64,000 nt of DNA from Streptomyces agglomeratus (GTDB lineage: Bacteria > Actinomycetota > Actinomycetes > Streptomycetales > Streptomycetaceae), in assembly GCF_001746415.1 (NCBI RefSeq), contig NZ_MEHJ01000001.1, forward strand, positions 3,865,001-3,929,000, given 5' to 3'. The position numbers were made by a program, and so were the translations under genes. Below are positions 1 to 64,000 of the stretch, piece by piece. The notes below the pieces were generated by a model. That model ran no database searches. It was not told the origin of the DNA and saw nothing but the letters and a program-made list of their open reading frames with translations. Every line of letters starts with the position of its first letter. Within the stretch, counting starts at the first letter, position 1.

Positions 1-67
1 GATCACCGACCCGCTGTACGTCACCGACCGGATGTACGTCGCCGACCCGCTTTGCGTCACCGACCGG

Positions 68-113
68 ATTCTCATCGCCGCGGCAGGCAAATTCTCATCG
101 CCGCGGCAGGCAA
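68..113. repeat. Perfect 23-bp tandem duplication before the HicB-like gene
   Basis: A 23-bp unit beginning ATTCTCATCGCC occurs twice head to tail (68-90 and 91-113). Bases 1-67 hold looser repeats of the type GTACGTCACCGACCGG. The end of the second copy supplies the first bases of the AAGGAGG ribosome binding site of the next gene. It looks like a recent slippage duplication in the 5' region. Confidence 0.85.
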
Positions 114-128
114 GGAGGCCGAGCCCCT

Positions 129-809
129 GTGACCACACGCACCCGCTACCACGCCCGACTGCATCGGATCGGCCGGTGGTGGGCCGTCGACATCCCCGAA
201 GTCGCCGTCCACACCCAGTGCCGCACCCTGGACGAGGCCGAGGACATGGCGCGCGACGCCATCGCCGAAGCGCTCGGCACGGTGCCGGACACCATCGCCG
301 TTGAGCTGGCGGTTCCGGAGTTCGCCCCGCTGCTGGAGGGCGTACTGGAGGCACGGACGCGCCGTGCCGCTGCCGATGCCGCCGAACTCCGGGCACTCGC
401 CGACGCCGCGCGTTCCCTGGTCGAGGACTTGGGCGTGAGCCAGAACGACGCCGGGCGACTGCTCGGACTGTCCCACCAGGACGTCTCCCGCCTCTCCACA
501 GCCCGCGGCGCCGCCGAATCACGCCCGTGGCGCCTCGGCCCGCTGTCCGCACCGGGTGGACAGGCTGCACCGGGGGGACAGGGCCGACCGGGTGGACAGG
601 GCGGACCGCCGGGCGGACAGGGACCGGCCGGCCCACGCGCACCGGTCGGACCGGGCGCACCGGGCCCCGGACGAGCCGACGGCTACGGCTCCTCCGACGG
701 CGGCACGATCCGCCCGAACCGGCGACTCCACGCACCAACCAGCCGCCCCGCCTGGGCGGTCAGGGACGATGACGCCGACGCCGGGGCTCGTACCTGGAGT
801 GACGCCTGA
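129..809 (+). CDS. HicB-like antitoxin-fold regulator with C-terminal HTH and Gly/Gln/Pro-rich tail
   Basis: Residues 1-60 look like the HicB partial RNase H fold (RYHARLHRIGRWWAVDIPEV, then TLDEAEDMARDAIAEAL). Residues 90-125 contain a helix-turn-helix (LGVSQNDAGRLLGLSHQDVS). HicB proteins with an HTH are antitoxins or transcriptional regulators. The GTG start at 129 is 11 bases after AAGGAGG. No HicA toxin is visible next to it; it could lie before the window. The last 100 residues are low complexity, with GGQ and GPxGP repeats, which is atypical for HicB. They may be a read-through extension of a normally shorter protein, so the C-terminal end is less certain than the N-terminal half. Confidence 0.72.
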   Translation: MTTRTRYHARLHRIGRWWAVDIPEVAVHTQCRTLDEAEDMARDAIAEALGTVPDTIAVELAVPEFAPLLEGVLEARTRRAAADAAELRALADAARSLVEDLGVSQNDAGRLLGLSHQDVSRLSTARGAAESRPWRLGPLSAPGGQAAPGGQGRPGGQGGPPGGQGPAGPRAPVGPGAPGPGRADGYGSSDGGTIRPNRRLHAPTSRPAWAVRDDDADAGARTWSDA

Positions 810-950
810 CGCGTGGGGCCGGCGCTACCACCGTCGTGGCAGGCCACCGATCCTGCTCGCAGGCCGTCAGTGGGCGGGCGGGACGTCACGCGCCTACGGT
901 GGTCGGAGGGAGCGCCGCCGACCCGAACCCGCGCTCCGGAGGAGGCCACG

Positions 951-1256
951 ATGGACGAGCACTTCGTCTGGGTGACGACGCGCCGCGTCAAGCCGGGCAC
1001 CCTGGAGGAATTCGAGCGGGCATGGCGCCCGAGCGCGCACCCCGACGGCATGAGCAGGGCCTTCGCGTACTGGTCGGAGGACGGGCAAGAGGTTACGGGC
1101 GTGTCGTTCTGGGACTCCAGGCAGGCGTGCGACGCGTGGCGGGCGTCCGAAGCGGAGAAGCGACGGCGTGACTCGATGGCTCCGTACGTCGAGGAGGAAC
1201 GGGAGGGTTACTACCGCGGCGGCGAGCTGGCCATTCCGACGGGCGGCTCCTCCTGA
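951..1256 (+). CDS. Antibiotic biosynthesis monooxygenase (ABM)-like domain protein
   Basis: A 101-residue protein with the size and pattern of the dimeric alpha+beta ABM fold: an opening strand (FVWVTTRRVKPGTLEEFERAW), a Trp/Tyr-rich middle (AFAYWSEDGQEVTGVSFWDS) and a C-terminal helix. Members range from heme- or quinone-acting oxygenases to stress proteins, so no substrate is assigned. The ATG at 951 follows GGAGGAGG closely and is preferred over an open frame that extends upstream to 813 with no domain sequence. It stands alone. Confidence 0.75.
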   Translation: MDEHFVWVTTRRVKPGTLEEFERAWRPSAHPDGMSRAFAYWSEDGQEVTGVSFWDSRQACDAWRASEAEKRRRDSMAPYVEEEREGYYRGGELAIPTGGSS

Positions 1257-1726
1257 CGGGCTCACTACCCGGGCGGGTGAGCGGTCAACAGCGGGCGCTG
1301 CACGGAGATAGGTAGCGGGAGAAGTAGCTGTAGCGGTAGCGGTGGAACCAGTGGTCTGGACGTCGGCTTGGGATTGCCGGGCGGCATCTGGTTCGGTTCG
1401 CTGGTTGCCGGGGAACTGCGCGCGGAACTGTCGCAGTCCGATGTGCGTACGGTCGCTCTGGTAAGGGAAGGCTCCGGTCGCTACCGGGGAGCCGTCTTGA
1501 ACACGAGACTCGCGGGACTCGCGGTACTCCGCCTTTGTCTCGGTCTCTGTCTCTGTCTCTGTCTCTTCTTGGCCGCCCACTGCACGGGCCTCGCACCGGC
1601 TGCCTTCTCGGACCCGGACCTTATTACCGGTGTTGCCGGTGTTACCGGTGTTAGCGCTCCGGCAGTTTCCGTCGTACTCATTGCGCCGGGCCGCGAGCCG
1701 GCCCACTCCTGACCGCGATCCGCACC
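1257..1726. other. 470-bp gap with simple-sequence repeats, no convincing gene
   Basis: Between the ABM gene and the convergent Rpf gene there is no frame with a credible start, domain or codon bias. The gap holds several short tandem repeats: GTAGCGGTAGCGGT near 1330, a CTGTCTCTGTCTCT tract at about 1540-1565, and a TGCCGGTGTTACCGGTGTTA tract near 1630-1650. Open frames across it on both strands give repetitive peptides such as TETETE and NTGNTG. It probably carries the 3' ends of both flanking transcripts. Confidence 0.6.
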
Positions 1727-2653
<927 letters not shown>

Positions 2654-2743
2654 TCACCCGCTTGGTGGCTGGTGCCGACGTAGCGGGATCAGTCCCGACG
2701 TCGCACTGTGCGGAGGCGGGGACCGGGGGGCAAAGATCGGAGC

Positions 2744-3505
2744 ATGCCCATGCTCGTCGGAACCTCGGGATGGCAGTACAAGGACTGGCGCGGCGGTCTG
2801 TACCCGCCCGGGCTGCCGCAGCGGCTCTGGCTGGAGGAGTACGTCCGGCACTTCGCCACGGTCGAGAACAACAACGCCTTCTACCGGCTCCCCACCACGG
2901 AGATCTTCGCCTCCTGGCGGGAACGGACGCCGGAGGGCTTCGTCATGGCGGTCAAGGCCAGCCGCTACCTGACGCACATCAAGCGGCTGCGCGAGCCGCA
3001 GGAGCCGGTGAGCCGGCTGATGGACCGTATCGACGGCCTGGGTGACCGGCTGGGGCCCGTCCTCCTGCAACTCCCGCCCAACTTCCGTGCTGACACAGGG
3101 TTGTTGGATGCCTGCCTGGGCTGCTTCCCCGGCACGGTCAGGGTGGCCGTCGAGCTGCGCCACACCTCGTGGTGGGACGCGGAAAGCGAGCTCAGGGAAG
3201 TACTGGAGCGGCACGGCAGCGCCCTGTGCTGGGCGGACCGGGGTTCCCGTCCGGTGACACCGCTCTGGCGTACCGCGTCCTGGGGGTACGTGCGCTTCCA
3301 CGGCGGCACCGCCCAGCCGCCGCGCTACGGCCGCCAGGCGCTGAAGTCCTGGGCCCGGCGTATCGGCGACGCGTGGTCCGACGAGGACGACGTGTTCGTG
3401 TACTTCAACAACGACACGGGTGGCGCGGCCGTCCTCGACGCCGCGAAGTTCGCACAGGAAGCCGCCGCGCTGGGCCGCACGGTGAGCCGTACGCCCACCC
3501 CTTGA
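2744..3505 (+). CDS. DUF72 (YecE family) protein
   Basis: A 253-residue protein of the DUF72 TIM-barrel family. It shows the family opening LVGTSGWQYKDWRG, the NNNAFYRLPT segment, the VMAVKASRYLTHIKRL stretch with basic residues, GPVLLQLPPNF, and the late VYFNNDTGGAAVLDA motif. The biochemical role of the family is not established. The ATG at 2744 gives the canonical N terminus; an upstream in-frame start at 2708 lacks family sequence. It is divergent from the Rpf gene and followed by the lanthipeptide locus, with no obvious tie to either. Confidence 0.88.
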   Translation: MPMLVGTSGWQYKDWRGGLYPPGLPQRLWLEEYVRHFATVENNNAFYRLPTTEIFASWRERTPEGFVMAVKASRYLTHIKRLREPQEPVSRLMDRIDGLGDRLGPVLLQLPPNFRADTGLLDACLGCFPGTVRVAVELRHTSWWDAESELREVLERHGSALCWADRGSRPVTPLWRTASWGYVRFHGGTAQPPRYGRQALKSWARRIGDAWSDEDDVFVYFNNDTGGAAVLDAAKFAQEAAALGRTVSRTPTP

Positions 3506-3660
3506 TCACGGTGCGACGGCCCACCGGAGCCGCCTGTGCGGACGTCATGGTCCGCCGGTGTCCTTTTCACGGCCATCGCGTGACAGATGGTGGTGGTTGA
3601 TGACGAGTGGCCATGGAATCGTCTGATGTGACCCGGCTGGTTCGCAGACCGGAGGCTTCC

Positions 3661-6309
3661 ATGGACAAGCGGTATGAGGTGTACTGCCTCGTCGACCCGT
3701 GGTTCTACGACGCCCCGGCGCACACAGGGCGCGACGAGAGCCACGACTTCGAGGCCGCCCGCCGCCCGGTACCCGACGGGTGGGTACGCAGCGAACTGGG
3801 CGACTGGTTGGTCTACCGCCCGGACGACCTGAAGCTGCCCGTCCAGGGCTGGAAGATCCACGCCTCCGCGCGCCTCGACAACGCGGAGGAGATCCTGGCC
3901 GCTGTGTGGGACTACTGCGTCCCCCGCCGGATCTCGTTCAAGTTCCTCCCCAGCAAGGACTTCCTGCTCCTGGCGAACGCGAAGTACGCGCACCGCGGCG
4001 CCAGCGGCAAGTTCGTGACGGTCTACCCGGCGGACGAGACGCAGTTGCGGAGCGTTCTCACCGAGCTCGGCCGGGTCCTGGAGGGCCGCCGGGGACCGTA
4101 CATCCTCAGCGACCTGCGCTGGGGCCCCGGGCCGCTCTACGTCAGGTACGGCGCCTTCGCCGACCGGTACTGCGTCGCGCCCGGCGGCGAGGTGTCGCCG
4201 GCGATCGAGGACGCGAGCGGGCGGCTGGTGCCCGACGTGCGGGGGCCGACGTTCCAGGTGCCGGACTGGATCCGGCTGCCGGAGTTCCTGGAGCCCCACC
4301 TCGCCGAGCGGGCGCGTACGACCGTCTCCGACCTCCCGTACCGCATCGACAGCGCGCTCCACTTCTCCAACGGCGGCGGCCTGTACGCGGGCGTGGATCT
4401 GCGGACCGACGAGCGCGTCGTACTCAAGGAGGCCCGGCCGCACGCGGGACTCACGCCCGACGGCTCGGACGCCGTGACCCGGCTGCGGCGCGAGCGGGAG
4501 GCGCTGGAGCGGCTGGCCGGCCTCGACTGCGTGCCGGCCGTGCGCGACCACTTCGAGCTGGGCGAGCACCACTTCCTCGTCGAGGACTTCATCGACGGAC
4601 CGACGCTGTACGAGCAGTTCGCCGAGCGGTACCCCCTGGTGGCGCTGGAGGCGGACGAAGCGGCGTACGCCGGGTACACCTCCTGGGCCCTCGACATGAT
4701 CCGGCAGATCGAGGCGGCCGTCGCCGCCGTGCACGAGCGCGGTGTGGTCGTCGGCGACGTGCATACGTTCAACACGCTGGTCCGGCCGGACGGGCGCGCG
4801 GTACTGATCGACTTCGAGGGCGCGTCCGACGCCGCCCACGCCCGGCACCAGACCCTCGCCGCTCCCGGCTTCGTCGCCCCGCACGAGGCCACCGGCTTCG
4901 ACATCGACCGGTACGCCCTCGCCTGTCTGCGGCTCTTCCTCTTCATGCCGCTGACCGGCCTGATCGCACTCGACGCGAGCAAGGCCGGTCAGTTCGCGAG
5001 GGAGGCCGCCCGGCTGTTCCCGCTGCCCCCGGGCTACCTGGAGGACGCCGTACGTGTGATCGAGGGGAAGGGGAGCCGGCGGGCGCCCGCGCCGCCCGCC
5101 GGCGAGCCGCGTCTCGACCCCGACCCGAGCGGCTGGGTACGCGCACGGGACTCCCTGTCCGCCGCCGTCCTGGCCAGTGCCACGCCCGAGCGGGACGACC
5201 GCCTCTTCCCGGGGGACGTCGAGCAGTTCCTCACGACGGGCAGCGGCCTGGCCTTCGCGCACGGCGCGGCCGGCGTCCTGTACGCCCTGGACGTGACCGG
5301 CGCGGGCCGTCATCCGCGGTACGAGGACTGGCTGGTCCAGCACTCCCTGCGCCCCGAGCCGGGGACGCGTCCCGGCTTCTACGAGGGCCTGCACGGGGTC
5401 GCGTACGTACTCGAACACCTGGGGCACCGCGCCGAGGCGATGAAGATCCTCGACATGTGCTCGGGCGAACGGTGGGAGCGGCTCGGCCTCGACCTGCGCG
5501 GCGGACTGTCCGGCATCGGCCTGAACCTGCTGCACTTCGCGGCCCGCACGCAGGACCCCGCGTTCCGGGACGCCGCACTCCAGGTGGCGGACGTCGTCGC
5601 CGGGCGGCTCGGAGCCGCCGACTCGGTGCCGGAGGTCAGTGGCGGTGAGCAGCCGTACGCCGGGCTGATGGCCGGGTCCGCCGGGCCCGCGCTGATGTTC
5701 GTACGGCTCCACGAGTACACCGGCGACACGGGGTTCCTCGACCTCGCGGCGACGGCGCTCCGGCAGGATCTCCGCCGCTGCGTGGTGCGGGAGGACGGGG
5801 CGATGGAGGTCAACGAGGGGTTCCGGACGATGCCCTATCTCGCCGACGGCAGTGTGGGCATCGGACTGGTACTCGACGACTACCTCGCCCACCGCGAGGA
5901 CGAGCGGTTCGCCGAGGCCGCCGCCGCTGTCCGCAGGGCCGCCACCGCGCCGTTCTACCTGGAACCCGGGCTCTTCGACGGGCTCGCCGGAATGATCTTC
6001 CACCTCAGCCGGGCGCACCCGCCCGGAACGGCCGCCGGGCGCGACCCGGTGGTCGCCGCGCACATCCGCCGCCTGGCCCGCTACGCCTGCACGTACGAGG
6101 GCGACCTGGCCTTCCCCGGCGAACAGCTCATGCGGCTCTCCATGGACCTGGCCACCGGCAGCGCCGGTGTGCTGCTGGCCCTCGGATCCGCCCTCCACCA
6201 GGACACCGTGCTGCTGCCCTTCCTCGCCCCGCCGGGGCGGGCGGCAACCGGGCAGCACACGCCGGACCACCTCCCCGACCTCGAAACGGACCGTACAGAA
6301 AGGAGGTGA
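3661..6309 (+). CDS. ramC: RamC/AmfT-type class III lanthionine synthetase
   Basis: Modifies the RamS precursor: it phosphorylates Ser residues, eliminates phosphate to dehydroalanine and cyclises onto Cys. The 882 residues show three regions. The N-terminal lyase-like region is about 1-210. A Ser/Thr-kinase-like region at about 225-480 has an ATP lysine in ERVVLKEARPH, a catalytic loop in VHERGVVVGDVHTFNTLVR and an IDFEGA metal site. The C-terminal LanC-like cyclase region is about 500-880. No LanC zinc-ligand set was apparent there, as expected for class III. The ATG at 3661 (MDKRYEVYCLVDPWFYD) follows GGAGG; an in-frame GTG at 3607 is less likely. The stop codon lies inside the ribosome binding site of ramS, which implies coupling. 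Confidence 0.93.
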   Translation: MDKRYEVYCLVDPWFYDAPAHTGRDESHDFEAARRPVPDGWVRSELGDWLVYRPDDLKLPVQGWKIHASARLDNAEEILAAVWDYCVPRRISFKFLPSKDFLLLANAKYAHRGASGKFVTVYPADETQLRSVLTELGRVLEGRRGPYILSDLRWGPGPLYVRYGAFADRYCVAPGGEVSPAIEDASGRLVPDVRGPTFQVPDWIRLPEFLEPHLAERARTTVSDLPYRIDSALHFSNGGGLYAGVDLRTDERVVLKEARPHAGLTPDGSDAVTRLRREREALERLAGLDCVPAVRDHFELGEHHFLVEDFIDGPTLYEQFAERYPLVALEADEAAYAGYTSWALDMIRQIEAAVAAVHERGVVVGDVHTFNTLVRPDGRAVLIDFEGASDAAHARHQTLAAPGFVAPHEATGFDIDRYALACLRLFLFMPLTGLIALDASKAGQFAREAARLFPLPPGYLEDAVRVIEGKGSRRAPAPPAGEPRLDPDPSGWVRARDSLSAAVLASATPERDDRLFPGDVEQFLTTGSGLAFAHGAAGVLYALDVTGAGRHPRYEDWLVQHSLRPEPGTRPGFYEGLHGVAYVLEHLGHRAEAMKILDMCSGERWERLGLDLRGGLSGIGLNLLHFAARTQDPAFRDAALQVADVVAGRLGAADSVPEVSGGEQPYAGLMAGSAGPALMFVRLHEYTGDTGFLDLAATALRQDLRRCVVREDGAMEVNEGFRTMPYLADGSVGIGLVLDDYLAHREDERFAEAAAAVRRAATAPFYLEPGLFDGLAGMIFHLSRAHPPGTAAGRDPVVAAHIRRLARYACTYEGDLAFPGEQLMRLSMDLATGSAGVLLALGSALHQDTVLLPFLAPPGRAATGQHTPDHLPDLETDRTERR

Positions 6310-6315
6310 CAGGAC

Positions 6316-6444
6316 ATGACACTCCTCGACCTGCAAGGGCTGTCGGCCGAAACCAGCGCCAAGCCGCCGCCCGGAAGCCGGGCGAGCAAGGGCTGCGGCA
6401 ACAACCGGTACAGCGCGCTTAGCCTTCTGTGCTCGCTGTTCTGA
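6316..6444 (+). CDS. ramS: SapB/AmfS-like class III lanthipeptide precursor
   Basis: A 42-residue precursor. The leader has the class III recognition element LLDLQGL near its start, followed by an acidic/Ala-rich stretch. The core begins around PGSRAS, and its C-terminal half reads GCGNNRYSALSLLCSLF. It contains two Ser-x-x-Ser-x-x-Cys units (SRASKGC and SALSLLC), each able to form a lanthionine or labionin ring. SapB has three residues between the second Ser and the Cys; here there are two. The inter-ring segment GNNRY is polar, unlike SapB. It is preceded by the very strong site AAAGGAGGTGA and lies 6 bp after ramC. The product is expected to be a secreted morphogenetic surfactant. Confidence 0.9.
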   Translation: MTLLDLQGLSAETSAKPPPGSRASKGCGNNRYSALSLLCSLF

Positions 6445-6456
6445 GTGACCGTGAAA

Positions 6457-6484
6457 GGCGGGGACACCTCCGCGTGTCCCCGCC
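6457..6484 (+). terminator. Hairpin between ramS and ramA, likely attenuator
   Basis: A perfect 11-bp inverted repeat (GGCGGGGACAC at 6457-6467, GTGTCCCCGCC at 6474-6484) with a 6-base loop, 12 bases after the ramS stop. No U tract follows, as is usual in Streptomyces. It lies inside the operon, so it probably reduces read-through into the transporter genes or stabilises the ramCS message, giving more precursor than exporter. Confidence 0.7.
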
Positions 6485-6566
6485 GTACCTGTGACCGCGA
6501 ACGTCATCGCGAGCGCGCGTACCAGTGCCAGTGCCAGTGCCAGTACCGGCAGGGAGTGGGTGGGCC

Positions 6567-8476
6567 GTGTCCCGACGTGCGGCGGACCAACTGCTGCTCA
6601 CGGCGGTCCGGCGGGGCGGTGCGCCGGTCGGCGCGCTGGCCGCCACGTCGTTGCTGCTGGCCTGCGTCTACCTGGCCCTGCCGGCGGTCGTCGGCCGGGC
6701 CCTTGACGCCGTTCTCGGCGGCGAGGACGCGGCGCTGTGGCTGTCGCTGGCCGCTGTGTCGGTCGCGCTGCTGGTGGCGTGCGACGCTTCGGACGACTTC
6801 ATCGGGGCGGTGGCCAACGCCCGGTCCATCGCGTGGCTGCGCCGCACCCTGCTGCGGCAGGTACTCGCGCTGGGCAAGCGCGCCGCCCGGCGCTTCGGCG
6901 CCGGGGACCTGGTCAGCCGCCTGGTGGGCAACACCGCCCGGACCGGCAGCGCGCCCTCCAGCCTGGTGTGGGCGTTCACCGACCTCGTGCCTCCCGTCGG
7001 CGGCATCGTGGCGTTGGCGCTCATCGATCCCTGGCTCTGCGTCACGTTCCTCGCCGGGCTCCCCCTTGTCGTACTCCTGGTGCGGGCGTTCGTCCGCGAC
7101 GTCTCGGACCTCAATGAGCAGTACTTCGCGACCCAGGGCCGGATCGCCGGGCGGCTCGTCGGCGCCCTCGCCGGAATCCGCACGATCGCCGGGGCGGGGA
7201 CGGTGGACCGCGAGGCCGGGCGCGTGCTCTCGCCGCTGCCGGAGCTGCACAGCAACGGCCTGGGCATGTGGCGCGCGTACGCCAGGGTCTCGGCGCGCGC
7301 AGCGCCCTGGTCGTACCGCTGCTGCAAGTCGCCGTACTGGCGGTGGCGGGGCTGGAACTGTCGCGCGGGCGGATCAGCATCGGCCAGGTCGTGGCGGCGA
7401 GCGAGTACGTGCTGCTGGCGATGGGGGTCAGCTCGGTCGTGGCCTCGGTCAGCAAGCTGACCTTCGCGCGCGCGACCGCGTCGCGCATCGCGGAGGTCCT
7501 CGACGAACCCGCCATGCGGTACGGCGACGAGCGGTTGCCGGCTGTGGACGCGGGCGGCGCGGTGGGCGACGGGAGCGGTGGTGCGGGGCTCGGGAACGGG
7601 GGCGCAGGACGTGAGAGCGGCTCGGGGCTCGGGCGGCTCGACTTCCGGCAGGTCACCGTGCGCGCGGCGGACGGTGGCGTCGTACTGGACGGTCTCGATC
7701 TGACCGTGCCCGGCGGAGCCCTGGTCGCGGTCGTCGGGCGGTCGGGGTCGGGCAAGTCGCTGCTGGCCGCGCTGGCCGGGCGGCTGCTGGACCCGGACGA
7801 GGGCGAGGTGCTGCTGGACGGCGTACCGATGCCGCGGCTGGCCCGTGACGAATTGCGCCGGGCGGTCGCCTACGGCTTCGAACGCCCGGTGCTGCTCGGC
7901 GAGACGGTGGCCGAAGCCATCGGGTTCGGGCCCCGGCGGCCGTCGGCCGACGAACTGGTGGCCCACGCGGCGGCGGCCAGGGCCGACGCGTTCGTCCGGC
8001 ATCTGCCGGCCAAGTACGACACCCCGCTCAGCCAGGCCCCGATGTCGGGCGGGGAGGCTCAGCGCATCGGGCTAGCCCGCGCGTTCGTGCAGGCGGGGCG
8101 GGTCCTGGTGCTCGACGACGTGGCCGCGAGCCTGGACACCGTGACCGAGCACCACATCAGCCGGGTACTGACCGGCGCGCTGGCGGACCGTACCCGCCTG
8201 GTCGTCACGCACCGGGCGTCGACCGCCGCGAGGGCGGAGCACGTCGTCTGGCTGGCCGGAGGGCGGGTCCGGGCGGAGGGAACGCACGGGGAGCTGTGGA
8301 CGGACCCGGGCTACCGGTCCGTGTTCCAGTCGGCCGGACCTGCCGGACCGGACCGGGCGGACCGGCCGGACCGGGTGCACCGGGCGGACCGGGCGGACCG
8401 GGCGGGTCAGTCCGGCAGAAGCGATCCACCGGACCGACCGGACCGGCCGGTCGCTGCTCCGGGAGGTGCCCCGTGA
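6567..8476 (+). pseudogene. ramA: RamA-type ABC exporter half-transporter, split by an apparent frameshift
   Basis: One of two fused membrane/ATPase subunits that export the lanthipeptide. Bases 6567-7299 encode the membrane helices in one frame. From about 7292 the rest of the protein (transmembrane end, then ATPase with Walker A VVGRSGSGKS and signature MSGGEAQR) continues in the -1 frame. The switch falls in a GGCGCGCGCAGC run, and one extra base there restores a single protein of about 635 residues. Both halves keep normal codon use, so a sequencing error or a very recent mutation is likely. The Walker B reads VLVLDD, so the usual catalytic Glu is Asp. The GTG at 6567 follows AGGGAG. Confidence 0.82.
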
Positions 8477-10392
8477 ACCGGGAGGCGGGCAGGCTGCTCC
8501 GCTCGGCGCTGCACCGGCGGCGCCGGGAGTTCCTGCGGATCGCCGGCTGGTCGTTCGTACAGGCGGTACCGGCCCTGCTGTCCGGCTGGGTCATCGCCCG
8601 CGCCGTCGACGACGGCTTCCTCGCCGGGCGGCCCGGCCAGGGCGCGGCCTGGCTGGGGGTCCTGGCGGTCGCCGTCCTGGTCGGCGCGTGGGGCACCCGG
8701 CACACCGCGCTCGGGCTCGCCTCGGTCGTCGAACCGTTCCGGGACGAGCTGGTCACCCTGGTCACCACCGGCACCCTGCACCGCTCGGCCCGGCACGGCG
8801 AACCCGCCGACACCGGCTCCGTGGCGCGCCTGACGGAGCACGTGGAGATCGCCCGGGAGGCGTACGGGGCGGTGATCATGTTCGTCCAGACCTTCCTCAT
8901 CACGGCGGTGAGTGTCGTGCTGGGACTCGCCGCCCTGGACCCCGCCCTGCTCCTGCTGGTCCTGCCGCCGCTGCTGCTCGGGCTCGGCGTCTTCCTGTCG
9001 GCGCTGCGCGCGATGGCCGCGCGTCAGCGGGCGGTCGTCGTGGCTGACGAGCGTCTGGCCGAGACGATGAGCGCGGCGGCGGGGGGACTTCGTGACGTGG
9101 TGGCGTGCGGCGCCGAGGAACGCGTCGAGGCGCGGACCGGTGAACGGATCGACGCCTCGGTGCGGGCCGCCCGCGCCCTGGCCCGGCTCACCGCGCTGCG
9201 GACCGCCGCCCTGGGCATCAGCGGCTGGGTTCCCCTCCTGCTGATCCTGGCCGGTACGCCGTGGCTGGTGCGCGGCGGCGTGAGCGCCGGGGCGATCCTC
9301 GGGGCGGTGGCGTACGTGTCGCAGGGCCTGCAACCGGCCCTCCAGGACTTCGTACGGGGCCTGGCGGGCAGCGGCCTCTGGCTGGCGGTCTCACTGGCCC
9401 GCATAGCGGAAGCGGCCCGTACGCCGCCGGAGGAGGACAAACAGCGGGCGGACGTCGCGCCGCGGAAGCGGGAGGCAGGGCCGGAACAGGAGACACGGCG
9501 GCCGTCGGTGGAGCTGTGCGGGGTGACCTTCGGGTACGCCGGTTCCGCCGAGCCGGTGATCCGGGACCTCGACCTCCGGTTGGACCCCGGCCACCATCTG
9601 GCCGTCGTGGGGCCGAGCGGCGCGGGGAAGTCCACCCTGGCGGCGCTGGTCGCCGGGCTGCTCGTACCGCTGAGGGGGCAGGTGCTCCTCGGCGGCGATC
9701 CGGTCCGGGCGCCCGTTGCCTGCGCCCCCGCGGCCCTCGCCGGCCGGCGCGTGCTGATCCCGCAGGAGGCGTACGTGTTCGACGGCACGCTCCGCGAGAA
9801 CCTCGCCTACCTCAGTCCCGACGCCCCGGCGGCGGAGCTGGACAGGGCGGTGGAGTCCGTGGGCGCGGGCCCGCTGGCCGAACGGCCGGGGGGTTACGAC
9901 GCGCCGCTCGACCCGCAGGAACTCTCCGCCGGTGGGCGCCAGTTGCTCGCGCTCGCCCGCGCGTACCTGCCGCCCGCACAGCTCGTTCTGCTGGACGAGG
10001 CCACCTGCCACCTCGACCCGGCCGCCGAAGCGGTCGCGGAGCAGGCGTTCGCCCGCCGTCCCGGCACGCTCATCGTGATCGCCCACCGGATCAGCTCGGC
10101 ACTGCGGGCGGACGTCGTGCTCGTACTGGACGGTCCGCAGACCCGGCTCGGCACCCATGAGGAGCTGATGGCCTCCTCCGCCCTCTACCGCGACCTGGTC
10201 GGCCACTGGGAGGCCACGGCCCGGCCACCGGCCCCCGCACCCGCGGCGGCATCCCCGGCCGGACCCGCACCCGCCACGCCGCAGACACCCGCACCCGAGG
10301 CGGCACCCCAGCCCGCACCCGCGCCCACGTCCGCCTACGCGTACGCCGTGCAGCCGCACCGCGCCCGCCGCACCCACCGGACGACCGAATGA
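8473..10392 (+). CDS. ramB: RamB-type ABC exporter half-transporter
   Basis: Second half-transporter, 639 residues, pairing with RamA. Transmembrane region about 20-300, then an ATPase with Walker A VVGPSGAGKS, signature LSAGGRQLLALARA, canonical Walker B LVLLDEATCHLD and switch His in IVIAHRISS. The GTG start overlaps the ramA stop (GTGA), so the two are translationally coupled. The last 60 residues are a Pro/Ala-rich tail ending in a basic cluster and probably lie in the cytoplasm. Because only this subunit has the catalytic Glu, the RamAB heterodimer would have one consensus and one degenerate ATP site. Confidence 0.9.
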   Translation: MNREAGRLLRSALHRRRREFLRIAGWSFVQAVPALLSGWVIARAVDDGFLAGRPGQGAAWLGVLAVAVLVGAWGTRHTALGLASVVEPFRDELVTLVTTGTLHRSARHGEPADTGSVARLTEHVEIAREAYGAVIMFVQTFLITAVSVVLGLAALDPALLLLVLPPLLLGLGVFLSALRAMAARQRAVVVADERLAETMSAAAGGLRDVVACGAEERVEARTGERIDASVRAARALARLTALRTAALGISGWVPLLLILAGTPWLVRGGVSAGAILGAVAYVSQGLQPALQDFVRGLAGSGLWLAVSLARIAEAARTPPEEDKQRADVAPRKREAGPEQETRRPSVELCGVTFGYAGSAEPVIRDLDLRLDPGHHLAVVGPSGAGKSTLAALVAGLLVPLRGQVLLGGDPVRAPVACAPAALAGRRVLIPQEAYVFDGTLRENLAYLSPDAPAAELDRAVESVGAGPLAERPGGYDAPLDPQELSAGGRQLLALARAYLPPAQLVLLDEATCHLDPAAEAVAEQAFARRPGTLIVIAHRISSALRADVVLVLDGPQTRLGTHEELMASSALYRDLVGHWEATARPPAPAPAAASPAGPAPATPQTPAPEAAPQPAPAPTSAYAYAVQPHRARRTHRTTE

Positions 10393-10480
10393 CCAGCCGG
10401 TCCGGGACGACCAGCCGGTCCGGGACCAGCATCCGGTCCGGGACCAGCAGCCGGTCCGGGACGACCCGCCGGTCCGGGGC
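10391..10480. repeat. Five tandem copies of a roughly 15-bp CCAGCCGGTCCGGGA unit
   Basis: Imperfect tandem copies of GACCAGCCGGTCCGGGA fill the gap between the convergent ramB and ramR genes. Each copy contains the short palindrome CCGGTCCGG or a close variant, so the transcript could fold several small hairpins and act as a bidirectional end point. Confidence 0.75.
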
Positions 10481-10489
10481 CGCCCACCC

Positions 10490-11095
10490 TCACAGCCAGC
10501 CCGACTCCCGGACGATCCGGATGGTGTCGACCCGGTTGCGTGCCCCCACCTTGTTCGCGACCGCCGAGAGGTGGTTGCGAACCGTCCCCACCGAGAGTGC
10601 CAGCCGGTCCGCGATCTCCCTGGTCGGAGTCCCTTCGGCACCCATCCGCAGCACCTCCAGCTCGCGCGGCGTCAGCGGGCTCTCGGCCGCGTTGACCGCC
10701 AGTACGGCCAGCTCCGGGTCGATGTACCGCTGGCCGCTCGCCACCTTGCGGATGCCCTCCACCAGCCGGTCCGCGGGCGCGTCCTTCCCGATGAGGCCGG
10801 GCGTGTGCTGGGCCAGCACACGCCAGAGGCACTCGCGGGTGGACGAGCCGGTGACCAGCAGCATCCGGCAGTCCGGGAGCTGCGCGGACAGTGCGCCCCC
10901 CAGAGCCAGCTCCTCGCGCTGCGGGGAGTCGACGTCGATCACTGCGACATCGGGCCGGTACGACAGTGCCCGCGCCAGCACCGAGCCGTTCCCCTCGGCC
11001 TCCACGACGACCTCGATGTCCCCCTCACGGGCGAGGAGCGCGGCGAGCGCGCCGCGCATGAGGCCGGTGTCCTCGACGAGCAGAACCCGGATCAA
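10490..11095 (-). CDS. ramR: RamR/AmfR-type response regulator (NarL family)
   Basis: Activator expected to switch on the ram operon. The N-terminal receiver domain is atypical: LIRVLLVEDTGLM supplies the acidic pocket and VAVIDVDSPQ the phosphoacceptor region. The C-terminal LuxR-type HTH reads LTPRELEVLRMGAEGTPTRE, then IADRLALSVGTVRNHLSAVA. The gene is convergent with ramB, the standard arrangement of this locus. I chose the TTG at 11095 because GGTGGGAG lies just upstream and the product (201 residues) then begins right at the receiver domain; an ATG at 11116 would add seven residues. No histidine kinase is adjacent, fitting an orphan regulator. Confidence 0.88.
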   Translation of the reverse strand: MIRVLLVEDTGLMRGALAALLAREGDIEVVVEAEGNGSVLARALSYRPDVAVIDVDSPQREELALGGALSAQLPDCRMLLVTGSSTRECLWRVLAQHTPGLIGKDAPADRLVEGIRKVASGQRYIDPELAVLAVNAAESPLTPRELEVLRMGAEGTPTREIADRLALSVGTVRNHLSAVANKVGARNRVDTIRIVRESGWL

Positions 11096-11304
11096 TGTGG
11101 CTCCCACCCGGCGCATGCGGCCTGCTGTCACACGTCGCTTCATCTGTCCCCTGCCGAAGTCGGGCATCCGGCCGCAACCGGACGAACACACCCGGTCGAA
11201 TCATCCCCCGCCGAAACCCGGATCGCCATTGGCCGAGCCGCGCGTCCCGGCGGGACAATGGTGGGGAGGGGACATGCCTTCCATGCGGAGAGGCGGGACT
11301 TCCG

Positions 11305-12048
11305 GTGCCGTACATAGCCGTGACTGCCCTGAGCCATCCCGGACTGATTCGCGATCACAACGAGGACAGCCTCGTCGCCGGACCGTGGACGCTGTGCGGC
11401 ACCGTGACCGAGAATCCACAGACGCTCGTCTTCCCCCTCGGCACACCGCTCGTCGTAGCCGTCGCGGACGGGCTCGGCGGGCAGCCGGCCGGCGAGGTAG
11501 CCAGCTCGCTCGTCGTACGCCAACTCGCCACGCTGGGGCCCGCGTTGAGCGACGAACAGTCCGTCCTCGAAGCCCTGGACATCTGCAATCGCTCGGTGTA
11601 CTCGGCCGCCGACGGTGATCCCGACCTGACCACCATGGGAACGACGGTCGCCGGCGCCGTCGTCCTGCCGGATGCGCTGCTGGTGTTCAACGTGGGCGAC
11701 AGCAAAGTGTACGACGCCGCCGTCCCCGACGGGCTCCGCCAGGTGAGCGTGGACGACAGCCCGCTGCCGCCGCCGGGTCACCGCACCACGTCGGCCGTCA
11801 CCCAGACTCTCGGCGGCAGCCCCGTGTTCAGCGCCGTGACCCCGCACGTGACGGCCCGCGCGCTGTCCGTCGGCGACCGCTACCTGGTGTGCACGGACGG
11901 GCTCACCGACCCGTGCCCGGACGAGGCGATCGACGGTGTGATGCGGAAGTACGACGGGGCGCGGGCCGCGTTCGAACTGTGGAAGGGGGCCATCGAGGCC
12001 GGGGGCCCGGACAACATCACCTTCGCGACGCTGCACATCGGCGAATAG
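11305..12048 (+). CDS. PP2C-family protein Ser/Thr phosphatase
   Basis: A 247-residue soluble metal-dependent phosphatase. The conserved motifs appear in order: RDHNEDS, VADGLGG, TMGTTVAGAVV, FNVGDSK, VCTDGLTD and GPDNITFATL. Together these supply the aspartates that hold the two metal ions. It probably reverses Ser/Thr kinase signalling; the nearest kinase is the gene at 14667, but no operon joins them. The GTG at 11305 follows GGAGAGGCGGGA; no upstream start adds domain sequence. It starts divergently from ramR across about 210 bp. Confidence 0.9.
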   Translation: MPYIAVTALSHPGLIRDHNEDSLVAGPWTLCGTVTENPQTLVFPLGTPLVVAVADGLGGQPAGEVASSLVVRQLATLGPALSDEQSVLEALDICNRSVYSAADGDPDLTTMGTTVAGAVVLPDALLVFNVGDSKVYDAAVPDGLRQVSVDDSPLPPPGHRTTSAVTQTLGGSPVFSAVTPHVTARALSVGDRYLVCTDGLTDPCPDEAIDGVMRKYDGARAAFELWKGAIEAGGPDNITFATLHIGE

Positions 12049-12087
12049 CCGCCGGTCCGCGCGGTGCGTCGGTACGTCGGCCCGCTG

Positions 12088-12170
12088 ACCCCAGTCCCCG
12101 CAGCACGCCCGTCCCCGCACCACGCCAGTCCCCGCAGCACGTCAGTCCGCGACGTCAGTCCGCGCAGTAC
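12088..12170. repeat. Short tandem repeats between convergent genes
   Basis: Imperfect copies of CCAGTCCCCGCAGCACG, changing into CGTCAGTCCGCG, fill the space between the phosphatase gene and the convergent peptidase gene and overlap the last codons of the latter. No stable simple hairpin was found. Confidence 0.55.
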
Positions 12171-13663
12171 GTGTCGCGCCCCGGCCGGACACCCGTCGTC
12201 AGGAACCGGGTGACCTCGCGGTCCCCGCAGGCGTTGCCGTTGCCCAGGTAGACGCCGTGGCCGCCGTGCTCGACCGTGACGAGGCGGGCGCGGTCGCCCA
12301 GGGCCTCGCGCATCCGCAGGGCCCCGAAGTACGGCGTGGAGGGGTCGCGGAGGCTCTGGACCATCAGGATGTTGGACGGGCCCCGGCCGGTGATCCGGGT
12401 GGGCTTCTCCACCGGCGCGCCCTTCCAGAAGGCGCAGGGCGTGACGTTCACCGGCATACCGGCCGTGAGCGGGTACCGCACCCGGTCGGCGGCGACCGCA
12501 CGCGCGTACGAGGACGCCGGAGCGGCAGGCCACCGTACGTCGTTGCAGACCACCCCCATCGTCACCGCCGCGACCTGATCGGACAGTGCCCCGGCGATGT
12601 CCGGCGTCAGGACCGGCGTCGCGGCCGGGTCCTGGGCCTGCTGGATGAGCCGCGCCACCTGGGGGAAGGCGCTGTCGCTGTAGAGAGCGCCCTGGAGGGC
12701 CTGACGCAGGCGGTTGCCCGTCAGCGGCCTGCCCGGCCGGTCGGAAGCCTTCGGCCGCCGGTCCAGTTCCGCCGCCAGACCGAGCACCACAGCGCGTACG
12801 TCCTCCGGGCGCCGGGCCAGCCGCAGCCCCGCGTCCTCCCGCGCCGGGTCCGCCGCCCAGGCCGCGAAGTCGGGGAAGCGGCTGTCGGCACCCGCCGACA
12901 TGTTCGCCAGCCATCCCCGCGCGACGCGGGACGGGTCGGGGTCCCCGCTGCTGTCCAGCACCCAGCGGTCGGTGTGCCGCGGAAACTTCTGCGCGTACAC
13001 CGCTCCCACGTACGTCCCGTACGAGATCCCCCACGCCGAGAGCTTCTCCTCGCCCAGGGCCTGACGGAAGCGGTCGATGTCACGCACCTCGTTCGCCGTG
13101 GTGAAGCTGCGCAGCACTGCTCCGCCGTTGCGTGCGCAGGCGTCGGCGACGCGCCGGGATCGGGCGAGGTTGTCCGCGATCCCGCCGTCCGGTGCCGGCC
13201 AGGACCGGAGGGTCACCAGGTCGCGGTCCCCCTCGTCGAGCCCGCAGCTCGCCGTCGTGCTCCCGCCCACGCCGCGCGGGTCGAGGCTGACGATGTCGTA
13301 CGCGCCCTTCATCTCCTTGCGCAGCGCCGCCGCCTTCTGCGTCAGCCGCTGCACGCCGGAGCTGCCGGGACCCCCGGCGATCACCAGCAGCGTCCCGCGC
13401 CGTGCCTCGGGGCGGTCGCTGCGCAGACGGGAGACGGCGAGGGTGAGCTGCCGTCCGCCGGGGTAGCGGTAGTCGAGCGGTACGGGCAGCTCCGCGCACT
13501 CCTGGTCGGTGGGGCCGCCGGTACTGGCGCACGGCTCCCACGTGAGGGTGGGCACGGCTGTCGCAGCCGTGGCGGCGGGGACGGCGCTCAGGGTGGACGC
13601 GACGGCTGCGGCGGAGAGTGCGAGGAGGAGGGTTCTGGGGGCTCTGCGGGAGTAAGTCGTCAT
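12155..13663 (-). CDS. Secreted S33-type tripeptidyl aminopeptidase / alpha-beta hydrolase
   Basis: A 502-residue exported hydrolase related to the Streptomyces Tap/SlpD/SlpE group, which remove N-terminal tripeptides from proteins outside the cell. It has a signal peptide (RTLLLALSAAAVASTLSAVP), an oxyanion region LLVIAGGPGSSG, a nucleophile elbow WGISYGTYVGAVYAQ with the catalytic Ser, a late Asp in SLRDPSTP and the His in VEHGGHGVYLGNG. Cysteines are spaced as in secreted members of the family. The ATG at 13663 starts just before a twin-Arg-like SRRAPR. No neighbour suggests a specific substrate. Confidence 0.9.
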   Translation of the reverse strand: MTTYSRRAPRTLLLALSAAAVASTLSAVPAATAATAVPTLTWEPCASTGGPTDQECAELPVPLDYRYPGGRQLTLAVSRLRSDRPEARRGTLLVIAGGPGSSGVQRLTQKAAALRKEMKGAYDIVSLDPRGVGGSTTASCGLDEGDRDLVTLRSWPAPDGGIADNLARSRRVADACARNGGAVLRSFTTANEVRDIDRFRQALGEEKLSAWGISYGTYVGAVYAQKFPRHTDRWVLDSSGDPDPSRVARGWLANMSAGADSRFPDFAAWAADPAREDAGLRLARRPEDVRAVVLGLAAELDRRPKASDRPGRPLTGNRLRQALQGALYSDSAFPQVARLIQQAQDPAATPVLTPDIAGALSDQVAAVTMGVVCNDVRWPAAPASSYARAVAADRVRYPLTAGMPVNVTPCAFWKGAPVEKPTRITGRGPSNILMVQSLRDPSTPYFGALRMREALGDRARLVTVEHGGHGVYLGNGNACGDREVTRFLTTGVRPGRDTYCAD

Positions 13664-13816
13664 GCGACAAGGGTTGTTGAGCGAACCGCCACTGCCCATG
13701 CGGCAGGCATGACACCGCACGTGGGGGTAGCCCCCGCAAGGGCCGCCTACGCGTACTACGGGTGTGCCGCTTACGGTTCCGATGGCATTCGAACGTCCGT
13801 CCCGGGAGAGAAGCAC

Positions 13817-14449
13817 TTGAACGGCCCCGCCCGTCCGACGCCGGCACCACCGCAGGCGCCCGCATCGATGACGGCACCGATGACGGCGGCCCGTGCCGTC
13901 ACCGATGTCCTCCAGCCCCGCAACGTTCTGCTCGCGGGCATGCCAGGCATCGGGCTCGCCGCCGCCGGCGACTGGACCGGGCTGCTGTGGGGCCTGCTCG
14001 GCGCCCTGTGCGCGGGTCTGGTCCCCGCCGGGTACATCGAGTGGGAGCGCAAGCGCGGAACCTGGGGCGACCGGCACGTCGTCGACCGCACCAAGCGGGC
14101 ACCGATCTTCTTCGTCATCCTCGGCTCGGTCGGCGCCGGTTCGCTCCTCATGGTCCTCGGCGGCGCCCCCGCCGGGATTCTGTACGCGATGCTCGGCCTC
14201 TGGGCGATGACCGTCCTCCTGCTGGCCGTGAACACCGTCTGGAAGATCTCGGTGGACTCGGCGGTCGCGTCGGCCGTCGTGGCCCTGCTCGCCGCCGTGC
14301 ACTCCCTCTGGTGGCTGATCGCGTACGCCGTTGCCGCCGCTGTCTGCTGGTCCCGGGTCGCCCTGCGGTACCACACCGTCGCGCAGACGGTGGCCGGAGC
14401 GGCCGCCGGTGCGGCCACCTCGGCTCCGTTCCTGTTCCTGGTCGTCTGA
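13817..14449 (+). CDS. PAP2-superfamily-like integral membrane protein
   Basis: About 210 residues with five or six hydrophobic segments. The C terminus matches the third PAP2 motif (SRVALRYHTVAQTVAGAAAG), where the His is the phosphohydrolase catalytic base. The other PAP2 motifs are not clear, so a lipid phosphatase role is only suggested. The TTG at 13817 has GGGAGAG upstream at good distance; an ATG at 13868 is the alternative. It is divergent from the S33 peptidase gene. Confidence 0.75.
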   Translation: MNGPARPTPAPPQAPASMTAPMTAARAVTDVLQPRNVLLAGMPGIGLAAAGDWTGLLWGLLGALCAGLVPAGYIEWERKRGTWGDRHVVDRTKRAPIFFVILGSVGAGSLLMVLGGAPAGILYAMLGLWAMTVLLLAVNTVWKISVDSAVASAVVALLAAVHSLWWLIAYAVAAAVCWSRVALRYHTVAQTVAGAAAGAATSAPFLFLVV

Positions 14450-14666
14450 GCCCCTCCGGGGGGCCTCACACGGGACCGCAACCGGTTAGGCCCGGCGTAC
14501 TGCTGATCCGCCGTCGGCCCGAGCGGGTTGCCGTACCTCTCCATGGTGCGCGACTCCAGGGCCGCGACCGCGGTACGTAACTCGCCCTCACCGAAAGGGG
14601 CGGCAACGGGGTGAAGTAGGTTCAGCAGCCTTGAGATTGTCAGATTGAATCGGGGTTGGTGCGCAA

Positions 14667-15779
14667 GTGCTGGTGGCGGACAGATACCGGCTGGACACAC
14701 CCATCGGGCGGGGCGGGATGGGTGAGGTCTGGCGGGCCACGGACGAGGTGCTGGGCCGGCCAGTCGCCGTCAAACTGCTGCTCGGCAACGGGGCCGACGC
14801 TTCGGCCGCGGCCCGGTTCCGGCTGGAGGCCCAGACCGCCGCCCGGCTGAGCCACCCTCACCTGGTGGCGGTGTTCGACTTCGGGGCGTGGGAGGACCGC
14901 TTCTACCTCGTCATGGAGCTCGTCGAGGGGACGAGCCTGGCCCAGACCCTCGTCTCCGAGGGCGCGCTGCGGGCCGATCGCGTCGCCCACATCGCCGCCC
15001 AGGCCGCCGCCGGCCTGGCAGCGGCCCACCGCCAGGGCGTCGTGCACCGCGACATCAAGCCCGGCAACCTCATGACCAGCAACGACGGCACGGTCAAGAT
15101 CGCCGACTTCGGCATCGCCCAGTTTGTCGACGACCCCGCCACGGCGCTCACCACCGCCGGCCAGATCGTGGGCACCAGCCTCTACCTGGCACCGGAGCGG
15201 GCGCTGGGGAGACCCGCCGGCCCCGCCTCCGACATGTACTCCCTCGGCTGCGTCCTCTACCAACTGCTGGCGGGCCGCCCGCCGTTCCAGGCCGACACCG
15301 CGACCGGCACGCTGTACCAGCACGTCGACGCCGTGCCCGTACCGCCGCGCAACCTCGGCGTCGACGTGCCCGGCCCCTTCGAGTCGTACCTGCTGCGTCT
15401 GCTCGCCAAGCAGCCCGAGGACCGGCCGACGGCCGAGCAGGTGGCCGACTGGTTCCGCCTGGACTCCTGGCGCGGCCACCCCGAACCGCTGCCCGCGCCG
15501 CTCCCAGCCGGCGCCCCCGCGTCCCCCGCGACAACGACGTACTCGCTCCCCTCCACCGGCGCCCCGCGCCCGGCTTCCCGGCGCCGCGCGGCGCCGCCCA
15601 CGCAGCGTCCGAGCACCCGGAAGTTCGTACGCCGCCGCCCGCGCGTCGCGAGCGCGATCGCCGGTGCCATCGCCTTCCTCGCGGCGGTGCTCGTCGGCAT
15701 GGCCTGGCTGTCCCCGGAACGCAGCTCCGCCGAAACCCCGGAGCCGAGCCCCACAGCCACCACCGAGTCACCCCGGTAG
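14667..15779 (+). CDS. Membrane-anchored eukaryotic-type Ser/Thr protein kinase
   Basis: A 370-residue Pkn-type kinase. Residues 6-265 are the kinase domain: glycine loop IGRGGMGEVW, ATP lysine in VAVKLL, catalytic loop VVHRDIKPGNLM, DFG in IADFGIAQF and the APE-like LAPERAL. A Pro/Ala-rich linker precedes one transmembrane helix near residues 325-347 (IAGAIAFLAAVLVGMAWLSP) and a short Ser/Thr/Pro-rich outer tail. There are no PASTA repeats, so it is not of the PknB wall-sensing type. The GTG start at 14667 places residue 1 directly before the kinase fold. Confidence 0.92.
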   Translation: MLVADRYRLDTPIGRGGMGEVWRATDEVLGRPVAVKLLLGNGADASAAARFRLEAQTAARLSHPHLVAVFDFGAWEDRFYLVMELVEGTSLAQTLVSEGALRADRVAHIAAQAAAGLAAAHRQGVVHRDIKPGNLMTSNDGTVKIADFGIAQFVDDPATALTTAGQIVGTSLYLAPERALGRPAGPASDMYSLGCVLYQLLAGRPPFQADTATGTLYQHVDAVPVPPRNLGVDVPGPFESYLLRLLAKQPEDRPTAEQVADWFRLDSWRGHPEPLPAPLPAGAPASPATTTYSLPSTGAPRPASRRRAAPPTQRPSTRKFVRRRPRVASAIAGAIAFLAAVLVGMAWLSPERSSAETPEPSPTATTESPR

Positions 15780-15843
15780 CCCCGCCGCGCGCCACCGCCG
15801 CGGGGCACCACCGTGACGCGGCACGCAACGCGGCGGGCGCGGC

Positions 15844-16476
15844 TCAGTCGGCGCGGGTGTGCGCGGCGACCCGCTGGGCAGGCAGGCGCGGGCGGCGGGT
15901 GAGGCGCAGCGCGCGGATCACGCGGGCGCCCTCGTCGTGCGGCCGCGTGCGGACCAGCTCCGCGAACAGCGCACGCCCGGCGATCAGGGCCCGCCGCATC
16001 GCCTCGGTGTCCGTGTCACCCGCCGCGGCCCGTTCGGCCGCCTCGTGCAGCAGCCGGCGGGCGCCCGCCTCGTGCGGGCAGTGCACGGACAGCGCCTCGT
16101 ACTGCCGCTGCACGGACTCGGCCGGGAAACCCCGGTCGCGAGCCAGGCTGCTCAGCAGTTGGTTGGCGCGCGCGACCGCCGGCCCCGGCGCGTCGACGAA
16201 CTGTTCCTGGAATCCGGCCCATTGCGCGGCGTACTGCTCACGCGCCTCCAGCGACAGGCTCCTGACCCGCAGTCCGCCGTACCGGCGCAGCCTCTCGCCC
16301 AGCTCGTGTTCCGCCGCTCCGGCGTCACCGCCGTGCCGAGCGGCCGTCTCGTCGAATTCCGGCCCGAACCTGCGGCGCAGATCGCCGGGCGCGGCCTGCG
16401 CGACCGGCCGGGCCAGCAACAGAGCCGTGATGATCGCGGCCACCACACCCAGAAGAACCACAGCACCCGTAGACAT
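15844..16476 (-). CDS. N-terminally anchored hypothetical protein
   Basis: 210 residues: one N-terminal hydrophobic helix (AVVLLGVVAAIITALLLARP), then a largely helical charged domain with RRRFGPEFDETAARHGGDAG near residue 35 and SLSLEAREQYAAQWAGFQEQ near residue 75. The FGPEYD/RxxWxxxQxxFVDxP pattern is common in actinobacterial proteins of unknown function. It is divergent from the sigma factor gene at 16666 and may share its control region, which suggests a stress link but does not prove one. Confidence 0.8.
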   Translation of the reverse strand: MSTGAVVLLGVVAAIITALLLARPVAQAAPGDLRRRFGPEFDETAARHGGDAGAAEHELGERLRRYGGLRVRSLSLEAREQYAAQWAGFQEQFVDAPGPAVARANQLLSSLARDRGFPAESVQRQYEALSVHCPHEAGARRLLHEAAERAAAGDTDTEAMRRALIAGRALFAELVRTRPHDEGARVIRALRLTRRPRLPAQRVAAHTRAD

Positions 16477-16537
16477 GAGTTACCGCCTTTCTTTGGGGCT
16501 TCCTCGCACGAGGATTTCCACTGTGTCGCTACGGAGT

Positions 16538-16562
16538 GTTACCAGATCTTCCCCAGGTAAAC
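16538..16562 (-). promoter_or_regulatory. Possible SigB-type promoter upstream of 16476
   Basis: On the minus strand GTTT (complement of 16559-16562) is followed 15 bases later by GGTAAC (complement of 16538-16543). This resembles the stress sigma consensus GTTT-N15-GGGTAT. It points toward the anchored protein gene. The -10 match is partial. Confidence 0.35.
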
Positions 16563-16665
16563 GCGGAGAGTAATAAGGAAGGTCATCCGGATTGCGAGGC
16601 ATGGGATCCCGCTTCCGGGGCAGGAGCGCCTCTTGAAGGGTCCGAAAACCGGGAGGGGCAGGACA

Positions 16666-17547
16666 ATGACGAGCACGGCGACAACGACGACGGCGTCTGT
16701 GGAGACCGCTGCTGAGGTGGAGACGGTCGGGGGACTGCCCTGGATCGAGGACGCCGGCAAGGTCGCCCCGAAGGACGCCCGCGCCCTGTCGCAGCTCTTC
16801 TTCGACCAGCTCCAGGTGCTCGAAGAGGGCACGCACGAATACCAGTACGCGCGCAACACCCTCATCGAGATGAACCTGTCCCTCGTGCGGTTCGCCGCCG
16901 GCCGCTTCCGCAACCGCGGCGGCGGCGGCGACATGGAGGACATCATCCAGGTCGGCACCATCGGTCTGATCAAGGCCATCGACCGGTTCGACCTCAGCCG
17001 CGAGGTCGGGTTCGCCACGTTCGCCGTGCCGTACATCGTCGGTGAGATCAAGCGGTTCTTCCGCGACACGAGCTGGGCCGTCCACGTCCCGCGGCGGCTC
17101 CAGGAGCTGCGCGTCGACCTGGCGAAGGCCAAGGAGGAACTCTCCCTGCGCCTGGACCGCGACCCCACCGTGCAGGAGCTCGCCGAGCACCTGAGCCTCT
17201 CCGAGGAAGAGATCATCGAGGGCCTCGTCGCAGCCAACGGCTACACCGCCGGCTCCCTCGACGCCCCGAACGACAACGCCGACGGACCGGACGCGAGCGG
17301 TCCGACGTTCGCCGACCGGCTCGGTGCACCGGACCCGGCGATGGAGAGCGTCGAGGACCTGCACACCCTGGCGCCGCTCCTGGAACGCCTCGACGCGCGC
17401 GACCGCCGGATCGTCGAAATGCGCTTCGGCCAGGAGCTGACCCAGGCCCAGATCGGGGCCGAGCTCGGCGTCTCCCAGATGCAGGTCTCCCGGCTCCTGT
17501 CGCGCGTACTGAAGCAGCTGCGCAGCGGAATGCTCGCCGAGAACTGA
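16666..17547 (+). CDS. SigB/SigF/SigG-family RNA polymerase sigma factor
   Basis: A 293-residue group 3 sigma factor for stress or sporulation promoters. Region 2 holds ARNTLIEMNLSLVRFAAGRF, DIIQVGTIGLIKAIDRFDL and FATFAVPYIVGEIKRFFRD (core binding and -10 recognition). Region 3 is DPTVQELAEHLSLSEEEI. Region 4 ends with MRFGQELTQAQIGAELGVSQ and MQVSRLLSRVLKQLR, which read the -35. The ATG at 16666 follows GGGAGGGG; a TTG at 16633 is less likely. Such factors are normally held by a HATPase anti-sigma factor and freed by a STAS protein, and genes for both types lie within 4 kb. Confidence 0.94.
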   Translation: MTSTATTTTASVETAAEVETVGGLPWIEDAGKVAPKDARALSQLFFDQLQVLEEGTHEYQYARNTLIEMNLSLVRFAAGRFRNRGGGGDMEDIIQVGTIGLIKAIDRFDLSREVGFATFAVPYIVGEIKRFFRDTSWAVHVPRRLQELRVDLAKAKEELSLRLDRDPTVQELAEHLSLSEEEIIEGLVAANGYTAGSLDAPNDNADGPDASGPTFADRLGAPDPAMESVEDLHTLAPLLERLDARDRRIVEMRFGQELTQAQIGAELGVSQMQVSRLLSRVLKQLRSGMLAEN

Positions 17548-17613
17548 CGGGTGCGGTCCCCGATCACCGGGCCCGTACTGACAGCGCCGCCCCCGGGGTG
17601 GCACAGTGGAACG

Positions 17614-18114
17614 ATGCCCCGCAGACCTCCGTCGCCCCCGCCACACCCGGCGCACACCGCGTCCGAGGTGACGGATCTGCTCGCGGTCCTGTGGGGCGGA
17701 GCGCGCCTGAAAGCGCCGGCCGGGCCCATCTCGCCTTCGCAGCTCCGCGCGTTGCTGGCCATCGAACGCCTCGACGGCGGCAACCTGCGCGCGCTGGGCG
17801 AGACGCTCGACTCCAGCCCTCCCGCCACGAGCCGGCTCTGTGACCGCCTGGAGGCGGCCGGCCTGGTGGAACGCCGCCTGAGCCCGTCCAGCCGCCGTGA
17901 AGTGGAGCTGCATCTGAGCCGGCCGGGCCGCGTGCTGCTTGAAGAGGTACGGGGGTACCAGGTGCTGGAGCTCGCCCCCGTACTCGAAACGATGTCACCC
18001 GAGGCCCTGGCCCAGCTGGCCACCGGTCTCGCCGCCTTCCGCGCCGCCGCGGCCGCCGCCGTCGGCGGCGCGGCCTCGCAGGACTCCCCGGTCCGCGCGG
18101 TGCGCCCCGCCTAG
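17614..18114 (+). CDS. MarR-family transcriptional regulator
   Basis: 166 residues with a winged-helix core: ISPSQLRALLAIERLDGGNL, then LRALGETLDSSPPATSRLCD (recognition helix) and the wing AAGLVERRLSPSSRREVEL. The N terminus is Pro-rich and the C terminus Ala-rich. Its target is unknown; it sits just after the sigma factor gene (66-bp gap) and its stop overlaps that of the convergent STAS gene by two bases. MarR proteins often respond to small phenolic ligands, but nothing here identifies one. Confidence 0.85.
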   Translation: MPRRPPSPPPHPAHTASEVTDLLAVLWGGARLKAPAGPISPSQLRALLAIERLDGGNLRALGETLDSSPPATSRLCDRLEAAGLVERRLSPSSRREVELHLSRPGRVLLEEVRGYQVLELAPVLETMSPEALAQLATGLAAFRAAAAAAVGGAASQDSPVRAVRPA

Positions 18115-18458
18115 ACGTCCAGGCAGGCGGCCCGGCCGGCCCGGATGGTGAACACCTCGTCCAGGCTGAGCACCCGCAGCAGACGCATCACCAGCGCGGA
18201 GGGCGCGGCGAGACGCAACCGGTCCCCGAGCCCGGGGCGCGCCCGGAGCAGTACGTTGATCATCGCCGTATCGGCGAATCCCACGGCCGACAGGTCGAGC
18301 ACCACCGGCACTCCCCCCTGACGGGCCTCGCGGTCCAGCGCCAGGCGCAGGGGTTCCACCGACTCCAGATCGACTTCGCCGCGCAGGGCTATGACGACGG
18401 CCCGGTCGGACCGGTGGGTGACGAGGAGCATGCGCTGTCCGGTGCTGCGTGTGTGCAC
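18111..18458 (-). CDS. STAS-domain anti-sigma factor antagonist
   Basis: 115 residues, a lone STAS domain of the SpoIIAA/RsbV type. VVIALRGEVDLESVEPLRLA is the first half and VVLDLSAVGFADTAMINVLL the second; the latter carries the region where RsbV is phosphorylated on Ser, here with Thr available in ADTA. It would release a sigma factor by binding its HATPase anti-sigma partner when dephosphorylated. The GTG at 18458 follows TGAGGGGC; an ATG at 18431 is possible. Genes for a SpoIIE-type phosphatase and a HATPase follow on the other strand. Confidence 0.85.
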   Translation of the reverse strand: MHTRSTGQRMLLVTHRSDRAVVIALRGEVDLESVEPLRLALDREARQGGVPVVLDLSAVGFADTAMINVLLRARPGLGDRLRLAAPSALVMRLLRVLSLDEVFTIRAGRAACLDV

Positions 18459-18657
18459 AACTGGCCCCTCAGATGTGGCAGCGAACCGGCCGGAACCGGC
18501 GCCACTGCCCCTATGGTGCGGCACAATCAACGTAGGGGAACAGTTGCTACTTGGCAACTATTGACTTCTCCTCACCATCGAGCACACCGAATCTCCTTCG
18601 TACCGTTACGCTGCACCGTCCCGAACACACCACTTCTTTACAAGAGGACCTCCGACC

Positions 18658-19848
18658 GTGACGCATTTCCTGGCCGTGGAGCGTGCCGTGCGCACCGCCG
18701 CACCGCACGCCCTCCTCGATTCAGCACGTGCCGCACTGGTCGAGCACTACGAGGCCACCGAGGTGGGCCTCCTGATGGCCGATTACAGCCTCACGGTCCT
18801 GCGGCCGGTGACCGCCCTGCCCCACACCTCGAAGCCCCTGCCCGTCCACGCCAGCCCCGAAGGCCGCGCCTTCGGCAGCCAGGAACCGTACGGCCAGTAC
18901 GTGGCCCGGGACGGTGCCGTCGACCTGCACCTGCCGGTCACCGTCCGCGGAGACAGACTTGGCATCCTGACCGTGCGCCTGCCGAAACACAGATGCACGC
19001 CCCACGCCATCGAAGAACTCACCGAACTGGCCGAACTCCTCGGCCACGAGATAATCGTCGCGGAGCGCGACACCGACCTGTACCTCCAGGCCCGCCGGGT
19101 CAGCCGCCTCACCCTCGCCGCCGAAATGCAGTGGCAGTTGCTGCCCGGCCGCGCCTGCTCCCGCCAGGAGTACGCCATCGGGGCCCAGCTGGAGCCGGCG
19201 TACGCGATCCACGGCGACAACTTCGACTGGGCCACCACGGCCGAGAACCTCACCCTCACAGTCACCAACGGCATGGGCGAAGGCATCCAGGCGTCCCTTC
19301 TCACCAACCTCGCCGTCAACGCCCTGCGCAACGCCCGTCGCGCCGGCATCGGCATCGCCGACCAGGCCGCCCTCGCCGACCAGGCCATCTACGGACAGCA
19401 CCACGGCGAGGCGTACGTCTCCACGCTCCTGCTCTCGTTCGAGCTGGCCACCGGCCACGTGCAGGTCGTCGACGCCGGCTCGCCACAGCTGTGGCGGCAG
19501 CGCGACAAGACCGTAGAGCGCGTGCCCTTCGAGGCGCAGCTCCCCCTCGGCATGTTCGAGGAGACGGCGTACATCGCCCAGGAGTTCCGTGCACTGCCCG
19601 GGGACCGGCTCGTCTTCGTGAGCGACGGTGTGTACGCCGCGGCCACCCGGGCAGGCGATACCTACGGCGAACGCGCTCTCGCGCGGGCCATCCAGGCGGC
19701 GAGCCTCCTGCCCGCCGCGGCGGTACCCCGCGCGGTGCTCCAGGAGCTGGACTCGTACCGCGACACCGACGGGGACCCCGGCGACGACGCCCTCGTCGTG
19801 TGTCTGGACTGGTTCGGTCGCAGGACACACGAAGTTAGCGCCCGGTAA
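18658..19848 (+). CDS. SpoIIE/RsbU-type PP2C phosphatase with atypical metal site
   Basis: 396 residues: an N-terminal GAF-like sensory region (about 1-140) and a C-terminal SpoIIE domain (about 165-390). The first metal motif is present as HGDNFDW and the last ones as FVSDGVYAA and GDDALVVCLDW. The motif that normally reads GDVxGHG is TNGMGEG, replacing a metal-binding Asp with Asn. This may lower or redirect activity. The GTG at 18658 follows AGAGGACC. It probably dephosphorylates STAS proteins such as the one encoded divergently at 18111-18458. Confidence 0.86.
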   Translation: MTHFLAVERAVRTAAPHALLDSARAALVEHYEATEVGLLMADYSLTVLRPVTALPHTSKPLPVHASPEGRAFGSQEPYGQYVARDGAVDLHLPVTVRGDRLGILTVRLPKHRCTPHAIEELTELAELLGHEIIVAERDTDLYLQARRVSRLTLAAEMQWQLLPGRACSRQEYAIGAQLEPAYAIHGDNFDWATTAENLTLTVTNGMGEGIQASLLTNLAVNALRNARRAGIGIADQAALADQAIYGQHHGEAYVSTLLLSFELATGHVQVVDAGSPQLWRQRDKTVERVPFEAQLPLGMFEETAYIAQEFRALPGDRLVFVSDGVYAAATRAGDTYGERALARAIQAASLLPAAAVPRAVLQELDSYRDTDGDPGDDALVVCLDWFGRRTHEVSAR

Positions 19849-19909
19849 AGCTGGGCAGGAGCCCCCGGGTTACCGGAGCAGGGCCTACCGTCCGACGGAG
19901 GTGAACGAC

Positions 19910-20320
19910 ATGAACCGCACGCAGACGACCCGCGACCGGAGGACCGGCAGCGCCGAGACGATCACGCGGCCCGACACGGCGGCCGAGGCGCGCGACACCG
20001 CTCGCGACTTCCTGTCCGACCTGACCCCGGCGCCCACCCGGGAGACGACCGACAACGTGGTACTGGTCGTCTCCGAGCTGGTCACCAACGCGCTGCGGCA
20101 CGCGGGAGGCATCACCGCGCTGCGGCTGGCCAGGGTCCGCCAGGCGGTGGAGATCACCGTGCAGGACCCGAGCCCGTCCCGGCCGCGCCCGCGTCACCCC
20201 GACATCACCGGCTACGAGGGCGGTTACGGCCTGACCCTGGTCAACTACCTCGCCCGCTTCGTCACGGTCACCCCGTCCCCCGGCGGAGGCAAGAAGATCT
20301 GCGCGGCCGTCAGCCTCTGA
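19910..20320 (+). CDS. HATPase anti-sigma regulatory factor (RsbW-like)
   Basis: 136 residues with the GHKL ATP-binding fold: N box VVLVVSELVTNALRHAGG, a middle strand pair and a short G box, ITGYEGGYGLTLVNYLA. Single-domain proteins of this type are Ser kinases and anti-sigma factors, acting against sigma factors like 16666 and phosphorylating STAS partners. The ATG at 19910 has GGAGGTG eight bases upstream. It lies 61 bp after the phosphatase gene in the same direction, so the two may be co-transcribed. Confidence 0.9.
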   Translation: MNRTQTTRDRRTGSAETITRPDTAAEARDTARDFLSDLTPAPTRETTDNVVLVVSELVTNALRHAGGITALRLARVRQAVEITVQDPSPSRPRPRHPDITGYEGGYGLTLVNYLARFVTVTPSPGGGKKICAAVSL

Positions 20321-20488
20321 CACGATGGTTGTCACAGTCGCCGACGAGACAGGGGCAACCGTGCGCGGACCGGGGAAACGTACCGTCAGAAGCCGTACGG
20401 CGCACTGTCGGTCCTTGCCCTTTCGCTGGCCGGCGTCGCGGCGCACGCCCCGTCCGCGGGCACCCGTCCGGCCGAACCGCCCCCTCCC

Positions 20489-20944
20489 GTGACGCACCAG
20501 TTCCTGCCCGACCCGTGGGAGGACACGTGGCGGCCCCCCGTCACCGGGCAGCAGTACCGGCCGCAGAACCGGACCGTACTGATCCGCCTCCTCAACCGCG
20601 AGCGGGCCCGCCAGGGCTGCCGCCCGGTACGGCTCGACCGCACCATGACCAGAGCCGCCCAGCGGCACAGTGACTACATGGCGCGCGCCGGCGTGCTCTC
20701 CCACGCCGGTCCGTACACGTCCGGCCCGGGTGACCGGCTGACGGAGGAGGGCTACAGGTGGCGCAGGGCCGCCGAGAACCTCGCCCGCTCCAAGCCGAAC
20801 GCGGCCACGGCGCTGCGCCTCTGGAAGGCCAGCCCCAAGCACCGCGCCGCGATGCTCACCTGCGCCTACCGCCACGCCGGGGTGGGTGTCAGCAGCCGCC
20901 GGGGCCAGGCGTGGTGGACGCTCGTGCTCGCCGTCCCCCGCTAG
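20489..20944 (+). CDS. Secreted CAP/SCP-domain protein, start region apparently frameshifted
   Basis: The CAP fold is clear: NRTVLIRLLNRERARQGC, RAAQRHSDYMARAGVLSHAG, AAENLARSKPNAATALRLWK, SPKHRAAMLTC and YRHAGVGV. The GTG at 20489 is only the first start in this frame. The same frame upstream encodes a good signal-peptide core (ALSVLALSLAGVAAHAP, about 20400-20450) but has no ATG, GTG or TTG after the preceding gene's stop. GTG 20361, with AGGGGC upstream, begins a basic N terminus in another frame; one missing base near 20385-20392 would join them. The intact gene would thus be 20361-20944, a secreted protein of about 195 residues. Molecular function of the family is uncertain. Confidence 0.8.
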   Translation: MTHQFLPDPWEDTWRPPVTGQQYRPQNRTVLIRLLNRERARQGCRPVRLDRTMTRAAQRHSDYMARAGVLSHAGPYTSGPGDRLTEEGYRWRRAAENLARSKPNAATALRLWKASPKHRAAMLTCAYRHAGVGVSSRRGQAWWTLVLAVPR

Positions 20945-20995
20945 CCCCGCCCCGCACCCGTCAGCCCTGCTCCGTGCCACGGGACCGCGCGAGCG

Positions 20996-21961
20996 TCACA
21001 GCCGGATGCGGGCGGCGACCGGCAGGTGGTCGCTTCCCGTCGCGGGCAGCGACCACACCTCGGTGACGGTCGCCTCGCGGGCCAGGACCTGATCGATCCG
21101 CGCCACCGGGAAGGAGGCGGGCCAGCTGAAGGCGAAGCCTCGACCGGGTGGCGACATCTGCTCACGGACCGGATCGAGCCCACGGTCGTCCACCGTGCCG
21201 TTGAGGTCGCCGAGCAGGATCACCCTCCCCCGCCGCTCCTCGGCGATGGCCGCGCCCAGCAGACGGGCGCTCTCGTCCCGCCACCCGGAAGCGAATCCGG
21301 TGGCGGGCCGGATCCGTACGGAAGGCAGGTGCGCGACGTACACCGCGACGGTCTCCCCACCCGGCAGCCGCACATCGGCCCGCAGCCCCCGGTTCCATTC
21401 CGGTCCGATCCCCTCGGGCCTGATGTCCACCACCCGCACGCCCGTCAGCGGGTACTTCGACCAGAGCCCCACGGTCCCCACCACGCCGTGGTGCGGATAC
21501 CGCGCACCGAACGCCGCCGCGTACGCGGGAAGGGCGCCGGCGGTCAGCTCCTCGACGGCGACGAGCCCGGGATCCGGCTCCGTCAACGCCCGCGCCGTGC
21601 CCGCCGGATCGGTGTTCTCGTCGCTGACATTGTGCTGAACGACCACCAGGTCGTACGCCGGACCGCCCTCGCTCAGCAGCAACCCGCCGAAGCCGCCGAG
21701 CCAGGCGCCGACGGGCAGCAGCAGGGCCACCAGCGCGGTGAGCGAGCGGCGCAGCACCGCCAGGCCCAGCAGTACGGGGACCACGAGCCCGAGCCAGGGC
21801 AGGAACGTCTCCAGGAGGCTGCCGGGCCGCCCGGCCGTGTCCGGCACAGCCGAAGGGAAGGCCAGGAGACCGGCCACCAACACGGTCACCCCGGCGAGAA
21901 CACGCCCTCGCCGCCATCCCCAGCGCCCCCGGGCGCCGGCACTGCTCCCCGCTCCGCTCAT
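20996..21961 (-). CDS. Membrane endonuclease/exonuclease/phosphatase-family protein
   Basis: 321 residues. Three hydrophobic segments fill the first 100 residues (VLAGVTVLVAGLLAFPSA and others), followed by an EEP catalytic domain: VVVQHNVSDENTDPAG, the Glu in GLVAVEELTAG, AVYVAHLP, the Asn in VILLGDLNGTVDD and the final SDHLPVAARI with the catalytic Asp-His pair. The active site lies outside the membrane or at its surface. Substrates in this group include nucleic acids and phospholipids; none is indicated. The ATG at 21961 is the natural start. Confidence 0.88.
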   Translation of the reverse strand: MSGAGSSAGARGRWGWRRGRVLAGVTVLVAGLLAFPSAVPDTAGRPGSLLETFLPWLGLVVPVLLGLAVLRRSLTALVALLLPVGAWLGGFGGLLLSEGGPAYDLVVVQHNVSDENTDPAGTARALTEPDPGLVAVEELTAGALPAYAAAFGARYPHHGVVGTVGLWSKYPLTGVRVVDIRPEGIGPEWNRGLRADVRLPGGETVAVYVAHLPSVRIRPATGFASGWRDESARLLGAAIAEERRGRVILLGDLNGTVDDRGLDPVREQMSPPGRGFAFSWPASFPVARIDQVLAREATVTEVWSLPATGSDHLPVAARIRL

Positions 21962-21998
21962 GGCCCGACCGTAGCGGGCACCCTTCACACCCCGGCGC

Positions 21999-23366
21999 TC
22001 AGCATCCCCCTCCGGAGGCCGGCCCGGCGCCGAGCCGCACGACCTGCGCACCGGAGGGAGCGGCACAACAGCCGCCGGCGGCGGGCTCCGCGTCCTGCGC
22101 CGGCTCCTCGAACACGCCCGCGCCCCCGCACACACCCGTCTCGGGAAGCGTGAGTTCGACGCGCTCGGCAGCCTCCCGGTCCCCCGCGAGCGCGGCCGCG
22201 ATCGAGCGCACCTGCTCGTAACCGGTCATGGCGAGGAACGTCGGCGCGCGGCCGTAGCTCTTCATGCCGACCAGGTAGACGTCCTGCTCGGGGTGCGAGA
22301 GCTCGACGACGCCGTGCGGAGGGACGGTGCCGCAGGAGTGGACGTTCGGGTCGATCAGCGGGGCGAGCGCCGTCGGCGCCTGAAGGCGTTCGTCGAGTCC
22401 GAGCCGCAGCTCGGAGACGAAGGACAGATCGGGACGGAGGCCGGTGAGGACCACCACCTCGTCGACCGGTTCGAGCCGCCGCCCGTCGTCGGCCACGAGC
22501 ACGAGCCGGCCGTCCTCGCCCGGGTCCACGGCGCTCGTACGGAATCCGGTGACGGCATCGGCGTACCCGCCGTCGACGGCGGCCTTCGCCCGCAGCCCCA
22601 GCGCCCCGCGCGCCGGGAGCTGGTCGGCCTCGCCGCCGCCGAAGGTGTCACCTCCGATGCCACGGCGCAGGACCCACACGGCGTGCGTACCGGGGGCGTC
22701 CTTCGCCAGATCGGCCAGTGAGGACAGGGCGGTGAACGCGGAGGCGCCCGAGCCGATGACGGCGGTGCGCCGACCCGCGTAACGGGCCCTGACCGCCGGG
22801 TCCTTGAGATCCGGGACGCGGTACGAGATCCGGTCGCCGGCGGCGCTCTCCCCGAGGGCCGGGAGCCCGTCACCGCCGATCGGAGCCGGAGTGGCCCACG
22901 TACCGGAAGCGTCGATCACGGCACGGGCGACAATCCGCTCCTCCGCCCCGTCCCCGTACCGGACCAGAACCGAGAACGGCTGCTCTTCCCTCCCGGCGTC
23001 GACCACACGGTCCCGCCCGACCCGGGAGACGCCGACGACCCGGGCGCCGTACCGCACTCTCTCCCCCAGGACATCCGCGAGCGGCTGGAGATAGAGCTCG
23101 GCCCAGTCGCCGCCGGTGGGGTACACCGAACCGTCCGGCGCGCTCCACCCGCTGGGCGCCAGGAGCTTCTCGGCAGCCGGATCGACGACCTCGGCCCTGG
23201 TGGAGAACAGCCGTACGTGAGCCCACTCGCGAACAGCCGCGCCCGCTCGCGGCCCCGCCTCCAGAACGAGCGGTTCCAGACCGCGCCCGACCAGATGGGC
23301 GGCGGCCGCCAGACCGACCGGGCCCGCGCCGACAACGACGGTGGGCACCGCGCGCGACTCGCTCAT
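21999..23366 (-). CDS. FAD/NAD(P)-binding flavoprotein linked to ArsR (ArsO-like)
   Basis: 455 residues. An N-terminal dinucleotide fold (VVVGAGPVGLAAAAHLVGRG) binds FAD and a second (TAVIGSGASAFTALSSLADL) probably NADPH, the layout of flavin monooxygenases and reductases. It is divergent from an ArsR gene and resembles flavoproteins in Streptomyces arsenic islands (ArsO type), so a role in metalloid handling is inferred. The last 50 residues are rich in Cys: TGVCGGAG, GGCCAAP and a final GGGC, which could bind a thiophilic ion. No arsB, arsC or ACR3 gene is present, so the system is partial or distinct. The ATG at 23366 begins MSESRAV. Confidence 0.82.
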   Translation of the reverse strand: MSESRAVPTVVVGAGPVGLAAAAHLVGRGLEPLVLEAGPRAGAAVREWAHVRLFSTRAEVVDPAAEKLLAPSGWSAPDGSVYPTGGDWAELYLQPLADVLGERVRYGARVVGVSRVGRDRVVDAGREEQPFSVLVRYGDGAEERIVARAVIDASGTWATPAPIGGDGLPALGESAAGDRISYRVPDLKDPAVRARYAGRRTAVIGSGASAFTALSSLADLAKDAPGTHAVWVLRRGIGGDTFGGGEADQLPARGALGLRAKAAVDGGYADAVTGFRTSAVDPGEDGRLVLVADDGRRLEPVDEVVVLTGLRPDLSFVSELRLGLDERLQAPTALAPLIDPNVHSCGTVPPHGVVELSHPEQDVYLVGMKSYGRAPTFLAMTGYEQVRSIAAALAGDREAAERVELTLPETGVCGGAGVFEEPAQDAEPAAGGCCAAPSGAQVVRLGAGPASGGGC

Positions 23367-23485
23367 GGCAACTCCTCACATAGACATCCATCAATGTCCG
23401 GTCAGCATGGCACCTGATTTGACAACGGTCAACATAGATGGAGGTCAAATCAAGGGTCTGCTTCGACGCGTGTCAACATAGACGC
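23367..23485. promoter_or_regulatory. Divergent ArsR control region with repeated ACATAGA boxes
   Basis: Three copies of ACATAGA(C/T)(A/G) occur at 23378-23386, 23432-23440 and 23476-23484; the last two share GTCAACATAGA. An inverted repeat GATTTGAC (23416-23423) and GTCAAATC (23444-23451) surrounds the middle box. These are the best candidates for ArsR binding. The third copy touches the arsR start codon, and no ribosome binding site is visible there, so arsR may be translated from a leaderless message. Confidence 0.6.
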
Positions 23486-23815
23486 ATGTCGAATGTGGAG
23501 CCCTGCTGCCCGCCGCTGAACGAGCGTCCGCTCTCAGCGGAGGATGCGGTCCGTACGGCGGCCATGTTCAAGGCACTCGGCGACCCGGTCCGACTGCGGC
23601 TCTTCTCCGCGGTCGCGTCGCACGAGGGCGGCGAGGCGTGCGTCTGCGACATCTCCGACGTGGGCGTCTCCCAGCCCACGGTCAGCCATCACCTGAAGAA
23701 GCTCAGGGAGGCGGGCCTGCTGACCTCCGAGCGCCGCGGCACCTGGGTCTACTACCGGGTGGCACCGTCGGTGCTGTCGGCGATGAGCAAAATGCTGGGC
23801 CAGTACACCGCCTGA
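23486..23815 (+). CDS. arsR: ArsR-family metalloid-responsive repressor
   Basis: 109 residues, a winged-helix ArsR/SmtB repressor: MFKALGDPVRLRLFSAVAS, ISDVGVSQPTVSHHLKKLRE and the wing SERRGTWVYYRV. It has an N-terminal Cys pair (EPCCPPL, residues 7-8) and Cys 52 and 54 in EACVCDIS. This resembles the corynebacterial ArsR arsenite site (an N-terminal Cys pair plus one further Cys) more than the E. coli CVCDLC site. It should repress itself and the divergent flavoprotein gene until arsenite or antimonite binds. The ATG at 23486 gives the expected length. Confidence 0.88.
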   Translation: MSNVEPCCPPLNERPLSAEDAVRTAAMFKALGDPVRLRLFSAVASHEGGEACVCDISDVGVSQPTVSHHLKKLREAGLLTSERRGTWVYYRVAPSVLSAMSKMLGQYTA

Positions 23816-23862
23816 CCCCACTGAGCCAAAGGCCGCCCCCCCTCGCGACGTCTCTCCGCCGG

Positions 23863-23991
23863 AGGGGACGTGCCGGGGCGCTCCCCGCAGGGTGTCGAAC
23901 GCGACGCGCCCGAACCGACCGCAGCGCCGCCCGAAGGTTCGGCAACCGAGGAGACGCCCCGGCGCGGCACCGACCCCGAAGCCCCCGCACC
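23863..23991 (-). repeat. Dispersed roughly 130-bp repeat, copy A
   Basis: Reverse-oriented copy of a family seen also at 35668 and 57620. Conserved ends are TTCGGGGTCGGTGCCGCGCC with GGGGCGTCTCCTCGG on one side, and CGTTCGACACCCTGCGGGGA with GCGCCCCGGCACGTCCCCT on the other. About 35 variable bases lie between. GCCGGGGCG near one end can pair with CGCCCCGGC near the other. Here it separates the convergent arsR and metal ATPase genes and is followed by CCGCAC repeats. Confidence 0.8.
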
Positions 23992-24029
23992 CGCACCCGC
24001 ACCCGCACCCGGCGAGGCGAAGCCCCGGG

Positions 24030-26009
24030 CTACGCGTCCCGTACCGCCTTCCGCCAGGCCGACTCGCGCAGCAGCCGCAAACCGTTCAGGCCCACCAGCA
24101 CCGTCGACCCCTCATGGCCCGCCACTCCCAGGGGCAACGGCAGGTGCCCGGCCAGGTCCCAGACCACCAGCGCCCCGATGCACACGGAGGCGACGACGAG
24201 GTTCTGCACGACCAGCCGCCGCGCACGCCGGGAAAGCGCGACGACCGCCGGCACCGTCGCCAACTCGTCCCGCACCACCACCGCGTCCGCCGTCTCGAGG
24301 GCCAGGTCCGACCCGGCCCGGCCCATCGCGATGCCGCTGTGCGCGGCGGCCAGCGCGGGTGCGTCGTTGACCCCGTCCCCGACCACCAGGACCTTCTCCC
24401 CCGCCGCCTCCCACTCCCGCACTGCGGCGACCTTGTCCTGCGGCAACAGCCCGGCCCGGACCTCCGTGATGCCGACCCCGCCGGCGAGCTTCGCGGCCGC
24501 GCGCTCGTTGTCGCCGGTCAGCAGCACCGGCGCGGAGCCAGTGAGCCGCCCGAGCGCGGCGACCGCCTCCCCGGCCCCCGCACGCACCCGGTCCTCGACG
24601 CCGAGCACGCCCACGGGGTCCCCGTCGACGAGCACCACCACAGCGGTACGCCCCAAGCCCTCGATCTCCTCCACAACAACTTCGGCACCCCCACCAGCAG
24701 CACCAGCACCGAGCAGCGCCGCAGGACTGCCCACCTGCACCACCCGCCCCGCCACAACGGCCCGCACCCCCCGCCCCGGCACGGACGAGAAGTCCTCGGC
24801 GGCCACGAGCCGCAGCCCCCGCTCCTTCGCCAGCGCCACAACGGCCCGCGCGAGCGGATGCTCGCTCGGATGCTCGGCGGCGGCAGCGAGCGCCAAAACC
24901 TCCGCCGACCCGAGCCCCTTCGCCGCCCCCTCCCCGACGACCCGCACCTCGGCAACCCGGGGCGCCCCCTCCGTCAACGTGCCGGTCTTGTCCAGCGCCA
25001 CCCGCGTAACGCCCCCCAGCCGCTCCATCACCACGGCCGACTTGACCAGCACCCCGTGCCGCCCGGCGTTGGCGATCGCCGAAAGCAGCGGCGGCATGGT
25101 CGCCAGCACCACCGCGCACGGCGACGCCACGATCATGAACGTCATGGCCCGCAGCAGCGTCGAGGTGAAGTCCGCCCCCAGCAGGAGCGGAACGGCGAAC
25201 AACGCCAGCGTGGCCACGACGACCCCCACCGAGTAGCGCTGCTCGACCTTCTCGATGAACAGCTGCGTCGGCGCCTTGGTCTCGCTCGCCTCCTCGACCA
25301 TCTCCACGATGCGCGCGATGACCGACTCGGACGCGTCCTTGTCCACCCGGACCCGCAGCGCCCCCGTGCCGTTCAGCGTGCCCGCGAACACCTCGTCCCC
25401 CGGCTCCTTGGCCACCGGCAGCGGCTCCCCGGTGATGGTCGCCTGGTCCACCTCACCGGCGCCGTCGACCACCGTGCCGTCCGCCGGCAGCCGCTCCCCC
25501 GGCCGTACGAGCACCAGGTCGCCGACCCGCAGCTCTTCGAGCCCCACCACTTCCTCGTCCGCATCCCCCAGCCGCACAGCCGTGGCCGGAGCAAGGTCCA
25601 GCAGCCCCCGCACCGAGTCGGCCGTACGCCGCGTGGCCAGCGCCTCCAGTGCGCCGGACACCGCGAAGATCACGATGAGCAGCCCGCCGTCGAGGAACTG
25701 CCCGATCGCCGCCGCCCCGACCGCGGCGACCACCATCAGCAGGTCGACGTCCAGGCTGCGCTCCCTCAGCGCCAGCAGCCCGGCCCACCCCGGCTCCCAG
25801 CCCCCCGCGACGTAACAGAGCACATAGAGCGGCCCCCAGGTCCAACCCGGCGCCCCAGCCAGGTCGAGCGGGAAGGCGAGCAGGAACGCGACGGCGGACA
25901 GGGCCGCCCAGCGCACCTCCGGCAGCGCGAGCAGCCGCGTACGGCGGGCCGGCACGGGCGCCGCGAGCAGCCGCGCCGCGGGCCGGTCGTCGAGCAGGAG
26001 GGAAACCAT
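24030..26009 (-). CDS. P1B-type heavy-metal-exporting ATPase
   Basis: 659 residues. It pumps a divalent metal out of the cytoplasm using ATP. The membrane metal site is SPC (IVASPCAVVLATMPPLLS). The actuator motif is TITGEP, the phosphorylated Asp is in DKTGTL, the nucleotide site includes the HP of SEHPLARAV, and the hinge is VGDGVNDAPAL. The C-terminal HEGSTVLVGLNGLRLL with SPC is typical of the P1B-4 group (Co, Zn, Ni or Fe export). There is no N-terminal metal-binding domain. The ATG at 26009 is preferred; in-frame upstream starts exist. It is divergent from the SmtB-type repressor gene at 26136, which very likely controls it. Confidence 0.92.
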   Translation of the reverse strand: MVSLLLDDRPAARLLAAPVPARRTRLLALPEVRWAALSAVAFLLAFPLDLAGAPGWTWGPLYVLCYVAGGWEPGWAGLLALRERSLDVDLLMVVAAVGAAAIGQFLDGGLLIVIFAVSGALEALATRRTADSVRGLLDLAPATAVRLGDADEEVVGLEELRVGDLVLVRPGERLPADGTVVDGAGEVDQATITGEPLPVAKEPGDEVFAGTLNGTGALRVRVDKDASESVIARIVEMVEEASETKAPTQLFIEKVEQRYSVGVVVATLALFAVPLLLGADFTSTLLRAMTFMIVASPCAVVLATMPPLLSAIANAGRHGVLVKSAVVMERLGGVTRVALDKTGTLTEGAPRVAEVRVVGEGAAKGLGSAEVLALAAAAEHPSEHPLARAVVALAKERGLRLVAAEDFSSVPGRGVRAVVAGRVVQVGSPAALLGAGAAGGGAEVVVEEIEGLGRTAVVVLVDGDPVGVLGVEDRVRAGAGEAVAALGRLTGSAPVLLTGDNERAAAKLAGGVGITEVRAGLLPQDKVAAVREWEAAGEKVLVVGDGVNDAPALAAAHSGIAMGRAGSDLALETADAVVVRDELATVPAVVALSRRARRLVVQNLVVASVCIGALVVWDLAGHLPLPLGVAGHEGSTVLVGLNGLRLLRESAWRKAVRDA

Positions 26010-26086
26010 CGAGGGACACCTCTCGATCGGGCGCAACCGGACGCAGCGCACCAGCGGCAAGGACGCCCCCACCATAACGGAATACA

Positions 26087-26100
26087 TGAAGAGATCTTCA
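26087..26100. promoter_or_regulatory. SmtB-type operator TGAA-N6-TTCA
   Basis: TGAAGAGATCTTCA lies between the divergent ATPase and repressor genes in an AT-rich patch (AATACATGAAGAG, TTCATTAATA). TGAA-N6-TTCA is the core of known SmtB/CzrA/NmtR operators. The patch probably also holds the promoters for both genes. Confidence 0.7.
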
Positions 26101-26135
26101 TTAATAGGCCGGGACGTCCCCGATACGATGGACCC

Positions 26136-26549
26136 ATGGGACACGGAGTCGACGAACGCGCCACACCCACAGGTCACCTGGACGCGGACGCCGCCGCCAC
26201 CATCGCCGCCACGCTCCAGGCCCTGGCCACTCCGTCCCGGCTGATGATCCTGACCCGCCTCCGCCAGAGCCCTTGCGGCGTCACAGAACTCGCCGAAGCG
26301 GTACGGATGGAACAGTCGGCCGTCTCCCACCAACTCCGGCTGCTGCGCGCCCTGAGCCTGGTGACCGGCGCCCGGCAAGGCCGCCGGATCGTCTACAGCC
26401 TGTACGACAATCACGTCGCCCAGCTCCTCGACGAAGCCGTCTACCACATCGAGCACCTGCGCCTCGGCACCCGCGACGCTCCCGCGAAGACCCGGCCGGA
26501 CGTCACCGAAGGGCCCTCCTCGTCAGAGGTATTGAGGGAATCCGGTTAG
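26136..26549 (+). CDS. SmtB/ArsR-family metal-responsive repressor (alpha5 site)
   Basis: 137 residues. Winged helix: LQALATPSRLMILTRLRQSP, LAEAVRMEQSAVSHQLRLLR and the wing GARQGRRIVYSLYD. The C-terminal helix carries a complete alpha5 metal site D-x-H-x10-H-x2-H, starting DNHVAQ and ending YHIEH, the arrangement that senses Zn or Co/Ni in SmtB, CzrA and NmtR. Metal binding should release the operator at 26087 and derepress the ATPase gene. The tail after residue 110 is disordered-looking. The ATG at 26136 follows a short leader. Confidence 0.9.
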   Translation: MGHGVDERATPTGHLDADAAATIAATLQALATPSRLMILTRLRQSPCGVTELAEAVRMEQSAVSHQLRLLRALSLVTGARQGRRIVYSLYDNHVAQLLDEAVYHIEHLRLGTRDAPAKTRPDVTEGPSSSEVLRESG

Positions 26550-26607
26550 GCCGACCGGGTGACTTATGGACGGGCGTACCAGCCGGGGGCAATTAAGGTC
26601 CCGCTGT

Positions 26608-27105
26608 ATGACCTCACAGACCGCTCAAACCGCTGTCGAACAAAGTCACTTGGGCACCATCTCGGTAATCGCATGGTCCGGTGAGAATATTGATGACGGC
26701 CGGGACGTGGCTTTCCTGCTCGCGTATTCGCTGGGCGACGGATCGGCCGGCCCCGAGGCCGGCGAGAAGGCCGTGCGGGCGCTGCTCGAACAGACCGGCC
26801 TGCCGGTCGGCGGGGGCATCTTCGACGGCTCCAAGTCCAAGGAGCCCATCAGCCTGCTCCTGGAGAGTGGCAGTGCGTCACTGACGATGCCGAGCCTGCG
26901 CGTTCAGTGCCTCGTCCCCGAGGAGTGGACCGCGGCGGCTCTCAAGCGCAAGCACGTGCACTTCATCTTCACCACCCGCCCGTGGCCCGGGGGCACCCCG
27001 GGCGTCCCCGTCGACGCGGAGGACCTGAAGGCGTTCGTCGCCGACGAGGAAGTGATCGCGGCCTCCGCGCACTGCGTCATTCCCGTGACCACCTTGCGCA
27101 AGTGA
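26608..27105 (+). CDS. Conserved actinobacterial protein, DUF5949-like
   Basis: 165 residues, soluble, mixed alpha/beta, without signal peptide or membrane segment. Recognisable stretches are ISVIAWSGENIDDGRDVAFL, LPVGGGIFDGSKSKEPISLL and FIFTTRPWPGGTPGVPVDAE. I associate it with the Streptomyces DUF5949 group, whose function is unknown. The ATG at 26608 is preceded by AATTAAGG. It ends before a strong bidirectional hairpin and the rodlin genes. Confidence 0.75.
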   Translation: MTSQTAQTAVEQSHLGTISVIAWSGENIDDGRDVAFLLAYSLGDGSAGPEAGEKAVRALLEQTGLPVGGGIFDGSKSKEPISLLLESGSASLTMPSLRVQCLVPEEWTAAALKRKHVHFIFTTRPWPGGTPGVPVDAEDLKAFVADEEVIAASAHCVIPVTTLRK

Positions 27106-27152
27106 CCCACGCGGGCAGTCCGCCGGTCCCACGCCGTACCAGGATCGCCCCC

Positions 27153-27205
27153 CACAGCCTTCAGGCCCTGTAAACGATTCACGTCTACAGGGCCTGAAGG
27201 CTGTG
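27153..27205. terminator. 20-bp perfect inverted repeat, bidirectional terminator
   Basis: CACAGCCTTCAGGCCCTGTA at 27153-27172 pairs exactly with 27186-27205 around a 13-base loop. It stands between the convergent DUF5949-like and rodlin genes and should end transcripts from both sides. Confidence 0.85.
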
Positions 27206-27257
27206 ACCAGGGGCGGAAGGAGTGGCTGGGGTCTCCACCGCGTCCCGGCCGGGTGCC

Positions 27258-27299
27258 GGCCCGGGTCACCGCGCAGGAGGGAGTGCGGTGACCCGGGCC
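27258..27299 (-). terminator. 15-bp perfect inverted repeat after the minus-strand rodlin
   Basis: GGCCCGGGTCACCGC at 27258-27272 pairs exactly with 27285-27299 over a 12-base loop, 15 bases past the rodlin stop. A second strong hairpin follows 50 bases on, so this surface-protein transcript has a double stop. Confidence 0.85.
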
Positions 27300-27313
27300 G
27301 TCGCTGACGGGTG

Positions 27314-27709
27314 TCAGTTGTTCTCCGCGCCGTTGCCCGCGAGGAGGTTGTCCAGGACGTGCGAGAGCGTCTCGTCACCCTTGTTCTGGGTGGAGTTCTC
27401 GACGCACTGCTGGTTCTGCGGGTTGGACAGGATGTCCTGAACGCCGACGTTGATGAGGCCGATCACGTTCTGGATGTTCTTGATCGGAACGGCGACACAC
27501 GGCTTGTTGAACGAGCCCTGGATGAGCGACATCTGGGGGCTCATGTCACCGTGCGTGGCGGAGTTGCCGTAGATCTGCTTCGACCCGTTGCCACTCGCGG
27601 TGCGGGTGTCCTGGTCGTCAGCGGCCGCCATTGCCTGCGGGGCGGCCGCGGCACCGAGGCCCATGACGGAGACGGCGACGGCAGCGGTAGCCATGACCTT
27701 CTTGATCAC
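27314..27709 (-). CDS. rdlA: Rodlin (RdlA/RdlB type)
   Basis: 131 residues, the usual rodlin length. Rodlins are secreted and help organise chaplin fibrils into paired rodlets on aerial hyphae and spores. A signal peptide (KKVMATAAVAVSVMGLGAAA, cleaved near AMA) precedes a mature domain with YGNSATHGDMSPQMSLIQGS, FNKPCVAVPIKNIQNV and VQDILSNPQNQQC, including the two conserved cysteines. The GTG at 27709 follows AGAGGAAA. It is divergent from a second rodlin, the same arrangement as rdlA and rdlB in S. coelicolor; which of the two is A or B is assigned by analogy only. Confidence 0.92.
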   Translation of the reverse strand: MIKKVMATAAVAVSVMGLGAAAAPQAMAAADDQDTRTASGNGSKQIYGNSATHGDMSPQMSLIQGSFNKPCVAVPIKNIQNVIGLINVGVQDILSNPQNQQCVENSTQNKGDETLSHVLDNLLAGNGAENN

Positions 27710-27847
27710 TGTTTTCCTCTTTCCATGTCGTACCCCGAGGTGAGGCGCACTGCCCAACTCCGCAGCACTGGGTTAGTTCTCCTGCGTCACCCATTTGGCC
27801 CTGCGAGATTGGGCCGTAGGACCTTGAATACCATTCGAGTGAATCAG

Positions 27848-27875
27848 CGCAACCAATCATCATAACGAAAGTTGA
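27848..27875 (+). promoter_or_regulatory. Candidate BldN-type ECF sigma promoter of the plus-strand rodlin
   Basis: CGCAAC (27848-27853), 16 bases, then AGTTGA (27870-27875). The BldN consensus seen at chaplin and rodlin genes is CGTAAC-N16-CGTTGA, so each half matches at five of six positions with exact spacing. It lies 44 bases before the rodlin ATG. Confidence 0.65.
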
Positions 27876-27918
27876 GCCTGACGCAGAACCCTGAGTACCG
27901 GACTAACAAGGAAATCAA

Positions 27919-28311
27919 ATGCTCAAGAAGATGATGGCCACGGCGGCAGTAGCGGCCTCTGTAGTCGGGTTCGGCGCTGCCGGAGCCGGTCAGGCGATCG
28001 CCGCCGGCGACGACCAGGCGACCGCGAACGCGAGCGGCAACGGATCGGTGCAGAAGTACGGCAACTCCATCACGAAGGGCAAGCAGAGCCCGCAGCTGTC
28101 CATCATCCAGGGCACGCTCAACAAGCCGTGCATCACCGTCCCGGTGAAGAACCTCCAGAACGTGCTCATCATCAACATCGGCGTTCAGGACATCCTGTCC
28201 AACCCGCAGGAGCAGCAGTGCGCCGAGAGCTCCTCGCAGAACAAGGACGACGAGACGCTGTCGCACGTCCTGGACAACGCCATCGCGGCCAACGGCGCGG
28301 AGAACAACTGA
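27919..28311 (+). CDS. rdlB: Rodlin (RdlB type)
   Basis: 130 residues, clearly paralogous to the divergent rodlin: signal peptide KKMMATAAVAASVVGFGAAG, then YGNSITKGKQSPQLSIIQGT, LNKPCITVPVKNLQNV and VQDILSNPQEQQC. Both proteins end NGAENN. The ATG at 27919 follows AAGGAAATCAA. Secreted and assembled at the cell surface with chaplins. A 13-bp hairpin follows the stop closely. Confidence 0.92.
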   Translation: MLKKMMATAAVAASVVGFGAAGAGQAIAAGDDQATANASGNGSVQKYGNSITKGKQSPQLSIIQGTLNKPCITVPVKNLQNVLIINIGVQDILSNPQEQQCAESSSQNKDDETLSHVLDNAIAANGAENN

Positions 28312-28334
28312 CGCTGATCGCGGTCTGATCCCCC

Positions 28335-28364
28335 GTGCGCCCCTGACCGTCGTCAGGGGCGCAC
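28335..28364 (+). terminator. Terminator hairpin after rdlB
   Basis: GTGCGCCCCTGAC (28335-28347) and GTCAGGGGCGCAC (28352-28364) form a perfect 13-bp stem with a CGTC loop, 24 bases after the rodlin stop. Confidence 0.88.
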
Positions 28365-28413
28365 TGCTGTGTCCGCGGCCTGCCCGGGACGTACAGGCGG
28401 GCGGGCCGGACAC

Positions 28414-28468
28414 GCCGGAAGGCCGGCGCACACACCGGGAGAGACGGTGTACGCGCCGGCCTTCCGGC
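28414..28468 (-). terminator. Long hairpin after the small secreted protein gene
   Basis: GCCGGAAGGCCGGCGC (28414-28429) pairs exactly with 28453-28468. A nested stem ACACCG/CGGTGT sits inside the loop. It ends the minus-strand gene at 28492 and backs up the rdlB terminator. Confidence 0.82.
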
Positions 28469-28491
28469 ACCGCGGGGAACGCGGGAGGCTG

Positions 28492-28809
28492 TCAGCCCCC
28501 GGCGGGCATCCCGCCGAGCATGGGAGCCGCCGTCTTCGCGACCTCCCCGGCGTTGCCCAGGAGCTTCGAGGGGTCGCCGTTCCTGGCCTCGTTGACGGCC
28601 TGCGCGGTGTCGGTCGCGGTGTGCAGGAGGGGCTGGACGGTGGAGTCGACGGGCTGGTGGGTGTTCAGAGCGTCGGTCAGCTGCTGCACACCCGAGTTCA
28701 GGCTCATCGCCCGGTAGTCGGCGGCTTCGGTCGCAGACGCCGTTCCCGCGGCCGTTCCGGCGGCCATCATCGAAACGGCAATGGCCGAGGCGGCCTTCAT
28801 GTACTTCAT
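28492..28809 (-). CDS. Small secreted protein in the rodlin/chaplin cluster
   Basis: 105 residues with a signal peptide (MKYMKAASAIAVSMMAAGTA, cleaved near ASA) and a helical mature part (LNSGVQQLTDALNTHQPVDS, LLHTATDTAQAVNEARNGDP) ending in a Gly/Pro/Met-rich tail. The first residues MKYMKxA are shared with the short chaplin at 30095, though the mature parts are unrelated. No cysteines are present in the mature part and no chaplin or rodlin domain. Function unknown; the setting suggests a surface or sheath component. Confidence 0.8.
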   Translation of the reverse strand: MKYMKAASAIAVSMMAAGTAAGTASATEAADYRAMSLNSGVQQLTDALNTHQPVDSTVQPLLHTATDTAQAVNEARNGDPSKLLGNAGEVAKTAAPMLGGMPAGG

Positions 28810-29004
28810 ACAAGTAATCCCTCTTCGTGCTGGCGTAATCCGCGAACTACGAATCCCGTGACATTCCCACGCTGCTGTTCCATGCCACTTACACCATGAC
28901 TAACGAAGGCCCGGACGGTGAGAAACTGAAGTCGTACGCCGTTCTTGGCGATTCACTCGGATGCGGACACCGGAACAAGGACCCGGCCGTCCCCGGACAC
29001 GCGA

Positions 29005-29034
29005 ACGGAGCGGGTTCCGGGGAACCCGCTCCGT
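29005..29034 (-). terminator. Terminator hairpin after the long chaplin
   Basis: ACGGAGCGGGTTCC (29005-29018) and its exact complement (29021-29034) make a 14-bp stem with a minimal loop, 25 bases past the chaplin stop. Confidence 0.85.
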
Positions 29035-29058
29035 ACCGTGCTGTCGTGCGTACTGGGC

Positions 29059-29955
29059 TCAGACCTGGGCGGCCCTGGCACGACGGAACATCAGCACACC
29101 GCCACCGAGCAGCGCGACGCTGATCGCGGCGGCGGCTCCCAGCTCACCGGCGCCCGTGTCGGCCAGGCTCGGGGCCTCCTGCGCGGCCGGGAGCACCTCG
29201 GCGGGCGGCTCCTGGGCGCGGGGCTCCTCGGACGGCTCGTCGGCCGGCACCTCTTCGGTGGGCAGCTCCTCGGCCGGCGGCTGGTGGACCGGCGGCTCGT
29301 GGGCCGGGGGCTCCTCGACGGGCGGGCCGTTGCCGGGCGGAGTCTCGCCCGGGGGCTCCTCGGCCGGGGGCTCCTCGCAGTCGTCGTCGCCGGGGTGCTC
29401 CTGGTGGGGCGGCTCGTGGCGGGGCGGCTCGTCACCCGGGTGACCGCCACCGGGGCGCTCGTCGTCCGGGCGCTCCTCGTCCGGACCCTCGTCACCGGGG
29501 TGCCCGCCGACCGGCGGCTTGCTGTCCGGGTTGTCACCGGGGTTGCCGCCGCCGGGGTGCTCGTTACCGGGGTGGCCGCCACCAGAGGGGTTGCCGTGGC
29601 CGGGGTCACCGTGGCCCGGGTTCCCATGACCGGGGTTCCCGTGGCCGGGGTCACCGTGACCGGGGTTCCCGTGACCGGGGTTCCCGTGGCCCGGCTTGTG
29701 CGGCTTCGACGGCTTGCCATTGACGCACTCGTTGCCGAAGGCCGGGTTCAGGAGCGCGATGATGTTGATGGTGTTGCCGCACGCGTTCACCGGAACGTGT
29801 ACAGGCGCCTGAACGTTGTTGCCGGACACAGCACCCGGCGAGTTGGAAGTGTCCCCCTCGGCCCCGGAGTCCGCCAGAGCGGTACCCCCGGTCATGGCGA
29901 GGAGTCCGGAGGCCGCCGCCGCAGCGAACACGCCCCTGCTCAAAACCTGTCGCAC
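29059..29955 (-). CDS. Long, sortase-anchored chaplin with one Chp domain and a repeat stalk
   Basis: 298 residues. After a signal peptide comes one chaplin domain (about 30-80: [37 protein letters not shown], two conserved Cys). Then follow [10 protein letters not shown] pentapeptide repeats (about 85-125), a long Pro/Glu-rich stalk, and a C-terminal sorting signal LADTG, a hydrophobic helix ([14 protein letters not shown]) and RRARA. LAxTG is the class E sortase motif that anchors long chaplins to peptidoglycan. S. coelicolor long chaplins (ChpA-C) have two Chp domains; this has one plus a stalk. The GTG at 29955 starts MRQVLSRG. Confidence 0.9.
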
Positions 29956-30094
29956 TTTGCCGTTCCCTGTCTTTCATGCCTGCGGACGAGCCGATTGCTC
30001 GCGCGCGATGAGGGAGGTCGAGTTAGCCCCCGAGCGCATGGCGTGCGCTCGGGGGGCCGACCGCGACCGAACATCTAGCGGTTCGGACTGGGAA

Positions 30095-30328
30095 CTACTT
30101 GTTGATGCACTCGTTGCCGAAGGCCGGGTTCAGCAGCGCGATGATGTTCACGGTGTTGCCGCAGACGTTCACCGGGATGTGGATCGGGACCTGCACGTTG
30201 TTGCCGGAGATGACACCCGGGTTGCCCTTGACGTCACCGTTCGCACCGGAGTCGGCGATGGCCGGGGAGGCGACACCGACGGCCAGGAGCGAGCCGGCGA
30301 TGAATGCGGCGCTCTTCATGTACTTCAC
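30095..30328 (-). CDS. Short chaplin
   Basis: 77 residues: signal peptide MKYMKSAAFIAGSLLAVGVA, then one chaplin domain ([37 protein letters not shown]) with both disulfide cysteines. Short chaplins such as ChpE and ChpH are secreted, form amyloid at the air-water interface and make hyphae hydrophobic. The mature sequence is nearly identical to the Chp domain of the long chaplin next door, pointing to recent duplication or gene conversion. Confidence 0.93.
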   Translation of the reverse strand: MKYMKSAAFIAGSLLAVGVASPAIADSGANGDVKGNPGVISGNNVQVPIHIPVNVCGNTVNIIALLNPAFGNECINK

Positions 30329-30595
30329 TTTAAGAACCTTTCCGGCGGCGACACCCTACACAGCCACGTCCTTCGCGCTGCACGAGTCTGTTTCTTCACG
30401 CCCGTAGCGTCGCCGTCGTCATCGGTAACGATCCGCTTCCAGCGAGGAAACTCCATAAAAGAAGCTATCTTTCCACCGTCACCCGAACGCCCTAACTTCC
30501 ATTTCGGCCCGGCGGGGCGGGAATTGCCATCGGTACGCCAATGCCCGGTCCCCCCAACAGGGAGAACCGGGTAGGGGCAGGCGTCGCCGGGGGGA

Positions 30596-31183
30596 TCAGA
30601 CGGGCGAGCCGGGGGCCTTGGGCGCGTCGGCGCCGGGAACCTTGTGCAGCGGGGGCAGACCGGCGAGGTCCGGAGCCGGGAGACCGCCGCCGACGACGAT
30701 GCTGACGACCACGTTGAGGACGGCGGTGATCGTGGCCGTGACCGCCTCCTTCACCTTCGCCGCGTCGCCCTTCTCAGCGGCCTTGAGCAGTACGTCGACC
30801 TTGGTGCGCAGGTCGGCGACCGCCTTGACCTTGAGCTCCAGGCCCGCGTCGGCGGCGCGGGGAGCCACCACGGAGGGCAGTTCCGGGGTCGGTCCGGCCG
30901 GGACTTCGAGGGCCGTTCCGGGGGCCTTGGGGAGGGCCTTCAGGGCTTCGTCGATCGCCTTGGTGTGCTTGGCGGTCTCCTCGGGCGGCAGCTTGCCGCC
31001 CCCTGCGATCACGGCGTCGAGGAGGCGGGTGACGGGGGCCACCACCCCGCCCATCTCACTCAGCAGTTTGACCTGCGGGGTGAGCTTGTCGGCGCCGGGC
31101 AGCGGGTCTCCGGAGGCGGCCGGCGCCGTTACGGAGGCCGGTACCGGAGCCGCTATCGCGCCCCCGGCCGAGCCGAACGCCAT
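30596..31183 (-). CDS. Ala/Pro/Lys-rich protein, probably exported, function unknown
   Basis: 195 residues, helical and repetitive in composition: KLTPQVKLLSEMGGVVAPVT, LLDAVIAGGGKLPPEETAKH and LNVVVSIVVGGGLPAPDLAG. The N terminus is Ala/Gly/Pro-rich (GSAGGAIAAPVPASV) like the end of a signal peptide, but no basic start or full hydrophobic core precedes it, so the annotated start may miss part of an export signal. The ATG at 31183 follows AAGGACA. It lies after the 63-residue secreted protein gene in the same direction. Confidence 0.65.
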   Translation of the reverse strand: MAFGSAGGAIAAPVPASVTAPAASGDPLPGADKLTPQVKLLSEMGGVVAPVTRLLDAVIAGGGKLPPEETAKHTKAIDEALKALPKAPGTALEVPAGPTPELPSVVAPRAADAGLELKVKAVADLRTKVDVLLKAAEKGDAAKVKEAVTATITAVLNVVVSIVVGGGLPAPDLAGLPPLHKVPGADAPKAPGSPV

Positions 31184-31273
31184 GCGAGTGTCCTTACGTG
31201 AGGGGTTACGGAGTGGGGACAACGCCACCGTGCAACCGGTGAACACACTCCGCAACTTTTCCCGCACGCTCTG

Positions 31274-31465
31274 TCAGCACTGGAGCGCCTTGTCGATGCC
31301 TTGGAAGCTCTCGTGACCCACGTCGGGAAGTTCGATCGGCAGGCGCGCCGGGCGGTCGGGCTGATCGGCCAGAGCCAGCGGGGCGGGCCCCGCGAGAACC
31401 GCCGCCAGACCGGTGACGAGCGCTGCGGCGGCACCGGCGACGGCGGCCGTGCTGGGTGTCTTCAT
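31274..31465 (-). CDS. Small secreted protein
   Basis: 63 residues: signal peptide with a hydrophobic core (AAVAGAAAALVTGLAAVLAG, cleaved near ALA) and a mature part of only about 30 residues, ADQPDRPARLPIELPDVGHE and then a tail ending ALQC. The final Cys could crosslink. The ATG at 31465 follows GGCAGGAC. It sits 29 bp after the alpha/beta hydrolase gene and may belong to that transcript or to the surface-protein group downstream. No family recognised. Confidence 0.65.
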   Translation of the reverse strand: MKTPSTAAVAGAAAALVTGLAAVLAGPAPLALADQPDRPARLPIELPDVGHESFQGIDKALQC

Positions 31466-31494
31466 GTCCTGCCAACGGTCCCGGCCGCCGCAGG

Positions 31495-32403
31495 TCACGG
31501 CCGCGGCCGGACACCCGGGTGACTCTGGTGCGGCACCGCGCTCAGGTACCCGGCCGGCTCCAGCGGGCGGTCGGTGAAGAAGCGCAGTACCAATTCCGCG
31601 ACCTCGTCCGCCTTTTCGAGTACGACCCAGTGGTCGGCGTCCCGGATGGTGGTGAAGCGGCTCCCCCGGATGGTCGCGGCGAACGCCCGCTGGCGCTCCG
31701 CCGACGTCACCGTGTCGTGCTCCCCGGTGAAGACCAGCGCCGGGACTCCGGACAGGCCGCCCGAGAAGTCCGGCCGGTCCCCGAGGGAGCGGAACATGGA
31801 GTCCGCGGCGTGCGGGGAGTGCTCGACCGCGTGCAGCATCGACCGCCTCACGTACCGGTACGCGAGGTCGCGGCGGGCGACGTACCGGTCCGGGTCGAGA
31901 CACATCAGGGCCTCCGTGACCAGGGTCGCGAAGCCCTCCCTGTCCCCGGCGGCGAGCCGGTCGGTGGCGCACTGCCAGTGGGCCCGCTGGGCTTCCGTGA
32001 TGTGCGCGGGGACCCCGCCGAGCATCAGCCGGGCGATACGGCCCGGGTTGTGCTGGGCGCAGCGGAAGGCGAGCGCGGCGCCGTACGAGAAGCCGAAGAG
32101 ATTGACGCGCGGTACGCCGAGATCGTCGATGATCCGGGTGACGGCGGCGCACAGGATGTCCGCGCTCGGGCCCGGCGGCAGGGGCGCCGCGCTGCCCATG
32201 CCCGGCAGGTCCGCGGTCACCACGTTCGCGACCGGGCCGAGGCGCCCGTCCATCTGGGGCCAGCCGAGCATTCCCTGCAAGGCGCCGCCGAGGACGACGA
32301 CCGGTTCGGTGTGCGGTCCGGTGTCTGGGCCGGTCCGCCGCAGCACCCGGTAGGAGTAGCGCAGCCCGTCCACCGACAGCGAGCGAACGGTTTCCTCGGG
32401 CAT
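31495..32403 (-). CDS. Alpha/beta hydrolase in the ketosynthase-ACP cluster
   Basis: 302 residues. Motifs: oxyanion region VVVLGGALQGMLGW, VVTADLPGMGSA, nucleophile elbow LFGFSYGAALAFRC with the catalytic Ser, Asp in VFTGEHDTVT and His in IRDADHWVVLEKAD. This resembles thioesterases or lactone/ester hydrolases that work with small acyl substrates. As the third gene after ACP and ketosynthase it may release or trim the acyl product. The ATG at 32403 is clear. The C terminus is Pro/Arg-rich. Confidence 0.85.
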   Translation of the reverse strand: MPEETVRSLSVDGLRYSYRVLRRTGPDTGPHTEPVVVLGGALQGMLGWPQMDGRLGPVANVVTADLPGMGSAAPLPPGPSADILCAAVTRIIDDLGVPRVNLFGFSYGAALAFRCAQHNPGRIARLMLGGVPAHITEAQRAHWQCATDRLAAGDREGFATLVTEALMCLDPDRYVARRDLAYRYVRRSMLHAVEHSPHAADSMFRSLGDRPDFSGGLSGVPALVFTGEHDTVTSAERQRAFAATIRGSRFTTIRDADHWVVLEKADEVAELVLRFFTDRPLEPAGYLSAVPHQSHPGVRPRP

Positions 32404-32528
32404 GCTCCTTCTCCTTCTCGACGTGCGGGGTGGGTGCGGCCGGGTTCCCGGCGGGGCGGCGGGCTGCGGGCGGGGGCGTGGGGATGCGGTCGCTGTGGGG
32501 CTCGGGTGCGGGTGCGGTGCGGGTGCGG

Positions 32529-33791
32529 TCAGCCGCGGGTGAGGACGAGCGCGGCGTTGTGGCCGCCGAAGCCGAGCGAGGTCTTGACCGCGCAGTCGAA
32601 CGCGGCGGGGCGTGCGGCCTTGGCGACCACCTCGACCGGGATGCGGGGGTCGAGTGCGTCCAGGTTGGCTGTCGGCGGGACGAGTTGGTTCTCCAGGGCG
32701 AGCACGGTCAGCGCGGTCTCGATCCCGCCGGCCGCGCCCAGGGTGTGGCCCGTCATGGCCTTGGTCGAGGTGACGAGGGGACCGGAGCCCAGGACCCGGT
32801 GCAGCATCGTCGCCTCGATGAGGTCGTTGAACACGGTGGACGTGCCGTGGGCGTTGACGTGGCCGATTTCGGAGGGGGAGACGCCCGCGTCCGTCAGCGC
32901 GGTCCGCAGCGCGCTCTCGATGCCCTTGCCCTCGGGATCGGGTGCGACGGCCGAGTACGAGTCGCTGGACGCCCCGTAGCCGGCGATGCCCGCCCGGACC
33001 CGGGCGCCGCGCGCCCTGGCGTGCTCGGGGCGTTCCATGACGAGCAGCCCGGAGCCCTCGCCCACCACGAAGCCGTCGCGGTCCGCGTCGAACGGGCGGC
33101 AGGCCGCGGCGGGGTCCTCCCGGCGGGTCGACACCGCCCTCATCTGGCACGCGCTGGCGATCAGCAGCCGCGAGCACACCGACTCCGCGCCGCCGGCGAC
33201 GGCGATGTCGCAGGCACCCGTACGCAGCATCTGGTGGGCGGTGCCGATCGCCACCGTGCCGGACGAGCAGGCGGTGGAGACGGCCAGGCTCGGTCCGCGG
33301 ACGCCGAGGTCCATGCAGACACTGCTGGCCGCGCTGTTGACCACCGTCAGCGGCGCGAGCTTGGGGGAGACCCGGCGCGGGCCCTTGGTGGTCAGTGCGG
33401 TGTGCTGCTCGTCGTAGAAGGGGAGACCGCCGTGGGCGCTTCCGATGACGACCGCGACCCTGCCGCTCTCCCAGACGGAGGGGTCCAGGCCGGCGTCTGC
33501 CACCGCCTCCCGTGCGGCCAGTACGGCGAGTTGGGAAAAACGGTCCATCAGGCGCTGGGCCGCGACGCCGAGGAGCTGCTCGGTGTCGAGGTCGTCCACC
33601 GGGATGCCGTACATGAAGTCGCACGGGAGGTCGCGCAGTTCGTCGCGCCGGCCCACGGACGAGGCGCGGACTTCACCCCGCGTGACGTTTCGCCACGCCT
33701 CGTCGGTACCGACCCCTGCCGCTGTGACGAGGCCCAGCCCTGTCACCGCCGCCGTGAAGGGCGGGTTCGTCCGGGGTTCGCTCATGGTCAT
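32529..33791 (-). CDS. Stand-alone beta-ketoacyl-ACP synthase (FabF-like)
   Basis: 420 residues, a complete condensing enzyme. The active-site Cys is in LAVSTACSSGTVAIG (near residue 172) and the two His are in NAHGTST and TGHTLGAAG, giving the C-H-H set needed for decarboxylative condensation. GFGGHNAALVL closes the fold. Only one ketosynthase is present, with no chain-length factor, ketoreductase, dehydratase or acyltransferase nearby. It may extend an acyl chain once on the adjacent ACP, or borrow fatty-acid enzymes. Its start overlaps the ACP stop (ATGA). Confidence 0.9.
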   Translation of the reverse strand: MTMSEPRTNPPFTAAVTGLGLVTAAGVGTDEAWRNVTRGEVRASSVGRRDELRDLPCDFMYGIPVDDLDTEQLLGVAAQRLMDRFSQLAVLAAREAVADAGLDPSVWESGRVAVVIGSAHGGLPFYDEQHTALTTKGPRRVSPKLAPLTVVNSAASSVCMDLGVRGPSLAVSTACSSGTVAIGTAHQMLRTGACDIAVAGGAESVCSRLLIASACQMRAVSTRREDPAAACRPFDADRDGFVVGEGSGLLVMERPEHARARGARVRAGIAGYGASSDSYSAVAPDPEGKGIESALRTALTDAGVSPSEIGHVNAHGTSTVFNDLIEATMLHRVLGSGPLVTSTKAMTGHTLGAAGGIETALTVLALENQLVPPTANLDALDPRIPVEVVAKAARPAAFDCAVKTSLGFGGHNAALVLTRG

Positions 33792-34024
33792 CCGAGGGTC
33801 CTGGTGTGTACGAGTTCCACCAGTTCACCCACGGTGTTCCGTGAGGTCAGGGTGGCGTCCTCCAGGTCGATATTCAGCTGCTCCTCGATGAGGATGCGGA
33901 ATTCTTCCAGTGCGAGTGAATCCATACGCAATTCGTAGAGCGGGATCTCGGGACGGACGGCCGCCGGGTCTACTCCGAATTTCTGCACCATCAGCGTGCT
34001 GACGGCATCTGTCGCACTGGCCAC
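33788..34024 (-). CDS. Acyl carrier protein
   Basis: 78 residues with the four-helix ACP pattern and the phosphopantetheine Ser in ELRMDSLALEEF. Helix 2 reads DSLALEEFRILIEEQLNI and the end TVGELVELVHTR. The GTG at 34024 follows GGAGCGACGA. First gene of a tight ACP-ketosynthase-hydrolase set. It is not the housekeeping fatty-acid ACP by context and must rely on a phosphopantetheinyl transferase from elsewhere. Confidence 0.9.
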   Translation of the reverse strand: MASATDAVSTLMVQKFGVDPAAVRPEIPLYELRMDSLALEEFRILIEEQLNIDLEDATLTSRNTVGELVELVHTRTLG

Positions 34025-34162
34025 TCGTCGCTCCTCCGAGTTCGTCCGGCAACCTTTATACGCGCCCACCCGGACGGGCTCTTACAACGTTCGCCCGATG
34101 TAATGACGTATAGCTCGCGCGTGCGGAAATGGAGTGGCGGCTCCGGGGATTCGGGGTGCGGT

Positions 34163-35551
34163 TCAGTGCACGTGCGGGCCGTTCGTCATCTGCGGTTTTC
34201 CTCGCGGGACCAGGGCCAGGGCCACGGCCGCGCTCGCCGCCGCGGCCAGCGCGCAGACGGTGAAGGCGGCGGTGAAGCCGGTGGTGGACGCGGTGGCGGA
34301 CCCGGTGGCCGCTTCCATTCCGCCCTCGATGCCGGCCGCGGCGACGGTGGAGACGACGGCCACGCCGATCGAACCGCCCACCTCGTGGAAGGTGTTCACG
34401 ACGCCGGAGGCGAGGCCCGCCTCATGGTGGTCCACCATGGCCAGCGCGGTCGCGGTGGCGGTCACGAACACCGCGCCGATGCCGAGGGACGCCACAACCA
34501 GGCCGGGGAGGAGCGTCGCGTACACGCTGCCGTCGGTGGTGAGCCGGGTGAGGGGCACCGTGCCGGCTGCGGCGACCGCCATGCCGGCGACCGCTGTCGT
34601 ACGGCTGCCGATTCTGCCGACCAGGCGCGAACCCAGGTGGGCGCCGATGCCGATGGCGACCGCGACGGGCAGGAACACCAGGCCGGTCCGCAGGGGGCCG
34701 AGGCCGCGGGCGTGCTGGAGGTAGAGGGAGCCGAGGAAGAAGTACGCGATGAGCAGCGCGGTGGCGGTCAGCATCAGGAACGCGCCGGCGAGTACCGGGC
34801 GCCGGGTGAACATCCTGAGGTCCATCAGGGGGACGGGGGTGACGCGTTCCACGACGGCGAAGAGGGCGTAGAGGACGGCGGCTCCGGCCAGCGGGACCAG
34901 GGTGGCGGGGGCCGCCCAGCCGGCGTCGCCCGCCTTGACCAGGCCGTAGATGAGTGAGCCGGTGCCCGCGGTGACCAGGAGTGCGCCGGGCACGTCGAGC
35001 CGGGCGGGCCGCGGGGTGCGGGCCGGGACGAAGGCGGGTACGGCGGCGAGCAGGGCGATGCCGACGGGGACGTTCACGTAGAACACCCACTGCCAGCCCG
35101 GTCCGGCGGTCAGGGCTCCGCCGAGCAGGACACCGGCCGCGGAACCTGTGCCTCCGATGGCGGCCCAGACGCCCAGGGCCTTGTTCCGCTCCTTTCCGTG
35201 GAAGGTGGTCGTGACCAGGGCGAGCGCGGCGGGGGACAGCAGGGCCGCGCCGACTCCCTGGGCGATGCGGCCGCCCAGCAGGACCGGGGCGGTTTCGGCC
35301 AGGCCGGTGACCAGGGAGGCGGCGGTGAAGACCGACAGCCCGGCGACGAGGGTGCGGCGCGCGCCGAACGCGTCGCCGAGCCGGCCTCCCAGGAGCATCA
35401 GGCCGCCGAAGCAGAGGGTGTACGCGGTGACGACCCAGGTCAGGGTGGCCCGGCCGAGGTGGAGGTCGGCTGCCATGTCGGGCAGGGCGACGTTCACGAC
35501 GGTGACGTCGAGGATCAGCATGAACTGAGCCACGCAGACGATGACGAGCAT
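34163..35551 (-). CDS. MFS drug-efflux transporter (DHA2 type), true start probably at 35881
   Basis: 462 residues as read, 14 hydrophobic segments. Motifs: MLILDVTVVNVALPDMAADL in helix 1, GGRLGDAFGARR (motif A) and the motif C-like GVWAAIGGTGSAAGVLLGG. The ATG at 35551 has no ribosome binding site, and family sequence (PRPRRWLMLVIV) already exists before it. An ATG at 35881 has AGAAGG upstream and lies 4 bases after the stop of the preceding transporter gene. Its frame runs through repeat copy B and a His-rich stretch (HHADAHHGHAHHHDHH), and joins the transporter frame if one G is added to the six-G run at 35568-35574. The intact protein would be about 570 residues. Confidence 0.85.
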   Translation of the reverse strand: MLVIVCVAQFMLILDVTVVNVALPDMAADLHLGRATLTWVVTAYTLCFGGLMLLGGRLGDAFGARRTLVAGLSVFTAASLVTGLAETAPVLLGGRIAQGVGAALLSPAALALVTTTFHGKERNKALGVWAAIGGTGSAAGVLLGGALTAGPGWQWVFYVNVPVGIALLAAVPAFVPARTPRPARLDVPGALLVTAGTGSLIYGLVKAGDAGWAAPATLVPLAGAAVLYALFAVVERVTPVPLMDLRMFTRRPVLAGAFLMLTATALLIAYFFLGSLYLQHARGLGPLRTGLVFLPVAVAIGIGAHLGSRLVGRIGSRTTAVAGMAVAAAGTVPLTRLTTDGSVYATLLPGLVVASLGIGAVFVTATATALAMVDHHEAGLASGVVNTFHEVGGSIGVAVVSTVAAAGIEGGMEAATGSATASTTGFTAAFTVCALAAAASAAVALALVPRGKPQMTNGPHVH

Positions 35552-35667
35552 GAGCCAGCGGCGGGGGCGGGGGGTGGGGCGTGGTGGTCGTGGTGGTGGG
35601 CGTGGCCGTGGTGGGCGTCGGCGTGGTGGGTCTGGGCGGGCGGTGGCGGGGTGGCGGGGTGGGCGGG

Positions 35668-35785
35668 TTCCGGGGTCGGTGCCGCGCCGGGGCGTCTCCT
35701 CGGGAGCCGAACGTTCGGCGGGGTGCTTCCCCCTGGCTCGTTGCGTTCGACACCCTGCGGGGAGCGCCCCGGCACGTCCCCTCCC
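35668..35785 (+). repeat. Dispersed roughly 120-bp repeat, copy B
   Basis: Same family as 23863 and 57620, forward orientation: starts TTCCGGGGTCGGTGCCGCGC and ends GCGCCCCGGCACGTCCCCTC. Unlike the other copies it lies within what appears to be the coding extension of the second MFS gene, where it encodes peptide such as GRSPQGVERNEPGG. A purine-rich low-complexity tract (GGTGGTGGGCGTGG type) lies next to it. Confidence 0.78.
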
Positions 35786-35885
35786 GCCACCGTGGCACGC
35801 GACTGCGGGGTGGTGGCCGGACGGGCGGGCTCCGGGGTCGGCACCGTGGCGTCGGGGCGGTCGGCGGGTGGGGTGGGGGGCATCG

Positions 35886-37442
35886 TCAGTCCTTCTCGGG
35901 AGTGGGCTTGCGGGGGGCGAAAAGCAGAGCCACTGCCACGCCCAGGGCGGTTACCGCCGCTGCCGCGGCCATCGCCGGGGTCATGCCGTCGATGAACGCC
36001 CGCCGGGCCGCTTCGGCGAAGGCGCGGCCCGCTTCGGCCGGCAGGTGCTGGGCGGTCGCCAGGGCCGTCCCCAGGGATTCCCCGGCGGACGCCAGCGCGT
36101 CGGCGAGTACGGCGCGGGCTTCGGGGGTGTCGGCCAGGGCTGCCGCGTAACGGTCGGACAGCAGGCTGCCGGTGACGGCGACGCCGATCGCCGAGCCGAG
36201 CTGGATGGACGCGCTGTTGGTGGCGGAGCCGATGCCCAGGTCCGCCTCCGGGAGCGAGCCGACGATGGCGTCGCTCGTGGACGTGATGACGAACCCGGCG
36301 CCCGCTCCCAGGAGCAGCAGCGACATCAGTACGCGCGGGTAGCCGTCCGAGGGTGTGGTCGTGCCCAGGACCACCGCCGCTCCCAGCAGGAGGGCCAGGC
36401 CCGTCGCCGAGACGACCCGTACACCGATCCGTGGCGCCAGTACGCCCGCGAGCGGGCCCGCGATCAGCAGCGTGACGGCTGCCGGCCCCAGGCGCAGGCC
36501 GGTCTCCCCGGCGTCGTACCCGAGCACGAACTGGAGGTACTGGACGGCGATGAACAGGGTGCCGATGAGAGCGAAGGCGCCCAGCAGGGCGAGGACGTCG
36601 CCGGCCGCCAGGGCCCGGTGGCGGAAGATGCGCAGGGGCAGCATCGGGGCCGCGCCGGTCCGCTGGTGCGCGACGAAGGCTGCCAGCAGCAGGGCGCCCA
36701 CGCCGAACGCGGTGAGTACGGCCGGGCTGGTCCAGCCCTTGGCCGGGCCCTCGATCACCCCCCACAGCACACTGGCCACGGCGGCCATGGACAGCAGCGC
36801 GCCCGGCACGTCGGGCCGCCGAGGTGTGGCGGAGAGGGAGTTCGGGACGAGGTAGGCCGCCGCCACCAGGCCCGCGATGCCGATCGGCAGGTTGATCAGG
36901 AACACCGATCCCCACCAGAAGTGGCTCAGCAGCCAGCCGCCCACCATGGGGCCCACCACTGTTCCGGCGCCGACCGCCGCCGACCAGATCCCGATCGCCT
37001 TCGTACGTTCGGCGCCTCGCGGGAAGACGTTGCCGATGACCGCGAGGGTCGCCGGCATGATCAGCGCCTCGCCGATGCCCATGACGCCCCGCGCCACGAT
37101 CAGCGTCGTGACCGATCCGGCGTACGCGGCCGCCACCGAGGCCGCCGTGAAGAGCCCCAGGCCGGCCATGAACACCCATTTGCGGCCCAGGCGGTCGGCC
37201 AGGCTGCCGCAGAAGAGCACCAGACTGCCCGCCATGAGGAGGTAGCTGTCGACGATCCACTGGAGCTGGCTGGTGGACGCGCCCAGTTCGCTCACCAGCG
37301 TGGGCAGGGCGACGTTCAGGACCGTGGTGTCGAGGCCCACGACGAACAGGCTGACGCCGAGCACGGAGAGGGTGAGCCACCGCCGGCTGCCGGGCGGGGC
37401 GCCGGAGGCGAGGGGTGGGGGTGCGCTGGTGGTCGAGGTCAC
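35886..37442 (-). CDS. MFS drug-efflux transporter (DHA2/EmrB type)
   Basis: 518 residues, 14 hydrophobic segments. Helix 1 reads FVVGLDTTVLNVALPTLVSE, motif A is GSLADRLGRKW, and motif C lies in IWSAAVGAGTVVGPMVGGW. It probably exports a hydrophobic drug-like compound by proton antiport. It is divergent from a TetR gene with a large palindrome between them, a classic efflux-repressor pair. The start is the GTG at 37442. A second MFS gene follows directly, so two pumps seem to share one promoter. Confidence 0.9.
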   Translation of the reverse strand: MTSTTSAPPPLASGAPPGSRRWLTLSVLGVSLFVVGLDTTVLNVALPTLVSELGASTSQLQWIVDSYLLMAGSLVLFCGSLADRLGRKWVFMAGLGLFTAASVAAAYAGSVTTLIVARGVMGIGEALIMPATLAVIGNVFPRGAERTKAIGIWSAAVGAGTVVGPMVGGWLLSHFWWGSVFLINLPIGIAGLVAAAYLVPNSLSATPRRPDVPGALLSMAAVASVLWGVIEGPAKGWTSPAVLTAFGVGALLLAAFVAHQRTGAAPMLPLRIFRHRALAAGDVLALLGAFALIGTLFIAVQYLQFVLGYDAGETGLRLGPAAVTLLIAGPLAGVLAPRIGVRVVSATGLALLLGAAVVLGTTTPSDGYPRVLMSLLLLGAGAGFVITSTSDAIVGSLPEADLGIGSATNSASIQLGSAIGVAVTGSLLSDRYAAALADTPEARAVLADALASAGESLGTALATAQHLPAEAGRAFAEAARRAFIDGMTPAMAAAAAVTALGVAVALLFAPRKPTPEKD

Positions 37443-37492
37443 GGTTCACGTCCAGGGGAGGGATGGAAGTTGAAATGTACTGTACCGATCAG

Positions 37493-37525
37493 TTCAACTG
37501 AACTCAACTGTTCAGTTCAGTTGAA
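37493..37525. promoter_or_regulatory. TetR-type operator, 12-bp inverted repeat
   Basis: TTCAACTGAACT (37493-37504) and AGTTCAGTTGAA (37514-37525) are exact complements around 9 bases; the spacer itself contains ACTGTTC, related to the arms. TATAGT follows at about 37529 as a possible -10 for the TetR gene. The site lies between the divergent MFS and TetR genes. Confidence 0.85.
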
Positions 37526-37540
37526 TGTTATAGTGATCGC

Positions 37541-38185
37541 ATGAGCGTGGACAGCAAGCCGGGCCCCAGCGGTCCCCGCGCCGCTCTCAAGCGGCAGGCG
37601 ATCGTCCGGGCCGCGCGCGAGGCGTTTCTGCGGGAGGGGTTCGGCGTCGGCATGGACGCCATCGCCGCCGGGGCGGGCGTGTCCAAGGTGACCGTCTACA
37701 ACCACTTCGGCAGCAAAGAGGCGCTCTTCACCGCCGTCATCACCGAGGCCCTCGACGAGCCGCTCGGCAGCGCGTCGGCCGCCGCCCTCGAAGACCTCGC
37801 CGAGGCCGAGGACCTCCGTACCGCGCTCGTCGACGCGGCCAGGACCTGGGTGAACGCCCTGAGGACCAATCAGGACGTCATCGCCCTGCGCAACCTCGTC
37901 GCGGCCGAGCTGCACCGCTTTCCCGAACTCGGCAAGGCGTGGCAGGGCCACGGGCCCGAGGGGCACCACCCGGCGGTCGCGGGCGCGCTGCGCAGCCTGG
38001 CGGAGCAGGGGCGGCTCGTCATTCCGGACCTGGAGACCGCGATCATCCAGCTCTACGCCCTGCTGGTCTTCCCGCACGTGGTCTTCGGCGCGTACGGCAC
38101 CACCATCGACGACAGCCTCACCGAGCGCCTGATCACCGGTGGCGTGGACATGTTCCTGAGCCACTACGCGCCGCGGGACGAGTGA
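37541..38185 (+). CDS. TetR-family repressor of the adjacent MFS pumps
   Basis: 214 residues. N-terminal HTH: AIVRAAREAFLREGFGVGMD, AIAAGAGVSKVTVYNHFGSK. The C-terminal ligand domain has the TetR_C pattern with WVNALRTNQDVIALRNLVAA. It should bind the palindrome at 37493-37525 and be released by the pumped compound. The ATG at 37541 lies only 15 bases after the operator, so the repressor probably also controls itself. Confidence 0.9.
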   Translation: MSVDSKPGPSGPRAALKRQAIVRAAREAFLREGFGVGMDAIAAGAGVSKVTVYNHFGSKEALFTAVITEALDEPLGSASAAALEDLAEAEDLRTALVDAARTWVNALRTNQDVIALRNLVAAELHRFPELGKAWQGHGPEGHHPAVAGALRSLAEQGRLVIPDLETAIIQLYALLVFPHVVFGAYGTTIDDSLTERLITGGVDMFLSHYAPRDE

Positions 38186-38214
38186 CGGGCGAAGGGTGAA
38201 GGGCGACGGGTGAA

Positions 38215-38250
38215 GGGCGGGGCCGGAAGAGTGGTCTCCCGGCCCCGCCC
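38215..38250. terminator. 12-bp inverted repeat between tetR and the VOC gene
   Basis: GGGCGGGGCCGG (38215-38226) pairs exactly with 38239-38250 around 12 bases, placed between two convergent genes. Just before it GGGTGAAGGGCGAC repeats imperfectly. Confidence 0.8.
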
Positions 38251-38270
38251 CCTGGTCAGGCCGTTGTGCC

Positions 38271-38657
38271 TCAGGCCCCGCTGCCGTACGGGCGCGTGAT
38301 CGCTTCCAGGCCGTGGCCGGCCGGGTCCATGAAGTACACGCCCCGACCGCCGTCGTTGCGGTTGATCTCGCCCGGCCGCTTGCCGTGCGGATCGGCGTAG
38401 TACGTGATCCCGGCGTCCTTGACGCGCTGGAAAATGCCGTCGAACTCTTCCTCCGTGACGAGGAAGGCGTAGTGCTGGACGGTGATCGACTCCGCCGGGA
38501 CCGTCGCGAAGTCCAGGGTGACGCCGTTGCTCAGCTCGACGGCGATGAACGGGCCCCACTCGGCCGAGATCTCCAGGCCCAGGATGTGGGCGTAGAACTC
38601 GGCGGATTCCCGGTTGTCCCGGGAGTGAACGATGGTGTGATTCAGCTGCACTGACAC
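38271..38657 (-). CDS. VOC (glyoxalase/dioxygenase superfamily) protein
   Basis: 128 residues, two beta-alpha-beta-beta-beta units. The N-terminal metal-position His is in QLNHTIVHSRDN. The second half shows GRGVYFMDPAGHGLEAITRP with a late Glu. Members use a divalent metal for isomerase, dioxygenase or drug-binding reactions; the substrate is unknown. The GTG at 38657 follows GGAGG. Confidence 0.87.
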   Translation of the reverse strand: MSVQLNHTIVHSRDNRESAEFYAHILGLEISAEWGPFIAVELSNGVTLDFATVPAESITVQHYAFLVTEEEFDGIFQRVKDAGITYYADPHGKRPGEINRNDGGRGVYFMDPAGHGLEAITRPYGSGA

Positions 38658-38910
38658 TGTGGAATGCCTCCGTAAGGCAAACTCACAGGCTACCTCCATG
38701 CCTCACCCGGACGGTGACCGACACGCGATGCCGTGGGTCAAGCCTAGGCCGCGCCCCGGTGTGTGTCAGGTGTTTTCGGGCCGGGGGCGGGCTTGAGAGC
38801 GCCGGTTCCTGTTTCGTTCGGGTGCCGTCCCGCGACTTCCGGTACGGCTACGCAACTCCTTCCGCTATCCATAGGGTTGGGCGGACGGCGAGAAGGGACC
38901 TGCACACACG

Positions 38911-39803
38911 ATGCACAAACGGGCTGACGCGCATCCGGGCCTGATTCCCGTACAGGGGATGCGTTCCGGGGACCACGCGTTCCTCAGCTACGAGGACGAC
39001 GAGGCCAACTGGGAGGCGCTCATCACGTACGCCCGTACCGGTCTGGCGCGTGGTGAGAAAGTGATCGTGTTCCCGGCGCCGCAGCTCGACCCCGACGTCG
39101 TACGCGCGCGCCTGGACGCGACCGGCCGGCTGCTCGCCGAGGCCCGTGGGCGGGGGCAGCTGACGCACAGCAGCATGCGCGCATCGCACTGGTCCGGCCC
39201 GACCGCGCGTTCACCCCCGAGCGGCAGTGGGAGCGGCTCCGCGAGGAGACGGCGCTCGCCGTCGCGCAGGGCTACCGGGGGTTGCGGGCGTTCATCGACA
39301 TGCACTGGGTGGCGGACCTCGGCGCCGACATCGAGACGATGATGTACCGCGAGTCCCACGCCGAGCATCTGTTCGAGGGGCGCCCGTACAACGAGGTTTG
39401 TTCCTACGACCGGCGCGCGTTCGACGGTGACGTGCTCGACGTGATGTCGGACGCGCACCCGCGTTCTCTGCTCGGGTCGCTGGGTGAACTCCGGGTCGTA
39501 CGGACGCGGGAGTCGGTCCGCATCGCGGGCGAGGCCGACCACGCCACCCGCGACACCTTCCTGACCGCCCTGACCGACGCACTGGAGCGCACCGCCGGAT
39601 CCCGGCGGCTGCTGGTGGACCTGATGCCTCTGCACTTTCTCGGCGTACGCTGCGCCCTCGACCTCATCGACCACGTCGCCGGTGCCGCAGGGCACGACGG
39701 CGTCGAGGTCCGCTGCGCCACCGCGCAGGCAGTGCTGCTGCGCCGGCTCGGCTCGGAGCGGGTACGGCGCCTCACGCTGACGGAGGTGGTCCGGGCATGG
39801 TGA
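38911..39803 (+). pseudogene. MEDS-domain sensor with C-terminal STAS domain, apparent frameshift
   Basis: Bases 38911 to about 39180 encode the start of a MEDS domain (GMRSGDHAFLSYEDDEANWE, LARGEKVIVFPAPQ). The remainder (IALVRPDRAFTPERQWERLR, RAFIDMHWVADLGADIETMM, YNEVCSYDRRAFDGDVLDVM) and a STAS-like domain (about 39490-39790) follow in the -1 frame. The switch is at ATGCGCGCATC (39175-39185), where one missing base explains everything. MEDS proteins bind ligands or cofactors in signalling and pair with anti-sigma kinases. The last codons overlap the HATPase gene (ATGGTGA), so the pair is coupled. Confidence 0.8.
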
Positions 39804-40324
39804 CGGAAGGGGTGCACCTCAGCAACGGCGGGCCGCGGGAGCCGCTGCTCGAGTTCGACTTCACCCAGGAGGACATACCCCGGCTGCGTGTACTCGTCGA
39901 CCAGTACGCCGCCTGGGCGGGGCTCCCGGAGCCCCGGCGGGGCGACTTCGTCCTCGCCGCGGACGCGGTGGCGACGAACGCCGTCGAGCACGGCGGCGGG
40001 AGCGGCAGGCTGGTGCTCCACCGGTCGCCGGGTTCGCCCGGCGCTCTGGAATGCACGGTCAGCGACTCGGGGCCCGGCTTCGCCTCCTCGGTCATCCCGG
40101 AGCTTGCGCCGGGGCTGGCCGGCAGCCACTGCGGACGGGGGCTGTGGCTGACGCGGCTCATCACCGACCGGCTGGTGATCACTCGTGGTGCTGGTGCTGG
40201 TGCTGGTGCTGCTGGTGCTGGTACGAACGGTGTGGCTGGTGTGGGTTGCGACGAGGGTGGCGCCGGTGCCTCGGGTGGTTCCGGGGGCAGTGTCGTGGTG
40301 TTCGCCATGTGGCTGCCGGGATAG
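39797..40324 (+). CDS. HATPase-type anti-sigma/regulatory kinase
   Basis: 175 residues with the GHKL fold: N box FVLAADAVATNAVEHGGGSG, G1 CTVSDSGPGFAS and G2 CGRGLWLTRLITDRL. A Gly/Ala-rich insertion (GAGAGAGAAGAG) precedes the last strand SVVVFAMWLPG and probably arose by slippage in a GTGCTG repeat. The start overlaps the stop of the MEDS/STAS gene, so the two products are likely direct partners, the kinase inhibiting or modifying and the STAS part relieving. Confidence 0.87.
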   Translation: MVTEGVHLSNGGPREPLLEFDFTQEDIPRLRVLVDQYAAWAGLPEPRRGDFVLAADAVATNAVEHGGGSGRLVLHRSPGSPGALECTVSDSGPGFASSVIPELAPGLAGSHCGRGLWLTRLITDRLVITRGAGAGAGAAGAGTNGVAGVGCDEGGAGASGGSGGSVVVFAMWLPG

Positions 40325-40518
40325 GCCGGGCGGCCCTTGAGGTCCAGGCCGGCCGGCAGCGCGTAGTTCTGGTCGCCCTTGTTGCCCTTCAGCGGCGTAC
40401 GAGGTGGTGACGGCCTCGGTATCGCGGTGACGAACGTCTTACGGCGTGCGCTAGCCCGGTGGAGGGGACTTGGGCGGCGTACGGCTAGGAACCCGCCCGC
40501 CCGTGGGACGAGAGCCAC

Positions 40519-40956
40519 ATGCCTGCGATGCGCCACGTCCCACGCGCGGTGCGCTGCGGCGCGCCGAGTGGCGCGCTGACGGTGCTGCTGGTGCTCACCG
40601 CGGTCTTCGCCGCGGTGCTGGGGCCGGCCGGGGCACCGGGGTCGTCCGGGCCCGCCCGGTCACCCGTGTGGGGTGTGGTGGGCGAAGTGGCGCCTGCCGG
40701 TTCCGGGTCGGGGCCCGGTGCGGAGGGCCAGCCGTCGGACGCCGCCGACAGCGAAGTGCGGGGTGCCGGGGAGAGCGCCCGCGGTTCCCGGCGGGCGCAC
40801 GTGCGGAGCGGGAGCAGAGGGCGGGCGGCGGGCGCGGTGGCGTCGTACCGGCGTACGGCGGCCGTTCGGCACCCGGCCCTCGACGGGCCGGTGGAGGGGC
40901 CGCGCCAGGCGCCGGAGGCGCTCGGGGGGCGGCGGTGGGTGGTGTTGCGCTGCTGA
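40519..40956 (+). CDS. Hypothetical protein with one N-terminal hydrophobic segment
   Basis: 145 residues: hydrophobic segment ALTVLLVLTAVFAAVLGPAG near residue 25, then a Gly/Ser/Arg-rich, probably disordered region and a C-terminal patch AVRHPALDGPVEGPRQAPEA ending WVVLRC. No family recognised. Codon use is normal but the composition is low complexity, so the call is tentative. The 194-bp gap before it (40325-40518) holds nothing recognisable. Confidence 0.5.
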   Translation: MPAMRHVPRAVRCGAPSGALTVLLVLTAVFAAVLGPAGAPGSSGPARSPVWGVVGEVAPAGSGSGPGAEGQPSDAADSEVRGAGESARGSRRAHVRSGSRGRAAGAVASYRRTAAVRHPALDGPVEGPRQAPEALGGRRWVVLRC

Positions 40957-40968
40957 GAGGGCCGGGCG

Positions 40969-41030
40969 CGGCCGGTACGTCCGTGCCGTGCCGTCAGAGC
41001 CGCTCGGCCGGTACGTCCGTGCCGTGCCGT
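40969..41030. repeat. 26-bp direct repeat, 36-bp period
   Basis: CGGCCGGTACGTCCGTGCCG plus TGCCGT occurs exactly at 40969-40994 and 41005-41030. It lies in the gap between two small genes, about 55 bases before the second. Function unknown; regulatory sites or a slippage product are possible. Confidence 0.8.
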
Positions 41031-41083
41031 GCGCTCAGGACCGCTCCAGCGCTGGATCACCCTCGACCGTAAGGACGTTCATC

Positions 41084-41257
41084 ATGCCCATCGACCCGTA
41101 CGCCGCCCTGAACGCCATGGTGCGCGCCGAAGTCGCCCGCTCGTCCGAACCGCCCGCCGCCGCGTCCGCCGGCTCGCACGAGCCGCAGCAGTCGCAGGCG
41201 GCCGACGACGCCGGTGAAAGCCGCGGCGAGGACCCGGCGGTCGCTCACCGCCCCTGA
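41084..41257 (+). CDS. Small hydrophilic protein
   Basis: 57 residues, MPIDPYAALNAMVRAEVARS then a Ser/Ala/Glu/Gln-rich tail. No membrane segment. The ATG at 41084 follows AAGGACG, and similar small proteins occur in streptomycetes, but no family is known to me. Followed by a GGGGGCGCCGCC-rich stretch and the antiporter operon. Confidence 0.5.
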   Translation: MPIDPYAALNAMVRAEVARSSEPPAAASAGSHEPQQSQAADDAGESRGEDPAVAHRP

Positions 41258-41507
41258 CCCCGCCCGGGCGGCGGCGTCCCCCGAGGGGGGCGCCGCCGCC
41301 TTCGTCATGCGCCCGGAGGGGCGGGCGCCCGTCGAGACTGGCGCATCCGGCGGGGCCCATCAGGCAGGAAGCATCCGGCGGGTAGGCCGCGCGGGCCCGG
41401 AGTAAGGTAATGCCAAGGCAAAGCAGCCGGTCGCCCTGTCCTGATTTCCGGCCGCCGTGCCCGGAAGTCCGTATGCGCCGGCCGCGCGGGACACCGGGAG
41501 GCAGACC

Positions 41508-41978
41508 ATGGGCACGCGGCGGACCACGTTGCCGGGAGTCGGTACGCAGTACGACTTCACCACCGAGGACGGCCAGCACATCTCGGTGGTCGTGCACAAG
41601 GACGGCCGGCGCTTCATCGGCTTCTACGACCGCGACGATCCCGACGCTTGTCTGCTCTCCGTGCCCCTGTCGCCCGACGAGGCCACGGCCCTCGCGCATC
41701 TCATCGACACGGCTCCCATCGACGCCGTACGCACGGACGGGATCGACCTGGTCACCGAGCACATCCCGGTGACGAGCAAGTCGCCGTACGCCGGAAGGCC
41801 GCTCGCCGACACGCGGGCCCGCACGCGTACCGGCGCGTCGATCGTCGCCGTACTCCGGCGGACCACCGCGACGCCGTCACCGGGGCCGGACTTCCGGCTC
41901 TCCATCGGGGACACGCTGGTCGTCGTCGGCACGCGCGAGGGCGTCGACGCGCTCGCCGAGATCATCGCGGGGGGCTGA
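41508..41978 (+). CDS. KhtT-like regulatory subunit of a K+/H+ antiporter (TrkA-C domain)
   Basis: 156 residues. The N-terminal half (about 1-80) is the domain that precedes RCK_C in KhtT-like proteins: TTLPGVGTQYDFTTEDGQHI and VVVHKDGRRFIGFYDRDD. The C-terminal half is a TrkA-C fold: GASIVAVLRRTTATPSPGPD and LSIGDTLVVVGTREGVDALA. TrkA-C domains bind nucleotide ligands such as c-di-AMP or respond to pH and gate the transporter. It ends 3 bp before the antiporter gene, so the two form one unit. Confidence 0.88.
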   Translation: MGTRRTTLPGVGTQYDFTTEDGQHISVVVHKDGRRFIGFYDRDDPDACLLSVPLSPDEATALAHLIDTAPIDAVRTDGIDLVTEHIPVTSKSPYAGRPLADTRARTRTGASIVAVLRRTTATPSPGPDFRLSIGDTLVVVGTREGVDALAEIIAGG

Positions 41979-41981
41979 GCC

Positions 41982-43331
41982 GTGCACAACACCACCGCGC
42001 TGCTGATCGAGCTCGGCTCGGTCATCCTGGCCCTCGGTCTCATCGGCAGGCTGGCGGGGCGGGTGGGCCTCTCCCCCATACCGCTCTACCTGCTGGCCGG
42101 GCTCGCGTTCGGGCACGGGGGGCTGCTGCCGCTCGACGCGAGCGAGGCGTTCGTGGCGGTCGGCGCCGAGATCGGCGTCATCCTGCTGCTGCTCCTGCTG
42201 GGCCTGGAGTACAGCGCGTCGGAGCTGGTCACCAGCCTCAAGACCCAGTGCCCGTCGGGAGCGGTCGACTTCGTACTCAACGCGACACCCGGCGCGGTCG
42301 CCGCACTCCTCCTGGGGTGGGGGCCGGTGGCGGCGGTGGCGCTGGCCGGGGTCACCTGGATCTCGTCGTCGGGGGTCATCGCCAAGGTGCTCACCGACCT
42401 GGGCCGACTCGGTAACCGTGAGACGCCGGTTGTCCTCGGGGTCCTGGTGATGGAGGACCTGTCGATGGCGGTGTACCTGCCGCTGCTGACGGCGCTGGTC
42501 GCCGGCGTCGGTCTGGCGGGCGGCAGCGTGGCGCTGGTGATCGCGCTGGGTACGGTCGGTCTTGTCCTGTACGTCGCGCTGCGGCACGGTCGTCTCATCA
42601 GCCGGGCGGTGTCGTCGGACAACCCGGAGATGCTGCTGCTTGTCGTGCTGGGGCTGACGGTGCTGGTGGCCGGTGTGGCGCAGCAGTTGCAGGTGTCGGC
42701 GGCGGTGGGGGCGTTCCTGGTCGGCATCGCGCTGTCGGGGGACGTCGCGGAGGGTGCGCACAAGCTGCTCACCCCGCTCCGGGACCTCTTCGCGGCCGTC
42801 TTCTTCGTCTTCTTCGGACTGTCGACCGACCCGGCGGACATTCCGCCGGTGCTGCTGCCCGCACTGCTGCTGGCGGTCGTGACGGCGCTCACGAAGATCG
42901 CCACCGGCTGGTACGCCGCGAGGCGGGCGGACATCGGTCCGCGCGGCCGGCTGCGGGCGGGCGGGGCGCTGGTGGCGCGAGGCGAGTTCTCGATCGTGAT
43001 CGCGGGCCTGGCGGTGGCGACGGAGCCCCGGATCGGGCCGATCGCCACGGCGTACGTACTGATCCTGGTGATCCTGGGGCCCCTGGCGGCCCGCTGGACG
43101 GAACCACTGGTCTGGCGCATGCGGCGGGGAAAGCGGAGCGCCCGGGGCGAGGCCCCGGGCGAGGGAAAGGGCGGGGGGATGGGCGCGGGTGAGAGCGGGG
43201 GCGAGGCCAGCCGGGAGGCGGCGGGGAGAGAAGCCGACGGGACGCCCGGCCTGGGGCCGTCCGGCCTGCGCCCGTCCGGCCTCCCGTCCCCGGACGAGCC
43301 GAGCGAGGCGGCGACGCAGGCCACCGGGTGA
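41982..43331 (+). CDS. CPA2-family cation:proton antiporter (KhtU/Kef type)
   Basis: 449 residues, about 12 membrane helices. Recognisable parts are LGRLAGRVGLSPIPLYLLAG-like helix 1-2 sequence, EIGVILLLLLLGLEYSASEL, TWISSSGVIAKVL, VLVMEDLSMAVYLPLLTALV and AAVGAFLVGIALSG. It probably exchanges K+ for H+ to set internal pH or turgor, under control of the upstream TrkA-C protein. The last 65 residues are a Gly/Pro-rich cytoplasmic tail with GLGPSGLRPSGLPS repeats. GTG start at 41982. Confidence 0.9.
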   Translation: MHNTTALLIELGSVILALGLIGRLAGRVGLSPIPLYLLAGLAFGHGGLLPLDASEAFVAVGAEIGVILLLLLLGLEYSASELVTSLKTQCPSGAVDFVLNATPGAVAALLLGWGPVAAVALAGVTWISSSGVIAKVLTDLGRLGNRETPVVLGVLVMEDLSMAVYLPLLTALVAGVGLAGGSVALVIALGTVGLVLYVALRHGRLISRAVSSDNPEMLLLVVLGLTVLVAGVAQQLQVSAAVGAFLVGIALSGDVAEGAHKLLTPLRDLFAAVFFVFFGLSTDPADIPPVLLPALLLAVVTALTKIATGWYAARRADIGPRGRLRAGGALVARGEFSIVIAGLAVATEPRIGPIATAYVLILVILGPLAARWTEPLVWRMRRGKRSARGEAPGEGKGGGMGAGESGGEASREAAGREADGTPGLGPSGLRPSGLPSPDEPSEAATQATG

Positions 43332-43556
43332 GGGCCGGAGGAACTCCGAGGCGGTGAGCGGGCCTCCGCCGCCCGGCTGTCGCGGGGGCGGGGGCGCCGT
43401 GTGGGCACCGGAGTACGGAGGCGCCCTGCGCACGAAGCGCACCCCTCGACACCCGTCGCGCGGCCCTGGAATACCTGGGCGACGTGCACCGTTGTAGCGG
43501 TCGTTAAACTTTCAACGACAGGCCGCAGGACGGTCGCCACCCCGGAGGTGAGCGCG

Positions 43557-44651
43557 TTGCAGTTCGGGATCTTCAGCGTCGGTGATGTGACGACCGACCC
43601 CACGACGGGCAGGACACCCAGCGAGAACGAGCGCATCAAGGCCATGACGGCCATCGCGCTCAAGGCCGAGGAGGTCGGGCTCGACGTCTTCGCGACCGGC
43701 GAGCACCACAACCCGCCCTTCGTGCCGTCCTCCCCCACCACGATGCTCGGCTGGATCGCGGCCCGCACCGAGAACATCATCCTGTCGACGTCCACCACGC
43801 TGATCACCACCAACGACCCGGTGAAGATCGCCGAGGACTACGCGATGCTCCAGCACCTCGCCGACGGCCGCGTCGACCTGATGATGGGGCGCGGCAACAC
43901 CGGCCCCGTCTACCCGTGGTTCGGCCAGGACATCCGCCAGGGCATCCCGCTCGCCGTCGAGAATTACGCCCTGCTGCACCGGCTGTGGCGCGAGGACGTC
44001 GTGAACTGGGAGGGCAAGTTCCGTACGGCCCTCCAGGGCTTCACCTCGACCCCTCGTCCGCTCGACGGCGTACCGCCCTTCGTCTGGCACGGCTCCATCC
44101 GCAGCCCGGAGATCGCGGAGCAGGCGGCGTACTACGGCGACGGCTTCTTCGCGAACAACATCTTCTGGCCGAAGGACCACTTCCGCCGGCTGATCAACCT
44201 CTACCGCGAGCGTTACGCCCACTACGGCCACGGCACCCCGGACCAGGCAATCGTCGGGCTCGGCGGCCAGGTGTTCATGCGCAAGAACTCGCAGGACGCG
44301 GTGCGCGAGTTCCGTCCGTACTTCGACAACGCGCCGGTGTACGGGCACGGCCCCTCCCTGGAGGAGTTCACCGAGCAGACCCCGCTGACCGTCGGCTCGC
44401 CGCAGGAGGTCATCGAGAAGACGCTCACATTCCGGGAGAGCTTCGGCGACTACCAGCGCCAGCTCTTCCTGATGGACCACGCCGGGCTGCCGCTCAAGAC
44501 GGTGCTGGAGCAGCTCGACCTGCTCGGCGAAGAGGTCGTGCCGGTCCTCCGCAAGGAATTCGCCAAGAACCGCCCGGCCCGGGTGCCGGACGGTCCCACC
44601 CACGCGGCGCGTGTCGCCGCCGCGATCGCCCAGGAAGGGGTGACGGCATGA
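43557..44651 (+). CDS. Luciferase-like (LLM) FMN-dependent monooxygenase, CE1758-like
   Basis: 364 residues, TIM-barrel flavin monooxygenase: FGIFSVGDVTTDPTTG, GLDVFATGEHHNPPFVPSSP, IILSTSTTLITTNDPVKIAE and GRVDLMMGRGNTGPVYPW. It uses reduced FMN and oxygen; substrate unknown. The TTG at 43557 sits at ideal distance from GGAGGTGA and starts exactly at the barrel; an upstream GTG at 43548 is the alternative. It overlaps the reductase gene by 4 bp, so the pair is a two-component oxygenase. Confidence 0.9.
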   Translation: MQFGIFSVGDVTTDPTTGRTPSENERIKAMTAIALKAEEVGLDVFATGEHHNPPFVPSSPTTMLGWIAARTENIILSTSTTLITTNDPVKIAEDYAMLQHLADGRVDLMMGRGNTGPVYPWFGQDIRQGIPLAVENYALLHRLWREDVVNWEGKFRTALQGFTSTPRPLDGVPPFVWHGSIRSPEIAEQAAYYGDGFFANNIFWPKDHFRRLINLYRERYAHYGHGTPDQAIVGLGGQVFMRKNSQDAVREFRPYFDNAPVYGHGPSLEEFTEQTPLTVGSPQEVIEKTLTFRESFGDYQRQLFLMDHAGLPLKTVLEQLDLLGEEVVPVLRKEFAKNRPARVPDGPTHAARVAAAIAQEGVTA

Positions 44652-45283
44652 AGCTCGTGGTCGTATCGGCGGGCCTGAGCGTGCCCTCGTCGACCCGGCT
44701 CCTCGCGGACCGGCTGGCGGAGGCGACGCGCACGTCCCTGGGCGACGCGGACGTGCCGGCCGTCGAGGTACCGGTCGTCGACGTACGGGTCGTCGAGGTA
44801 CGGGAGCTGGCCACCGCCATCGCGAACCACCTGGTCACGGGCTTCCCCAGCCCGGTTCTCTCCGACGCGATCGACGCGGTCACGGAGGCGGACGGACTGA
44901 TCGCCGTCACCCCCGTGTTCTCCGCCTCGTACAGCGGCCTGTTCAAGTCGTTCTTCGACCTGATCGACAACACCGCCCTGGCCGGCAAGCCGGTCCTCAT
45001 CGCCGCGACCGGCGGCACGGCCCGCCACTCCCTGGTGCTGGAGCACGCGATGCGCCCGCTCTTCGCCTACCTGCGGGCGCTGGTCGTGCCGACGGCGGTG
45101 TACGCCGCCTCGGAGGACTGGGGCTCGGAGGGAGACTCCCGTACGGACGACCTTCCGCGCCGGATCGAGCGGGCGGGCGCCGAGCTGGCGGAGCTCATGG
45201 AGTCGCGCGCCCGGACGCGCCGGCCCACCGAGGAAGCGGTGGTGCCGTTCGCGGAGCAGCTCGCGGCGCTGCGGGTCGGCTGA
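44648..45283 (+). CDS. NAD(P)H-dependent FMN reductase, CE1759-like
   Basis: 211 residues, flavodoxin-like fold: LVVVSAGLSVPSSTRLLADR (FMN phosphate loop), AVTPVFSASYSGLFKSFFDL and PVLIAATGGTARHSLVLEHA. It supplies reduced FMN to the monooxygenase encoded just before it; the ATGA overlap implies coupled synthesis in fixed ratio. This gene pair is conserved in actinobacteria. Confidence 0.9.
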   Translation: MKLVVVSAGLSVPSSTRLLADRLAEATRTSLGDADVPAVEVPVVDVRVVEVRELATAIANHLVTGFPSPVLSDAIDAVTEADGLIAVTPVFSASYSGLFKSFFDLIDNTALAGKPVLIAATGGTARHSLVLEHAMRPLFAYLRALVVPTAVYAASEDWGSEGDSRTDDLPRRIERAGAELAELMESRARTRRPTEEAVVPFAEQLAALRVG

Positions 45284-45328
45284 CCCGCTGAGTGGCTCTG
45301 ACCGGCTGGCCCTGAGCGGCTGACCGGT

Positions 45329-45744
45329 TCACGTGACGGCGAGGTCCGCCCACACCACCTTGCCGACGTGACGTTCCGTCACACCCCGCGCGTCCGTCAG
45401 CGCCTCCACCACGAGCAGTCCGCGCCCGCCCTCGCCGTCCCCGCCGGGGCGGGCGCGCGGCCATCGCTCACCGCGCGTGTCCGCCACCTCGATACGACCC
45501 GTCCTCCCCGGAGCAGCAGGAGACGCACCTCGAAGTCCCGCCCGGCCACGTGACCGTGCGTCACCGCGTTCGCGGCCAGTTCGGCGACGACGAGGGCGAC
45601 GGCGTCGGAAGGGCCCGTGCCGAAGGGCACGCCCCAGGCGTCGAGCTGCTGGACGGCGAGGACGCGGGCGAGCCGGGCCCCGCGACGGGTGGAGCTGAAG
45701 CGCTGGACGAACTCGGCGGTGACGGAAGCGATTTCGGCGTTCAT
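45329..45744 (-). pseudogene. HATPase-type regulatory protein, apparent frameshift
   Basis: The ATG at 45744 starts MNAEIASVTAEFVQRFSSTR and runs through the N box VALVVAELAANAVTHGHVAG to VRLLLLRGG. The rest (GRIEVADTRGERWPRARPGG, then GGRGLLVVEALTDARGVTER) continues in another frame from about 45499-45513; one missing base accounts for it. Together about 138 residues. Such proteins sit beside XRE/DUF5753 and DUF397 genes in streptomycetes, as here. Confidence 0.82.
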
Positions 45745-45867
45745 GTGACAGAGCGTGTCTGCCCGGCCGTACCCTGACCAGGAGTAACCGTTGGACGCTG
45801 GGTAACTGTACGGGTACGCACGGCGCGATGTACGGCACGTCGGCCGTGACCGAGAAAGCGGTACGGC

Positions 45868-46738
45868 ATGACGGAATCCGCGCATCAGGAATCACGCCCC
45901 GAGCTGCCCTCGGAGGCGGACGGCACCGCGCACCTGTTCCGCGCGCTCGGCAAACAGGTCCGGGTCCTGCGCGAGAACCTCGCCATGAGCCAGAAGGACC
46001 TGGCGACGGCGACCCACTGCGGGCTCGACCTCATCTCCGCGATGGAACGCGGCGTACGGACACCCGCAGCCGGAGTTCCTGGACCGGGCCGATGACGCGC
46101 TGAAGGCGGGCGGGGTGCTGCGGGCGGCGATCCCGGACGTACGGGAGGCGCAGAAAAAGGCTCGAACGCGACACCCCGATTGGTACCGGGACTACGCGAA
46201 ACTGGAGGCGGAGGCGGTCCAACTCCTGCACTACGGCAATCAGGTTGTGCACGGACTGCTTCAGACCGAGGAATACGCGCGGGCCATCTTCACGCAGCGG
46301 CGGCCGTTGCTGAGCGAAGAGATCGTGGAGAAGCGGGTGGCGGACCGGCTGTCGAGGCAGCAGGTCTTCGAGCAATGGCCTTCGCCGACGTTCAGTTTCG
46401 TCTTCGAGGAGGCGGTGCTCAGCCGGCCCATCGGCGGACGCGCGGTGCACGAGGGGCAGTTGCGGCAACTGCTGCGGTTCGGTCGCCTGCGGACCGTGGA
46501 GTTGCAGGTGATGCCTACACAGTGCGAGGAACACCCGAACATGGACGGCTCTCTCACTCTGTTGACCACCAAGGGTGAGCAGCAGGTCGGATACACAGAA
46601 GCCCAGGGCCACCCGCACCTGTTCACCGACGCCCGGGAGGTCCGTGAACTCGCGGATCGCTATGCAATGATCCGGGCGGAGGCTCTTACGTCCCGCGAGT
46701 CGCTGGCCCTGATCGAGAAGATGCTGGGAGACCGATGA
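45868..46738 (+). pseudogene. XRE-family HTH regulator with DUF5753 domain, apparent frameshift
   Basis: The first part (ATG 45868) has the XRE HTH: LGKQVRVLRENLAMSQKDLA, THCGLDLISAMERGVRTP. The frame then ends at a stop near 46093. From 46067 the next frame gives the expected continuation QPEFLDRADDALKAGGVLRA and a full DUF5753 domain (IPDVREAQKKARTRHPDWYR, NQVVHGLLQTEEYARAIFTQ, FEEAVLSRPIGG, YTEAQGHPHLFTDAREVREL). One extra C in ACACCCG (46060-46066) explains the break. The family includes WhiJ-like developmental regulators. It overlaps the DUF397 gene (ATGA). Confidence 0.85.
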
Positions 46739-46977
46739 ACACCGACGAGCTCACCTGGTTCAAGTCCAGCTACAGCGGTGCTGAAGGCGGCACGTGCGTC
46801 GAAGTCGCCTACGACTGGCGCAAGTCCAGCTACAGCGGCCGTGAGGGCGGCGAATGCGTCGAGGTCGCCGCGCACCCCGCCGCCATCCACGTCCGGGACT
46901 CCAAGGTCACCGACGGCCCGCAGTTGGCGGTCGCTCCCGAGTCCTGGGCCGCGTTCGTCTCGTACGCCCGCGCCTGA
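46735..46977 (+). CDS. DUF397 protein with duplicated core motif
   Basis: 80 residues. DUF397 proteins are small partners of XRE/DUF5753 regulators in streptomycetes and can modulate their DNA binding. The usual core (W-x-KSSYSG-x-EGG-x-CVEVA) occurs twice in tandem, first as WFKSSYSGAEGGTCVEVA and again as WRKSSYSGREGGECVEVA. It then closes with IHVRDSKVTDGPQLAVAPES and a final helix. Most members have one core. Confidence 0.9.
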   Translation: MNTDELTWFKSSYSGAEGGTCVEVAYDWRKSSYSGREGGECVEVAAHPAAIHVRDSKVTDGPQLAVAPESWAAFVSYARA

Positions 46978-47090
46978 CGCACCGCTCCACACAGCGGAAA
47001 TCGAGTGCCCTCACCCGTCGGTGGGGGCATTTCGCTGGGCATATGCGGGAGTTGGGCGTGGTGCTGTACGGTGACCGCATCATCACGCTT

Positions 47091-47108
47091 CGTGTCCGTC
47101 CGGACACG
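47091..47108. promoter_or_regulatory. 18-bp palindrome upstream of the HTH protein gene
   Basis: CGTGTCCG-TC-CGGACACG lies about 75 bases before the start at 47184, in the gap after the DUF397 gene. Its size and symmetry suit a dimeric repressor. The binder is unknown; the XRE protein or the downstream HTH protein are candidates. Confidence 0.5.
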
Positions 47109-47183
47109 GGGCGGTCCCCGGCGGTGCTACCAACACCAATCCGAGGACCTTCACCATCAAGGACTTACCAAGGAGTCCCGAGG

Positions 47184-48146
47184 ATGCTTCGGCATGCTAT
47201 CGCGCCGCTTCGGCGCTACACCAAGGCTTCGCACGACGTCGTGCAGCACCCGCGTCTGAACAGCGACGCGAAGATCCTACTTCTGTACGTACAGGGGCTC
47301 CCCGAGGGCTCGACCGAGAGGCCGCTGAGCGCGCACGCGGAGCGGCTCGGGATCAAGGGCCGGGCGTACCAGAAGGTCAAGCAACTCCTCACCGTCTGCG
47401 GGTACTTGCACGAGTGGCGGCACCAGAACGAGCGCGGCCGGTGGGTGACGGACCAGCTCCTCACCAACGTCCAGCTCACCAGCGAGGAGGCGGCGGCCGT
47501 CCGGAACGGCGACGTACCGAGTACGCACATGCGGACGGTCGGTGAACCGGTGCCTCAGGTGGCCGGTGACTACCCTTCGGGGGACAAGAACGGGGAAGAG
47601 AACACCCCCCACCCACCCGCCAAGACGCAGGACGAACCGGAGGACGAGTCCGAGGGCGAGTCCGAGGGCAGCCAGGAGGACGACCCGCAACGGGCCGTCG
47701 CCGAAAACGTGCTGCTGTCCCTGCGGCAGTCGCGCCGCGAACTGCACCTGGGGGTGAGTGAGGCCCGTACGCTCTCCGGCATCGCGGCCGACTGGCTGCG
47801 CAGAGGCATCAGCCCGGCCGACCTGCGGTACGCGCTGACCAGCGCACTGCCCCCGAACGGGGTCCGTTCCGCCGTCGGGTTCCTGCGGCACCGCCTGACG
47901 GTGAAGATGCCGCAGCAGCGAGCGATCGTCGCCCCCCGGACGCCCGACGGGCCCCCGCGTACGGACAGCCTGCCGAGGTCGCTCATCACCTGCGAGGGGC
48001 CGGGCTCCGAACACGTCTTCCGCCCCGTGGGCGACGAGACCCAGTGCGGCCACTGCCGCCGGCAAGCGGCCTGGCAGACCCACCACGCGAAGTACCCGCC
48101 CCTCGCCCCGGCCCCCGCCGTGGGCATGGCCATGGGCACGAGCTGA
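47184..48146 (+). CDS. Winged-helix (Rep-like) HTH protein of unknown role
   Basis: 320 residues. The first 110 resemble the winged-helix domain of replication-initiator or chromosomally encoded HTH proteins: VVQHPRLNSDAKILLLYVQG, HAERLGIKGRAYQKVKQLLT and WRHQNERGRWVTDQLLTNV. An acidic, disordered middle (DEPEDESEGESEGSQEDD) follows. The C-terminal half repeats a helical pattern (LSGIAADWLRRGISPADLRY) and ends with a Cys pair in ECGHC-like QCGHCRRQA. The ATG at 47184 follows AAGGAG. Common in streptomycetes next to XRE/DUF397 sets; function not known. Confidence 0.75.
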   Translation: MLRHAIAPLRRYTKASHDVVQHPRLNSDAKILLLYVQGLPEGSTERPLSAHAERLGIKGRAYQKVKQLLTVCGYLHEWRHQNERGRWVTDQLLTNVQLTSEEAAAVRNGDVPSTHMRTVGEPVPQVAGDYPSGDKNGEENTPHPPAKTQDEPEDESEGESEGSQEDDPQRAVAENVLLSLRQSRRELHLGVSEARTLSGIAADWLRRGISPADLRYALTSALPPNGVRSAVGFLRHRLTVKMPQQRAIVAPRTPDGPPRTDSLPRSLITCEGPGSEHVFRPVGDETQCGHCRRQAAWQTHHAKYPPLAPAPAVGMAMGTS

Positions 48147-48205
48147 GGCCCGCCGTGCAGACCCATGTGGATTCGAGCAACGGGCTCGACGGAAGGGAGA
48201 CGGTC

Positions 48206-48862
48206 ATGATCGACAGGTTCACGGACGGGCTCCTGACGCCTACGGAGACCTCGTCGTACCTACAGATTCCCAAGTCCACGCTGGACAGCTGGCTGAAGGG
48301 CAGAGCCGCCGGCGCGCCGCTGGTCCATCGGGTCGAGCCAGTGGGCCCTCGACAGCCTTCGGTGCCCTTCGTCGCCGTGGCCGAGGCGTACGTGCTGCGG
48401 TCACTGCGGGACCTCGGACTGCGGATGAGTGAGATCCGCGAAGCGGCCGAGGCCGTACGAGACGCTTTCGACACGCCGTACGGCTTGGTCTCGAAGCGAA
48501 TCGCGACCGACGGCGTCGACATCTTCGTCGAGCACGGGCTTGGCGACCTCCGATTAGCCCGGGACGGGCAGGCTCCCATCCACGAGGTCGTCGCGGAGTA
48601 CCTGCGTTATCTGTCGTGGGAGGCGGGGGACGAGTTTCCTTTCAGCCTTCGGCTGAGGCAGTACCCGGCCACGGTCCCTGTCGTCATCGACCCCCGGTTC
48701 GGACACGGACTTCCCGTGGTCGAGGCCAACCGCGTGCCGGTCAAGGCGGTGACCTACCTCTGGGAGGCCGGAGAATCGGTCGAGGACATCGCGTACGAGT
48801 ACGAGATGGAGCCGGAGCAGGTGCACGCGCTGTGCCGGGCCGTGGTGCGCCTTGCCGCCTGA
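48206..48862 (+). CDS. VapB45-like antitoxin (HTH plus DUF433), with a TTA codon
   Basis: 218 residues. The N terminus has a MerR/excisionase-like HTH (LLTPTETSSYLQIPKSTLDS, WLKGRAAGAPL). The C terminus is a DUF433 domain (VVIDPRFGHGLPVVEANRVP, VKAVTYLWEAGESVEDIAYE, YEMEPEQVHALCRAVV). This matches the M. tuberculosis VapB45 type. It should neutralise the PIN-like toxin encoded next and repress the operon. Codon 117 is TTA (48554-48556, in DLRLARDG); TTA needs the developmentally controlled bldA tRNA. The stop overlaps the toxin gene. Confidence 0.85.
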   Translation: MIDRFTDGLLTPTETSSYLQIPKSTLDSWLKGRAAGAPLVHRVEPVGPRQPSVPFVAVAEAYVLRSLRDLGLRMSEIREAAEAVRDAFDTPYGLVSKRIATDGVDIFVEHGLGDLRLARDGQAPIHEVVAEYLRYLSWEAGDEFPFSLRLRQYPATVPVVIDPRFGHGLPVVEANRVPVKAVTYLWEAGESVEDIAYEYEMEPEQVHALCRAVVRLAA

Positions 48863-49202
48863 GTTCTTCCTCGACCGGAATCTGGGTCGACGTGTCGCCG
48901 AGGAACTCGGAGCGCTCGGATGGCGCGTCCACCGGATCGGGGAGGTGTTCCCCGCAGACGCACAGGATGTCCCTGATGAGGAGTGGATCGTCCACGGGCT
49001 GGCACAGGGATGGGTGCCCTTGTCGAAGGACGGCCGGATCAAGACGAGGGACCGGGAGATTCAGCCGGTGCGGGACGGTGCGGCGGTGCAGATGGTCGAA
49101 CGCCTCCATGCTCATCAGGATGTAATCCACAAGGCGGTCGGCCGAGGTGGCCCGGCCGCCTACGCCGTGCGATGCGATCGTATCGATCGCACCCGGCCGT
49201 GA
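48852..49202 (+). CDS. VapC45-like PIN-domain toxin
   Basis: 116 residues of the VapC45 PIN-like group: PPEFFLDRNLGRRVAEELGA supplies the first acidic residue, then HRIGEVFPADAQDVPDEEWI and VPLSKDGRIKTRDREI with the later Asp/Lys patch. Such proteins are predicted Mg-dependent RNases. The TTG at 48852 lies inside the antitoxin gene (11-bp overlap), so toxin synthesis depends on antitoxin translation. The C terminus ends in Asp/Arg repeats. Confidence 0.85.
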   Translation: MPPEFFLDRNLGRRVAEELGALGWRVHRIGEVFPADAQDVPDEEWIVHGLAQGWVPLSKDGRIKTRDREIQPVRDGAAVQMVERLHAHQDVIHKAVGRGGPAAYAVRCDRIDRTRP

Positions 49203-49356
49203 GTGCTGCCGCCGGCGGGGAGCCGGTGCCCGCGCTGCCGTGACGGCACGATCCGATCGGGTACGTACGGTTCCAGGGCACGGTTCCCCGGGCGCGCGCG
49301 GCACCCGGGGCCGCCGAACGATCTCGGCCCGGCGGCCCGGGTGGCGTGCTCGTGGC

Positions 49357-49938
49357 TCAGATGCCGAACTCCGTGGGCGGCACACCGAGCGCGGCGCAGG
49401 CTTCGCGAATGGCGTACTGCTCGGACGGCTCGAAGTGCCCGTCCGCGCCCGCGACCACGATGCCGGTCTGGATGACCGCGCGGGCCTCGGCGGGCTTCTT
49501 CGCGGCCTTGCCGATCACCTTCAGCGCCTCCGCCTTGCCCAGGTCGAAGTTGGCCAGGAGCTGGTCCACATGCTGGTTGAAGCGCTGGCGGAGCTGGTCC
49601 GCCGGGAAGTTCTGGAGGACCTCGTTGGAGACGATCAGCTCCTCCACGCGCTGTCGCTCCGCCGGCTCCACCTGCCCGTCGGCAGCGGCCACCAGGGCGC
49701 ACATCGCCATGCTGGCGTCCCGGTAGGCGCCGCTCTTCAGTTCCGTCTTGACCGACGCGAGCTGGGTCTTGAACAGCCCGATGAGCTGGGCCTTGGACCC
49801 GCCCGAGGCCGAGCCCGATCCGTGGGCCCCGCTCTGCCCCTGGACACCGCTCTGCCCGTGGGCCCCGCCCGCGCCCCGAGCGCTCTGGGCCTGCTGGAAG
49901 CTCTTGGCCTGGTCCTTGATCCGGTCCCACTTCACCAC
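49357..49938 (-). CDS. TerB-family protein
   Basis: 193 residues. A Gly/Ser/Gln-rich segment (about 20-50) separates a short N terminus (VKWDRIKDQAKSFQQ) from a TerB domain: SVKTELKSGAYRDASMAMCA, LVAAADGQVEPAERQRVEEL and VIQTGIVVAGADGHFEPSEQ, with the two acidic metal-binding loops (AADGQVEPAE and GADGHFEPSE). TerB proteins act in tellurite and stress resistance with TerD-like partners; none is next to it. The GTG at 49938 follows GAGGTGG; 49947 is an alternative. Confidence 0.87.
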   Translation of the reverse strand: MVKWDRIKDQAKSFQQAQSARGAGGAHGQSGVQGQSGAHGSGSASGGSKAQLIGLFKTQLASVKTELKSGAYRDASMAMCALVAAADGQVEPAERQRVEELIVSNEVLQNFPADQLRQRFNQHVDQLLANFDLGKAEALKVIGKAAKKPAEARAVIQTGIVVAGADGHFEPSEQYAIREACAALGVPPTEFGI

Positions 49939-50049
49939 TGGTGCCACCTCGGCTTGTACGGCTGTCGATTGCCTTCGCGATCTGTCAGGTGAACGTCCCC
50001 GCCAGCGGCCGGGTTCCCGAATGGCAAAGGTGGAGTAAAGAAGGGCCCG

Positions 50050-50916
50050 TCACTTCCGGTTGTAGAGGCGCATCGTCACCGTCCCGAACACCGCAAGCAG
50101 CACCGCCGACCAGCCCAGCGTCCAGCCGATGTCGGCGGCCGGCCAGTTGCCCGCCATCAGTTCCCGCACCGCCGTGGCCACATGGGTGACGGGGCTGTTG
50201 TTCACGAATGCCTGGAGCCAGCCCGGCATCGTCTTCGGGTCGACGAAGACATTGCTCAGGAACGTCAGCGGGAAGATCACCATCATGCTGACGCCCATCA
50301 CCGACTTCTCGGTGCGCAACAGCAGGCCGAACATCGTCCAGATCCACGAGAACGCGAACGAGAAGACCATCAGCAGCGCCACACCGGCGGCCACGCCGAC
50401 CACGCCGCCGTCCGGGCGATACCCGATGATCATGCCGACGGACAGCATGACGACGGACGCGATCAGGTAGCGGATCACGTCACCGAGCAGGTAGCCGACC
50501 ATCGGCGCCGGGCGCCAGATCGGCAATGTGCGGAAGCGGTCGAAGACGCCCTTGGTGATGTCGGTGTTGACGGCGACGCCCGTGTACATCGTGATCATCA
50601 CGATGCTCATGGTCAGGATGCCGGGCAGCAGGAACTGGACGTACTCCTCGACCGATCCGGCCAGCGCCCCGCCGAAGAGGTACGCGTACATCAGCACCAT
50701 CATGATCGGGAACGCCGTCACGTCGAAGAGCTGCTCCGGCACGTGCTTGATCTTGAGCATGGCGCGCCAGCCGAAGGTCAGGGACGCGGAGAGCGCGCTG
50801 GGGCGCGGCGGCCGGTCCTTGCTGACGAGGAGCGCGGCGAGCTCCTCCGCCTTCGGAGCTTCGAAAGTGAGTTCGTCGGGGGCCTGGCCCTTGTCCTTGG
50901 TCGCGACGGTGCTCAT
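50050..50916 (-). CDS. ABC-2 type permease (DrrB-like)
   Basis: 288 residues with six hydrophobic segments. Typical parts are [60 protein letters not shown] and [20 protein letters not shown]. It forms the membrane channel for the ATPase encoded just upstream (4-bp overlap). The pair resembles the daunorubicin exporter DrrAB and probably gives resistance to a drug or exports a metabolite. Confidence 0.9.
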
Positions 50917-51944
50917 GCCGACACTCCTGTGGTCGAGTCGTTCATCGTCCCGCTCTCCGGGTCACTCCGCTTGTTCCGGTCGGTCAGCGCCAGGAAGACC
51001 TCGTCCAGGCTGGGCTGCCCCAGGGCGAAGTTGTCGACCGTGATTCCCGACGAAGCGAGCTCCGACAGCGCACGCGCCGCCTGCTCCGCCGCGCCGAGGT
51101 CGCTCGCGCTCCCGTTGACCGTCGCCGTCAGGGCGACGGGGTCCGGGTCCAGTTGTACGGCGACGTTCAGCGCCCGGCGCAGGACCCGCTCGGCCTCGGG
51201 GCGCTGTGCGGGGTCCCGCAGCCGCAGATGCACGGAGCCCGAGCCGACCGACGCCTTGAGCTCGCCCTTCGTGCCCTCCGCGATGACCTTGCCGTGGTCG
51301 ATCACGGCGATACGGGACGCCAGATGGTCGGCCTCGTCCAGGTACTGCGTGGTCAGCAGCACCGTCGTCCCCTGCGCCACCACCGCCCGGACGATGTCCC
51401 AGACCTGGTTGCGGCTGCGCGGGTCGAGGCCGGTCGTCGGCTCGTCGAGGAACAGCAGGTCGGGGGTGTTGAGGATGCTCGCCGCGATGTCGATACGGCG
51501 CCGCATACCGCCCGAGTAGTTCTTGATCTGCCGGTCGGCCGCCTCCGCCAGCCCGAACGCCTCCAGGAGCTGCGCCGACCTGACGCGTGCGGCGGCCTTG
51601 GAGTGGCCGAGGAGGCGGCCGAGGAGCACGAGGTTCTCCGTACCGGTCAGGTCCTCGTCGACCGACGCGTACTGGCCGGTGAGGCTGACCCTTCCGCGCA
51701 CCGCGTCGGCTTCACGCACCACGTCCTTGCCGAAGACGTGCGCCTCGCCGCCGTCCGGGCGCAGGAGCGTCGCGAGCATCTTCACCGCCGTGGTCTTGCC
51801 CGCGCCGTTGGGGCCCAGTACGCCGTACACGGTGCCGGCGGGTACGGCCAGGTCAATTCCGTCGACGGCCCGGTTCTCACCGAACACTTTGACCAGGCCC
51901 GCCGTCTCGATGGCGAGCTCCGGCCCGGGGTGTCCACCACTCAT
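50913..51944 (-). CDS. ABC transporter ATPase (DrrA-like)
   Basis: 343 residues. Walker [17 protein letters not shown], signature [12 protein letters not shown], Walker [17 protein letters not shown] and switch His region [20 protein letters not shown], where the usual His is replaced by Gln, as in DrrA. The C-terminal region ([20 protein letters not shown] to [11 protein letters not shown]) is the extension found in drug exporters. Works with the overlapping DrrB-like permease. ATG start at 51944. Confidence 0.92.
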
Positions 51945-52077
51945 GTCTCCGCCCCTCCGAGGGGTCGTCGGTTCGACTTACCCAGTGTTGACCGCCCCGG
52001 GGGCCGGAAGTAATCGTTCTTTGGTCCTAGAACCCGCGTGGAAATTCACGGGCGCCGCGACGAGCGGGCGCGGTGGC

Positions 52078-52533
52078 TCATTCGCGCGTGTAGAAGATGT
52101 AGAACGTCGCGGCTGCCATGCCGGCCGCCAGCGCCAGTCCCACCACCGCGGATTCGAGAATGGTGTTGCCCGCCAGGCTGTGCAGGAAGCCCAGCGCGAC
52201 GCCGAAGAGCGTCCCGTACGCCGAGGCGCGGACCAGGGGGATCAGCGCGCCCTGGACGCGGCCCAGGAGCAAGCAGAGGGCAGCCAGGACGACCGCGCAC
52301 AGGATGCCGAAGACGACGTTCCAGCCGGTAATGGGGCCTGCGTCGCGGGCGAGGAAGGACGCGTAGAAGCCGTACACCACGCCGAGCACCGCGGGCACGA
52401 TGCCGCGGAGACGTCGTGCCGCACCGGTCCGTTCCGTCGTACCCGCCGGTCCTGCCGAGCGGGCCGGTCCCGTCGGCCTGCCGCGCTTGACCGGCCTGCG
52501 AGACCGGCCGGGGATCGCCGCGTGTCCAGCCAT
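52078..52533 (-). CDS. Four-helix integral membrane protein
   Basis: 151 residues. A basic, Pro-rich N terminus (about 1-45) precedes four hydrophobic helices, for example GIVPAVLGVVYGFYASFLAR, VVFGILCAVVLAALCLLLGR and SAVVGLALAAGMAAATFYIF. No catalytic residues stand out. The ATG at 52533 follows GGAAGGAG. Conserved type in streptomycetes, unknown function. Confidence 0.8.
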   Translation of the reverse strand: MAGHAAIPGRSRRPVKRGRPTGPARSAGPAGTTERTGAARRLRGIVPAVLGVVYGFYASFLARDAGPITGWNVVFGILCAVVLAALCLLLGRVQGALIPLVRASAYGTLFGVALGFLHSLAGNTILESAVVGLALAAGMAAATFYIFYTRE

Positions 52534-52639
52534 CGCAGAGCTCCTTCCGCCGCGCACACGCACTCCCGCAGACGCACCCGCGCGCACACCCCACCCTCGC
52601 TACCAGGTCACACCCGTGGGCGGTGGTCGGCAAGTGGAT

Positions 52640-54040
52640 CTACGGACGGCCCGGCGGCCCCTGCTCCGCCACCTCCGCGAGCGTGCGCAGCGCGTACGAC
52701 AGCACCTCGACGGGCGGGGTCGCCAGGCCGATCCGCACCGCGTCCGGTGCGGCGTACGGCGGTACGGCGAAGGCTCGGCCGGGAGAGACCGCGATGCCAC
52801 GGGCCGCCGCCGCCGCGACGAAGGTGTCCGTACGCCAGGGCGCGGGCAGCTCCCACCAGCAGTAGTACGCGCGCGGCTCCGTGCGGACCCGGAAGCCGGC
52901 GAGCCGGCGCCGGACCAGTCGGTGGCGGTCCTCGGCGTCCGCGCGCTTGGCGGCCTCGACGGTGGCGACCGTGCCGTCCGTGATCCACCGGGTGGCCGCC
53001 TCCAGATTGAAGCGGGCGGCGGTCCAGGCACCGGAGCGCAGGGCCTCCGCCAGCTGGCTGGTGCGGGAAACCGGGGCGGCCAGGAAACCGGTGGTCAGGC
53101 CGGGGGCGAGCCGCTTGGAGAGGCTGTCGACGAGGACCGTGCGGGCGGGTACGCGGGCGGCCAGCGGAGCCGGGGCTTCCGGGGCGAGGAAGGCCCACGT
53201 CGTGTCCTCGACCGCGCCGATGTCCAGTTCCTCGCAGGCCGCAGCCAGCCGCTCCCTCCGCTCCTCGCTCATCGTCACCGACGTCGGATTGTGCAGGGTC
53301 GGCTGGACGTACACCGCGCTGAGCGGCGCGCGGCGGTGGGCGGCGTACAGCGCGTCGGGGGACAGGCCGCCGTCGTCCGCCTCGATCGCCACCAGGGTCA
53401 CCCCGAGCCGCTCGGCGACCGCCTTGACCAGCGGATACGTGAGCGCCTCCACGCCGAGCCGGCCGCCCGGGCGTACGAAGGACGCGATGGCCGCCGCGAT
53501 GGCCTGGCGGCCGTTGCCCGCGAAGAGGAGCTGCCCGGCGTGGGGCCGCCAGCCGCCCCTGGCCAGCAGCGACGCGGCTGCCTCCCGGGCCGCGGGGGTG
53601 CCGTCGGCCGCGGCCGGACGGGTGGCCGCTTCGAGCACGTCGGGGCGCAGGAGGCCGGCGAGGGATGCGGCCATGAGTTCCGACTGCCCCTCGGCGACCG
53701 GGTAGTTGAGCTCCAGGTTGATGGCGGGGGCGCCGGATGTCGTGGGTGCTGAGCCGCTGGTTCCGGCTTGCATGGCTGTCTCCGGCTCGGGCGTCCGCTC
53801 CTCCGCGAGCGCGTGTCCGGGGGAGGGCGGCGCTGCCCGTACGAACGTGCCGCGTCCGACCTCGCCGACCGCGAGACCCCGCCGCACGAGTTCGCCGTAC
53901 ACCCTGATCGCTGTGGAGTTCGCGATCCGGTGGCTGCGGGCGAAGGCGCGCTGCGTGGGCAGCCGGTCGCCGGGGCGCAAGCGGCCCGCCGCGATCTCGG
54001 CCGCCACACGATCGGCCACCCGCCGGAAGTCCTCCGCCAA
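52640..54040 (-). CDS. MocR/PdxR-type regulator (GntR HTH fused to aminotransferase)
   Basis: 466 residues. N-terminal GntR winged helix: AAEIAAGRLRPGDRLPTQRA, RSHRIANSTAIRVYGELVRR. A linker of about 50 residues leads to a fold type I aminotransferase domain; the PLP lysine is in LVDSLSKRLAPGLTTGFLA. MocR proteins sense PLP or an amino compound and control neighbouring genes. The TTG at 54040 follows GGAGGGATG at proper spacing and gives the exact GntR start. Two direct repeats of the kind MocR proteins bind lie in the divergent gap to the alpha/beta hydrolase gene. Confidence 0.88.
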   Translation of the reverse strand: MAEDFRRVADRVAAEIAAGRLRPGDRLPTQRAFARSHRIANSTAIRVYGELVRRGLAVGEVGRGTFVRAAPPSPGHALAEERTPEPETAMQAGTSGSAPTTSGAPAINLELNYPVAEGQSELMAASLAGLLRPDVLEAATRPAAADGTPAAREAAASLLARGGWRPHAGQLLFAGNGRQAIAAAIASFVRPGGRLGVEALTYPLVKAVAERLGVTLVAIEADDGGLSPDALYAAHRRAPLSAVYVQPTLHNPTSVTMSEERRERLAAACEELDIGAVEDTTWAFLAPEAPAPLAARVPARTVLVDSLSKRLAPGLTTGFLAAPVSRTSQLAEALRSGAWTAARFNLEAATRWITDGTVATVEAAKRADAEDRHRLVRRRLAGFRVRTEPRAYYCWWELPAPWRTDTFVAAAAARGIAVSPGRAFAVPPYAAPDAVRIGLATPPVEVLSYALRTLAEVAEQGPPGRP

Positions 54041-54096
54041 GCCGCATCCCTCCACATCACCGCCGCTCACGGCCCGCGCCCGCCACCGCCCGGCAC

Positions 54097-54130
54097 ATTG
54101 CACCGAGAGCAAAGAGCCTATTGCACCGAG
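54097..54130. promoter_or_regulatory. Direct-repeat operator for the MocR regulator
   Basis: ATTGCACCGAG occurs exactly at 54097-54107 and 54120-54130, a 23-bp period (about two helical turns). MocR regulators typically bind direct repeats. The second copy contains TTGCAC (54121-54126), placed 18 bases before TAGCCT (54145-54150), so it overlaps a likely -35 of the hydrolase gene. Confidence 0.72.
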
Positions 54131-54157
54131 CAGTTGACCGCGCCTAGCCTCCTCACC

Positions 54158-54994
54158 ATGGCAACCGCACAGCTCGCAGCACGCGTCAGCGGCAAGGGCC
54201 CCGAGGGCCTCACCGTCGGCTACACCGACGAGGGCAGCGGCCCGCCGCTCGTTCTCGTCCACGGCCACCCCTTCGACCGCACCATGTGGGCCCCGCAGGT
54301 CGACGCGTTCGCCCCCACGCACCGCGTGATCGCCCCCGATCTGCGCGGGTACGGCGAGAGCGACGTCGTGCCCGGCATCACCCCGCTCTCCTCCTTCGCC
54401 GACGACATCGCGGCCCTGCTCGACCACCTCGGCATCGAGCGCGCCGTACTCGGCGGGCTCTCCATGGGCGGTCAGATCGTGATGGAGTGCTACCGCCTCT
54501 TCCCCCACCGCATCACCGGGCTGGTCCTCGCCGACACGTTCCCCGCCGCCGAGACACAGGAGGGGAAGCGGTCGCGCAACGCCGCCGCCGACCGGCTCCT
54601 CGCCGAGGGCATGAAGGGGTACGCCGACGAGGTACTGGACAGGATGGTCGCTCCGTACAACACGAAAGCGGCGGCCCACGTCCACCGCATGATGACCGCC
54701 GCCTCCCCCGAGGGCGCCGCGGCGGCCCTGCGCGGGCGGGCCCAGCGGCCCGACTACCGCGACCTGCTGACCCGCGTGAGCGTCCCGACCCTGGTGGTGG
54801 TGGGGCGCGACGACACGTACACGCCCGTGGCGGACGCGGAGGCGATGCACGCCGCGATCCCCGGCTCCACCCTCGCGGTCATCGAGTCGTCGGCCCACCT
54901 CCCCAACCTGGAACGGCCCGGCGCCTTCAACGCCGTGTTCCGGGACCACCTGGACCTGGCCGGGCGGGCCGTTCCGGGCCCCGGCGCGCGCTGA
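54158..54994 (+). CDS. Alpha/beta hydrolase under MocR control
   Basis: 278 residues. Oxyanion motif LVLVHGHPFDRTMW, nucleophile elbow LGGLSMGGQIVMEC with the catalytic Ser, Asp in VVVGRDDTYTP and His in ESSAHLPNLERP. Similar enzymes hydrolyse esters, lactones or act as non-haem peroxidases. The ATG at 54158 lies 8 bases after the predicted -10, so the message may be leaderless. Being divergent from a MocR gene, its substrate may be an amine or vitamin B6-related compound, but that is inference. Confidence 0.88.
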   Translation: MATAQLAARVSGKGPEGLTVGYTDEGSGPPLVLVHGHPFDRTMWAPQVDAFAPTHRVIAPDLRGYGESDVVPGITPLSSFADDIAALLDHLGIERAVLGGLSMGGQIVMECYRLFPHRITGLVLADTFPAAETQEGKRSRNAAADRLLAEGMKGYADEVLDRMVAPYNTKAAAHVHRMMTAASPEGAAAALRGRAQRPDYRDLLTRVSVPTLVVVGRDDTYTPVADAEAMHAAIPGSTLAVIESSAHLPNLERPGAFNAVFRDHLDLAGRAVPGPGAR

Positions 54995-55111
54995 CGCAGG
55001 CTGACGCGCGCTGATCACCGGCTTGAGCTGCACGGCGGTCGGAGGTGTGCTGGGCTGGTGGGAGTGATCCTGCCGAGAGTGGCCCTGACGAGCCGACGGA
55101 GGCGAGTCGTC

Positions 55112-55372
55112 ATGGAGGACAGGCAAGACGCCGACCAGGAGATTCTCGACAACATCACCAGTCTGGTCAGCGAGGAGCGCGAGCTGCGCGACCGCTCCAC
55201 CCGGAAGCTGGGACTCGACGACGCGGAGCGCGCCCGGCTGAAAGCCGTGGAGATCCAGCTGGACCAGTGCTGGGACCTGCTGCGTCAGCGCCGGGCGAAG
55301 TCGGAGTTCGGCGAGGACCCGGGGGAGGCGCGGGTGCGGCCGGCATCGGAGGTGGAGAACTACAAGAGCTGA
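55112..55372 (+). CDS. DUF2630 family protein
   Basis: 86 residues, almost all helical and charged: EILDNITSLVSEERELRDRS, VEIQLDQCWDLLRQRRAKSE, and the family end RPASEVENYKS. A short coiled coil is likely. Function unknown, widespread in actinobacteria. The ATG at 55112 fits the family length. Confidence 0.88.
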   Translation: MEDRQDADQEILDNITSLVSEERELRDRSTRKLGLDDAERARLKAVEIQLDQCWDLLRQRRAKSEFGEDPGEARVRPASEVENYKS

Positions 55373-55429
55373 GGCCGGGGCTGCGGCCGGGGCTGAGGCC
55401 GGGAGAGGACCCGGAGGCATCCCTGAAAG

Positions 55430-55450
55430 TTGTCCACAGGCTGTGGACAG
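55430..55450. promoter_or_regulatory. Inverted pair of DnaA boxes
   Basis: TTGTCCACA (55430-55438), an exact match to the Streptomyces DnaA box, faces TGTGGACAG (55442-55450), an 8/9 match on the other strand. Bases 55431-55449 form a perfect palindrome with one central base. It lies in the gap between the DUF2630 and FUSC genes. Confidence 0.65.
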
Positions 55451-55482
55451 TGGGGCGGCGGGCGGCCGGGACTTGCATAAGG

Positions 55483-55498
55483 AGATCGATTTCGATCT
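55483..55498. promoter_or_regulatory. AGATCGA-TT-TCGATCT palindrome before the FUSC gene
   Basis: A perfect 7-bp inverted repeat in an AT-rich patch 10 bases before the FUSC ATG. It overlaps the expected ribosome binding region, so it could be an operator or a hairpin that limits translation. Confidence 0.5.
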
Positions 55499-55507
55499 GT
55501 TGGGGGC

Positions 55508-57478
55508 ATGGCTGAGCAGAGAGCAGGGGGCCGGCTGGCGCCGCCCGAGTGGCTGACGCAGGGGCTGCGGCCGCAGTCCGCGCCCGTGCCGTGGGCCGCC
55601 GTCGTACGCGCCGGGATCGCGATGGCCGCTCCGCTCGCCGTCGGATTCGCCGTCGACGAGCCGGTGTACGGGGCGCTCGTGTCGATGGGCGCGCTGTCCG
55701 GTGTCATCGGCGACACCGCCGACGCGTACCGGATGCGGCTGCTCAACATCGCCGTACCGCAGCTCTTCGGCGCGATCGGCGTCACCCTCGGCACGCTCGT
55801 GTACGGGCAGGGGTGGCTCGCCGTAGGAGTGCTGACGTTCGTCGCGCTCGTGTCCGGGATGATCTCGACGATCGGCGCCGTCGCCTCCGTGTCCGGGCTG
55901 CTGCTCCTGCTCCAGGCCGTCGTCGGAGCCGGGCTGCCGATGCCCGACCCCTGGTGGACCGCGCCGCTGCTGCTCACGCTGGGCGGCCTGTTCGTCCTCG
56001 TACTGACGCTGATCGCGTGGCCGCTGCGGGGCGGGGTGCCGGAGCGGGACGCGGTGGCGGAGACGTACCGGGCGGCGGCCGGGCTGCTGGAGGCGGCGGG
56101 CCGGGACTCGGACACCTACGACGCGAGGCGCCAGGCCGTCACCGAGGCCCTGAACACGGCGTACGACCTGGTTCTGGCGCGGCGGGCGCGGGACCACGGG
56201 CGGCGGAGTCCGCTCGTACGGCTGCTCGCGCAGCTCAACGTCGTCGTACCGCTCGTCGAATCCGCGCCCGCCGCGCACCTGCGCCGACGGGCGCTGCCGC
56301 CCGAAATCCCGGCCGCCGTGCGGGAGCTGGCCGACGCGGTGGCGAGCGGGGGCACGGGCGACGCGTCCGCGTTCGCGCTCCGGCTCCCCGCGCCGACCTC
56401 GCAGTCCGGGCGCGCCGTCGACCACGCGCTGCGGCACGCGGCGGCCGTCGTCCTGAGCGCGGACCCCGAGGCGGGCACCCTGGACGACCGGCTCGGCCGT
56501 CCGGCGGCGCTCGGGGCGCGGGTCCGCCGCGCCACCCGGAACGTCCTGCTGTCGCAGTCGTCCTGGCGTTACGGGCTGCGGCTCGCCCTGTGCATCGGGC
56601 TGGCGCAGGCGCTCGTGTCGCTGATCGACGTACCGCGCTCGTACTGGGTGGCGCTGACCGTGGTGTTCGTGCTGAAGCCCGACTTCGGGTCGGTCTTCTC
56701 GCGGGCCGTGCAGCGGGCGTCCGGGACGGCGCTGGGGCTGGTCGTCGCGGCGGCCGTGCTGGCGGAACTGGAGCGCGGGTGGTGGGACGTGCCGGTGATG
56801 CTGGTGCTGGCGGCGCTCATTCCGGCGTTCACGGCGAAGGGGTACGCGTTCCAGACCGCGGCCATCACGCCGGTCATCCTGCTGCTGTCGGACATCTTGA
56901 ACCATGAAGGGTTCGGGCTCGTCCTGCCGCGTCTGTACGACAGCCTCATCGGCTGCGCGATCTCACTGGTGGCCGGGTACCTGCTGTGGCCGGAGAGCTG
57001 GCACACGCGGGTGGGGGCACGGCTCGCGGACACGGTGGCGGATGCGGCGGGGTACGTCGAGTGCGCGTTCGGGCCGCCGGACGCGCAGGGGGAACGGCAG
57101 CGGCAGCGGTTGCGGAGGCGGCTCTACCGGGACCTGTCGGTCGTACGCTCCGAATTCCAGCGCGCGCTGACCGAGCCGCCGCCCGTGGGAGCGCGGGCGG
57201 CGGCGTGGTGGCCGCTCGTGGTGGCGACCGAGCGGATCGTGGACGCGACGACGGCTGCGCGGGTGCGGATCAACCACGGGGCGCAGGCGCCGGCCGGGGC
57301 GGAGGTGGCGGAGGTGGCCCGGGAGCTGCGCGAGCTGGCGGAGGGGCTGCGGGCGAGCGACACGCTGGTGGAGGTGCGCACGGCACTGCCGCGCGACGAC
57401 GAGACGGTCCTGGCGCCACTGCGCCAGGAGGTGGCGGCGGCACGGGCGGTGGCTTCACCGGTGCGACCGCGGGGGTAG
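55508..57478 (+). CDS. FUSC-family membrane protein (aromatic acid exporter type)
   Basis: 656 residues with two blocks of membrane helices. The first is at about 30-175 (AVVRAGIAMAAPLAVGFAVD, GLLLLLQAVVGAGLPM) and the second at about 355-490 (GLRLALCIGLAQALVSLIDV, then PRSYWVALTVVFVLKPDFGS, the FUSC hallmark). Each is followed by a helical cytoplasmic domain. The family includes AaeB and fusaric acid efflux proteins, so export of an aromatic acid is plausible. It stands alone after a DnaA-box pair. The ATG at 55508 begins MAEQRAGG. Confidence 0.88.
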   Translation: MAEQRAGGRLAPPEWLTQGLRPQSAPVPWAAVVRAGIAMAAPLAVGFAVDEPVYGALVSMGALSGVIGDTADAYRMRLLNIAVPQLFGAIGVTLGTLVYGQGWLAVGVLTFVALVSGMISTIGAVASVSGLLLLLQAVVGAGLPMPDPWWTAPLLLTLGGLFVLVLTLIAWPLRGGVPERDAVAETYRAAAGLLEAAGRDSDTYDARRQAVTEALNTAYDLVLARRARDHGRRSPLVRLLAQLNVVVPLVESAPAAHLRRRALPPEIPAAVRELADAVASGGTGDASAFALRLPAPTSQSGRAVDHALRHAAAVVLSADPEAGTLDDRLGRPAALGARVRRATRNVLLSQSSWRYGLRLALCIGLAQALVSLIDVPRSYWVALTVVFVLKPDFGSVFSRAVQRASGTALGLVVAAAVLAELERGWWDVPVMLVLAALIPAFTAKGYAFQTAAITPVILLLSDILNHEGFGLVLPRLYDSLIGCAISLVAGYLLWPESWHTRVGARLADTVADAAGYVECAFGPPDAQGERQRQRLRRRLYRDLSVVRSEFQRALTEPPPVGARAAAWWPLVVATERIVDATTAARVRINHGAQAPAGAEVAEVARELRELAEGLRASDTLVEVRTALPRDDETVLAPLRQEVAAARAVASPVRPRG

Positions 57479-57489
57479 GCGGCGGGGCG

Positions 57490-57660
57490 CTTCGGGGCCG
57501 GTGCCGACGCCGGGGGCCTGTCCGCGCGCGGGGGCTTCGGGGCCGGTGCCGCGTCGGGGCGTGTCCGTGCGCGACGGCTTCGGGGCCGGTGCCGCGCCGG
57601 GGCGTGTCCGTGCGCGGCGGCTTCGGGGCCGGTGCCGCGCCGGGGCGTCTCCTCGGGTTC
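57490..57660 (+). repeat. Four tandem copies of a 43-45 bp GC-rich unit
   Basis: Copies begin CTTCGGGGCCGGTGCCG at 57490, 57535, 57578 and 57621 and continue with a CGGGGCGTGTCCGTGCGCG-like stretch. The fourth copy is the left end of dispersed repeat copy C, so the unit seems to have been amplified from that element's end. With copy C it fills the 351-bp gap after the FUSC gene; no gene is present. Confidence 0.85.
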
Positions 57661-57750
57661 CGAACCTTTCCGGCACCGCTGCGTTCGCTTCCGGCCCGTC
57701 GCGTTCGACACCCTGCGGGGAGTGCCCCGCCACAGCCCCTCCCGGCACCG
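57620..57750 (+). repeat. Dispersed roughly 130-bp repeat, copy C
   Basis: Third member of the family (see 23863 and 35668), forward orientation. The left end GGCTTCGGGGCCGGTGCCGC and the right end CGTTCGACACCCTGCGGGGA are conserved; the final part is less so (GTGCCCCGCCACAGCCCCTC). It lies between the FUSC gene and the convergent zinc-ribbon gene. Confidence 0.8.
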
Positions 57751-57829
57751 TGGGGTGTGGGGGCGGCCCTGAGCCTCTCCGGCGTTCGGGGAGCGGGGTC
57801 CGGGCCGGAGCCCCGGTTCGGGGAGGGGG

Positions 57830-58045
57830 CTAGAACAGCGGCAACTGGCCCGGAAACGGCGGCAGCTCGTACCCGTCGAGCGTGCGCTGCGCCGCGGAGG
57901 AAGGCGCCCCGCGCTTCGAGCCGGGGCACAGGGTGAGCTCCGCGGCGGTCCGCGTGCGCGGGTCGTGGCGTACGAACCGGCCCGCGACGACGGCGACCTC
58001 ACGGCCACAGAAGGGGCACGGGCGGCGCGGAGAGGTCGACGACAT
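57830..58045 (-). CDS. Small zinc-ribbon-like protein
   Basis: 71 residues. CPFCGREVAVV supplies a CxxC knuckle and the later LTLCPGSKR one more Cys, so a zinc site is possible but incomplete. FVRHDPRTRTAAE lies between, and the C terminus ends FPGQLPLF. The ATG at 58045 is the natural start; the frame extends upstream only into the S4 gene's antisense. It lies 20 bp after the S4 gene in the same direction. Function unknown. Confidence 0.72.
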   Translation of the reverse strand: MSSTSPRRPCPFCGREVAVVAGRFVRHDPRTRTAAELTLCPGSKRGAPSSAAQRTLDGYELPPFPGQLPLF

Positions 58046-58065
58046 GTGCCTCACTCTGCCAGCAA

Positions 58066-58476
58066 TCAGCCCGCCGTCGGCCTCGGCCCCTGGAGCCGCT
58101 CCATCTCGCGCCGGTCGCGCTTCGTCGGGCGGCCCGCCCCCCGGTCGCGGATGGCGACCGGTGCGACGAACTCCCGGGGCGGTGGCGGCGGGCTCTTGTC
58201 GACGTAGCACTCGGCCGCCGCCGGAGCGCCCACGCGTTTGCGGATGATCCGCGAGACCACGACGATCCGCTCCCGCCCAGCATGGAACAGCCGCAGCTCG
58301 TCGCCCGCCTTCAGCGCCTGCGCCGGCTTGACCCGCTCGCCGCCGACGCGGACGTGGCCCGCCTTGCAGGCGGCTGCCGCCTGCGCGCGGGTCTTGGTGA
58401 GCCGTACCGACCAGATCCAGACGTCGACCCGCACGCTCCCGCCACCAGGGCCGTTCGCCACCTCGTCCGAAGCCAT
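58066..58476 (-). CDS. S4-domain RNA-binding protein (Hsp15-like)
   Basis: 136 residues. The S4 domain occupies about 15-75: VRVDVWIWSVRLTKTRAQAA, CKAGHVRVGGERVKPAQALK, AGDELRLFHAGRERIVVVSR. A basic C terminus (GRPTKRDRREMERLQG) follows, as in Hsp15, which binds stalled 50S subunits after heat stress. The ATG at 58476 follows GGAGGC-like sequence. Not linked to other translation genes here. Confidence 0.9.
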   Translation of the reverse strand: MASDEVANGPGGGSVRVDVWIWSVRLTKTRAQAAAACKAGHVRVGGERVKPAQALKAGDELRLFHAGRERIVVVSRIIRKRVGAPAAAECYVDKSPPPPPREFVAPVAIRDRGAGRPTKRDRREMERLQGPRPTAG

Positions 58477-58688
58477 GCCTCCGAGGGTACGACCAGCGGC
58501 CGCCGCGTGCCCGGCTTCCCCGCCGCCCGCACTACTATGCGCACCATCTCCCGTCCGGAGGGAGCCACTCCGCCGCCTCCGGAAGGGTGGGCCGCATCTC
58601 TGACTTGTCGCCAAATTCGTGCCACGCAAGAGGAACAGGGAATTCCCATTGCGCCCGGCGCACCTTCCGGAAGCAGTGGGGGAACCGC

Positions 58689-60164
58689 ATGAGCCACAAC
58701 TCCGGCAGAGGGCTCCAGCCCAACGCCCTCGGCACCTTCGAGACGATCGTGATGGCCGTCGCGGGCAGCGCTCCCGCCTACTCCCTCGCCGCCACCACCG
58801 CCGTGCTCGTCGGAGCCGTCGGGCTCGCGAGTCCGGCCGCGCTGCTCTACTGCGCGATACCCATGCTCGGCATCGTCCTGGCCTTCGGCCGTCTCGGCCG
58901 CATCGACGTGAACGCGGGCGCCACCTACTCCTGGGTCGGCCGCACCCTGCACCCGTTCCTCGGCTTCATCAGCGGCTGGGCACTCGTCGTCGCCGCCACC
59001 ATCTTCATGGTCGCCGGGTCGCTTCCCGCAGGTCAGATGACTCTTTCCCTGTTCGACCCGGACCTCGCGTCGAACACCGCGCTCGCCACCACCGCCGGCG
59101 CCGGCTGGTTCCTGCTGATGCTGGCCGTCGTACTCGGCGGAGCGCGTCTGTCGGCCCGCGCCCAGCTCCTGGTCTCCGGCGTCGAGCTCGTGATCCTCGT
59201 CCTCTTCGCCGTCGCGGCCCTCTTCCACCGGGGCGCGGCGGTCGCCTTCGACTGGTCGTGGCTCGGCTTCGGCCACTTCGACGGATTCACCGGCTTCGCC
59301 ACCGGCACCCTGATCGCCGCCTTCTACTACTGGGGCTGGGACGTCACCAGCAACCTCAGCGAGGAGACCCGCGACAGCCGCCGCACCGCCGGGCTCGCCT
59401 CGCTCGTCGGCGTGGGCGTCGTCTTCCTGCTGTTCGTCGTCTTCACCATCGCCGTCAACATCATTCTGACGACGGAACAGATCTCGGCACACGACACGAA
59501 CGTGCTGGCGGTCCTCGGCGACGCGATCCTGCCGGGCGTCGGCGGCAAGCTCATGGTTCTGGCCGTGGTGCTCTCCACCATCGCCACCCTCGAAACCACC
59601 CTGATCCAGGTCACGCGCTCGCTCTTCGCGATGGGCCGCGACCGTACGATGCCGGCCGCGTTCGGCCTCGTACACCGCCGGTGGAACACCCCATGGGTCG
59701 CCGTCGCCGTCGTGGGAACGGTCGCACTGGTGCTCTTCGTCGCCTCGAACGCGCTCGGCTCGACGGAAGAGATCATGGCCGACGCACTCGCCGCGATCGG
59801 CCTCCAGACCACGCTCTACTACGGTCTGGCGGGCCTCGCGGCCGTCGTCGCCTACCGCAAGACCCTCCTCGCCTCACCGAAGGACTTCCTGCTGGGCGGG
59901 GCGTGGCCGCTGCTCGGCTCCCTCTTCATGTTCTGCGTCTTCGCGGCCTCGCTCACCGAGCTGAACGCGGCGGCCATCGCGATCGGCCTCGGCGGGCTGG
60001 CCGTCGGCGTCGTACCGATGCTCTGGTACTGGCGGCGCGGCAGCACGTACTACAGCCCGGCGCACCTCGACGCCACCCGCGCCATCGCGATCGAGGCCGC
60101 GCACGTCAACTCCGGCTCGGAGCGGCGGGATTACGCCGATGCCGGCCTCCCCACCGACTTCTGA
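58689..60164 (+). CDS. APC-family amino-acid permease
   Basis: 491 residues, about 12 membrane helices. Helix 1 has the substrate-binding unwound motif (MAVAGSAPAYSLAATTAVLV), and later AGATYSWVGRTLHPFLGFIS, FYYWGWDVTSNLSEETRDSR and TLIQVTRSLFAMGRDRTMP. Typical of Streptomyces amino-acid or amine transporters; the substrate is unknown. The ATG at 58689 comes 212 bp after the divergent S4 gene start. No linked catabolic gene is visible. Confidence 0.88.
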   Translation: MSHNSGRGLQPNALGTFETIVMAVAGSAPAYSLAATTAVLVGAVGLASPAALLYCAIPMLGIVLAFGRLGRIDVNAGATYSWVGRTLHPFLGFISGWALVVAATIFMVAGSLPAGQMTLSLFDPDLASNTALATTAGAGWFLLMLAVVLGGARLSARAQLLVSGVELVILVLFAVAALFHRGAAVAFDWSWLGFGHFDGFTGFATGTLIAAFYYWGWDVTSNLSEETRDSRRTAGLASLVGVGVVFLLFVVFTIAVNIILTTEQISAHDTNVLAVLGDAILPGVGGKLMVLAVVLSTIATLETTLIQVTRSLFAMGRDRTMPAAFGLVHRRWNTPWVAVAVVGTVALVLFVASNALGSTEEIMADALAAIGLQTTLYYGLAGLAAVVAYRKTLLASPKDFLLGGAWPLLGSLFMFCVFAASLTELNAAAIAIGLGGLAVGVVPMLWYWRRGSTYYSPAHLDATRAIAIEAAHVNSGSERRDYADAGLPTDF

Positions 60165-60257
60165 CCCGGCCCGGCCGGCTACGTCCCCGCTTCCGCCACC
60201 ACCGTCCTTCAGCCTCCGTTCTCCGACCGTCACGTCTTCCGCGCAGGAGGTGTCCCG

Positions 60258-61259
60258 ATGGCCGCACTCCGCCGCCGCTTCTCTTCCGGCTCCGGTTCCG
60301 GCTCCCGCTCCCGGACCGGCCCCGGACCGGCCCCCGACTTCGACCCGGACTTCGGGGACCGGCCGCTGACCGCCGCCCGCCAGGACATCGTCATCGGCCG
60401 CTGGCAGGGCGTACGCGATCTGCTGCGCGCGACCGGTGACGACTGGCCCCTGCGCACCCACCGGCTGCGGCTGCTCTCGCACGCCGCCGCCGCCAGCTCG
60501 GTGGTGGAGGCGTGGCGGGCCGCCGAACCGGACAGCCCCGACGCGGCGGTGCTGCGGGCCGCGACCGAGGTGGTACGGGTCTTCAACCAGGCCATCGAGG
60601 CGGGACGCGGCACCGAGGTCGACCGCACCCGCATCGACGTCGCCGTCATGGCCTGCCTGAGCGCCGCCGACGCGCGGCCGGCCGACCCGATGCCGTGGGT
60701 GTCGCTGCTGACGGTGGCGCGGCTGTACGGCGACGGGGTCGGCCGGGCGGAGCTGCGCGAGTGGTGGGAGGAACTGCGGCGCCGCGATCCGTACAACATG
60801 GAGGGCCACGTGCAGCTCCTGCGCTACCACTCGGCACGCTGGCACGGTACGCACGGCCGGATGTACGACTTCGCCCGTGACGCGGCGGGCGCGGCGCCCG
60901 AGGGCTCCCCGCTGCCGGTGCTGGTGCAGATCGCGCGGGTGGAGGAGTACCGGTACGTCGCCGCCGCCGCGCAGGGGCGGCCGGTACGCGGCTTCGACCA
61001 GCACTGGCACCACGAGCTCGCGGTGACGGAGGTGCTCCGGACGAGGGAGCGGTGGCTGGGCGGGCGGCCGCCGGGACCGGTCGCGCCGCAGGAGGTCGGC
61101 GAGCTGAACCACCTGGCCCACGCCGCCTGTTACGCGGGTCTGCCGGAGGTGGCGCGAGAGACGTTCGCCCTGCTGGGAGGGCGCGCGGCGCGGGTGCCGT
61201 GGTCGTACACGGGGGACGCTCACGAGCAGTACGTGAGGTGGCGGGGGCAGGTCGGGTAG
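60258..61259 (+). CDS. Conserved helical-repeat (TPR-like) protein
   Basis: 333 residues. A basic Ser/Gly/Arg/Pro N terminus (about 1-35) precedes a wholly helical domain: RQDIVIGRWQGVRDLLRATG, SSVVEAWRAAEPDSPDAAVL, LREWWEELRRRDPYNMEGHV, LNHLAHAACYAGLPEVARET. The spacing resembles tetratricopeptide helices, suggesting a protein-binding scaffold. The family is common in streptomycetes and uncharacterised. The ATG at 60258 follows GGAGGTG. The gene is convergent with the PhoX gene. Confidence 0.78.
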   Translation: MAALRRRFSSGSGSGSRSRTGPGPAPDFDPDFGDRPLTAARQDIVIGRWQGVRDLLRATGDDWPLRTHRLRLLSHAAAASSVVEAWRAAEPDSPDAAVLRAATEVVRVFNQAIEAGRGTEVDRTRIDVAVMACLSAADARPADPMPWVSLLTVARLYGDGVGRAELREWWEELRRRDPYNMEGHVQLLRYHSARWHGTHGRMYDFARDAAGAAPEGSPLPVLVQIARVEEYRYVAAAAQGRPVRGFDQHWHHELAVTEVLRTRERWLGGRPPGPVAPQEVGELNHLAHAACYAGLPEVARETFALLGGRAARVPWSYTGDAHEQYVRWRGQVG

Positions 61260-61367
61260 GGGCGCGTGGGTGTGGGGGGTGTCCGCTGCCCGTGTTCGCC
61301 GCCTGGACGCGGAAGGGGCTGGACGGTGGCCGCAGCGCGGTACCGTCCAGCCCCTCCGGTGTCATCC

Positions 61368-63431
61368 CTAGACGCCGATGTCGCGGCCGTCCTTGCGGTA
61401 GACCGCCACCACCGACGGGCGGACGATCCTGCCGGGGCCGTCGGGCCACACCGACGCCGGCTTCTCGACGCTCGCGCCGTCGATCTCGCCCGGGTGCTGG
61501 ACCGCGACGAGCACGCGGCGGTCCTGGATGATCGGGCCGCAGGTCTCCGCGCCCTTGGGGACCGTGAGGAACTGCTTCAGCTCGCCGCGCCGCTCACCGC
61601 GCGTCGCCACGCCGAACAGGCCGTCGTGCGAGCCGAGCTGGTTGCCGTCCGTGGACAGCCACAGGTTCCCGTGCGGGTCGAAGGCCACGTTGTCCGGGCA
61701 GGAGATCGGGCTGACCCTGTCCTTCGGGAAGCCCGCGAAGTACGTCGCCGGGTCCTCCGGGTCGCCCGCGACCAGGAACAGCCGCCAGGCGAAACCGTCC
61801 GACGCCGGGTCGTCCCAGTGCTCGGCCAGCTCCAGCACCTGGCCGTGCTTGTTGAGGTTGCGCGGGTTGGCCTCGTCCGCGCCCGCCTTGCCGGGCTTGC
61901 CCCGGTCCGTGTTGTTCGTCAGCGCGACGTACACGCGGCCCGTGCGGGGGCTCGGCTCGACGTCCTCCGGGCGGTCCATCTTGGTCGCGCCGACCTTGTC
62001 GCCCGCGAGGCGCGTGAAGACGTACACCTCTTCGGCGGTCATACCGGGCACGTGCGAGACGTCGCCGGTGGCGAGCGGGATCCACTGGCCGCTGCCGTCG
62101 AACTCGCCGTCGGTGGGCAGCTTGCCCGTGCCGTCGATCTCGGCGGCCGGGCTGTCGCCGGTGATCTTGGCGACGTACAGCGTCCCCTCGTCGAGGAGCG
62201 TGAGGTTGTGCTCGCGGGCGGCCCGCGAGGTGCCCTTCTTCATCCGCTTCGAGGAGACGAACTTGTAGAAGTAGTCGAAGCGCTCGTCGTCGCCCATGTA
62301 GACGACGGGGCGGCCGTCGGCGGTCAGGCGGGGCTGCGCGGCCTCGTGCTTGAAGCGGCCGAGCGCGGTGTGCTTGCGGGGCGTCGAGTCGGGGTCGTAC
62401 GGGTCGAGCTCGACGACCCAGCCCTGGCGGTGCGGCTCGTTCGGCTCCTGCTTGACGTCGAAGCGCTTGTCGAAGAGCTCCCACTTGCGCTCGGTGGCGC
62501 CGGTGGAGATGCCGTAGCGCTTGTCGGTGGCGCTGGAGCCGTTGGCGTAGTACTGGTTGAAGTTCTCCTCGCCGTGGAGCGTCGTGCCCCAGGGGGTGGT
62601 GCCGCCGGCGCAGTTGTTGAGCGTGCCGAGGACCTTCGTGCCGGTCGGGTCGGCGGACGTCTTCAGCAGGTCGCTGCCGGCGGCCGGGCCGGTCAGCCGG
62701 AACTCGGACGTCGTGTGCAGGCGGCGGTTCAGGTGGTGGCGGGGGACCGGCGTGAGCTTGCCGGACTTGCGCTCCTCCTGGACGACGACGACGGACAGGC
62801 CGTGCGCGGCCCAGGCGGTCTCGACCTGCTCGCGGGTGGGCTTGGCCGGGTCGTACCCCTTGAACATCAGGATCTCGTCCGTGTACTCGTGGTTCGCGAC
62901 GAGTACCTGGCGGCCGTGCTCGCCGGGCAGCGGGAGCAGCGAGAGGAAGTCGTTGTTGTAGCCGAACTGACCGGCCTGCGCCTTGGCGGACTGCTTGTCC
63001 GGGTCGAAGGCGGGCGCGCCGCGCAGGATGGGCTCGCCCCAGCGGATGACGACGTTCTGGGTGTAGCCGTCGGGCACGGTGACGGCGTCGGTCGTGTTGG
63101 GCGCGACGGGCGCGAAGCGCAGGCCGCGGGCGCCGTCCGTCCTGCCGAACGGGCCGGCCTGCGGCTTCGCGGCGCTCTCGGCGGCCACGGCGCTCGGGGC
63201 GGCCGGGCCCGCGAGGGCCGAGGTTCCGGCGGCGGCGGCGACGGTCACCACCGCGGCGGCGCGCATCATCGATCGTCTCGACAGAGCGCTGGCTATGACG
63301 TCGCCGGCGTACTCGTTGTCGCTGGTGTTCGGGACGTCCTGGAAACAGGCGTCTCCGCAGCGGTAGCGACAGGTCAGCGCGGAGCGCCCACCCGAGTGCG
63401 GCGAGTTGAGCAGCGGCAGCAGATTGCGCAC
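61368..63431 (-). CDS. Tat-exported PhoX-family phosphatase (DUF839)
   Basis: 687 residues. PhoX enzymes are calcium/iron-dependent alkaline phosphatases that release phosphate from organic compounds outside the cell. A cytoplasmic stretch leads to a twin-Arg signal (SALSRRSMMRAAAVVTVAAA). The beta-propeller carries GYNNDFLSLLPLPG, VLVANHEYTDEILMF, CAGGTTPWGTTLHGEENFNQ with the metal-site Glu, and DNVAFDPHGNLWLSTDGNQL. The GTG at 63431 follows GGAGGGG. Often under PhoP control; I did not find clear PHO boxes in the leader. Confidence 0.92.
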   Translation of the reverse strand: MRNLLPLLNSPHSGGRSALTCRYRCGDACFQDVPNTSDNEYAGDVIASALSRRSMMRAAAVVTVAAAAGTSALAGPAAPSAVAAESAAKPQAGPFGRTDGARGLRFAPVAPNTTDAVTVPDGYTQNVVIRWGEPILRGAPAFDPDKQSAKAQAGQFGYNNDFLSLLPLPGEHGRQVLVANHEYTDEILMFKGYDPAKPTREQVETAWAAHGLSVVVVQEERKSGKLTPVPRHHLNRRLHTTSEFRLTGPAAGSDLLKTSADPTGTKVLGTLNNCAGGTTPWGTTLHGEENFNQYYANGSSATDKRYGISTGATERKWELFDKRFDVKQEPNEPHRQGWVVELDPYDPDSTPRKHTALGRFKHEAAQPRLTADGRPVVYMGDDERFDYFYKFVSSKRMKKGTSRAAREHNLTLLDEGTLYVAKITGDSPAAEIDGTGKLPTDGEFDGSGQWIPLATGDVSHVPGMTAEEVYVFTRLAGDKVGATKMDRPEDVEPSPRTGRVYVALTNNTDRGKPGKAGADEANPRNLNKHGQVLELAEHWDDPASDGFAWRLFLVAGDPEDPATYFAGFPKDRVSPISCPDNVAFDPHGNLWLSTDGNQLGSHDGLFGVATRGERRGELKQFLTVPKGAETCGPIIQDRRVLVAVQHPGEIDGASVEKPASVWPDGPGRIVRPSVVAVYRKDGRDIGV

Positions 63432-63904
63432 GGACCCCTCCGGAATGGCTCTACGGGATGTGGTTCGGCGCGACCCGCGCCGACAACGTGTCGGAATGTG
63501 TTCGGCCGTGACGTTAGGGGCGTACGCCCGCGTTCCGGCGGCCTTACGGTGAACGTGAGGTGAATGCGGGACGGCCGTGCGGAAGTTGACTTGACGGCGG
63601 CGATTCCGCCCGGTGCGCACCGGTTCGCTCCTGCCGCCCGCGACGGCGGGTGGGGTAGAAGTGGTCGGCGCGCAGGAGGCTTTGGCGGTACGGGCCGACC
63701 TGGCCGGCGGGGGCGCCCGGAGGGGGCGCGTACGGTACCGGTGTTCGTCGGCGCGAGCCGCGTGCGCCTGCAACCGGAACGGCACGTACGACCCTCCCGA
63801 AGATCGGCGGGCGGGGCCGCTAACCTTACGTGTCCGCCCTGGCCAGGGATCATCCGCCGGGTGCGGGCGTGCATCGCACCCAACTCATGCGAAAGGCCTC
63901 GCCC
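63432..63904. other. 473-bp intergenic region, no gene recognised
   Basis: This divergent gap between the PhoX gene and the gene at 63905 holds the promoters of both. No frame has a plausible start, domain or length. ACGTTAGGGG occurs near 63510 and CTAACCTTACG near 63820, the second being a possible -10/-35 area for the rightward gene. No long inverted repeats were seen. Confidence 0.5.
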
Positions 63905-64000
63905 ATGGGCATTCGGAGCTTGCTGCGCAAGGTGTTCGGACGCGATCGAGCGGAGAGCAACGAGCAGCCGCCGGCACGGGAGACCTCGGCGGCAGCTTCC
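63905..64000 (+). CDS. Start of a gene cut by the window edge
   Basis: ATG at 63905, preceded by GAAAGGCC, opens a frame that runs to the end of the window: MGIRSLLRKVFGRDRAESNE, then a Pro/Ala/Ser-rich stretch. Thirty-two residues are visible, with a basic amphipathic start and no signal peptide. Too little to assign a family. Confidence 0.65.
   Translation, partial: MGIRSLLRKVFGRDRAESNEQPPARETSAAAS

Follow-up and report, generated by a model that had tools for sequence, protein, structure and literature searches.

The window analysed here, a stretch of 64,000 nucleotides of Streptomyces agglomeratus DNA, probably carries a class III lanthipeptide cluster of ram-like kind, the second in its genome, whose product is expected to be a cationic head-and-tail amphiphile that would accompany the main morphogen. 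SapB-type peptides are usually regarded as a single family of hydrophobic surfactants; a sister lineage with a charged and contracted ring A would, if true, give some Streptomyces two class III peptides of unlike physical character. This lineage would also offer a natural test of the effects of ring size and hydrophobicity and of the tolerance of LanKC towards ring size, with 41 variants of ring B and 43 of the hinge at hand for such tests. Judged from its sequence, the peptide is best read as an uncharacterised cationic branch of the SapB/AmfS-family lanthipeptides, undescribed as far as searches of the literature and of sequences show. Since its ring spacing lies within the general class III motif and NCBI labels relatives of its precursor as SapB/AmfS family, it represents a variant of an already known kind of peptide.

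Precursor gene and cluster organisation

The precursor gene (Table 1) comprises 42 codons and a stop, and its translation, MTLLDLQGLSAETSAKPPPGSRASKGCGNNRYSALSLLCSLF, holds two ring units, S21-S24-C27 (SRASKGC, ring A) and S33-S36-C39 (SALSLLC, ring B), separated by the linker GNNRY. Each unit has two residues between the second Ser and the Cys (x2) and satisfies S-(X)2-S-(X)2-5-C, the form in which the class III motif is printed in the available text of PMC8960859. Ser40, in the C-terminal tail, could undergo a fifth dehydration. The stop codon of LanKC (6307-6309) is embedded in the ribosome binding site of the precursor, and GGAGGTGA precedes the precursor in all 14 loci compared (the window and L056-L068). 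The initial annotation had described the 42-codon gene, its LLDLQ leader, both SxxSxxC units and the ribosome binding site, and all of them are indeed read at this place and just upstream.

Against Pfam PF19402 (RamS) the precursor scores 33.5 bits, above the curated cut-off of 24.3, whereas it falls narrowly below the cut-off of the NCBIfam SapB/AmfS family NF033212 (24.5 bits, cut-off 25) and clearly below that of lanthi_III_b, NF038159 (22.9 bits, cut-off 30). The adjoining LanKC exceeds the cut-off of its own family, NF038151, as expected next to a class III lanthipeptide precursor, and the earlier assignment of a class III precursor adjoining its LanKC is upheld by these matches. A short ORF in GC-rich DNA might be a chance reading frame that merely lies beside LanKC, yet the likelihood of this is close to nil: the leader, the core, the ribosome binding site and, mostly, a downstream hairpin are kept in related loci, and a search seeded with LanKC independently finds such precursors. 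Together with the RamS match, the presence of GGAGGTGA in 14/14 loci and the close homologues found in other strains, this search confirms by sequence comparison that the gene encodes a class III lanthipeptide precursor, beyond what chance would give.

Table 1. Features of the class III lanthipeptide cluster in the window
Feature	Position	Strand	Description
LanKC, class III lanthionine synthetase	3607..6309	+	NF038151 1125 bits (cut-off 575); RamC_N PF25816 271 bits
Ribosome binding site AAGGAGGTGA	6300..6309	+	contains the LanKC stop codon
Precursor peptide gene	6316..6444	+	ATG at 6316; leader MTLLDLQ..., core ...PPPG-SRASKGC-GNNRY-SALSLLC-SLF
Hairpin GGCGGGGACAC-CTCCGC-GTGTCCCCGCC	6457..6484	+	directly 3' of the precursor gene
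First ABC transporter gene, frame-broken	6525..8476	+	permease frame 6525-7460, ATPase frame 7268-8476
Second ABC transporter gene, permease and ATPase	8296..10392	+	start uncertain; PF00005, PF00664; kept in relatives
Response regulator, NarL/LuxR-like, convergent	10490..11191	-	several NCBIfam regulator models, all below cut-offs; kept in relatives

The LanKC frame is open and without stops. Its start is likely the ATG at 3661, closely preceded by a GGAGG site; counted in the frame read from 3607, alignments with relatives start at residues 10-19. In the S. caniscabiei locus (L066, 7148-9952) LanKC was matched in two pieces. The alignment reveals the DFE kinase motif in the window enzyme, a motif reportedly conserved among class III enzymes characterised as forming labionin (available text of PMC10604976), although DFE alone does not prove labionin formation by this LanKC. 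The order of the five genes is maintained in those relatives with contigs long enough to show it, and no protease gene is found among the five. According to the part of PMC8960859 consulted, the protease gene is missing from many class III clusters.

The hairpin behind the precursor gene has a GC-rich counterpart at the same place in 13/14 loci as judged by eye, being absent from L062 and altered in L065. When 10 of the 13 hairpin loci were aligned, one of them cut short, 95.2% of cells were paired; one double-changed pair was seen, and as many are reached by 364 of 500 shuffles, so that covariation is weak while conservation is clear. A search for a T-run terminator after the precursor gene found none, the hairpin having no T-run, and Rfam gave no match within the window. 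The hairpin may shield the 3' end of the precursor message, in which case the precursor would exceed the enzyme.

A short GC repeat interrupts the first ABC transporter gene with a frame change located within 7268-7305, a feature absent from the initial annotation. The matching place is a single open frame in 14/14 relatives (12 SRASKGC loci, L069 and L070); in four of them the gene has stops towards the C-terminus, from residue 570 onwards. Because the gene is broken here and open in all of these relatives, production of the peptide by the source strain is doubtful. We consider it somewhat unlikely that the cluster was recently inactivated in the source strain, the peptide perhaps being made and left unexported. 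The two frames, as opposed to one in the relatives, and the position of the break in a GC repeat speak for such a lesion, but a sequencing error in the repeat is equally likely. Moreover, both pieces of the gene and the flanking genes are 72-82% identical to those of ISL-98, and long decay of the window cluster is therefore not evident. In the second ABC gene of L060-L063 and L068, several hundred extra bases were observed, a stretch lying between about residues 374-389 and 394-402 (window protein numbering).

LanKC lineages and the second cluster of the genome

A FastTree phylogeny of LanKC was built with 86 rows, leaving out L066, L124, L140, L147, L158 and L172 for want of a long enough frame. 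The 18 SRASKGC rows, which amount to 14 different sequences since four rows are copies, their genomes being entered with two locus ids each, form one side of a branch with a support of 99. The other main clade contains 63 rows (support 100), the cores of which we take to be of SapB and AmfS type; durhapeptin-type cores are also included (PMC13380574). An IQ-TREE analysis of a chosen 33-row subset agrees with this split. By its sequence, the window LanKC is placed outside the clade of SapB, AmfS and durhapeptin-type cores, in a separate lineage in which SRASKGC and HSNLSV-type rows group together (support 99). Among 39 chosen rows, the x2 spacing of ring A maps as one change on the tree, with 17/17 rows in one group at a support of 91, which falls under the 95 mark. 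The LanKC positions that differ between the lineages were listed, and no clear meaning emerged from them.

Three LanKC genes above the cut-off are present in the source genome, in the window, at C1:5520871 and at C1:4219183. In the cluster at 5.52 Mb, about 1.65 Mb from the window, a LanKC is joined by the precursor MALLDLQSLDTPETDGGDQSSLSLLACDKHSSNSFLLCL, a pair of ABC proteins and a response regulator, at identities of 42-53% to the window proteins. Its LanKC falls inside the SapB/AmfS-type clade. Given that this cluster possesses its own precursor, ABC proteins and regulator, the window cluster is, on the sequence evidence, a paralogue and not the sole ram-like locus of the genome. The third and distant LanKC (L071, at 4219183) showed no precursor when searched by leader motif. 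Likewise, 7/7 SRASKGC genomes also hold a LanKC of the canonical clade, accompanied by a precursor of its own; the other cluster encodes durhapeptin-like precursors (S.LS.LSCVSAAS.TLCL) in five of the seven and other precursor types with three residues between the second Ser and the Cys (x3) in G087 and G000. A third precursor type, HSN.SV..LC with basic flanks, occurs at L109, L111, L118, L214 and L215, next to LanKCs of a neighbouring branch, and three genomes (G001, G128 and G276) carry it alongside two other class III clusters.

Ring spacing, charge and variation

For comparison with the RamS type, 90 loci of the genus were sampled, the top 30 matches and 60 picked from the remaining matches listed, one of which (L157) was dropped as it gave no precursor by the motif used. 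All 89 readable precursors spell SxxSxxxC twice (x3/x3), in a sample that covers the higher-scoring, listed members of the family. The window precursor, x2 in both rings, is one residue shorter per ring, as the initial annotation had claimed relative to the SapB (RamS) type. The same annotation had called the core more polar, and this too is borne out. The window core has a charge of +3, and among 63 unique SRASK[G/S]C precursors core charge ranges from +1 to +4, as compared with 0 to -2 in 89/89 canonical cores. The net charge of ring A is +2 in all 63, and its mean hydropathy is -0.87, against 1.10 to 2.29 in the canonical type, none of the 89 canonical cores matching this polarity. The sequence SRASKGC itself is spelled in 62 of the 63, a uniformity that is partly by construction since the searches were seeded with it.

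Behind this charged head the peptides vary. The hinge measures 0-16 residues, with 43 different sequences among the 63 precursors, and ring B exists in 41 different sequences, although ring B and tail are hydrophobic throughout (mean hydropathy 1.79, range 0.33 to 2.54). Ring B spacing is x3 in 51 precursors and x2 in 12, the window belonging to the latter; a C-terminal tail of 2-5 mostly hydrophobic residues follows the x2 ring in 12/12, while 39/51 of the x3 type terminate at Cys. The pairing of a shortened ring B with a C-terminal tail was seen on at least three leader backgrounds. Pro-x-Gly immediately precedes ring A in 62/63 precursors, as PPPG in 42 and APAG in 9.

This pattern bears on two other functions that may be proposed for the peptide. 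One is that of a cationic membrane-active or antimicrobial peptide directed against competitors, the variation of hinge and ring B reflecting an arms race. The positive charge of 63/63 cores, the hydrophobic second half and the number of ring B and hinge variants would suit such a role; no dedicated immunity gene, however, appears among the conserved genes when the window ORFs are compared with relatives, and the genes are arranged as in morphogen clusters, so that we judge this function unlikely. The other is that the peptide is the SapB/AmfS morphogen of the strain, a divergent and more polar form of the extracellular biosurfactant needed for aerial growth, close to the initial annotation's view of a SapB variant beside ramC. 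The leader type and the five-gene order with its convergent response regulator are the same, and NCBI names the relatives after SapB/AmfS, but the window LanKC lies outside the canonical clade, a full canonical-clade cluster resides at 5.52 Mb and ring A is polar and charged, when in durhapeptin a single Leu to Thr exchange abolished activity (available text of PMC13380574). Accordingly, the view that the peptide is the strain's SapB variant is not supported, and a role as the strain's own morphogen seems quite improbable.

Distribution across genomes

GSRASKGC precursors were confirmed in 7/392 sampled genomes of the genus, of which 210 give any RamS match. A protein search seeded with RamS matched 912 proteins, and in a profile search seeded with the SRASKGC motif 52 of the 53 proteins returned spell it. 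A core particular to the source strain is thereby ruled out, SRASKGC recurring in Streptomyces and Kitasatospora. A wider spread across the class was considered and rejected: the DNA pattern was matched in 6/394 class-wide genomes, and on translation SRASKGC was met only in the source genome and in G699, where it sits in a long frame without a leader. SRASKGC, GSRASKG, RASKGC and SxxSxxC are spelled nowhere in the main text of the papers searched, a result that, being limited to such text, is no proof that the motif is new.

In order to lessen the seeding bias, the 392 genus genomes were also searched with LanKC, scoring two candidates per genome. The window enzyme aside, identities to it fall, among the matches listed, into a group of 64-72% (19 matches) and values of at most 58%. 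Precursors beside the 64-72% group carry SRASKGC, SRASKAC (2), SRASKHC (1), SGASKYC (3) and SCNSRYC (1), each of them with x2 spacing and a Lys or Arg; beside LanKCs of the same group, five HSNLSV-type precursors, x3, were also found. An invariant SRASKGC as a biological law is weakened by these variants; what holds for them as the constant feature of ring A, on the sequences compared, is the x2 spacing with Lys or Arg, SxxS[KR]xC. The x2 type of ring A occurs in at least 14/392 genus genomes, a lower bound because two candidates were scored per genome and listed matches only were counted; G272 was included through its precursor, its LanKC lying outside the 64-72% group. At L233, which has a LanKC of this group, a precursor was sought and none found. 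At L232 (G006, minus strand, 2818) a LanKC of the same lineage stands by an unusual ORF resembling a precursor, in which a leader and a single SxxS-type unit are followed by an extended basic tail.

We tentatively propose a broader picture, possible though doubtful, in which a distinct ram-like lineage of Streptomyces and Kitasatospora makes cationic head-and-tail lanthipeptides beside the canonical clusters, SxxS[KR]xC having arisen once and staying nearly constant while hinge and ring B vary.

Proposed biosynthesis and function

For the chemistry, processing, export and function of the window peptide, we infer the following course. LanKC would bind the LLDLQ leader and then phosphorylate and eliminate Ser21, Ser24, Ser33 and Ser36, after which Cys27 and Cys39 would be joined to dehydro residues, the link being either lanthionine, between the first Ser and the Cys, or labionin. 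For cores beginning at Pro17, Gly20 or Ser21, the monoisotopic masses calculated for four dehydrations are 2622.295, 2331.136 and 2274.115 Da, and a fifth at Ser40 would reduce each by 18.011. Phosphorylation, elimination and cyclisation are described for class III enzymes in the available text of PMC10604976. Lanthionine is reported for SapB and AmfS and labionin for durhapeptin, and the choice between them is considered unpredictable from the synthetase sequence alone (PMC13380574, as far as available). If LanKC installs labionin in the contracted ring A, its thioether portion would be a ring of four residues. In the product, a tight cationic ring A with Arg and Lys would be linked through a variable hinge to ring B, which is hydrophobic, as is the tail behind it.

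Removal of the leader presumably falls to a protease encoded outside the cluster, perhaps one of the M1 AplP-like type, which first cuts and then trims (available text of PMC10885120); six M1 peptidase matches are found in the source genome. We hypothesize that M1-type trimming would halt at the conserved Pro-x-Gly, and the ABC pair, if intact, would then export the peptide. Its charge pattern and the gene order suggest, as the most likely place of action, the envelope or surface of the producer itself, where the peptide would accompany the main morphogen and not replace it. In the broader and more doubtful picture given above, a constant head with a variable tail would suit a surface signal that is specific to the strain but has an anchor common to all.

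Comparison with known systems

The window core shares with labyrinthopeptins and labionin peptides the motif S-(X)2-S-(X)2-5-C (PMC8960859) and its enzyme the DFE motif (PMC10604976), within the available text of both; the organism and the cluster differ, and labionin is a putative feature of the window peptide. Durhapeptin of S. durhamensis, described in the accessible part of PMC13380574, has a cluster of the same general type, with a LanKC, a precursor, a transporter, an ABC protein and a response regulator, and likewise two ring units; unlike the window core, it is very hydrophobic, with SxxSxxxC rings reported as labionin, and its hydrophobicity, the very property lost from ring A of the window core, was found critical for activity. 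The HSNLSV-type peptides (see above for their loci) resemble the window peptide in the basic flanks of the core and in having a LanKC from a neighbouring part of the lineage, but their own ring A is x3 with hydrophobic ring residues.

The class III morphogens SapB (RamS) and AmfS, presumed here from their core sequences, have in common with the window cluster a leader of LLDLQ type, a pair of ring units, a LanKC, two ABC proteins and a convergent response regulator, placed as reported for RamR and AmfR. SapB is a biosurfactant (available text of PMC9011353). In contrast to SapB and AmfS, the window LanKC belongs to a separate lineage, the ring units are SxxSxxC and not SxxSxxxC, ring A is cationic and polar, and the core is positively charged where canonical cores are uncharged or slightly acidic and hydrophobic; the window type of cluster, furthermore, co-exists with a canonical-clade cluster.
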